This document shows positions 1 through 33,577 of a stretch of 33,577 nt of DNA, one piece after another. Numbering within the stretch: the stretch's first letter is position 1; each line of letters begins with the position of its first letter. The notes under the pieces were generated by a model, which worked only from the letters and a program-made list of their open reading frames with translations, ran no database searches and was not told where the DNA came from. The position numbers were made by a program, and so were the translations under genes. Location: NCBI GenBank assembly GCA_030625775.1, contig DAOUQC010000057.1:1-33577 (forward strand), read 5' to 3'. The stretch is from Verrucomicrobiota bacterium (GTDB lineage: Bacteria; Verrucomicrobiota; Verrucomicrobiia; Verrucomicrobiales; DEV007).

Positions 1-167
1 CCCAACTCGCTGAGATGGGGCCGCCAGTCAGGACTGACAAAAGCGAACACCACCGTGGGGTCAGTTTCCAAGTCCTCACGGCACTCGATCACGAGACTCT
101 CGATGCGATCTGCATCAAAAGTTCCACTGAACAATCTTGAACTGGCACGGTTGGATTCCACGGTCAT
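1..167 (-). CDS. Partial FIST-domain-like sensor protein (N-terminus only)
   Basis: An open frame starts with ATG at 167 on the minus strand and runs off the left edge, giving 55 residues. After a polar start it reads RIESLVIECREDLETDP and then VVFAFVSPDWRPHLSEL. An early hydrophobic strand ending in F-V-S-P, followed by a polar helix, resembles the first strand of FIST N-terminal domains, which are small-ligand sensory domains often found near signalling proteins. This assignment is a family-pattern inference from a short fragment. The next ATG upstream (175) hits a stop after three codons, so 167 is the only ATG start. Its neighbour in the same direction is the cyclic-nucleotide-binding-fold protein at 275-712, about 107 bases upstream of it. 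Confidence 0.45.
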   Translation of the reverse strand, partial: MTVESNRASSRLFSGTFDADRIESLVIECREDLETDPTVVFAFVSPDWRPHLSEL

Positions 168-274
168 AACTGCATGCTTTCCCTCTACAGCGTCCTCAAA
201 ACCATTTTTTCACAAAAAAACAAGCTGAATCCAATATCCAAAGGTTTCCCTGCCACGCATTTTCTGCCTGACAG

Positions 275-712
275 TCAGAGATAACGCTTCATCGACCTCA
301 ACAAACCCGCTGCCAGAGTCGGCGAATTACGCAGGACCTGATCGTGCAAATCACGCTCTTCCATCACCAGGATGCGGCAGCCCTCCATCGATGCCAAAAC
401 CGTTGCCGACGATTCCATGCCCGATATCACTCCGATTTCACCAAACAAATCTCCTGCTTTCAACGTAGCCACATCTCGACTCGTTTTGCCGCCTTCCTCG
501 CTATCATCCTTTTCGCTAATCTGCACCAACAACTCCCCCTCAACCACAATGCAAAGCTCGGTGCCATGCGCACCCTGGCAAATCACAACCTCTCCCGGAT
601 GACAGGGACGCTCGTGAAAAGCGGCCCCCAGTTTGTCGAGCGTTCCCTCCGAAACTCCCGAAAACGCATCGATATCACTCAAAAAACGGCGTAATTGCTC
701 CTCATTCAACAT
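275..712 (-). CDS. Cyclic nucleotide-binding-fold (cNMP/Crp-type) small protein
   Basis: The 145-residue protein is a stand-alone cupin-like cNMP-binding domain with no DNA-binding helix-turn-helix and no membrane segment. The N-terminal helix (FLSDIDAFSGVSEGTLDKL) and the strand PGEVVICQGAHGTELCIVVEGEL match the usual start of the fold. The phosphate-binding cassette follows as GDLFGEIGVISGMESSATVLA (roughly residues 87-107). In cAMP receptors the cassette carries an arginine before the A-T-V; here the residues are serines, so classical cAMP binding is doubtful. An acidic insertion (EKDDSEEGGK) lies between two strands. Such single-domain proteins usually act as regulatory modules or partners of signalling enzymes. 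The gene is divergent from the beta-barrel gene at 868. Confidence 0.8.
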   Translation of the reverse strand: MLNEEQLRRFLSDIDAFSGVSEGTLDKLGAAFHERPCHPGEVVICQGAHGTELCIVVEGELLVQISEKDDSEEGGKTSRDVATLKAGDLFGEIGVISGMESSATVLASMEGCRILVMEERDLHDQVLRNSPTLAAGLLRSMKRYL

Positions 713-798
713 AGCTGGAACGAAATTAGCCGATAGAAACGAAAACGCCTACCCTTTTACAAAAAAAATATTCCGTGAGGCTGCTGCCGCGTTTCCAT

Positions 799-827
799 TT
801 GTCCCCCATCCAGACAAATGCTAGTCT
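799..827 (+). promoter_or_regulatory. Candidate promoter for the nitrobindin-like gene
   Basis: TTGTCC (799-804) and TAGTCT (822-827) are separated by 17 bases, and the second box is preceded by TGC, giving an extended -10. It would place transcription about 35 bases before the ATG at 868. The match to consensus is only moderate, and the promoter code of this organism is unknown. Confidence 0.3.
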
Positions 828-867
828 TTCAAAAGCACCACACACTCAAATCGAACCACACATATCA

Positions 868-1425
868 ATGGAAATCGACTACGGCCCACTCGCAGGATTA
901 ATCGGAACATGGCAGGGCAACCGGGGGCTGGATGTCTCTCCGGAACCCAACGACGGCACGGAAATCAATCCCTACTATGAAACCATCACCTTTGAAGTCG
1001 CCGGTGATGTCGACAATGCCGAAACACAGAAGCTGGTGGTGATACGCTATCACCAGGTCGTACAGAGAAAATCAAATGACGAAGTGTTCCACGACCAGGT
1101 CGGCCACTGGATGTGGGATGCCAAAGCCGGCGTCGTCATGCAAAGTCTCGCCATCCCCCGTGGAGTTTGTCTCGTCGCTGGAGGTAAAGCAGAGACTGTC
1201 AAAGATGAAATCGGCAGCATTGTTTTATCAGTAGCAGCCAAACTGGGTGACCCCGACTGGGGCATCGTAGAGTCCCCCTTCATGCGCGACAACGCCAGTA
1301 CGCTCGAATACCGCCATGAAATGATCATCAGTCCCGATCGCCTGAGCTACGATCAAACCACTGTGCTCGACATCTACGGCAGACGATTTGATCACACTGA
1401 TGAAAGCGTTTTGACCAGAGCATGA
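868..1425 (+). CDS. Nitrobindin-like heme-binding beta-barrel protein
   Basis: From ATG at 868 the protein has 185 residues. It begins PLAGLIGTWQGNRG, the G-T-W-x-G signature that opens the lipocalin/FABP-like barrel of the DUF1794/nitrobindin family, and ends YGRRFDHTDESVLTRA, which matches the family's closing strand with the typical H-x-D and L-T-R. Members bind heme or hydrophobic ligands in the cytoplasm; the ligand here is not visible. The open frame extends upstream to 775, but those 31 residues lie in front of the conserved first strand and overlap the candidate promoter, so 868 is preferred. No signal peptide is seen. Confidence 0.8.
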   Translation: MEIDYGPLAGLIGTWQGNRGLDVSPEPNDGTEINPYYETITFEVAGDVDNAETQKLVVIRYHQVVQRKSNDEVFHDQVGHWMWDAKAGVVMQSLAIPRGVCLVAGGKAETVKDEIGSIVLSVAAKLGDPDWGIVESPFMRDNASTLEYRHEMIISPDRLSYDQTTVLDIYGRRFDHTDESVLTRA

Positions 1426-1450
1426 GTAAGCACACAAGACGAGGCTAGAA

Positions 1451-1993
1451 ATGTCATCTGAAGATGAGCCTTTTTCACTGGTGCTGAACGAGCAGACCTG
1501 TGAGCAGGTATTAAATTCAGCCGTGCCGCTGGCAGAAAAATTCCTCTGGATTGCCACCGCTGACTTGAAAGATCTGCATGTGGCACGCCCGGGTAAAAAA
1601 TTCGGTCCCTTTCTAGGAGTGTTGGCCGATCTGGTCAGAGACGGCGTGGACGTCCGCCTTATTCACGCCAAAGAACCCGGCCCTCGATTCCGCAAGGATT
1701 TCGACCGCTACCCCGAGCTAATCGAATCAGACCGCTTCGAACGCCTGCTCTGCCCCCGCATGCACATGAAGTGTGTCATCATTGACGGCAGTTTTGCCTA
1801 TATTGGTTCGGCAAACCTGACCGGTGCCGGCATGGGTGCAAAATCTCCCTTGCGGAGAAATTTTGAGGCCGGCTTCATTACCCGTGACAAAACGACCATC
1901 GCAGAACTAATGGATTTTCTGGACTCGTTATGGATCGGTGATTGCTGCATCAAATGCCAACGCCGGGATCTATGCCCGGATCCGGTTTGCTAA
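1451..1993 (+). CDS. Phospholipase-D-like protein with one HKD motif and a Cys-rich tail
   Basis: The 180-residue protein has one PLD catalytic motif, HMKCVIID followed by GSANLTGAG (H-x-K-x4-D plus the downstream G-S-x-N), at about residues 107-126. Single-HKD proteins of this size normally dimerise to build one active site and include endonucleases (Nuc, BfiI-like) as well as uncharacterised members. The C-terminus is unusual: six cysteines sit within the last 17 residues (CCIKCQRRDLCPDPVC), a spacing that could hold a metal or a disulfide cluster. A good ribosome site, GAGG at 1441-1444, lies six bases before the ATG. No signal peptide is visible, so the protein is probably cytoplasmic. 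Whether it cuts DNA, RNA or lipid cannot be told from the sequence. Confidence 0.8.
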   Translation: MSSEDEPFSLVLNEQTCEQVLNSAVPLAEKFLWIATADLKDLHVARPGKKFGPFLGVLADLVRDGVDVRLIHAKEPGPRFRKDFDRYPELIESDRFERLLCPRMHMKCVIIDGSFAYIGSANLTGAGMGAKSPLRRNFEAGFITRDKTTIAELMDFLDSLWIGDCCIKCQRRDLCPDPVC

Positions 1994-2025
1994 TAATCGA
2001 GCATCGCCGTGTTGGCTCAAAATGA

Positions 2026-2042
2026 CGGAATTCCATATTCCG
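2026..2042. terminator. Small hairpin between convergent genes
   Basis: CGGAAT (2026-2031) and ATTCCG (2037-2042) form a perfect six-base-pair stem with a five-base loop between the convergent PLD-like gene and the membrane-protein gene. There is no clear uridine run on either side, so a terminator role is only inferred from location. Confidence 0.25.
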
Positions 2043-2115
2043 GATCAAAAAAGTAAGCGGCATTTGCAAGCCTCCCTGCTCTTAACAACAGGGCAAATTA
2101 CCCTCTGCCAGCACT

Positions 2116-3006
2116 TCACCTGCGGACCTCTTCGAAAAATGACCATGCGATGATGTCATCCCCCGGCTTCGGTTTGCGGGCGGTCTCACTGAACTTATTA
2201 TTGCTGGTCAGTTCGGCGATAACCGTCTTGTCATTAACCTCTTTTACTTTCACATAGCCCACAATGGAAGTCCCCCGCCTGACCGCAAATTTCGTGCCTG
2301 CAGCAATGTTGCTGTTTTTGCTTGCATCAAACTCGACAAATCCCCAATCAGGATTGAAGGTCACCACCTTGCCCGCCACCGGGGCATTCACGATCTGCCT
2401 TTCAAACTCTGACCTTGCTCCAGCCTGTCCGCCAGCAGCAGATGCGCCCTGTGGAAAAAGCGCCGGTGATGCGCCTGCCGCTCCACCCTCTTGATTCATC
2501 ACCTCGCGCAAGGACGCTGACTCGGACGGATTTGCCACGGGCGCAGCGCCTCCTCCCAGTGACTGCTTCATTTTCTGCTGATACAGCATGCTTTCCTGTT
2601 CGACCGCCCTCAATCTCTCCTGCAAGCGGGCTATTTCCGGATCGGCCACGGGAACAGGAGCTGAAGCCTGTCCTCGAACAGATGAATCGGTGCGATATGC
2701 CGCTTGAGCCTGGGTAGCTGGCGGCTGGCCTGCAGAAGCTGCCGGAGTCCCTTGCCCTTGCTCCATAGCTGGCAGGGAACCCACGGGATCCAGGGTGCTC
2801 GCCACTGTATTTGCTGCCACAGGCTGAGAAACGCCTGTGACCGGGCCTGCCGGATTGGCCGCCACGGGTTTACGGTGTTTTTCCAACACTCCATATTCCC
2901 TCTCATACTGTGCCTTGAGATAATTGCTGTAGCTGTTGCCTCCAACAACCACCAATACCAATCCCGCCACAATCAGGGCTATCATGCTTGCCGTATTCCC
3001 CTTCAT
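2116..3006 (-). CDS. Membrane-anchored coiled-coil protein with a C-terminal beta domain
   Basis: From ATG at 3006 the protein has 296 residues. One transmembrane helix (SMIALIVAGLVLVVVGG) sits near the N-terminus, followed by a long low-complexity region rich in A, P, G and Q with a helix predicted as coiled coil (IARLQERLRAVEQESMLYQQKM). The last 80 residues form a beta-rich domain: GKVVTFNPDWGFVEFDASKNS, then GTKFAVRRGTSIVGYVKV. This pattern (G-x-V, a strand, G-x-x-x-G, F-x-V-x-R, G-x-V-K-V) resembles the FlgT C-terminal-like or SH3-like domains of envelope proteins. A TTG start at 3057 would add 17 residues, but the AGAGA stretch just before 3006 supports the shorter form. Function unknown; the domain probably lies outside the membrane. 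Confidence 0.75.
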   Translation of the reverse strand: MKGNTASMIALIVAGLVLVVVGGNSYSNYLKAQYEREYGVLEKHRKPVAANPAGPVTGVSQPVAANTVASTLDPVGSLPAMEQGQGTPAASAGQPPATQAQAAYRTDSSVRGQASAPVPVADPEIARLQERLRAVEQESMLYQQKMKQSLGGGAAPVANPSESASLREVMNQEGGAAGASPALFPQGASAAGGQAGARSEFERQIVNAPVAGKVVTFNPDWGFVEFDASKNSNIAAGTKFAVRRGTSIVGYVKVKEVNDKTVIAELTSNNKFSETARKPKPGDDIIAWSFFEEVRR

Positions 3007-3236
3007 ATCTTCTCTTAGTAAAAATTTACTCAAAAACGCATCAACTTGCGCATTCAAGGGAACTTACACGATTTTGCACCTTCATGAAAGCCTCTAATTT
3101 GCTATCCCCGACGCTCTAGCAAAACCCGGCATTCACCAATCCTGATACAAAATTTGGATTTCCAGGCTCCTGACAGTATGACAGTGAAAAATATTCCTGT
3201 TTCCAAATCCCTCGCTTACAGTAAAAATCCAAAACT

Positions 3237-4400
3237 ATGAGTCAGAACAAAATCGAGGCCACCCACACCCAATTTTACACCACCCCCGAAGGTTCCGGGG
3301 GCTTTCAGTTTATTGATGGCGGATCGATCCCCGAATTGACGCTTGCTTATGAAACTTATGGCGAGCTCAATGCGGCCAAGGATAATGCCGTTCTGCTTTT
3401 TCATGCTTTGTCAGGCAACCAGCATGCTGCGGGATACAATCCTGCCATACCTGAGATCGGTGATCGCTGGACCGAAGAATGCCACCACGGATGGTGGGAG
3501 GATTTTATCGGCCCCGGCAAAGCCATCGATACCGAACGCTATTTTGTCATTTGCATCAATTATGTTGGCGGCTGTTACGGCTCCACCGGTCCCTCGTCGA
3601 TCAATCCGGAAACCGGCAAACCTTATGGAGCCACCTTTCCCCACATCAACGCCCAGGATATCATCAACAGCCAACTGCTGCTGCTGGATGCGCTTGGTAT
3701 TGGTCAGTTGCACGCGGTGATCGGCACCTCCACTGGCGGCCTGCTGTGCATCAACCTGGCCACCACTCATCCGGAACGCACCCGGATTGTCATCCCCATC
3801 GCCACAGGTATTCGGACTACCGTTCTCAACCGCATTTTCCTGCTCGAACAAATTCTGGCAATTGAGAACGACCCCAATTTCAATTGCGGCAACTACTACG
3901 ACGGCGAGCGACCCGACCGCGGCTTGATGCTAGCCAGAATGATCAGCCATAAATGTTTCGTTCACCTCGACGCCATCGAACGCCGCTCCAGACGTGACGT
4001 TGTTCAGACCAATGATCATTTCGACTGGTACAGTGTCTACGATCAAGTCGAATCCTACATGCTGCACCAGGGTAAAAAATTCGTCCATCGCTTCGACGCC
4101 AACACCTACCTTAGGATTTGTGAAATGTGGTCACGTTTTGACCCGGTGGCGGATGGGAATGCGGAAAATGCACTCGAGCTGTTCGGCCGCTCCAAAACCC
4201 ACAATCACACCTATCTGGTATTCAGCATTGATGAGGATTATTGTTTTTACCCGGAAGAACAAGCCGCCCTGGTCTCCTGTTTGAAAGAAGCGGATGTTTC
4301 AACCATTCACATCACCGTGCATTCGGACAAAGGCCACGATTCCTTCCTGCTGGAGCCCGAGCTCTACACCCCGCACATTGCCCACACCCTGAACGCCTGA
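3237..4400 (+). CDS. metX: Homoserine O-acetyltransferase family protein (MetX)
   Basis: The 387-residue protein is an alpha/beta hydrolase-fold acyltransferase of the MetX family, which acylates L-homoserine in methionine synthesis. Hallmarks are AYETYGELN, the NYVGGCYGSTGPSSINP block, nucleophile Ser165 in GTSTGG, an acid in SIDEDYCFYP (about D332) and His367 in DKGHDSF. The elbow is usually G-G-S-M-G-G; here threonines replace the residues on both sides of the serine. Some MetX-fold enzymes use succinyl-CoA, and I cannot settle acyl specificity from the sequence. Length fits the family. The gene starts a plus-strand run, but its neighbours are not methionine genes. No SAM riboswitch-like structure was recognised in the 180 bases upstream. 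Confidence 0.9.
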   Translation: MSQNKIEATHTQFYTTPEGSGGFQFIDGGSIPELTLAYETYGELNAAKDNAVLLFHALSGNQHAAGYNPAIPEIGDRWTEECHHGWWEDFIGPGKAIDTERYFVICINYVGGCYGSTGPSSINPETGKPYGATFPHINAQDIINSQLLLLDALGIGQLHAVIGTSTGGLLCINLATTHPERTRIVIPIATGIRTTVLNRIFLLEQILAIENDPNFNCGNYYDGERPDRGLMLARMISHKCFVHLDAIERRSRRDVVQTNDHFDWYSVYDQVESYMLHQGKKFVHRFDANTYLRICEMWSRFDPVADGNAENALELFGRSKTHNHTYLVFSIDEDYCFYPEEQAALVSCLKEADVSTIHITVHSDKGHDSFLLEPELYTPHIAHTLNA

Positions 4401-4498
4401 CAAGGGTATTTTCCTTTGCTAACCCTGAGCCGCCTTCAAATAGGACCGATTCCTCTCGCCACTTGCCTTGCCATGCGTTCTCGCCTACTCGTTACTCT

Positions 4499-4804
4499 AT
4501 GGTAAGACACAGCGTTTATTTCTGGTTGGATGAATCCCTTTCGTCGGAACAAAAACAAGAATTCGAAAACGGCATGCGTGCCCTCTTCGCTATCGACGTT
4601 ATCAAACACGGATCCTGCGGTACCGCGGCGAACACCCCGGAGCGACCAGTAACCAACAATGATTTTGACTATGCCTTGTTCCTCGAATTTGACAATGTAG
4701 AGGATCACAACACCTACCAGACCCATCCTGACCATCAGGTATTCATCGATAGTTTTGCCAAGTGGTTCAAGACGGTCAAAATTTTCGACACTGAAATGGC
4801 ATGA
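4499..4804 (+). CDS. Dabb-family (stress-responsive alpha/beta barrel) protein
   Basis: From ATG at 4499 the product has 101 residues. It opens MVRHSVYFWLDESLS and continues with FDYALFLEFDNVEDHNTYQTHPDHQVFIDSF, the order of strands and the Y-x-x-H-P-x-H motif of the Dabb dimeric ferredoxin-like fold. Family members include small stress-induced proteins and a few polyketide cyclases; the bacterial ones are mostly uncharacterised. The reading frame is open back to 4241 but that part overlaps metX in another frame and is not conserved. The stop overlaps the start of the alpha/beta hydrolase (ATGA at 4801-4804), implying translational coupling. Confidence 0.8.
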   Translation: MVRHSVYFWLDESLSSEQKQEFENGMRALFAIDVIKHGSCGTAANTPERPVTNNDFDYALFLEFDNVEDHNTYQTHPDHQVFIDSFAKWFKTVKIFDTEMA

Positions 4805-5544
4805 ATCAAGCCATTCGAAACTCTCAGGGAGAAAAACTGGACTACGCTTTTCATGGAAATACCCATGACCTCAGCCGCATTGTTCTGATCGGCCATGGCG
4901 TGACCGGAGACAAGGATCGCCCCTGGGCAGTGTCGCTCGCCGAAGCCCTGGCCGCTGAGGGAATCAACGCTTTGCGTTTTTCGTTTTCGGGCAATGGCAA
5001 TTCTGAAGGCGACTTTCGAGATTCAACCATCAGCAAAGAAGTCAATGATCTGGGTGCCGTTCTGGATGCGGTTAAGGACGCAGGGTTTAACAACATCGGT
5101 TACGCCGGACACAGCATGGGCGGAGCCGTGGGAGTGAAACGAGCGGCCATGGATCCGCGCCTCGAATTTCTCATTTCCCTCTCGGGCATGGTCCACACCG
5201 CCAAATTCACTCAGGTGGAGTTTGGAGACCAGACCCCGGACGAAGGCTTCATGTGGGACGAAAAAGAATCCCCTCTCTCCAGCACTTACGTCGACGACTT
5301 GACCCACATCGATTCCGTGCTCCCCCTCGGCTCGCAGATCCTGATTCCCTGGCTCTTTGTTCACGGCAGCGAGGATGATGTCGTACCCATCGAGGAAAGC
5401 CGGGAAATGTATGCTCAAGCTCCCGATACCGCCGCCCCTGCAAACAGGAAACTCGTCGAACTGCCCGGAGCAAATCATGTATTTGCCGATGATGCGCTGC
5501 AGCCGATGATCAGCGCAGTGATCGACTGGATGAAAAAACTATAA
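4801..5544 (+). CDS. Alpha/beta hydrolase (serine hydrolase)
   Basis: The 247-residue cytoplasmic protein has a full catalytic triad: Ser105 in GHSMGG, an aspartate in GSEDDVVP (about D192) and His226 in GANHVF. The oxyanion region is IGHGVTGDKDRPW near residue 30, and the segment FSFSGNGNSEGDF is typical of the lysophospholipase/feruloyl-esterase-like hydrolases that act on acyl esters or peptides. The lid is short. Substrate cannot be read from the sequence. Start codon overlap with the preceding Dabb gene suggests the two are made together. Confidence 0.85.
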   Translation: MNQAIRNSQGEKLDYAFHGNTHDLSRIVLIGHGVTGDKDRPWAVSLAEALAAEGINALRFSFSGNGNSEGDFRDSTISKEVNDLGAVLDAVKDAGFNNIGYAGHSMGGAVGVKRAAMDPRLEFLISLSGMVHTAKFTQVEFGDQTPDEGFMWDEKESPLSSTYVDDLTHIDSVLPLGSQILIPWLFVHGSEDDVVPIEESREMYAQAPDTAAPANRKLVELPGANHVFADDALQPMISAVIDWMKKL

Positions 5545-5592
5545 GCTTGCTCCGCTGAATCAGACTTGTTTAGCTGAACCCTACCCGCCCTC

Positions 5593-6705
5593 GTGAAACT
5601 GCTGACCCCATCTCTCAATTGGCTGCTCATTTTTGTGCCTGCCGCCATTGTCTCGAAGTTCTTCTTTGAAGATGCCGCCACCTTCACCTTCATCACCTCC
5701 TGCCTGGCAATCATCCCGCTTGCGGGCTGGATGGGCAAGGCTACTGAACATCTGGCTGAAAGAACAGGCGACGGAATCGGAGGACTGCTCAATGCAACCT
5801 TCGGCAACGCCGCCGAATTGATCATCGCCATCGTCGCCCTGTCCAAGGGCATGACGGATATCGTCAAAGCATCGCTCACTGGATCGATCATCGGCAACAT
5901 CCTGCTCGTGCTCGGGGCATCGATGATCGCCGGTGGACTCAAACACTCCGAACAAAAATTCAACGCCACCGGCGCCCGCATGCAATCGACCCTGCTCACC
6001 CTTGCTGCCATCGGACTGGTTGCTCCCGCCGCCTTCCATCACTCGGTGGGCACCCAGGGACAACTGCAGGAATCCCATGTCAGTCTGGCGATAGCGATCA
6101 TCCTGCTCGTGACCTATGCGCTGGGTCTGTGGTTTTCCCTGCGCACCCACCGTCATCTTTTTTCCGGTCACGGGCACAGCACTGAAAACAACCTTGCCGG
6201 GGAAGTTGATCACCCCACTTCCTCCACCTGGCCTCTCAGTGTCGCCATCACCGTATTAGTCATTGCCACCACCTTCGTTGCCTGGATCAGTGAAATTCTC
6301 GTCGGCACCGTCGAACACGCTGCCGAAGCTTTTGGCATGAATGCCATTTTTGTCGGTGTCATCATCGTCGCCGTGATCGGCAACGCCGCCGAACACAGCA
6401 CCGCCATTTTGATGGCCTTGAAAAACCGTATGAATTTGAGTCTCGGCATTGCCATCGGAAGCAGCATTCAAGTGGCCCTTTTCATCGCCCCGGCACTGGT
6501 GATCCTCAGTTTTTTCATTGCCCCGGTTCCGATGGATCTCGTCTTCACCTTGCCCGAAGTAATCGCCGTCGTAGTCGCTGTCGCCATCACCAGTCAGATC
6601 TCCAGTGATGGACGCTCCAACTGGCTCGAAGGTGCTTTGTTACTTTCCGTTTATGCCATCTTTGCAGTGGTTTTTTACTATCTGCCGGAAACCCCACATC
6701 CCTAG
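5593..6705 (+). CDS. Calcium/proton antiporter (CAX type)
   Basis: The 370-residue polytopic membrane protein belongs to the Ca2+/cation antiporter superfamily, CAX branch, and should export Ca2+ in exchange for H+. Two inverted halves each carry the ion-binding signature: GNAAELIIAIVALSKG (E75) in the first and GNAAEHSTAILMALKNR (E267) in the second, followed by IAIGSSIQVALF. About eleven hydrophobic segments are visible. A loop rich in His (HRHLFSGHGHSTENN) lies between the halves. The start is GTG at 5593, 48 bases after the hydrolase stop, so it may belong to the same transcript. Length is near that of other bacterial CAX proteins. Confidence 0.92.
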   Translation: MKLLTPSLNWLLIFVPAAIVSKFFFEDAATFTFITSCLAIIPLAGWMGKATEHLAERTGDGIGGLLNATFGNAAELIIAIVALSKGMTDIVKASLTGSIIGNILLVLGASMIAGGLKHSEQKFNATGARMQSTLLTLAAIGLVAPAAFHHSVGTQGQLQESHVSLAIAIILLVTYALGLWFSLRTHRHLFSGHGHSTENNLAGEVDHPTSSTWPLSVAITVLVIATTFVAWISEILVGTVEHAAEAFGMNAIFVGVIIVAVIGNAAEHSTAILMALKNRMNLSLGIAIGSSIQVALFIAPALVILSFFIAPVPMDLVFTLPEVIAVVVAVAITSQISSDGRSNWLEGALLLSVYAIFAVVFYYLPETPHP

Positions 6706-6742
6706 GATGCCCGAGTGCTGATAGCAGCAAAAGTTTTCTCAA

Positions 6743-7771
6743 ATGAACACCCCGCCGCCCCGAACCCTATATTGGTGGCTGATACTACTGACGAGCAGCC
6801 TGCTGATCTCTACCAAAGCCACCGCTCAACCTTTCCCCAGGGTTCCGGTAGCAAACGGCGATCAAATTCTCTTCCTCGGAGACAGCATCACGCAGGCTGG
6901 TTTGTATTCCGCATTCATTCAAACCTGGTTGTGGGCAGAATACCCCGACTTGAAACTCGACATCATCAACCTCGGACTCAATGGCGAAACTGCCAGTGGC
7001 AACAGTGAAAAAGACCACCCTTACCCGCGCGCTCATATTCACGAACGCATCGGCCGGATTTTGCAAGCAACCAATCCTGATCTCGTCTTCATCTGCTACG
7101 GCATGAACGACGGCATCTATCATCCCTTTTCTGAACAGCGATTCTCCGACTACCAAAACGGCATCAAGCGACTGCTGGACAAACTCGAAAAACCCGGTCG
7201 GAAAATCGTAATCATGGGACCACCCCCCTTTGACCTGTTCACTTTCCGCCAACATCATCCCATCGCCCCTAAAGATGCTGACGAAAACTTCCCTTTCAGC
7301 TACAAAACTCCCGCCCGGGATTACGATCAGGTATTGGAAAAATACGGGCAATGGATCGTTGCGCAGAATAGCCGGAGCGCCGCCACCGTTGATCTTCACA
7401 CACCACTCACTCGACTCATTAAAAGCCGCCGGGCCACCAATCCCGATTACCTATTTGGTGATGGCATTCACCCGCCCGTAGAAGGACATCTGGAAATGGC
7501 GCTCACCATTCTCGACACCTTGGGAGCCGACCGGGAAAAGGCTGATTTGCAGCTCAAGCACCTGACCCGCATCAACACTTCCCAATCACCGTCCCCTCTA
7601 TGGCAGGTCATTCAAAAACGCCACCGCCTGCTCACCGTCGCCTGGATCGAAGAAGTCGGGCACATGAAACCCAACAAAGCCAAAACCCCTTCTCTACAAG
7701 AGGCTCAAAAACAAGCCGCCATCATGGAAGTGGATATTCGCCAAAAGCTGTCCGAAAGTAAGGGGAAATAA
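6743..7771 (+). CDS. Secreted SGNH/GDSL hydrolase
   Basis: The 342-residue protein has a signal peptide (residues 1-28, cleavage after ATA) and a complete SGNH set: nucleophile Ser48 in FLGDSIT, the block II glycine in NLGLNGETASG, block III in CYGMNDG (N122), and D240/H243 in DGIHPP. Enzymes of this class in Verrucomicrobia and Planctomycetes deacylate sugars, polysaccharides or lipids in the periplasm or outside the cell; the substrate is unknown. The C-terminal 80 residues form a helical tail rich in lysine and glutamine. It starts 37 bases after the antiporter stop. Adjacent genes do not indicate a polysaccharide locus. Confidence 0.88.
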   Translation: MNTPPPRTLYWWLILLTSSLLISTKATAQPFPRVPVANGDQILFLGDSITQAGLYSAFIQTWLWAEYPDLKLDIINLGLNGETASGNSEKDHPYPRAHIHERIGRILQATNPDLVFICYGMNDGIYHPFSEQRFSDYQNGIKRLLDKLEKPGRKIVIMGPPPFDLFTFRQHHPIAPKDADENFPFSYKTPARDYDQVLEKYGQWIVAQNSRSAATVDLHTPLTRLIKSRRATNPDYLFGDGIHPPVEGHLEMALTILDTLGADREKADLQLKHLTRINTSQSPSPLWQVIQKRHRLLTVAWIEEVGHMKPNKAKTPSLQEAQKQAAIMEVDIRQKLSESKGK

Positions 7772-7783
7772 AACGCTGAACCC

Positions 7784-8698
7784 ATGATCTCTCAAGTCCC
7801 CTTGTCACCCGACGGCCCAAGTGTCTCACAAATTGTTTTTGGCACCTGGCGACTGCTGGATGACGACAGCCGGCACACAAGCAAAGACACCATCGAGCGA
7901 CTCGAGCTCTGCCTCGAACTCGGCATCACCACCATCGACACCGCCGAAATCTACGGACTCTACACCGTGGAGTCCGCCATCGGCGCCGCTTTCAAAGAAC
8001 AGCCCGGACTGCGGGATCAATTTCAGCTCATCAGCAAATGTGGTATCGACGTGCCTTCTGATGAAAAAAAAGCGGCAGCTCTACCTCATTACAACGCATC
8101 TGCCAGCAACCTGATTCACTGCACCGAAAAATCCCTCCAGCTGCTGAATACCGATCACCTCGACCTTTTACTCGTCCACCGACCCGATTGGTTCGCCACT
8201 GCCGACGACACTGCCCGCGGCCTCAACCAGCTGATCTCCGAAGGTAAAATTCTTCATGCCGGAGTTTCCAATTATAGCCCGCGACAGTTCGATCTACTCA
8301 ACCAGCGGGTCGATCATAAGCTCGTCACCAACCAGATCGAATTCAGCTTGATGAGTCCCGGAGCGCTCGACGACGGGTCCCTGACTCAATGCGAGCAGCT
8401 CCGCATCCGCCCCATGGCCTGGTCACCTCTCGGAGGTGGTCGATTATTTGACAAGAATGACGAAGCCGGTCAACGCATTCGCAGTTGCATGGCTGGCATG
8501 CGCAGCAAATACAACGACGCAGCCGATGACGCTCTGGCCTTCGCCTGGGTTATGGCCCACCCTTCAGGTCCGCTTACTATTTTAGGAAGTAACCGTCCCG
8601 AGCGAATCCGCTCAACAGCTCAAGCCGCATCCATCAAATTAGATCGTCAGGACTGTTACTCACTGTGGCAAGCAGCTCACGGCCACCCCGTTCCTTGA
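7784..8698 (+). CDS. Aldo/keto reductase
   Basis: The 304-residue protein is an NAD(P)H-dependent (beta/alpha)8 barrel. All four catalytic positions are visible: D52 and Y57 in TIDTAEIYG, K85 in LISKCG and H132 in LLLVHRPDW. Near the C-terminus, ILGSNRPERIRSTA matches the cofactor-binding end of YdhF-like reductases, a cytoplasmic group with unclear physiological substrates. The start at 7784 lies 12 bases after the SGNH hydrolase stop, which suggests co-transcription. Confidence 0.9.
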   Translation: MISQVPLSPDGPSVSQIVFGTWRLLDDDSRHTSKDTIERLELCLELGITTIDTAEIYGLYTVESAIGAAFKEQPGLRDQFQLISKCGIDVPSDEKKAAALPHYNASASNLIHCTEKSLQLLNTDHLDLLLVHRPDWFATADDTARGLNQLISEGKILHAGVSNYSPRQFDLLNQRVDHKLVTNQIEFSLMSPGALDDGSLTQCEQLRIRPMAWSPLGGGRLFDKNDEAGQRIRSCMAGMRSKYNDAADDALAFAWVMAHPSGPLTILGSNRPERIRSTAQAASIKLDRQDCYSLWQAAHGHPVP

Positions 8699-8734
8699 AA
8701 TTTATCCTTCCTCTCACCAAAGCCCTCTTGAATC

Positions 8735-9967
8735 ATGAAGCACTCCTCAACAAGATTTGTCCTGACGACCTTACTAAGTGTCATTTTCCTGACAATCAAT
8801 GGGCAGGCAGCCCCCCCATCCAAAAAAGTGGAAACTTTAAAAGTCGGCAGCCCCGCCCCCGACTTCACTCTGCCTGGAGTGGATGGAAAAAACCATTCAC
8901 TCGCAGACTACACCAAGGCAGACGTTCTAGCCATACTGTTCACCAGTAATCACTGCCCTTCTGCCCAGGCCGTGGAAGGCCGGGTCAAAAAAATAGTCGA
9001 AGACTATCAGGACAAAAGTTTCCAACTCGTCGCCATTTCGCCCAACCATGCAGAATCCCTGAGACTCAACGAACTCGGCTACTCGGTTTACGGTGATACC
9101 CTGGAAGAAATGAAACATCACGCCGGTGAGCAAAAATTCAATTTCCCCTATCTCTTCGATGGCAAAACCCAAACCGTCGCCCGGGCCTACGGCGCACAAG
9201 CCACGCCTCACATTTTCATTTTTGACCGTGAGCGCAAATTGCAATACGTCGGCCGGATTGATGACTCCCGCTACGGCGACCCGGCATTGGTAAAATCCCA
9301 TGATGCCAAAAACGCCATCGATGCCCTGCTCGTTGGCAAAACTCCCCCTGTAAGCAAAACCCGCGCCCACGGATGCTCCACCAAATGGGCTCACAAACAG
9401 GATCTTGTCCGCCAATACAATGAAGAATTTGAAAAAAAGCCCGTCAGCCTCGAAGCCATCAATATCGCCGGGATAAAAAATCTTGTTGCCAACAAAACCG
9501 ACAAGTTGCGCCTGATCAACGTCTGGGCAACCTGGTGCCCTCCCTGTATCGCCGAGTTTCCCGAGCTTGTAAAAATCGGACGGCAATTTGAAACCCGGGG
9601 TTTTGATTTCATCTCCCTCAGTGTGGACGCCGAGGGAATGAAAAAGGAAGTTTTAGAATTTTTGACGAGCGAACATGCCGCCCTGCCTCGCCTGACGGAA
9701 AAATCCCTCACCAAGGAAGGCCGCAAAACTAACAATTACATCTACGCTGGCTACGATGCAGACGAACTGGCCGAAGCACTTGACCCTGAATGGGAAGGCC
9801 CTGTCCCTTACTCAATCCTGGTTGCCCCCGGAGGAAAAATCATCTTCCGCCAAGCCGGCGAGATCGATCCCATTGAATTGAGAACAGAGATTCTCAAACA
9901 CTTGGGCCGTTTTTATACCCCTCCTCCCGAGTCCAAACCTGCTGTCCCCTCGAAAAAAGCCCCCTAA
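8735..9967 (+). CDS. Exported two-domain redoxin/thioredoxin-like protein
   Basis: This 410-residue protein has an N-terminal signal peptide (to about residue 26) and two thioredoxin-fold domains. The first (about 36-180) is AhpC/TSA-like: VGSPAPDFTLPGVDGK, then FTSNHCPSAQ with a lone cysteine at C74 and ATPHIFIFD. The second (about 235-395) is TlpA/ResA-like with WATWCPPC (C268, C271), which should have disulfide activity. The C-terminal tail is proline rich. The likely site is the periplasm, where it may reduce or detoxify; partner proteins are not apparent nearby. The first domain has only one of the usual two cysteines in its motif, so it may act as a peroxidase or a binding module. Confidence 0.88.
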   Translation: MKHSSTRFVLTTLLSVIFLTINGQAAPPSKKVETLKVGSPAPDFTLPGVDGKNHSLADYTKADVLAILFTSNHCPSAQAVEGRVKKIVEDYQDKSFQLVAISPNHAESLRLNELGYSVYGDTLEEMKHHAGEQKFNFPYLFDGKTQTVARAYGAQATPHIFIFDRERKLQYVGRIDDSRYGDPALVKSHDAKNAIDALLVGKTPPVSKTRAHGCSTKWAHKQDLVRQYNEEFEKKPVSLEAINIAGIKNLVANKTDKLRLINVWATWCPPCIAEFPELVKIGRQFETRGFDFISLSVDAEGMKKEVLEFLTSEHAALPRLTEKSLTKEGRKTNNYIYAGYDADELAEALDPEWEGPVPYSILVAPGGKIIFRQAGEIDPIELRTEILKHLGRFYTPPPESKPAVPSKKAP

Positions 9968-10073
9968 AGCCCCCTCGTTTTGACTTCCATTTTCTAATAA
10001 ACTCCCTATACTACTGCGACAAACCCAGCATTTTCATTTTGACATGACTGGCGATTGGGGCTTTTAGGATACG

Positions 10074-10571
10074 ATGCCAATTACTATGAAACTACTTTCC
10101 GGAACACTTACCCTGCTGGCTGCAGCTTTAATGCTGCTGGGAAGCAGCTCATGCGCCACCTCTGACCGCAGTGCTTCTGCCGTCACCAAGGTCAAATATT
10201 ATCATCTCGATCCGGCCAACCGGGTGCGTACTTACGACCGGATGATCAGCTTTGATGAGCGCTACCATCGCTATGGTGCTGTCGACAACCAACAGTTACT
10301 CAAAAAAACCGGGCATTATTACAGTGTCTTTTGGAGAACCGATGATCGCGACGCCGACATCAAACTGCGGCTGGACTATCGCCACCAGGCTACTGGCCCG
10401 AAAGAATACTCCTTTGAAGTCGAGGTCGATGAAGTCCGCAAACGCAATGTGACCAAGTTTGCAGTCATCGGAGACGAATATCAAAAGCTTGGCGCAGTAA
10501 CTGCATGGAAAGTCTCACTGATTATTAACGGTGAAGTTGCTGGTGAGGATAAATCTTTCCTCTGGGAATAA
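10074..10571 (+). CDS. Predicted lipoprotein of unknown function
   Basis: The 165-residue protein starts with a hydrophobic signal segment ending LLGSSSC (C27), followed by ATSD. This is a loose lipobox, so the protein is probably lipid-anchored after cleavage before the cysteine. The rest is beta-rich: YYHLDPANRVRTYDRMISFDERYHRYGAV, then YYSVFWRTDD and YSFEVEVDEV. I do not recognise the family. AGGA at 10066-10069 lies four bases before the ATG at 10074; a second in-frame ATG at 10086 gives a cleaner signal peptide but has poorer spacing. A strong hairpin at 10693-10731 follows the gene. Confidence 0.7.
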   Translation: MPITMKLLSGTLTLLAAALMLLGSSSCATSDRSASAVTKVKYYHLDPANRVRTYDRMISFDERYHRYGAVDNQQLLKKTGHYYSVFWRTDDRDADIKLRLDYRHQATGPKEYSFEVEVDEVRKRNVTKFAVIGDEYQKLGAVTAWKVSLIINGEVAGEDKSFLWE

Positions 10572-10627
10572 AATTTGGACAACTGTGAATCTAGCGTGGA
10601 CGGGATCCCTACTCGGCCCCTTGAAAG

Positions 10628-10657
10628 CGATTCTGCCTGTTTGATCAGACCGAATCG
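10628..10657 (+). other. Hairpin in the lipoprotein-STAS spacer
   Basis: CGATTC (10628-10633) pairs perfectly with GAATCG (10652-10657) around an 18-base loop that itself contains CTG/CAG complementarity. A second small palindrome (AGGC/GCCT around ATTAT, 10662-10674) follows. Together with the terminator-like hairpin downstream this makes the spacer unusually structured. No known RNA family was recognised. Confidence 0.35.
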
Positions 10658-10692
10658 GGAGAGGCATTATGCCTGCACTGAACGACCATACC

Positions 10693-10740
10693 CCAAGCCA
10701 CTGATTCGAGTAGCTCAAACCAGTGGCTTGGTCTTTTCTG
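10693..10740 (+). terminator. Probable rho-independent terminator
   Basis: An 11-base perfect inverted repeat, CCAAGCCACTG (10693-10703) and CAGTGGCTTGG (10721-10731), encloses a 17-base loop and is followed by TCTTTTCTG. It lies 121 bases after the lipoprotein stop and 57 bases before the STAS gene, so it can end the first transcript or attenuate read-through into the second. Confidence 0.65.
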
Positions 10741-10787
10741 TTCCCGGATGACGATGCCTCAACCCCCTGCCAATTTTTGCGAATAAA

Positions 10788-11330
10788 ATGACCCCGGTGA
10801 ATAGTAGCGATGGAGACATACTCGTCAGTTGCTTCGACAACGTGGACTGGATCCGTGTTGAAGGTAAGGGGTCTTTCCAAAACAGCAGCAAGGTGAAAGA
10901 ATTTACCCGGCGCAGCTTTGAAAAAGGGCATCGCAACTTTGTCGTTGATCTGGAAAACTGCCCCGCCGTCGACTCGACCTTCATGGGCACCCTCGCATCA
11001 ATGGCACTGAAGCTCCGCTATGAACCCGATGGCCGGGTTGATGTCATCAATGCCACAGGACGTACCCGCGATGCCATGACGAGTCTCGGTCTGCACTGCC
11101 TGCTTGAAATGGACGATGACGGAAGCGCATGGAAAGATGAGCGTGAACTGGTCGCACAAAATCTTGGCAAACCACTGGCTTCTGGTCCCGACCTGAGTAA
11201 AAGAGAAAACACTGCCAATGTTCTGGCCGCCCACGAAGCCTTGGTGGAAGCTAATAATGATAATTTTTCTCGCTTCAAAGATGTGCTGGAGTATTTGAAA
11301 GATGATCTGAACGGTGATGAAAACTCATGA
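10788..11330 (+). CDS. STAS-domain protein (anti-sigma-antagonist-like)
   Basis: Residues 10-105 form a STAS domain: IRVEGKGSFQNSSKVKEF, NFVVDLENCPAVDSTFMG, and RVDVINATGRTRDAMTSLGL. The loop DSTFMG holds Ser63 at the position normally phosphorylated by an anti-sigma kinase in SpoIIAA/RsbV-type antagonists. A 75-residue acidic helical extension follows, which the classical antagonists lack. The next gene encodes a PP2C phosphatase of the RsbU type, the enzyme that would reactivate such a protein, so the two probably work as partner-switch components. No RsbW-like kinase gene is present in the window. Confidence 0.82.
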   Translation: MTPVNSSDGDILVSCFDNVDWIRVEGKGSFQNSSKVKEFTRRSFEKGHRNFVVDLENCPAVDSTFMGTLASMALKLRYEPDGRVDVINATGRTRDAMTSLGLHCLLEMDDDGSAWKDERELVAQNLGKPLASGPDLSKRENTANVLAAHEALVEANNDNFSRFKDVLEYLKDDLNGDENS

Positions 11331-11376
11331 CGAGCCTATTCTTAGCCCGTGCTCACTTTTTTGAGATCGATCAGTG

Positions 11377-12828
11377 ATGAACAGTCTCATTTACCTCACC
11401 ATCATCGCCATCCTTTCGGTGGCAGTTGTCATACTCTACCGGCGACTGAATAAAAAAATTGAACAGCTGTGCGGTGAAAAAGAAGCGATCGAAATCGAAG
11501 AACACCGCATGTTCGATTTTTTGCATGGACTTGGTGCGTCCCTGCAAGAAGACAGTTCCCCTCCCAACATGCACCGTTATATCGTCAACGGCGTCATTCA
11601 AGTGATCAAGGCTGATGCAGGCGTTCTCTACTTACTCGACCCGGCTGCCGGGCAATTGATCCCCGTCTGCCTCAGCAAACAATTGGCACCCGTCATCCCC
11701 TTGCCAAAGGAGTTGGTCGAAAAAGCCAGTAAAAATGCCAATTCGCTGCGAAGCTATCTGAATCTGGCCACAGCAAAAATGGATTCAGGACTGCTCGGCC
11801 AAACCCTTCGCGAAGAAAACCCTGTTTTTGCCCCGGCTTTGACCGAGCACCCGCTGTTCGAAGGCAGCTCTAATCCCTTTCAAGAAAATCTCGCTGTCAT
11901 GATGGCACCGCTTATCTACGGTGAAAAAAAAATCGGCGTCCTTGCTGTCACCAAACATCACTCCGAGCAATCAGACTCTCAAGGTTTCAGCCCCAATGAT
12001 GTCGATGTCTTTGCCTCCGTCGCCGAGCAAAGTTCTTTCGCTCTGGGCAGTGCCATCATTCACTCCGATGCCCACGAAAAACGCCAACTCGAACAGGAAT
12101 TGCGCAATGCCAGTGAAATCCAGCGCATCCTCCTGCCCCGCTCCTCTCCAGGGCTTGAAAACTACCATCTGGCAGCCACCTTCACCGCAGCAAAACTCGT
12201 CAGCGGCGACTACTATGATTATGTCCCCGTAGACGACCATCACTGCGGCGTAGTGATCGGTGATGTCTGTGGGAAAGGCATCCCTGCTTCGCTCATCATG
12301 GCGATGTGCCGCAGCGTGCTTAGAAGCAGGGCCGGCGGCCAATTTTCACCCGCCCTTGTCTTGCATGCGCTCAATCGTGTCATCTTCCCCGATATCCGTG
12401 AAGACATGTTCATCAGCCTGCTCTATCTCATTATCAAAGATGACAGCGACGAAGCCGTCATGGCACGTGCCGGACACGACCCTCCGCTGCTCTGCCATCA
12501 TGACCAAGGCGGGGAAATCGAAACCCTCAACCCCGCAGGTATGGCCGCGGGAATCGATATGGGGGATGTTTTTGACCGTATTGTACAAGACTATCACTTC
12601 ACCATGAAAACAGGTGACATCCTGCTGCTCTACACTGACGGAGTCACCGAAACCCTGAACCCTGATGGGGAAGAATTTGGCATCCAGGGCCTGTCTGAAG
12701 TACTCAAATCCTCTTATGAGGAGGGAGCCGATGCCGTTATTGAAAAAATCTCAGCGGCTTTGAAAGCATTCAGCGGCCATGACCAGCAAATCGACGACAT
12801 CACCTTGATTGCTGTCGAAAAGCGTTGA
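11377..12828 (+). CDS. Membrane GAF-PP2C (RsbU/SpoIIE-type) phosphatase
   Basis: From ATG at 11377 the protein has 483 residues (a GTG lies one codon earlier). A single N-terminal transmembrane helix (LIYLTIIAILSVAVVILY) is followed by a GAF domain (about 45-225, FLHGLGASLQEDSSPPNMHRYI to SFALGSA) and a C-terminal PPM/SpoIIE serine phosphatase. Metal-binding and fold motifs are visible: SGDYYDYVPV, GDVCGKGIPASL, ARAGHDPPLL, LLYTDGVTETLN and DDITLIAVEK. It should dephosphorylate the STAS protein encoded 46 bases upstream in response to a GAF-sensed or membrane signal. Its stop overlaps a TTG that opens the grpE frame, but grpE more likely starts at 12909. Confidence 0.9.
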   Translation: MNSLIYLTIIAILSVAVVILYRRLNKKIEQLCGEKEAIEIEEHRMFDFLHGLGASLQEDSSPPNMHRYIVNGVIQVIKADAGVLYLLDPAAGQLIPVCLSKQLAPVIPLPKELVEKASKNANSLRSYLNLATAKMDSGLLGQTLREENPVFAPALTEHPLFEGSSNPFQENLAVMMAPLIYGEKKIGVLAVTKHHSEQSDSQGFSPNDVDVFASVAEQSSFALGSAIIHSDAHEKRQLEQELRNASEIQRILLPRSSPGLENYHLAATFTAAKLVSGDYYDYVPVDDHHCGVVIGDVCGKGIPASLIMAMCRSVLRSRAGGQFSPALVLHALNRVIFPDIREDMFISLLYLIIKDDSDEAVMARAGHDPPLLCHHDQGGEIETLNPAGMAAGIDMGDVFDRIVQDYHFTMKTGDILLLYTDGVTETLNPDGEEFGIQGLSEVLKSSYEEGADAVIEKISAALKAFSGHDQQIDDITLIAVEKR

Positions 12829-12858
12829 ATAGTCCCGTCCCTTGGCTGGATACTGATG

Positions 12859-12872
12859 GAACCGAACGGTTC
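12859..12872. promoter_or_regulatory. Short palindrome upstream of grpE
   Basis: GAACCG and CGGTTC face each other across two bases, 36 bases before the grpE start. The spacing and position are those of a possible operator, but it does not match the CIRCE heat-shock element and no regulator gene is nearby. Confidence 0.25.
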
Positions 12873-12908
12873 AAGCCAGATAAAGATAATAACGTGTATA
12901 CGGATGCT

Positions 12909-13484
12909 ATGACTGACGATCCTAAAAAAAAGACCAATCCCGATGATGCGCCAGAAAATCTGGACATCGACGAAATATTGGAAGCTGCAGAAAATGCTCG
13001 GGAACAAAGCGATGCCGAAGTACCTGAGACTCAAGAAAACGAGGCCGAAAAGTGGCGCAATCTGGCTCATCGTAATCAAGCCGAGCTTGAAAATTTCCGC
13101 AAACGCATGGCACGCGACAAGATGGATGCGATTCAATACAGCAATCTCGGCCTACTTGAAGAACTGCTGCCTATTATTGATAATTTTGAAATGGGCCTGG
13201 TAGCTGCCAAGGATGTTTCCACAGAATCGATCATCTACCAGGGCATGAGCATGGTGCACAAACAAATGCAGAATTTTCTCACCGACCACGGAGTGGAAGC
13301 CATTGAAGCCACCAATCAAAAATTCGACCCCAACCTGCACGAAGCATTGGAACAACGCTTCAGCGATGAGGTTGCCGAAGGCGACGTCATCCAAACGACC
13401 CGCCAGGGATACAAATGTAAGGATCGTCTGCTGAGAGCTTCTAATGTAGTGGTCTCGAAAGGTTCCGATCCTGGGTCGGAATAA
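12909..13484 (+). CDS. grpE: GrpE nucleotide exchange factor
   Basis: From ATG at 12909 the protein has 191 residues. An acidic N-terminal stretch (DDAPENLDIDEILEAAENA) leads into the long dimerising helix with the family motif AELENFRKRMARDK. The beta-wing domain then reads FDPNLHEALEQRF, DVIQTTRQGYKCKDRLLRASNVVVSKG, matching the GrpE signature. It releases ADP from DnaK. The frame is open to a TTG at 12825, but those 28 residues are not GrpE-like. dnaJ follows after 25 bases; dnaK and hrcA are not in the window. Confidence 0.95.
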   Translation: MTDDPKKKTNPDDAPENLDIDEILEAAENAREQSDAEVPETQENEAEKWRNLAHRNQAELENFRKRMARDKMDAIQYSNLGLLEELLPIIDNFEMGLVAAKDVSTESIIYQGMSMVHKQMQNFLTDHGVEAIEATNQKFDPNLHEALEQRFSDEVAEGDVIQTTRQGYKCKDRLLRASNVVVSKGSDPGSE

Positions 13485-13509
13485 TTATTTTTAATCTTAA
13501 CTTTATACC

Positions 13510-14679
13510 ATGGCGACTATGGCCAAACGATGTTACTACGAAGTTCTCAGCGTCAGCCGGGAAGAAACCAAGGACGGAATCAAAAAATCCTACCGCAAGC
13601 TCGCGGTAAAATTCCATCCAGATAAAAATCCTGACGACGACACCGCCGAGGACAAGTTTAAAGAAATCGGTGAAGCTTACGAAGTGCTCAGCGATGAGCA
13701 AAAGCGGGCAGCCTACGACCGCTACGGACACGGCGCCTTCGGCAGCGGTGGCCCTTCTGCTGGCGGGGGCGGCGGAGCTGGTGGATTCCACGATCCCTTT
13801 GATATTTTCCGTGATGCCTTCGGCTCACAAGGAGGTGGCGGCAGTATCTTTGATGAAATTTTCGGGAATGCCGGAGGCCGCAGACGCCAAAAACAGGGTC
13901 TGAAACGTGCAGGTTCCGATCTGCGTTACGATCTGCAAATCAGCCTCGAAGAGGCCGCTTTTGGAATCGAAAAAGAACTCGAGCTCGAAAAAATGGGGCT
14001 CTGTGATAAATGCGAAGGTTCCGGTTCGACTAAGAGTGGGGAAGTCCGTTCCTGTGGCACTTGTGGCGGCGTCGGCCAGGTCGTTGCTTCCCGGGGATTT
14101 TTCCAGGTCCAGCAAGCTTGTCCCACTTGCCACGGTGCGGGCGAAATCATCGCTAACCCCTGCACCTCGTGCAGCGGCGAAGGCCGTATCCGCAAGACCA
14201 GTCGCATCAAGCTGAAAATCCCTGCCGGCATCAGTCAGGCTTCCCGCCTGCGTTCATCCGGCAATGGTGATGCGGGAATCTGCAAAGGCCCCTCGGGCGA
14301 TCTCTATGTTGTGATTCATCTGCGTGAGCATGAAGTCTTCGATCGGGAAGAAGATGACCTCTATTGCGAGATGCCCATCTCATTTGCCCACGCTACCCTT
14401 GGGGGTGAATTGGTCGTGCCAACCTTGGAAGGGAAAGCTTCGATTAAAATCTCTGCGGGCACTCAGACTGGCACAGTTTTCAGACTCAGAGCCAAAGGCA
14501 TGCCTATTCTGGGATCCAATAATAAAGGTGACTTGCTGGTCAATACACAAGTCGAGGTGCCCACCAAGCTGAACAAGGAGCAGAAGGAAAAGCTTCAGAC
14601 CTTTGCCGAAAGCATCGGTGAAGAAAACTCCCCCATCCACGAATCTTTCTTTGAAAAAGCCAAGAACTTTTTCAAATAG
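13510..14679 (+). CDS. dnaJ: Chaperone DnaJ
   Basis: This is a complete type I J-protein of 389 residues. The J domain (about 7-70) has the HPD motif at 36-38, followed by a glycine-rich segment ([15 protein letters not shown]) and a zinc-finger region with four C-x2-C-x-G-x-G units: CDKCEGSG (C165), CGTCGGVG (C182), CPTCHGAG (C204) and CTSCSGEG (C218). The substrate-binding C-terminal domain ends near [22 protein letters not shown] second ATG at 13519 gives [10 protein letters not shown], closer to other DnaJ starts. The usual aspartate before YYEVL is a cysteine here. It stimulates the ATPase of DnaK and delivers unfolded clients. Confidence 0.97.
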
Positions 14680-14700
14680 CGGCTCCTATCTCCCTCCCCG

Positions 14701-15474
14701 ATGTCCCAACATAGATTCTACATCCCCGCCGACATCTGGAATCCCGAATCGCTTTCCCTCGATGGCAGTGAAGCCAGGCACTGTGCCGAAGTGCTTCGCT
14801 GCAAGGAGGGTGAGCGCATCACTGTATTTAACGGCCAAGGCACCGAGGCCATCGCAGAGGTTTCTTCGCTCGAATCCAGAGGACGTGACATCAAGCTGAA
14901 GCTCATTGCCCTCAACAAAACCAATCGCCCGCCTGCTTTCATCACTCTGGGACAAGCCATCCCCAAAGGCAAAAATATGGACCTCATTGTCCAGAAAGCC
15001 ACTGAACTCGGAGCTTCGCAGATCACTCCTCTGCTGTCGGAGCGCACGGTAGTAAAACTGGATGGTGCCGAAGCAGAAAAAAAACGAGCAAAATGGCAAA
15101 AAGTTGCTCTGGAAGCCTGCAAGCAGTGTGGTCAGAACTGGTTGCCTCAAATCTTGCCGATCCAGTCCGTCGAGCAATTCCTCTCTTCCCAGTCTGGAAA
15201 AAAAACGCCTGCTGACGAACTGCTCCTCATCGCAGCCCTGCACCCCGACGCACAACCCTTGAAGACCATCCTCGAAAGCGACGAATCCAATCCTGCAGCC
15301 CGCCCTCAGGCAAGCACCATCCTGATTGGGCCGGAAGGCGACTTCACTCCCGCTGAACTCTCGACCGCCATGACCGCCGGCTTCCGGCCGCTATCACTGG
15401 GACCGATCGTCCTGCGCAGCGAGACTGCTGCCATCTATGCACTCAGCGTACTCGGCCACGAATTAATGCGCTGA
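14701..15474 (+). CDS. rsmE: 16S rRNA (uracil-1498-N3)-methyltransferase RsmE
   Basis: The 257-residue protein has the PUA-like N-terminal domain (RFYIPADIW, EARHCAEVLRCKEGERITVFNGQG) and a SPOUT knot at the C-terminus, with LIGPEGDFTPAEL, SLGPIVLRSETAAIYALSVL. These trefoil-knot motifs bind SAM and are diagnostic of RsmE, which methylates U1498 of 16S rRNA. An insertion of lysine-rich helix (EAEKKRAKWQKVALEACKQC) is standard. The gene starts 21 bases after dnaJ, an arrangement also common in other bacteria. Confidence 0.95.
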   Translation: MSQHRFYIPADIWNPESLSLDGSEARHCAEVLRCKEGERITVFNGQGTEAIAEVSSLESRGRDIKLKLIALNKTNRPPAFITLGQAIPKGKNMDLIVQKATELGASQITPLLSERTVVKLDGAEAEKKRAKWQKVALEACKQCGQNWLPQILPIQSVEQFLSSQSGKKTPADELLLIAALHPDAQPLKTILESDESNPAARPQASTILIGPEGDFTPAELSTAMTAGFRPLSLGPIVLRSETAAIYALSVLGHELMR

Positions 15475-15478
15475 ACAC

Positions 15479-15510
15479 TCCGGAGGCTCTCTCAGAACAG
15501 GCCTTCCGGA
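15479..15510. terminator. Hairpin between convergent rsmE and amidase genes
   Basis: TCCGGAGGC (15479-15487) and GCCTTCCGGA (15501-15510) pair with a single bulged base around a 13-base loop. It starts five bases after the rsmE stop and ends six bases before the amidase gene's 3' end, so it could terminate both. No uridine run follows on either strand. Confidence 0.45.
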
Positions 15511-15516
15511 CAGCAA

Positions 15517-16503
15517 TCATCGGCGCTTGCTGGCACCGCCTACTGCTTTGCGAAAGCTGACAATAGCATCGGCGACCGTACTCGCCAATTTCTCCCGATA
15601 CTCCGCAGTATTGATCCGGCGGGCATCACCGGAATGAGTCACAAAACCGCCTTCGAATAAAATCGCCGGTTTATTGATTCCCGTCAGCACATTAAAACGC
15701 GCACGCTTCACTCCACGGTCCTCTACTCCCATCCGGTGCATGGCCATGGCATGCACCGCCGTTGCCAGTGCTATATTTTCTCCGTCTCGATTGTTCCCCT
15801 TCCTGAAGCCCGAAGCTCTCCCTCCATTCGTCGATGTAGTGCCCTGTGGGGCCAGTGCGTAGGTCTCGATCCCATTCGCCAGACGATTGTCAGACGAGTT
15901 GAAATGCACACTGATGAAAATTGCATTCTTGACCGAGTTGGCCACCTGCACCCGCTGGCCCAATGTCAAAAACTTGTCCGCGCTGCGGGTCATGCGTGTT
16001 TTGAAGCCTCGTTTCTTCAAAGCTTTTTCCAATCTCAAAGCCGTATCGAGACAATAATTTTTTTCGTATCCCAATACTCCTACAGCTCCCGAGTCATGCG
16101 CTCCATGCCCGGCATCGATCACCACCGTGTCAAATTTGCCGACATGTTTAATATAACTCGGCCGCAAAACCGGATCGATCAGCTTCGCCAGATCCACCAC
16201 CGACACAATCGATCGATACGTCGGCTTTATGACTGGAAAACTCAGCACAAATTTTACTTTGTTAATGAAAATAGCCTGGGAATTGATCTCCCACTCCATC
16301 ACCAGATTCGGACTCTTGAAGATCAATTTTTTGCCTTTTTCTTCAAGCTCCGTAAAACGATAAAAGCTTTTCACATTTGCCGCTGACACATATTTCAAAC
16401 CGCCGTAGGGAATCAACTTCCACTCGTCAGCCGCGTCTGCCTTATCCCCAATGCTCGCGAGCCCGACCAGCCAAAAAGACAACAGCAAGCACCTTCGAAG
16501 CAT
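15517..16503 (-). CDS. N-acetylmuramoyl-L-alanine amidase (Amidase_3)
   Basis: From ATG at 16503 the protein has 328 residues with a signal peptide (LLLSFWLVGLASIGDKADA). The C-terminal zinc amidase domain shows VVIDAGHGAHDSGAVG (first ligand His), GYEKNYCLD (Glu ligand), FISVHFNSSDN (second His) and LFEGGFVTHSGDARRI with the catalytic glutamate. It should cleave the amide between muramic acid and the peptide stem in the periplasm during cell separation. The N-terminal 120 residues form a beta-rich region like an AMIN-type domain. The frame is open to 16551, but the extra 16 residues come mostly from a 21-base tandem repeat; GGAGAG just before 16503 supports the shorter start. Confidence 0.9.
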   Translation of the reverse strand: MLRRCLLLSFWLVGLASIGDKADAADEWKLIPYGGLKYVSAANVKSFYRFTELEEKGKKLIFKSPNLVMEWEINSQAIFINKVKFVLSFPVIKPTYRSIVSVVDLAKLIDPVLRPSYIKHVGKFDTVVIDAGHGAHDSGAVGVLGYEKNYCLDTALRLEKALKKRGFKTRMTRSADKFLTLGQRVQVANSVKNAIFISVHFNSSDNRLANGIETYALAPQGTTSTNGGRASGFRKGNNRDGENIALATAVHAMAMHRMGVEDRGVKRARFNVLTGINKPAILFEGGFVTHSGDARRINTAEYREKLASTVADAIVSFRKAVGGASKRR

Positions 16504-16511
16504 TACTCTCC

Positions 16512-16553
16512 GATTTCTGGCTACTGGCATCTGATTTCTGATCACTGGCATCT
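16512..16553. repeat. 21-base tandem repeat, two copies
   Basis: Two adjacent 21-base units, 16512-16532 and 16533-16553, differ at three positions. Both share GATTTCTG, then ACTGGCATCT, and a third partial unit (GATT) follows. The tract lies just upstream of the amidase ATG at 16503 and is translated as two near-identical heptapeptides (MPVIRNQ and MPVARNR) only if the longer frame is used. Confidence 0.75.
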
Positions 16554-16664
16554 GATTGCAGGGCGCCGAATCTAGCGGAAAGGCCCACAGGGTGCAAACA
16601 GCTTCTCTGCCAAGCTACAGCGCCCCGGTAGCATAGGATTTGTCTAGCTTCTTCCTCACTCCTC

Positions 16665-17190
16665 CTAAAATAATCTCCTCGCCCAAGCAGGGATCCTCCC
16701 TTCTATTTTTTCAACCAACTTCCCCCGATGAAATTCCGCAATCAGACGATAGGGATCATCAAAACTGCTGTTATCATAAACAGTCACTCGAGGCAGCAAA
16801 GGAGTCGCCCGCTCTAGATTTGCCAATGTTCTTTCATATCGAACCTTGAGCTTCTCCACAGGCACATCATGTCCGCCAGCTCTCACTCGAGCTTGCACTC
16901 GTTCCATGGACATCTCCACATTGGCGATTCCGATATAGATCAAACGCACATCAAATCCATCTGCCACCGCGTTGCATAAAAACTCGACCTTTATCTCCCA
17001 CAGGCTCGGATAACACCGTCTCCATCACAAAGCCCATCCGACGTTTGACCAACACACGCCTGATTCCCGCTATTTGATCAGCCGCCTCATAAACTCCCAT
17101 TTTAATCTCTAATGCCAGTGCATCGGCATTCAAAAAAGGAAGCCCCAAATCAGACAGATAAGCCTCATAAAAAGTGCTTTTACCTGCCTC
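16665..17190 (-). pseudogene. Remnant of a zeta-toxin-like P-loop kinase
   Basis: Two minus-strand segments together read as one zeta-toxin/UDP-GlcNAc-kinase-like protein. The first (17190 to about 16990) has EAGKSTFYEAYL, which is the end of a P-loop, then LPFLNADALALEI and RRMGFVMETVLSEPVGDK. After a one-base shift near 16988-16989 the second continues VEFLCNAVADGFDVRLIYIGI, RVQARVRAGGHDVP, RYERTLANL and VYDNSS, ending at 16665. The family's initial strand and the first P-loop glycine are missing: upstream in frame the DNA is the 3' end of the propeller gene, whose TAG is at 17192-17194. There is no plausible start. The indel could be a sequencing error, but the 5' truncation cannot be explained that way. 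Confidence 0.8.
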
Positions 17191-17191
17191 C

Positions 17192-20100
17192 CTAATCCTC
17201 CTCCACCCCCTGCAGGGCGATCCACGAACGATTCAGGTAAGAGCACGAGCAACGAGCCGAGGCATCGGGCATCAATACCAGACCTCCAGCTGGAATGGCA
17301 TTGATCCAGCAACCGGGTCGAATGCCGCCGTAACTGGACAACTCATAAGAGCCGGTGAGATCGTAATAACCCAGCGTGCCCGAACGAAATAACATCAAAT
17401 TGGGAGAACCGGTCAACTGCCCACAACCATAGGAGCGTTTGAAGTCGAAGGGCTGCTCAATGCCGGACACTAGATCCCAGGCTCCTCCCTGAACGTAAAG
17501 TTTCGAGTCGATGATCATGGGGCGGGTTTTGTATTTCAGCCCCTGCGCCGCCCAGAGTTTTTTTCCCGTAGAAGCCCGGTAAACCTCGATTTGGTCTCCC
17601 AGCTCCGTCGGTAATCGGAAACTACCGGGCTGATAGGCCATCACCAGCGCATCGTGATCGGTGCTGAGCGCCAACACTGTGCCCCAGATATTGTCATCGG
17701 ATTTCCAGATCACTTTTCCACTTTCAGCATCGAGACAATAAAGAGTTCCTGTATCATGCGCCAGCGTGGACTTGGCCCCGCGCCTTTTGTCCATTTCATC
17801 TTTTTCAGAAGTCGGACGGTCGATGAAATACACCTTCCCATCACCAATGGCGATGGTGTTATGCTTGATCGAATGTTTCACTTTGTATTGCCACTTGGGT
17901 TTCCCATCTTCGGCATCCATGGCAAACAGTAGCTTTGACTGGGTAAACTGCGTATTCATGTCCGACTTGCCATAGCGGAAACCGACCACAAAGCCGGTGT
18001 TGGCCACCGACCCAAACAGGATGCCGTCTTCACAGGCGATATGAGCCCAGACATCAGACGAATCCGGATCCTTGCCGCCCCTGGGTGCGGTGAACTCCAT
18101 CAGCTTTTTGCCCGTCGCCGCATCGATGCGCACGCAGTGATCCCCTTTGCGCAGATAAACACTGCCATCACTGACGCAGAAATTACTCCCGGTTCCCGAA
18201 GTTCCCATCAAATGCTCAGCATCAAATGCAGTAAGAATTTTCGGCAGGGAATAGGACCACAACACCTGACCATTGTAGGCACTGACCGCGCGCAACTCGT
18301 CGATTCCCTCAACAATCAACCGCCCTTCATAAAACAGCGGCGCGGGACCACGACCATGCCTGCTTGGCATTTCGACATCCACATCACGAAACCACAACAT
18401 GCTCAAAGGACCTTTGACCAGAGTGTCCTTCGATGCACCGGTATTGGCAGCATTGGAGTATTGATGAGTCCAGTCACCAGCGCCTTTCAGCGAGCCACGT
18501 TTGTCCAGTTTCAAAGCACCTGACTTGCCCAGCATTGCCATGCCCCCATAGGGACGCTGCAGGCGGACAGTTTCTTTCTGATTGAGAATGCCGGCCCCTT
18601 CCTGCAAAGCTCGCGAGGATACGATCAGGTCGGCAAAATATTTCGGGTAAAGGGTTTTATCGAGTTCCCCTTGATGAATCACCACCCGATTTCCATACAC
18701 TCCCGCCGCCGCCAGTTTTTTGCGAGCGAGGGCCACCTTGGCCGGATCACTCTCGATGCCACAAATATAAAAGTCACTGCGCTTGGTGAGTTCATAAGCC
18801 AAAGCTCCATCATCGCTACCAAGATCAAGACAGTAACCACGACTCACGCCGGACTTTCGAATGATCTCCTCAGCCACCTTGGTTATAGCCGGGTCCTCGG
18901 GATACGGCTCCGCTTTTGCAGCAATAACCGTCGGCTTCGCAGATGATTTTTTGCCAAAACAATAAATCGTGCCCAAGTCTGTGCTGACAAACAATTGCCC
19001 CTCCGCTGCGGCCAAGCCATACACCTCTCCATCAACATAATGGCGCCAGAGCTGCTTCTGCGTTTTGCTGTCCAAGCCGACGATGGCCTTGGTTCCCCCT
19101 CCTCCTACTACGGTATCTCCGGCTGTGATCAGCACCCGTGATTCCCGAACTTTGGGAATCGACCACAGGGCTTGCAGTTCATTCTCCCTGGTGGCAACTC
19201 CCTTGCGATCTGTTTTTTCTGCTTCCCCCCATTGGTAGGCCGTGAGCTTTTCTCGATAGATTTGCACCAGTGATCCATCTGCCAGGCGAGTCAGCTCCCC
19301 CGGAATTTTTTTCTTTGGCGGCAAGCGTGAATCTCCGGTTTTGACCTCAAAAGGCAGACCGCCATTGTAAAATAAATCACCAAGCGCCATGATCTCCGCC
19401 CCTCCGCTTTTGGTATTTGCCTGCAGATGGAAATATTCCAGCTCGGCCGTCTTGCGATCAAACACCGCCGGCACTGCGCGCCCTGTCGGCACGAACAATT
19501 GATCACCTGCCGCCATCAAATAACCCTGGGCCGAAGTTCCGCTATTGGCATCGGCTCCCGGATGCGGTTGAGGCATGTAGATGGATCCCGTTTTATCATT
19601 TTCCCACAACACCTTCCCGTCGACGGGATCCAACGCATAAAGATAAATGCCGTCCGTCGGCCAGATGCCGGCAGCAAAATACAACACATCATCAAAAATC
19701 ACCGGAGCTCCACGCACAGGCCAGGAGGAAACCATGCGTTCATTACCCAGGATTTTTCTATCATCCGGACCACCACGACGTTTCCAAAGCAGTTTTCCAC
19801 TCGCTGCCTCCAGACAATAGAGATAACCATCATCACTCACCGCATAGACTTTTTCTTTCCACACAGTGGGAGCAAAACGAACCGGCCCACCAGTAAAAAA
19901 AGTCCACAAGCTTTCACCGGTTTTGGCATCGAGCGCATGAATCTGATGGTCAGCAGAACTGCCAAAAAACACCCGACCGCCTGCAATCACAGTATGGAAA
20001 GCACGATCAAAAGCCATGCGCTGCGAACGCGGCCAGGCCGAATGCGGAAGATGTGGGGATTTCCAAGTCCAACGCAAAGAAAGATCCGCCGGCAGGGCAT

Positions 20101-20218
20101 CAGGTGTGTAACCATCACGAGAAGCGTTGGCCCGGTAAGTCGGCCAATCGCTGGCTGCTACTGAAAAAACCACCGTCAGACTCAGAAAGGTGATTGATAA
20201 ACGATATATGGGGGTCAT
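17192..20218 (-). CDS. Secreted PQQ-type beta-propeller protein with an internal methyltransferase-fold domain
   Basis: From ATG at 20218 the protein has 1008 residues and a signal peptide (about 1-22, ending VAAS). Two groups of PQQ/BamB-like blades flank a central domain. Blade signatures recur: IHALDAKTGESLWTFFTGG, LYCLEAASGKLLWKRRGG, LYALDPVDGKVLWEN, and, in the second half, LYCLDAESGKVIWKS and VYRASTGKKLWAAQG. Between them, at about residues 450-560, sits a Rossmann methyltransferase-like segment with CLDLGSDDGALAYEL (motif I) and GIESDPAKVALARKKL. The protein is exported, so a cytoplasmic SAM-dependent role seems unlikely unless the domain is used for binding. A TTG at 20227 would add three residues. 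The gene stands alone, divergent from valS. Confidence 0.85.
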   Translation of the reverse strand: MTPIYRLSITFLSLTVVFSVAASDWPTYRANASRDGYTPDALPADLSLRWTWKSPHLPHSAWPRSQRMAFDRAFHTVIAGGRVFFGSSADHQIHALDAKTGESLWTFFTGGPVRFAPTVWKEKVYAVSDDGYLYCLEAASGKLLWKRRGGPDDRKILGNERMVSSWPVRGAPVIFDDVLYFAAGIWPTDGIYLYALDPVDGKVLWENDKTGSIYMPQPHPGADANSGTSAQGYLMAAGDQLFVPTGRAVPAVFDRKTAELEYFHLQANTKSGGAEIMALGDLFYNGGLPFEVKTGDSRLPPKKKIPGELTRLADGSLVQIYREKLTAYQWGEAEKTDRKGVATRENELQALWSIPKVRESRVLITAGDTVVGGGGTKAIVGLDSKTQKQLWRHYVDGEVYGLAAAEGQLFVSTDLGTIYCFGKKSSAKPTVIAAKAEPYPEDPAITKVAEEIIRKSGVSRGYCLDLGSDDGALAYELTKRSDFYICGIESDPAKVALARKKLAAAGVYGNRVVIHQGELDKTLYPKYFADLIVSSRALQEGAGILNQKETVRLQRPYGGMAMLGKSGALKLDKRGSLKGAGDWTHQYSNAANTGASKDTLVKGPLSMLWFRDVDVEMPSRHGRGPAPLFYEGRLIVEGIDELRAVSAYNGQVLWSYSLPKILTAFDAEHLMGTSGTGSNFCVSDGSVYLRKGDHCVRIDAATGKKLMEFTAPRGGKDPDSSDVWAHIACEDGILFGSVANTGFVVGFRYGKSDMNTQFTQSKLLFAMDAEDGKPKWQYKVKHSIKHNTIAIGDGKVYFIDRPTSEKDEMDKRRGAKSTLAHDTGTLYCLDAESGKVIWKSDDNIWGTVLALSTDHDALVMAYQPGSFRLPTELGDQIEVYRASTGKKLWAAQGLKYKTRPMIIDSKLYVQGGAWDLVSGIEQPFDFKRSYGCGQLTGSPNLMLFRSGTLGYYDLTGSYELSSYGGIRPGCWINAIPAGGLVLMPDASARCSCSYLNRSWIALQGVEED

Positions 20219-20302
20219 GCCTACCAATTAAACACGGTGTGATTTTTCTGTCTTGAAGTTTTTAATACTCTTAACACCCTCTTTATTCCCTCATATCCGT
20301 GT

Positions 20303-20380
20303 CATTTGACTCCATCTGTCTTCGCTGCGCTTCGCGCTGTGCCATTTGCCTCCGACTGTCTCTCCCGCTCCGCGGGCCCG
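20303..20380. repeat. Degenerate 40-base repeat upstream of valS
   Basis: CATTTGACTCC (20303) recurs as CATTTGCCTCC (20343), each followed by a CTGTCT and a C+G-rich arm. The second unit includes a perfect five-base stem, CCCGC/GCGGG (20364-20376). The tract fills most of the 230-base space between the divergent propeller and valS genes. Confidence 0.4.
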
Positions 20381-20448
20381 GCTGTGGTTTCTTCCCCCTT
20401 TCGATTTCAGTTTTACAAAAGGCCCTCATAGTCGAATAGTGGCATTTC

Positions 20449-23133
20449 ATGTCAGAGATATCCAAAGCCTATCAACCCGGAGACGTCGAAGCCAAGTGGT
20501 ACACCCGCTGGCTCGACAACCATTGTTTTCGTGGAGATGAAAACTCCAGTGATGAGGCATTCTCAATCGTCATCCCTCCCCCCAACGTGACAGGCATCCT
20601 GCATTTGGGCCATGTGCTCAACAATACCATCCAGGACATTCTCGCCCGCCGTGCCCGCATGGAAGGCAAAGACGTGCTGTGGCTGCCGGGCACCGACCAC
20701 GCCGGCATCGCCACCCAAAGCAAAGTCGAACAGCAATTGCGCAAGGAGGAAGGCACCACCCGCCGCGACCTGGGACGCGAGAAATTCCTCGAACGGGTGT
20801 GGGACTGGAAAGAAAAGCACGGCGGCATCATCATCAAACAACTGAAACGTCTCGGCTGTTCCTGTGACTGGGAACGCGAACGTTTCACCATGGACGAGGA
20901 CTACTCACGCTGGGTCTCCAAGGTCTTCGTCGACCTTTTCAACGCTGGCCTGATCTATCGCGGCAAACGCATCGTCAACTGGTGCCCGGCTTCTCTCACC
21001 GCGCTGTCGGATGAAGAAGTCATCATGAAACCGCAGAAGAGCAAACTCTACTACATCAAGTATGAGCTGGCTGGCGAACGCGGAACTTTTCTGGAAATCG
21101 CAACCACCCGTCCCGAAACCCTGATGGGTGACAGCGCGGTAGCCGTTAATCCCAACGACAAACGCTACGGTCACCTGATCGGGCAAAAAGCCATCCGGCC
21201 TTTCCCTGAAAAAGAAATACCCATCATCGCCGATGACCACATCGATCCCGAATTCGGAACCGGCGTGTTGAAAGTGACCCCGGCTCACGACAAAGCTGAC
21301 TTCGAGATCGGACTGAAACACGATCTGGAAATCATCGACGTGCTCAATCCCGACGGCACGATGAACGAATTGGCGGGCGAAGACTTCGCCGGCATGGATC
21401 GCTTTGAAGCCCGTGACAAGGCTGCCGAAAAACTCGATGAAATGGGGCTTTTGATCCGCATCGAAGAATACGAAAACAATGTCGGATTCAGCGAACGCGC
21501 CGATGTGCCAGTCGAACCGCGCGTATCGATGCAGTGGTTCCTGAAATACCCGAAAATCGAAGAAGCCACTCAAGCAGTAGCTAACGAAGAAATCCGCTTT
21601 CGCCCCGAACGTTGGAAAAAAACCTACCTTCACTGGTTGGAAAATATCCAGGACTGGTGCATCAGTCGCCAGTTGTGGTGGGGACATCAGATCCCCGTCT
21701 GGTACCGCAAGGACAAAGCCGCAGAGCTTCAAAATGCAGAATCACTCGATTCCAGCATGGAAGGAGCAGATATTCATGTCGGAATCCATCCTCCGGACGA
21801 TGAGGAAAACTGGGTGCGTGACGAAGACGTGCTCGACACCTGGTTCAGCTCCTGGCTGTGGCCTTTTGCCACCATGACCAATTCGGATGGCGATCCGACT
21901 GCGACGGTGAAAAAATTCTATCCCACCAGTGATCTGGTCACCGGTCCGGATATCATTTTTTTCTGGGTTGCCCGCATGATCATGGCCGGTTATCAATTTG
22001 CCGACGGCCTGCCGTTTAAAAACGTATTTTTCACCAGCCTCATCCGTGATGCCAAGGGGCGGAAACTTTCCAAATCCCTGGGCAACTCTCCCGATCCACT
22101 GGATTTGATCGACAAATACGGAGCAGACGGCGTACGCTTCGGCCTGATGCGCATCGCTCCAATGGGCACTGACATCCGTTACGACGAAGATCAAATTGTC
22201 GAAGGACGCAACTTCGCCACCAAACTCTGGAACGCCGCGCGCTATCGTCAGATGCAAGTGAGCGATGCCAGCGTCACAGCTGCGGAGAAGTCCATCTACG
22301 CCATCGACATCCTCGCCAAACTGGATGCCCTGGAAAGCAACATCGAGCAGGCATACTCTGACTACCAGTTCAATGAAATTGCCCACTTGCTCTATCAGTT
22401 TTTCTGGAGTGAATACTGTGACTGGTATCTGGAGTCATGCAAAGGCGACTTTTTCGAAGACGCCGACCCTGCCGCCAAAGCCGCGACCCTGGAAACCATG
22501 GACAGCGTATTCCGCCGTTTCCTCGCTTTGCTGCATCCCTTCATGCCGCACATCACCGAAGAACTTTGGGAGAACTTTGCTTTCAATGAAGACGGCATCT
22601 TCCTGATGAATCGCAAACTATCCTCCGAACCCGTGTTCGAAGGACTCCGCGAAGAGCGTGCCGTCGCTGCCAGGGAGCAAACTCTGGCCATCTATGAAGC
22701 CGTCGGCCGCGCCCGAAATCTCAAAGCAGAATACAACCTCGCCGCCAATCGCAATGTACGCCTCATCCTCGACCCGACTGTTGAATGGATCGAAGCCGAA
22801 CTGCCCGTGCTCGCCCGCCTTTGCGGAGCAGCTGAGGTCAGCCTCGACAAGGACCACCAGACCGAACAAGGTGTTCCCGTTGCATTGACCGCAATTGGGA
22901 AAATCTACATGCCTCTCGAAGGGTTGATTGACATCGATGCTGAGAAAAAACGCCTCAGCAAAGAACTCGGCAAAGCCGAAGCCGAACTGGTCAAAGTGAA
23001 CAGCAAGCTGGCCAACGAAAAATTTGTCTCCCGCGCCCCCGAAGCAGTCATCGAAGAAAACCGCGAACGCCAGCAACACTGGAAAGCGCGTGCCGCAGAG
23101 CTTCAACAAATGATAGGCAACCTGGAGGGCTGA
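20449..23133 (+). CDS. valS: Valyl-tRNA synthetase
   Basis: The 894-residue class I synthetase has PPPNVTGILHLGHVLNN (HIGH box as HLGH, about residues 52-55) and GRKLSKSLGNSPDP (KMSKS box as KLSKS, about 539-543). The CP1 editing domain shows TTRPETLMGDSAVAVNP and GTGVLKVTPAHDKADF, which removes mischarged threonine. WCISRQLWWGHQIPVWY follows. A C-terminal coiled-coil arm (EKKRLSKELGKAEAELVKVNSKL) confirms ValRS rather than IleRS or LeuRS. It ligates valine to tRNA-Val in the cytoplasm. Length is normal and no frame defect is seen. Confidence 0.97.
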   Translation: MSEISKAYQPGDVEAKWYTRWLDNHCFRGDENSSDEAFSIVIPPPNVTGILHLGHVLNNTIQDILARRARMEGKDVLWLPGTDHAGIATQSKVEQQLRKEEGTTRRDLGREKFLERVWDWKEKHGGIIIKQLKRLGCSCDWERERFTMDEDYSRWVSKVFVDLFNAGLIYRGKRIVNWCPASLTALSDEEVIMKPQKSKLYYIKYELAGERGTFLEIATTRPETLMGDSAVAVNPNDKRYGHLIGQKAIRPFPEKEIPIIADDHIDPEFGTGVLKVTPAHDKADFEIGLKHDLEIIDVLNPDGTMNELAGEDFAGMDRFEARDKAAEKLDEMGLLIRIEEYENNVGFSERADVPVEPRVSMQWFLKYPKIEEATQAVANEEIRFRPERWKKTYLHWLENIQDWCISRQLWWGHQIPVWYRKDKAAELQNAESLDSSMEGADIHVGIHPPDDEENWVRDEDVLDTWFSSWLWPFATMTNSDGDPTATVKKFYPTSDLVTGPDIIFFWVARMIMAGYQFADGLPFKNVFFTSLIRDAKGRKLSKSLGNSPDPLDLIDKYGADGVRFGLMRIAPMGTDIRYDEDQIVEGRNFATKLWNAARYRQMQVSDASVTAAEKSIYAIDILAKLDALESNIEQAYSDYQFNEIAHLLYQFFWSEYCDWYLESCKGDFFEDADPAAKAATLETMDSVFRRFLALLHPFMPHITEELWENFAFNEDGIFLMNRKLSSEPVFEGLREERAVAAREQTLAIYEAVGRARNLKAEYNLAANRNVRLILDPTVEWIEAELPVLARLCGAAEVSLDKDHQTEQGVPVALTAIGKIYMPLEGLIDIDAEKKRLSKELGKAEAELVKVNSKLANEKFVSRAPEAVIEENRERQQHWKARAAELQQMIGNLEG

Positions 23134-23218
23134 AGACCCATCAAACAAAGGAAACCGCAGCCGACGCCGCATTTGCGAAGGAAACAGCCGGAGATTATTA
23201 CTCAAAGGCAAATTGCGC

Positions 23219-23242
23219 AGGTTTTCGCAGATGCGAAAACCT
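23219..23242. terminator. Ten-base-pair hairpin after valS
   Basis: AGGTTTTCGC and GCGAAAACCT form a perfect ten-base-pair stem around AGAT, 85 bases after the valS stop. It is followed by TTAAAACT rather than a real uridine run, so termination is likely but not certain. Confidence 0.45.
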
Positions 23243-23320
23243 TAAAACTAAGGGCCACCGATGTTACTCGCACGCGCCTATTGAGCATTTGAAATAGTAG
23301 ATCCCTACATTGACTGGGGA

Positions 23321-23482
23321 ATGTTATTGTTTGGGCTCTGCTTCCTTTTAAACCCAGAGATACTCATCGACAAAAAAATAGCTGAAGAAGAACGTCTCAA
23401 GGCAATTAAGAAAATGAGAACCTGTGGCAACATACTCATTCCAATTTCTGCAATTCGTTTTGCCATACGGCTTACTGCCTAA
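23321..23482 (+). CDS. Possible 53-residue small protein
   Basis: ATG at 23321 follows GGGGA directly and opens a frame of 53 codons. It starts MLLFGLCFLLNPEILIDKK and continues AEEERLKAIKKMRTCG, then IPISAIRFAIRLTA. A hydrophobic start, a charged helix and a second hydrophobic stretch resemble a small two-segment membrane protein, or the end of one whose upstream part is lost: the frame is open for 12 more codons but has no usual start there. No family recognised. Confidence 0.3.
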   Translation: MLLFGLCFLLNPEILIDKKIAEEERLKAIKKMRTCGNILIPISAIRFAIRLTA

Positions 23483-23510
23483 TCCACTCTCCCTCTCCCC
23501 TATTTCTTAT

Positions 23511-23540
23511 TCGTGTTTCTTCGTGTCCATTCGTGGTTCC
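23511..23540. repeat. Short 10-base tandem tract
   Basis: Three consecutive 10-base units begin TCGTG: TCGTGTTTCT, TCGTGTCCAT and TCGTGGTTCC. The tract lies just outside the 3' end of dtd. I recall similar TTCGTGTCCATTCGTGG-type tracts from intergenic regions of related bacteria, but could not check this here. Confidence 0.55.
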
Positions 23541-23554
23541 TCCCCCTCTTCAAC

Positions 23555-24010
23555 TCACTCCCGCCTCCTCGAATCCATACTGATCGTCACCGGCCCGTCA
23601 TTGATCAGGCTAACCTGCATCATCGCTCCGAACATGCCGCTTTCAACACTCCTCTCTCCCAGCTCGCCTTTCAGCTTGTTAATGAACGATTCATACAGGG
23701 GGATCGCCTGTTCCGGCCTGGCGGCTTTAATAAACGAAGGCCGGTTTCCTTTTTTCACCTGCGCGTGCAGAGTGAATTGACTCACCACCAGTGCACTGCC
23801 AGCCACGTCGAGTAGCGATAAATTCATCTTGCCCTCATTGTCCTCAAACAAACGCATTTGGCAAATCTTGCGCACCAGCCACTCCACGTCACTTTCATCA
23901 TCAGCGGTTTCAATCCCCAGCAGAATCAGTAGACCCTTGCCAATCTCGCCTGACGTTCCGCCTTCCACCTTCACTGCAGCTTCGCTCACTCGTTGTAAAA
24001 GAACTCTCAT
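23555..24010 (-). CDS. dtd: D-aminoacyl-tRNA deacylase
   Basis: The 151-residue protein is a DTD family proofreading enzyme that hydrolyses D-amino acids (and glycine on tRNA-Ala) from tRNA in the cytoplasm. The start [17 protein letters not shown] and the active-site motifs SQFTLHA and [12 protein letters not shown] (cross-subunit G-P-V-T loop) are diagnostic. [14 protein letters not shown] is intact and length is typical. It is convergent with the valS side and divergent from the cyclase-like gene at 24097, so it is probably transcribed alone. Confidence 0.95.
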
Positions 24011-24096
24011 CGCAAGGCACCATAGCTCTCACAGTTGTAATTGCCAAAACTCTGCTTTGAAAATCTGACGGCTTGTGACAGGCTGTGCTTATTCTC

Positions 24097-25296
24097 ATGT
24101 CACCCCATCTTTACAGATTCACCTATACCTGCCTCATCGCCGCACTCTGTGTGGCGACCGCCTATGGCAAAGAAGCTTCACCCGCTAAAACCAAGATCGA
24201 AAAAAAGCCTCCGATCATTCACTCAGCCACTGAAATCGAAGACTCCATTGATCGTGGAGTGGCCTTCCTACTGGAAGACCAAAACAAAAACGGCTCGTGG
24301 GGCTCCCCGCACAATACCAAGGGGCTCAACATCTACGCACCGAATCCCATCGCTTCACACAAGGCCTACCGGGGAGCGGTCACTGCCATGTGCGTCACCG
24401 CCTTGATCGAATCCGGCCACCCTGACAAATCGCCCGAAGCCCTGAAGGCCCTTCAACGCGGTGAAAACTGGCTGATGGAAGAGCTGCCTAAAGTCCGGCG
24501 CGCGACCGCTGATGTCATGTACAATGTCTGGGCTCACGGCTACGGTATTCAAGCTCTCGTTCGCCTGCATCAACGAGCAAAAGCTGCCGCAGACACTGAC
24601 AAGGTCAAAAACATCGAAGCCCTCATTCGAGATCAAATCGACCGACTACAGCGCTACGAATCGGTTGACGGCGGCTGGGGTTATTACGACTTCCGTGCCG
24701 GCACCAAAAGACCAGCCTCCAGCAGTATCAGCTTCACCACCGCCACCGTCCTCGTCGCTTTTCATGAAGCCAGGCAAATCGGGATCGACGTTCCCGACAA
24801 GGTGGTCAAACGAGCCATCGCCTCCATCGAACGCCAGCGTAAAAGTGACAACTCCTACATGTATGGTGAGTATTTAAAAATGCGCCCTCTATACGGCATC
24901 AATCGACCTGGAGGCAGCCTCGGTCGCTCCCAGGCCTGCAACATCGCCCTCCGCTACTGGGGCGACAAAACCATCGACGATGAAGTGCTCGTCACCTGGC
25001 TCGAACGCTTGCGTGATCGCAATGGCTGGTTGTCGATCGGACGCAAACGACCTATCCCCCATGAATCCTGGTTCAAAGTCGCCGGTTATTTTTTCTACTA
25101 TGGCCACTATTATGCCAGCCTGTGCGTGGAGGATTTACCAGCGGAAAAGTCAACTGGCTTGAAAAATGATCTTGCCCACATCATACTGTCGCTGCAGGAA
25201 AAAGACGGGGACTGGTGGGACTTTCCGCTCTACAACTACCACCGCCAATACGGCACCGCCTTTTCCATCATGACCCTATCGCGTTGCCGACCGTGA
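24097..25296 (+). CDS. Secreted squalene-cyclase/prenyltransferase-like repeat protein
   Basis: From ATG at 24097 the protein has 399 residues, beginning with a signal peptide (LYRFTYTCLIAALCVATAYG). The body is an alpha/alpha-toroid with recurring QW-like repeats: LLEDQNKNGSWG, YESVDGGWGYYDF, RLRDRNGWLSIG and SLQEKDGDWWDF. Class II terpene cyclases need a D-x-D-D acid motif; I see none, and export argues against hopanoid synthesis. Such proteins are frequent in Planctomycetes and Verrucomicrobia and probably bind rather than cyclise ligands. A GTG at 24085 would add four residues. The function is unknown. Confidence 0.85.
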   Translation: MSPHLYRFTYTCLIAALCVATAYGKEASPAKTKIEKKPPIIHSATEIEDSIDRGVAFLLEDQNKNGSWGSPHNTKGLNIYAPNPIASHKAYRGAVTAMCVTALIESGHPDKSPEALKALQRGENWLMEELPKVRRATADVMYNVWAHGYGIQALVRLHQRAKAAADTDKVKNIEALIRDQIDRLQRYESVDGGWGYYDFRAGTKRPASSSISFTTATVLVAFHEARQIGIDVPDKVVKRAIASIERQRKSDNSYMYGEYLKMRPLYGINRPGGSLGRSQACNIALRYWGDKTIDDEVLVTWLERLRDRNGWLSIGRKRPIPHESWFKVAGYFFYYGHYYASLCVEDLPAEKSTGLKNDLAHIILSLQEKDGDWWDFPLYNYHRQYGTAFSIMTLSRCRP

Positions 25297-25309
25297 GCCC
25301 GTTTAACTT

Positions 25310-25723
25310 TCATCCTGCCACGAGCAATTTCACCCCTTCTTTTTCTGCAGCTCGATTCAAAGCTTTGTCACTGCTTGCCAGGGGCACTTTGTTGTCTATC
25401 GCCACTCTCAGATATTCCGCATCATAGGCCGAAAGCTGATGCTTGGTAGCCAACTGCTCTAAAATCTCCAGCGAAGCAATTGATAAACCAGCAGCTAAAC
25501 GTAATGGTAATTTGCGAATTTGCTCTAAAGCACTCAGACGAACAACACGGGTAATCTGCTTACGGCGCTCCATCACTAACAAAGTATTGGTGATTTCTAG
25601 CAACCACAAAGAGGGCACCAACATAACTTTTCCACTATCCAAACTATCGAGAACCTTTTCGGCATAAACATCCTGCTCATTCAAAAACCAGGCTGCCGCT
25701 ACTGAATTATCAACGACGATCAC
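25310..25723 (-). CDS. PIN-domain toxin (VapC-like ribonuclease)
   Basis: The 137-residue protein is a PIN-fold Mg2+-dependent ribonuclease. The four acidic residues are in place: D5 in VVDNSVAAAWFL, E43 in LWLLEITNTL, D101 in LSAYDAEYLRVA and D119 in LASSDKALNRAA. VapC-type toxins cut tRNA or rRNA until blocked by the antitoxin. Its start overlaps the stop of the upstream antitoxin gene by four bases, so the pair is coupled. The pair sits between the cyclase-like gene and the sensor kinase operon. Confidence 0.9.
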   Translation of the reverse strand: MIVVDNSVAAAWFLNEQDVYAEKVLDSLDSGKVMLVPSLWLLEITNTLLVMERRKQITRVVRLSALEQIRKLPLRLAAGLSIASLEILEQLATKHQLSAYDAEYLRVAIDNKVPLASSDKALNRAAEKEGVKLLVAG

Positions 25724-25968
25724 CTTCGCCCTTCCAATTTGGCAGATTGAATATCTTCAAATTTTATATTAAGAGCCCCTACCTGATGCCGTTGACGGAA
25801 ATCCGCAAAACTGGCTTGTAAACCTCCATTGACGACAGGAGCCGAATACTGGGAAAGCACCGCAACGGGATGGCCCCGCCGCTTGATCACAATCGACTCT
25901 CCCTCACTCACCCGATCCAATAATTTAGCAAAGTGTGTCTTTGCCTCGTAAGATCCAACCGCCTCCAT
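25720..25968 (-). CDS. Phd/YefM-type antitoxin
   Basis: The 82-residue protein starts with EAVGSYEAKTHFAKLLDRVSEGESIVIKRRGHPVAVL, the typical Phd/YefM dimerising DNA-binding fold that represses its own promoter. The C-terminal part (ASFADFRQRHQ and after) is the toxin-neutralising segment. It is cognate to the PIN toxin that follows with an ATGA overlap. Phd-type antitoxins with PIN toxins are common in Verrucomicrobia and Cyanobacteria. Confidence 0.9.
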   Translation of the reverse strand: MEAVGSYEAKTHFAKLLDRVSEGESIVIKRRGHPVAVLSQYSAPVVNGGLQASFADFRQRHQVGALNIKFEDIQSAKLEGRR

Positions 25969-25998
25969 ACGACCAGTCTACACCCAAACCGACTAGTT

Positions 25999-28395
25999 TC
26001 AAGATTTTAACACATCCTTCACCACTCGAATCAAATCCTGCGGCGGATAGGGTTTAGGCAGCACGGCGACAAAACCATACTCTTCTGGCTTCGCCATCGC
26101 GGGGGCATCGGAATAGCCACTTGATACGATCGCCCGCACTTTTGGATCGATCACCTGCAAGGACTCCATCATTTCAACACCGCCCACACCACCTTCAATC
26201 GTCAAGTCACTCAAGACCAAATCAAACGGCCGTCCAATCTCCATCGCCTCTTGATACAAACGAATCGTCTCCTTGCCTTCGATGCTTTCCACCACTTCAT
26301 AACCCTGTTTGCACAAACAGCGCACGATCAATTGACGGATCAAATGTTCGTCTTCCAGAATCAAAATGCGCGGTGCTCCCTCTCGAACAGGGCCGTTTTC
26401 CACATAAATTCCTGGCCGGACATCTACCAGTACCTCCTCTTCATCAAGCTCCACCCCGACTTTATCCGTGCTCAACTCCAAGGGCAAAAACAGATTCACT
26501 TGCGTGCCCCTGCCCGGCTCGGAGCTCAAGTCCAAATGCCCGCGGTGGGCTTTGGCAATCGATTCGCAAACTGTCAGCCCGATGCCACTGGCATTATCCT
26601 CTTTACGGGTGGTAAAATAAGGCTCAAACACTCTGGTGGAAATTGATTCATCCATACCGTGACCGCTGTCGATGATCTTTATCACCACATAGGATTCGGC
26701 TTTTTCATCACCACCCTCGTAATCCACAGCATCCAGCCATGCGTCCTCCATACTCAGCTCACACACCGCCTCCAAACGGCCTCCGTTCGGCATCGCTTCT
26801 TCAGCATTCTTGATCAGGTTTTCCAACAGCAGGGCAATTTGCTCAGGATCGATCCGCACCCTCAAAGAGGGATCCTCGCAAGTCATCTGGTAGCGAATCT
26901 TCGTATGGCTTTTACGGTGTTCCTCAAGCACCCTGCGCAGCACCCCCGCCACTTTGGTTTCCGTCAAAATGGGAACCCCGCCCTTGGTAAAAGTCATCAA
27001 CTGCTGCACCAGACGCCGCGCCTGGTCTGCCGCCAGCGAAGACGCCGTCACCTCACTCTGAAAACCCCTGTCATCGAGATAACGATCCTTAATCAGTGAA
27101 AGGTTTCCGATCAACACCGTCAACAGATTGTTAAAATCATGAGTGAACCCACGAGCCAATAAACTCAAGCCTTCCAAACGGTGAGCACGAAGTTCCAGTT
27201 GCGATTCCTGCTTGCGGGCCGTCGCATCCCGCAACAGAATCAGCCAGCCCTTGGCACGAGGGTACACATTCAGTTCGAACCAGCGCTCACTTTCCTCATC
27301 GTGAATTTCAAAACATTGCCGTCGGCCGCTTTCCCGGACCTCTTTCAATTTAGCCCCACATTGATCCCCTGCTGATTGCGAAAACAATTGGCGAAAGCCC
27401 TGCCCAATCAGTAAACCTTCACCATTACTCAAACAGGCACTGGCTTCCGGATTTGCATAACTTACAATCTCACCTTCATCAAGAGTCAATAAAGGATCCG
27501 TAATACCCTCAATCAAACGCGACGACCGCTCCCGTTCAACTCCCACTCGCTCACCCGGCCCAAGCTCCTCACGACTTTCACCCTCCGTGTATTCAAACAG
27601 CTCGCAAAACGGGACATAAGGGGCTTCTTCATCTGTCCCGCCCTCTGGATCGACCGCCAATCCTTCCTCCCATAGGCGAAACAAAGTCAGCAAACCTATC
27701 ACTTCTCCCTTTTCGTCTCTCAGGGGTGCGGATCGTTCTATGATTTTGATCTCATGACCTTCTGCTGCCGTCAAAATCAATACTCGCCCGGCCCCACCCT
27801 TCATCGACGACGATGCAGCTTCTGCTCCATGATCCCTGACATTCAACACCCGGGACAAAGCTTGCCCTATCACCTGCTCGGCCTTGCAAGCCGTCAGACT
27901 TTCGGCAGCTGAATTGAAAAACGTAATCCGCCCTTCTAGATCGGAGGCAATCACCGCCTCATTCAAGCCCTTCAGAGTATTTAAAAATCGATCACCTCGC
28001 TCTTCGAGATCACGCTGCAATTGATTGTGCTCAACCGCCCCCTCGACAGCTGCCTGCAGTTCCCAGGCACTGAAAGGCTTACGCAAAAATCCTGCCGGAT
28101 GCACCGCCCTGGCCCGGTTAAAACTCTCCTCATTGGAAAATCCCGTCATGAAAACCACCGGTGCTGCACACACTTCGCACAGGCGTTTGGCCGCTTCAAT
28201 TCCATCATCCCCTCTGCCAAGACGCAAATCCACCAACAACAAGTCAGGTTGGCGCCCGCGCAGCAATTCCAAAGCCCGTTCAACACTATCCGCCAAACCC
28301 AGCACGCCATAACCACGGCGAGCCAGAGTATCACTCAGATCACTACCGACGATGGCATCGCTCTCTAATATCAGGATCTGGAGTGCCTCACTCAT
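25999..28395 (-). CDS. Hybrid sensor histidine kinase with receivers at both ends
   Basis: The 798-residue cytoplasmic protein has, in order: a receiver (about 5-122; E11, D13, phospho-acceptor D56, K in LRKPF), a PAS domain (about 140-250), a second PAS (about 292-395), a HisKA region with FTHDFNNLL (H419), an HATPase with NAEEAMPNGG, IDSGHGMDESI and SGIGLTVCESIAKAHRG, and a C-terminal receiver (ILILEDE, DLVLSDLTIEGG, LPKPYP). All catalytic boxes appear intact. No membrane segment is seen. The gene follows the 778-residue PAS kinase by 20 bases and has AGGA upstream of its ATG, so the two form an operon. The input signal and output are unknown; no DNA-binding output domain is encoded. Confidence 0.92.
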   Translation of the reverse strand: MSEALQILILESDAIVGSDLSDTLARRGYGVLGLADSVERALELLRGRQPDLLLVDLRLGRGDDGIEAAKRLCEVCAAPVVFMTGFSNEESFNRARAVHPAGFLRKPFSAWELQAAVEGAVEHNQLQRDLEERGDRFLNTLKGLNEAVIASDLEGRITFFNSAAESLTACKAEQVIGQALSRVLNVRDHGAEAASSSMKGGAGRVLILTAAEGHEIKIIERSAPLRDEKGEVIGLLTLFRLWEEGLAVDPEGGTDEEAPYVPFCELFEYTEGESREELGPGERVGVERERSSRLIEGITDPLLTLDEGEIVSYANPEASACLSNGEGLLIGQGFRQLFSQSAGDQCGAKLKEVRESGRRQCFEIHDEESERWFELNVYPRAKGWLILLRDATARKQESQLELRAHRLEGLSLLARGFTHDFNNLLTVLIGNLSLIKDRYLDDRGFQSEVTASSLAADQARRLVQQLMTFTKGGVPILTETKVAGVLRRVLEEHRKSHTKIRYQMTCEDPSLRVRIDPEQIALLLENLIKNAEEAMPNGGRLEAVCELSMEDAWLDAVDYEGGDEKAESYVVIKIIDSGHGMDESISTRVFEPYFTTRKEDNASGIGLTVCESIAKAHRGHLDLSSEPGRGTQVNLFLPLELSTDKVGVELDEEEVLVDVRPGIYVENGPVREGAPRILILEDEHLIRQLIVRCLCKQGYEVVESIEGKETIRLYQEAMEIGRPFDLVLSDLTIEGGVGGVEMMESLQVIDPKVRAIVSSGYSDAPAMAKPEEYGFVAVLPKPYPPQDLIRVVKDVLKS

Positions 28396-28415
28396 TCATT
28401 CCTGCTTCCATAATT

Positions 28416-30752
28416 TTACCTGAGCGGGAAACGAATTAAAAATTCTGTATTCTCCCCAGGTCTGATTTCCAAACGCCCTCCCAGTTGGGCCGCCAGACTT
28501 TTCACGACCCGAAAACCCAGGCTATCCACCCGGGCCAAATCGAAGCCGGACGGCAAACCCTCGCCGTTATCACCCACCAACAAAACCGCCTCACGCTCAC
28601 TGCGACGAAGCCGGACATACACCTGCCCCCCCGGCAGTTTCGCCAAACCATGCTCGATTGCGTTGCTGACCAACTCCGTCACGTACAGCCCCAATGCAAA
28701 AGCCTTGCGCACTGATAGCCCCAGGCTCACGCAGTCCACCTCCGCCTCGAGATCCAGCTCGGCAGCCAGAGGCGAACTCTGCAGCAGTTCTTCAATTAAA
28801 ACCTGCAAATATGCTGGCACTGACACCTGCATACTTCCCCCATTGATCGACTCCAGCCTTGCCTCCCGCAAACAGGCAACCGCCCGAATCCGGCCCTGGT
28901 GCTTTTGCAATACGCTGCGATGCTCCTTTTCTGTCCCCGCCGGCATAGCGTCAATTTCCAGATTCAACAAACTGGTCAGAGTCTGCAGTTGGTCAGACCA
29001 TTCACACGAGGCCAGGTCTTCATGTTCCTCATACCTGGTCAGGCCTTCTTGCTCCTCATTTTCCTCCGCTGCCAGAGATTCACCTTTCTGACAAATCACC
29101 GCCAGATATTTTCCCTGTCCACATCCCGCCACATGGGCACACGCCTGCTCTCCCCTCTCATCTGAAAATTTGAGTACCAAACCTTCATTGCAATGAAATT
29201 CCAACTCATTCAACCCCGCCCTCTCACAAGCTTGCCAGAATGCAGGTACCACCGCCTTTAAAAAGCTACCCTTTAAATTGGACAACTGCAGGCCAAATGC
29301 CCCCCCCCCATCAGCTGGACTCACATCCTCCACCTTGCCTGTGTGATCGAACAGCAAAACCAGATCAGGCACCGCCTCCAGCAAAGCCCGGTTTTGCAGC
29401 ATGCTTTCCTTCAATGCAGCTGCAGACGCCCCACCACCCTGTCCTCTATCCTCCCTTACCAAATAAGCTGTGAAAGGCCCGCCCGCTTCATCCATGAATG
29501 AAATCCCCAGAAACACCGACAGCATTTTCCCTCCATTTTTTCGCAAGCGCAAACGCAACTCCTCAGCCGCCAGTTGTGTTTCTTTCCTGGCCAGATCTTC
29601 AAACTCCCATTTATCGGCACAATCCTCCGCCAGGACAAAATCATCAAAGGCCATCGCCCGCAACTCAGTCGCCGTGTATTCCAGCATCTGCTGCAAAGCG
29701 GGGTTCACCGAACAAATCCTTCCTGTGCGATCAACCAAAGCCATGCCGACGCTTTTACTGCCAAACAGTGTCTTGAATTTCACATCACTCAATAACCACG
29801 CCTCTTCCGAGCGACAACGATCCGACACATCGCTCATCGTCAGCAACAGCCCCCCATCGCTCATCAACTTCGGACGGAACTCGATGTGCGCAAGCACTCC
29901 CGTGGCTGTACGCAAAACATAAGTACGCACCAATTGTTTCTGCCACACATGTTTGCGCCATGAAGCGATTATCTCCCGACAATGCTCCTCCCCCGGACAA
30001 ACCCTCCGTAACCAGGACTCCATGCAATCCGCCTCATCAATGCCGACACCCAACAGGTCGGCATGACGCGCATTACCATAAATAAATTTTTCATCCCGGC
30101 CCAATACCACCAGGCCATAGGGAACACTCTCCATCATTTCATACAACAAATCAGCCCCGGGCAAGTTACTCACCGCAATATTTTTACCCGCCATTTCACT
30201 CAACGCCTCGATTCGCCCAGGTGAAAGTTCGGCTGTGATTCCTTCCACGTCCCCTGACGAGCGTTGAGGAAAATTTTCCTCCTTGCCTCCCTCGTCATCC
30301 AACTCGAAGGGACTCACCAGTTCAAGGCTGGCTGGTGCTCCCTCCAGTTTCTCAAAGTGCGCGCCAATTTTCTCAAAACGATCACACAAATGATCAATCT
30401 CATCCGGCATCAGCAAAAACTCATCCCAGAGCAACCGATCAGGATGCTGCTGCCAATCGATTTCGGAACCGAAAGCAAGAGCGATCACATGGGGACTCGC
30501 ACAACCGGAAGGGGCTGCCGCTTGTTTGATCCAGGTCAAAAAATCCCGCATCTCATCCTTGATCGAGCGTACATCCACTACCACCAGCGATTCGCCCTCA
30601 TATTCATCCGGCCCGAACAAAGGCGAATCGCACTCATTCACCCCATAACCGCAACGCCGCAAAGTCTGGCACACCAGGCGCCTGACCTGCGCATCGCGAT
30701 TGATAACAAAAGCGCGCTTAATTGCCGTATGACCGTAACTCTGAGATACCAC
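28416..30752 (-). CDS. PAS-rich HisKA_2-type sensor kinase lacking the phospho-acceptor His
   Basis: The 778-residue protein begins with a receiver-like fold (AFVINRDAQVRRLVCQTLRRCGYGV, LVVVDVRS) that has lost the usual K and T positions. Three PAS-like domains follow (about 200-320, 325-445 and 455-560). The C-terminus is an HATPase of the HWE/HisKA_2 class: ELVSNAIEHGL, LVGDNGEGLPSGFD and SLGFRVVKSLAAQLGGRLEI. The DHp helix, ending LQTLTSLLNLEID with RIRAVACLREARLESI after it, matches HisKA_2 except that the H-H-R-V-K-N-N run is replaced by S-C-E-W-S-D-Q. It may be a pseudokinase or regulator of the hybrid kinase encoded next. The start is GTG at 30752; earlier starts are not apparent. Confidence 0.85.
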   Translation of the reverse strand: MVSQSYGHTAIKRAFVINRDAQVRRLVCQTLRRCGYGVNECDSPLFGPDEYEGESLVVVDVRSIKDEMRDFLTWIKQAAAPSGCASPHVIALAFGSEIDWQQHPDRLLWDEFLLMPDEIDHLCDRFEKIGAHFEKLEGAPASLELVSPFELDDEGGKEENFPQRSSGDVEGITAELSPGRIEALSEMAGKNIAVSNLPGADLLYEMMESVPYGLVVLGRDEKFIYGNARHADLLGVGIDEADCMESWLRRVCPGEEHCREIIASWRKHVWQKQLVRTYVLRTATGVLAHIEFRPKLMSDGGLLLTMSDVSDRCRSEEAWLLSDVKFKTLFGSKSVGMALVDRTGRICSVNPALQQMLEYTATELRAMAFDDFVLAEDCADKWEFEDLARKETQLAAEELRLRLRKNGGKMLSVFLGISFMDEAGGPFTAYLVREDRGQGGGASAAALKESMLQNRALLEAVPDLVLLFDHTGKVEDVSPADGGGAFGLQLSNLKGSFLKAVVPAFWQACERAGLNELEFHCNEGLVLKFSDERGEQACAHVAGCGQGKYLAVICQKGESLAAEENEEQEGLTRYEEHEDLASCEWSDQLQTLTSLLNLEIDAMPAGTEKEHRSVLQKHQGRIRAVACLREARLESINGGSMQVSVPAYLQVLIEELLQSSPLAAELDLEAEVDCVSLGLSVRKAFALGLYVTELVSNAIEHGLAKLPGGQVYVRLRRSEREAVLLVGDNGEGLPSGFDLARVDSLGFRVVKSLAAQLGGRLEIRPGENTEFLIRFPLR

Positions 30753-30773
30753 CTGAGAATCAAATTTGAGAAA

Positions 30774-30802
30774 ATTCTAAAACTTGATATTTAAGATGTC
30801 CG
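30774..30802 (-). promoter_or_regulatory. Candidate promoter of the sensor kinase operon
   Basis: On the minus strand, CGGACA (30802-30797) and TAGAAT (30779-30774) are 17 bases apart, with an A+T-rich spacer. A start near 30767 would leave a 15-base leader before the GTG at 30752. The match is moderate in the -35 box and good in the -10 box. Confidence 0.35.
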
Positions 30803-30950
30803 AACCACTTCATCAAGCATAAAACTGTCTCAACTCGATAAAAAGCTGATTCTGACTCAAACATTTGTGCCTCTTTCACTCCTGAAGCCTCTCTCTCACC
30901 AAAAAGCATCTTCTCAGGCCCTGCTGTCGTAAATTATGCTTATACAGAAC

Positions 30951-31190
30951 ATGACTATGGAAAAACACGACCTGATCCACGAATTCCCTGAACTGAAAGA
31001 AAAAATCCACCAGCTCAAAGTGGCTAACCATCACTTTCGCAAGCTGTTTGACGAATATCACGAAGTTGACCATGGCGTCCACCGAATCGAAACCGGAGCT
31101 GAAAACACCTCGGATGAAGTTCTCAACGGGCTCCGTAAAAACCGCCTCCACCTGAAAGACAAGCTTTTCCAAATTCTCCATCAGCCGTAG
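30951..31190 (+). CDS. YdcH/DUF465 family small protein
   Basis: From ATG at 30951 the product has 79 residues. MTMEKHDLIHEFPELKEKI, FRKLFDEYHEVDHGVHRIE and LRKNRLHLKDKLFQIL match the DUF465 (YdcH) pattern of two antiparallel helices. These cytoplasmic proteins are conserved but lack a defined role. The frame is open for five more codons to 30936; MTMEKHD matches homologue starts better. The gene is divergent from the kinase operon. Confidence 0.88.
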   Translation: MTMEKHDLIHEFPELKEKIHQLKVANHHFRKLFDEYHEVDHGVHRIETGAENTSDEVLNGLRKNRLHLKDKLFQILHQP

Positions 31191-31217
31191 GCTTCTCTCT
31201 CCTTACTACTAAGCCTC

Positions 31218-31246
31218 TTGTTCAAATTGCGTATTTGATATATAGT
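31218..31246 (+). promoter_or_regulatory. Candidate promoter for the U32 gene
   Basis: TTGTTC (31218-31223) and TATAGT (31241-31246) are separated by 17 bases. A start near 31253 would give a leader of about 90 bases before ATG 31345, containing a hairpin and a tiny upstream frame. Confidence 0.5.
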
Positions 31247-31262
31247 GGCTGTGAATCAACGT

Positions 31263-31280
31263 GGCCATATGCTTATGGCC
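31263..31280 (+). promoter_or_regulatory. Leader hairpin before the U32 gene
   Basis: GGCCATA and TATGGCC form a perfect seven-base-pair stem around TGCT, about ten bases after the predicted transcription start. It may stabilise the leader RNA or take part in regulation; it lacks features of a terminator. Confidence 0.4.
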
Positions 31281-31344
31281 CGGTGATCCCAATGATCCTC
31301 CAATGATCCATTTCCCAGGGGTCAGTCACATTTCCAACTGCCGC

Positions 31345-32616
31345 ATGTTATATCCAAATACAGAATTGCTGTCGCCAGCGGGATGTTACCCTTCCTTGAG
31401 GGCTGCAATCAGTAATGGGGCTGATTCGGTGTATTTTGGACTCGCCCAGCTGAACATGCGTGCCAAGGCGCGGCGAAGTTTTCACCTCGAAGACCTGCCC
31501 GAAATCATTCGCATCTGCAAAGAGAGTAAGGTGAAAAGCTGCCTGACGCTCAACACCCTGCTCTATGAACACGACTTGAAGCTTGCTCGCAACCTTCTCG
31601 AAACCGCTCGTGATCACGACGTGACAGCCGTGATCGCCTCCGACATGGCGGCGATTCAAATTGCCAATGAGATCGGACTCGAAGTCCACATCTCCACCCA
31701 ACTATCCATTTCCAATTACGAGTCGCTCAAATTTTACTCCCAGTTCTGTGACCGCATCGTGCTCGCCCGTGAGCTTAACCTGAAGATGATCCGCAGCATC
31801 TTCGACAAAATGCAGCAGAATGATCTACGAGGAAAATCAGGTCGACCAATGGAACTCGAAGCTTTCGCCCACGGCGCTCTTTGCATTGCCGTATCCGGAC
31901 GCTGCGGCATGTCACTCTACACCGACAATTCCTCCGCCAACCGCGGAGCCTGCATCCAGAACTGCCGTAAGGAATACATCGTCAAGGATACTGAGTCGGG
32001 CAAGGAACTCAAGGTGGACAACAATCTCATCATGTCGCCCAACGATATCAAGACGATTGAGTTCCTCGACGAAGTATTGGGCGCCGGAATCCGCATTCTA
32101 AAAATCGAAGGGCGTGGGCGTGCACCGGAATACGTCGGTGCCGTCACCAAAGCCTACCGCCTGGCCATGGATGCGGTACAAGACGGCACTTACTCACAGG
32201 AACTTGTCGCCTCGCTGATGCCCGAGGTGGAAAAAGTTTACAATCGCGGATTCTCCGACGGTTATTACCTTGGCCGTCAGCAAGGTTGGTCCGGCACCGC
32301 CGGCAGCAAAGCCAGTCACCGCAAAACTTTTGTCGGCACCATCCAGAACCATTACAAAAAAGCCGGAGTGATCGAACTCCTGACCGAAGCCACTGGGCTG
32401 GAAATCGGTGATGAATACCTCATCATCGGCGATACCACTGGTGTGGTGGAGGGAAAAATCGAATCCATGCGTGTGCTGGATGGCGAAGAAATGCTAGAGC
32501 AAAATTCTGCACCCAGAGGTGCTACCGTTACCCTGAAACAATCCGGCAAGGTTCGCCACGGTGATAAATTTTACAAACTCGAAGCCGTCCCTGCTCCACA
32601 AACCGCCAAAGCCTGA
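31345..32616 (+). CDS. Peptidase U32 family protein (TrhP/UbiU-like)
   Basis: From ATG at 31345 the protein has 423 residues. [26 protein letters not shown] is the U32 N-terminal signature, and [29 protein letters not shown] carries the four conserved cysteines (near 31882, 31902, 31951 and 31963) that hold an iron-sulfur cluster in TrhP and UbiU/V. A beta domain ([33 protein letters not shown]) follows, as in TrhP, which hydroxylates tRNA uridine 34 using prephenate. The substrate here is an inference. The frame is open to 31261, but the added part lacks conservation and covers the leader hairpin; 31303 is a possible intermediate start. A ferredoxin follows after seven bases. Confidence 0.88.
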
Positions 32617-32623
32617 TCGTGCG

Positions 32624-32839
32624 ATGAGAATCCGGCACAAAAAAAACGAGTGCATCGGCTGCGCCCTCTGTGAACAGGAAGCTCCCGAATATTTCACCAT
32701 GGATGAAGAAGGCATGGCCACCCTGCTAGACTTTGTGCAACAAGGTGTTTTCCAGCAGGGTCAAGGACTGGAAGTCGACCGCGCCAAACTCACCCGTGCC
32801 ACCGAAGGCTGCCCGGTGAACATCATCCACGTGGATTGA
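32624..32839 (+). CDS. Single-cluster ferredoxin
   Basis: From ATG at 32624 the product has 71 residues. MRIRHKKNECIGCALCEQEAPEYF has C10, C13 and C16, and the last cysteine is C63 in TEGCPVNIIHVD. This is the single [4Fe-4S] (or [3Fe-4S]) ferredoxin pattern C-x2-C-x2-C plus C-P. It is a soluble electron carrier. The start lies seven bases after the U32 stop, so the pair is very probably one transcript, and it could supply electrons to the U32 protein. Longer frames upstream (to 32561) overlap the U32 gene and are not used. Confidence 0.92.
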   Translation: MRIRHKKNECIGCALCEQEAPEYFTMDEEGMATLLDFVQQGVFQQGQGLEVDRAKLTRATEGCPVNIIHVD

Positions 32840-32949
32840 GGCCACCCTAAGGTAGGTATTCCCTGACGGATTCCCTACAACGCTTCTTCCTAGTCCTGTG
32901 AAAGATGATGAAAAGTATCAGCGAGCTATATAGAAGCGGTTTCATTTAT

Positions 32950-33064
32950 CGTCGAACGTGTGAGTCATCCGAATGCCTGACCGAGGGCGACCTTTGACTT
33001 CTGGTTTAATAATTGAATGATCATAAAAATTTAACTGGAGGCGGGTCAGGTGTTCGGTTCGACG
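32950..33064. repeat. Long imperfect inverted repeat, attC-like in outline
   Basis: CGTCGAAC (32950-32957) is complementary to GTTCGACG (33057-33064). Inside, CCGAATGCCTGACC (32969-32982) pairs with GGTCAGGTGTTCGG (33044-33057), with two G-T wobbles in the middle. The loop is 61 bases. In minus orientation it starts 15 bases after the ParE-like toxin stop, which is where an integron attC would lie, and the total of 115 bases is in the attC range. But one arm has an 11-base spacer absent from the other, the GTT box is not the usual GTTRRRY, and no second copy is seen. Confidence 0.4.
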
Positions 33065-33079
33065 TTTTGTTCTCTCCTT

Positions 33080-33391
33080 TTAGCTTTTGAACCGCCTCAT
33101 ACCAAAAGACGGCTTCTGACTGTCGTGCCTGAGAACCCAAACCCGAACTCCACTGTCCCGAACATCATAGAGAAAATGATACGGGAAACGATATAGATTG
33201 CATCGGCGTAGTCCGCTGGCATCAAAATGGAAAATCTGCGGATTCTCTACAGCCTTTCGTAGCCCACTAATAAACTCCTCGTAAAAATCGTCACCCAACT
33301 TATCAGAAATGAAAAAATACTTCTCCAAAATCTCGTTAAGGTCCGATTGAACCCGCCTGTGAAATCTAGCTTCCACTGCGCTTAATGCCAC
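33080..33391 (-). CDS. ParE/RelE-family toxin
   Basis: The 103-residue protein starts with GTG at 33391. The helix hairpin (VQSDLNEILEKYFFISDKLGDDFYEEF) and the strands LRRCNLYRFPYHFLYDV, VRVWVLRHDSQKP match the ParE/RelE superfamily fold, whose members inhibit gyrase or cut mRNA. Which activity applies is unclear. It overlaps the 3' end of the antitoxin gene by 26 bases in a different frame. A later GTG (33376) would still give most of the fold. Confidence 0.85.
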   Translation of the reverse strand: MALSAVEARFHRRVQSDLNEILEKYFFISDKLGDDFYEEFISGLRKAVENPQIFHFDASGLRRCNLYRFPYHFLYDVRDSGVRVWVLRHDSQKPSFGMRRFKS

Positions 33392-33577
33392 TCACGAATT
33401 CGTCAAAAGAGATCATTACGCTTGGATCCTTTTCGGCCTCGCAGACACGTTCAGCGACTTCCTCATCGCTGACCCAATGATGGGGGCTCTCAAGGCTATG
33501 AAGAAGCTGAGAAGCTAACGAGGCTCTCTGTTCCTCGGAAAGCTTGGATGCTTCCGTTACTATTTCCTCAAGTTGCA
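33366..33577 (-). CDS. Addiction-module antitoxin, nearly complete at the window edge
   Basis: A minus-strand frame from the right edge ends at the stop 33366-33368. It reads QLEEIVTEASKLSEEQRASLASQLLHSLES, then SDEEVAERVCEAEKDPSVMISFDEFVSGI, which is the pattern of the small helical 'putative addiction module component' family. The last two window bases are TG in frame directly before the first glutamine, so the start codon ATG is probably cut by one base at the edge and the protein would have about 70 residues. It is the partner of the ParE-like toxin that overlaps its end. Confidence 0.8.
   Translation of the reverse strand, partial: QLEEIVTEASKLSEEQRASLASQLLHSLESPHHWVSDEEVAERVCEAEKDPSVMISFDEFVSGIKRSGS

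Follow-up and report, generated by a model that had tools for sequence, protein, structure and literature searches.

A HisKA_2-type protein without its phospho-acceptor histidine, encoded beside a CckA-like hybrid kinase in Verrucomicrobiales

Results

The Q1-Q2 gene pair

The window (the whole stretch of DNA analysed, 33,577 nucleotides of contig DAOUQC010000057.1 from a Verrucomicrobiota bacterium) contains two adjacent genes on the reverse strand, here called Q1 and Q2.

28416..30752 (-): Q1, putative 778-aa pseudo-histidine kinase, pseudoREC-PAS-PAS-PAS-HisKA_2-HATPase_c (ORF, Pfam, congeners)
25999..28395 (-): Q2, 798-aa partner hybrid kinase, REC-PAS-PAS-HisKA-HATPase-REC, with a CckA-like core (ORF, Pfam, NCBIfam)

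Q1 starts with GTG and is followed downstream on the same strand by Q2, with a spacing of exactly 20 nt. The identity of Q1 to its counterparts in two congeneric species was 66-69%. No description of a Verrucomicrobiales Q1-Q2 pair was found in the literature; a promoter and terminator scan gave signals no better than those of shuffled sequences, and a plasmid search returned generic partial matches only, mostly at about 25% coverage. A PIN-domain-like ORF was noticed by eye downstream of Q2, at 25310-25723 (-).

The domains of Q1 were located as follows.

30378..30719 (-): N-terminal receiver-like domain (pseudo-receiver) without a full active site (alignment with relatives)
29787..30140 (-): PAS1, residues 205-322 (Pfam and relatives)
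29433..29786 (-): PAS2, residues 323-440 (Pfam)
29088..29399 (-): third PAS-like domain, about residues 452-555 (Pfam PAS_4 in three stretches, predicted strands)
28842..29057 (-): DHp helices, residues 566-637 (helices 127-163 and 169-198 of an AlphaFold2 fragment; HisKA_2)
28989..29009 (-): replaced H-box, S582-C-E-W-S-D-Q588 (alignment; C583 is TGT, 29004-29006)
28419..28820 (-): CA domain (HATPase_c), with the N-box at 28647-28679, G1 at 28551-28571 and G2 at 28503-28523

The N-terminal domain had no Response_reg match in Pfam. PAS1 is the hallmark domain, common to the canonical, His-less and CA-less versions of the protein described below. HATPase_c scored 41 bits, and the N-box (N697), G1 (DNGEGLP, 728-734) and G2 (SLGFRVV, 744-750) are all present, in line with an earlier note on this DNA, which had described the three boxes as retained. 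The same note had assigned the protein to the HWE/HisKA_2 type. Q1 passes the curated cut-off of HisKA_2 (PF07568; 23.4 vs 22.3 bits; 24.3 bits for a congener). There was no match to HWE_HK (PF07536) at E up to 1; the canonical relatives also fell below its cut-off.

Q2 had been described as a complete hybrid kinase with receivers at both ends, and its active-site residues bear this out.

28042..28377 (-): N-terminal receiver, D56 codon 28228-28230, PhyR/FATGUY-like, PVVFMTGF
27139..27141 (-): phospho-acceptor H419, RGFTHDFNNLL
26476..26850 (-): HATPase domain, with N, G1 and G2 intact
26020..26367 (-): C-terminal receiver, D730 codon 26206-26208, VSSGYS motif

The Pfam HisKA match of Q2 was sub-threshold. 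The nearest NCBIfam models of its kinase and C-receiver were those of CckA (NF046020/NF046026; 183 and 170 bits vs a cut-off of 1000), and the model nearest to its N-receiver was of the PhyR family, with a score far below the equivalog cut-off. Every complete Q2 that was read has the kinase histidine, the CA boxes and the motifs of the C-receiver, with small changes only; g18, for example, has HGFNN in place of HDFNN. In one genome (G024, locus L156), the partner hybrid is made up of two overlapping ORFs, 6366-7295 and 7255-8964, probably owing to a frameshift or assembly error.

Loss of the acceptor histidine

The alignment of Q1 with about 40 relatives placed C583 in the acceptor column, with S582-C-E-W-S-D-Q588 standing for H-H-R-V-K-N-N. 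HRxxN is the signature of the family (PMC5898713), and its H, R and N are changed in Q1, so that the three species of the genus read CExxD or GExxD; the window has CEWSDQ and its congeners GEWADQ and CEWADQ, which gives C, G and C as acceptor residues (3/3 species). The flanking W, Q, L and Q agree with relatives such as QHRWRNQLQ. Compared with this g10 motif, H, R, R and N are replaced while W, Q, L and Q are kept, which suggests that it is the catalytic positions that were altered. In addition, the HisKA_2 match in Q1 begins at profile position 10, directly past the H-box, whereas those of canonical relatives begin at position 1-2. Thus the claims of the earlier note that the histidine is replaced, and that the DHp helix fits the family after the active-site run, were both upheld.

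The two objections that the note had raised against itself were also examined. H577 of EEHEDLA, considered as a shifted acceptor, was ruled out, because it lies six residues upstream of the acceptor column and the two congeners do not share it. Homologues with a normal motif would have pointed to an assembly error or an isolated mutation, and both were ruled out, since the histidine is absent in three separate genomes. The loss is therefore genuine and common to all three species of the genus.

A different residue could in principle have taken over, with Cys583 or a nearby Ser, Asp or Glu being phosphorylated and Q1 acting as an unusual kinase. C583 does lie at the acceptor position, in the middle of DHp helix 1 (residue 144 of the model, within helix 127-163; AlphaFold2), and E584 and D587 are close by and conserved in the genus. 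However, G056 has glycine at this position, which rules out cysteine as a selected acceptor, and the position is taken by S, G, Q or R in other His-less relatives, so no residue type is selected. We consider an alternative acceptor very improbable.

Conservation and structure of the DHp-CA region

Comparison of the window with its congeners gave Q1 identities of 86% and 76% for the CA domain and 76% and 79% for the DHp, vs 57-62% for PAS3 and 44% for the linker. Omega for the CA domain was 0.07-0.12 (Nei-Gojobori), an approximate value as dS was 1 or more and near saturation. The exact state of the window is carried by three species only, and the partner of two of these is truncated at contig ends.

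The AlphaFold2 model of the Q1 fragment was of middling confidence (mean pLDDT 76). EL346 was both the closest solved structure to this model (Z 18.6 over 172 residues, vs Z 13.6 over 128 for DivL) and the best PDB match by sequence. A Foldseek search also matched plant phytochrome kinase-like domains, which differ from Q1 in having no operon partner and a different sensor. The output domain of plant phytochromes serves something other than His phosphorylation.

The intact and constrained CA domain could also suit a kinase acting in trans, phosphorylating a histidine on another protein in a mixed complex; the co-encoded Q2 offers an available one, H419. Q2 nevertheless has its own intact CA domain, and the dimerisation domains of HisKA_2 and HisKA differ, which makes a mixed four-helix bundle unlikely. 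On balance, such a role appears quite unlikely.

Four states of Q1 across the order

Regions around Q1 relatives were gathered within the family and the order. The tree was built on 84 pairs from two families, and in these the gene immediately upstream of the Q2-like hybrid is Q1; the pairing, for which the earlier note had proposed a check in homologous operons, is conserved across much of the order. There was no Q2 adjacent to the Q1 relative in f3 and in a number of f4 genomes.

The 84 pairs were assigned to four states by our own motif rule. Canonical proteins, with histidine and intact CA domain, made up 25/84 (f4, g13, g4). The histidine was lost and the CA domain intact in 12/84 (g1, g7, g12, g14, g16, g17 and four f4). 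The opposite state, with the histidine kept and the CA boxes lost or altered, was found in 30/84 (g2, g8, g10, g15, g11), and both were lost in the other 17/84 (g3, with D-to-N in G1; g6; g18, with DHp-CA deleted; G020/G027). The phospho-acceptor is kept and the nucleotide boxes of the CA domain are lost in proteins of g2, g8, g10 and f3. For one g2 protein, the CA-like region is still predicted to be folded, with pLDDT mostly above 90.

Several individual cases were recorded. Among the otherwise canonical f4, loci L133, L137, L187 and L143 are without the acceptor and have an intact CA domain (H to R in G111/G090/G173, H to Q in G077). In g18 (L048, L050, L051), Q1 stops after the PAS domains, DHp and CA are absent, and the gene still precedes Q2. 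The f3 relatives (L103-L109) are His-retaining and CA-degenerate (LHRARNDLQ), with the partner elsewhere or absent. A second pair type was seen in the same family (L062-L066, L070, L071), where a HisKA_2-type kinase of 471-517 aa with an intact HHRVKNN adjoins another hybrid with N- and C-terminal receivers.

Trees built from Q2 without its N-receiver and from PAS1-2 of Q1 both set the His-less groups apart. AU tests rejected one clade for all His-less, CA-bearing lines tested (p 8e-14), g1 with g7 and the g12 group as a clade (p 3e-45), and g7 with the g12 group and f4 as a clade (p 2e-5). A single origin of all His-less forms is thereby ruled out, and these rejections require that histidine loss with an intact CA domain arose at least three independent times, the loss in the window genus being its own. 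The joining of g7 with the g12-g3-g6 clade had support 0. The Q2 tree joins the window to the CA-degenerate clade (99% SH-aLRT, long branch), so neighbouring lineages appear to have dropped opposite halves of Q1; the Q1 tree did not resolve this grouping.

Those relatives that have neither half left (g18, part of g6, G020/G027) could be the end point of a decay in which Q1 has lost its function and its CA domain has merely not yet eroded. Relatives of the same operon partner do have DHp-CA fully eroded or deleted, and in g3 and g6 the loss of the histidine goes with loss of the G1 aspartate. In the window genus, however, the CA domain ranks first or second among the domains in conservation, with omega about 0.1, and all nucleotide motifs are kept at 66-69% overall identity. 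This conservation of CA and DHp argues against decay of Q1, which we judge unlikely.

The N-receiver of Q2 and the state of Q1

The N-receiver motif is PVVFMTGF in the window Q2 and PxxFxTGY in g2/g8/g10. HWE/HisKA_2 kinases pass phosphate to FATGUY receivers (PMC5964349), whose motif has been discussed for intermediates of CckA-type phosphorelays (PMC9981736). Taken with this literature, the FATGUY-like motif of Q2 supports a putative ancestral link from Q1 to the N-receiver.

The D or K of the N-receiver is lost together with a dead Q1 histidine in g18, G020/G027, five g6, four f4 genomes (G111/G090/G173/G077) and g7 (K). The receiver is intact in g1, g3, g12, g14, g16 and g17, as it is in the window, and it is degenerate though the Q1 histidine is kept in the G009 clade, G069 and G195 (receiver Asp lost). 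The trend between Q1 histidine and N-receiver was in the expected direction but not significant in a tree-aware sign test (4-5 independent pairs, median p 0.5).

These data bear on the idea that the DHp-CA of Q1 might read the phosphorylation state of the Q2 N-receiver, in the way that DivL reads DivK, and feed back on Q2. The receiver tends to be dead where the Q1 DHp is dead or deleted, it is intact in the window, and DivK co-occurs with the DivL DHp-CA in alphaproteobacteria (PMC4211667). Against this, the sign test is low in power, the receiver Asp is missing in the G009 clade, G069 and G195 although their Q1 histidine is present, and g3/g12 have the receiver but no Q1 histidine. Such receiver sensing, a narrower form of the allosteric role preferred below, is possible but somewhat doubtful.

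Phosphorelay parts elsewhere in the genome

The window genome contains 21 HATPase and 23 receiver matches, and Q1 is its one detectable HisKA_2. No Hpt domain was detected in this genome, nor any match to a ChpT-type HPTransfase at E 0.001. Hpt was also absent in four CA-degenerate genomes sampled (G003, G006, G058, G062), which is consistent with the Q1 DHp serving as a phosphotransfer node in CA-degenerate genomes.

Discussion

One close parallel is DivL of Caulobacter, which, like Q1, has PAS repeats and a DHp-CA with the acceptor histidine replaced and the other boxes kept, and whose partner is a CckA-type hybrid (PMC4211667, PMC5361649). By sequence Q2 is CckA-like: its kinase core and C-receiver are most similar to CckA, and it carries the receiver motif xSGY, as has been described for CckA (PMC9981736). 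It differs in its score below the cut-off, in an extra N-terminal receiver resembling those of PhyR/FATGUY proteins, and in a genome without a ChpT-type match. Q1 in turn differs from DivL in being encoded directly upstream of its hybrid, and in having C or G at the acceptor of a HisKA_2 DHp, where DivL has Tyr in a HisKA-type DHp.

With moderate confidence, we favour the reading that Q1 is a pseudo-histidine kinase acting as a DivL-like allosteric regulator of the adjacent Q2. The ancestor of Q1 would have been an active HisKA_2 kinase in the same operon, probably one passing phosphoryl groups to and from the Q2 N-receiver. With the change of HRxxN to CExxD or GExxD in the genus, autophosphorylation, phosphotransfer and probably phosphatase chemistry would have been lost at the site, while the sensory PAS domains, DHp dimer and ATP-binding CA domain have stayed under purifying selection. 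A signal sensed by the PAS domains would shift the conformation of the ATP-loaded DHp-CA, and Q1, docked on Q2 probably at the N-receiver and/or the PAS-DHp region, would set the kinase/phosphatase balance of the hybrid, as DivL does for CckA. We infer ATP binding, DHp dimerisation and PAS sensing by Q1, its direct contact with Q2 and the direction of regulation. The suggestion of the earlier note that a His-less kinase may bind ATP and modulate its partner is partly supported by these findings and plausible, the loss in the window being one among several outcomes reached in parallel by this operon family. DivL itself has no autokinase activity and only weak ATP binding, and its CA domain, with the boxes kept, is dispensable (PMC4211667); the intact CA motifs of Q1 thus do not prove an ATP-dependent role.

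His-less members of the HWE/HisKA_2 kinases are already known, as a subgroup of EL346-like LOV-HKs without the phosphoacceptor has been noted (PMC10359499). Those are alphaproteobacterial LOV kinases, whereas Q1 carries three PAS domains and is encoded together with a hybrid. The new elements are the CckA-like partner encoded next to Q1, the recurrence of the loss, and the finding that related clades show the opposite loss. The PhyT, ChpT and Spo0B phosphotransferases keep the histidine and have a degenerate CA domain (PMC5898713); the sister clades of Q1 resemble ChpT/PhyT in this respect, and Q1 of the window is the reverse, with CA kept and histidine lost. PhyK was the best histidine-kinase NCBIfam match of Q1 (NF051872), but at 42.7 vs 750 bits, and Q1 is without HRxxN.

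Tentatively, one Verrucomicrobiales gene family, located beside a CckA-like hybrid with a PhyR-type receiver, may have independently produced both a DivL-like His-less regulator (several times, the window genus included) and a ChpT/PhyT-like CA-less phosphotransferase, so that alphaproteobacterial CckA control would have been replayed convergently, starting from one ancestral kinase. This points to repeated evolution of the DivL and ChpT solutions outside Alphaproteobacteria. The canonical, His-less, CA-less and doubly reduced versions of one operon partner form a natural series around an unchanging hybrid core, which makes testable what a paired ex-kinase contributes and whether ATP binding alone carries signal.

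Elsewhere in the window, at 10788-14679 (+), translations indicated that grpE and dnaJ are directly preceded by two ORFs, one STAS-domain-like and one for a GAF+SpoIIE/PP2C-like phosphatase, so that partner-switch parts abut chaperone genes.
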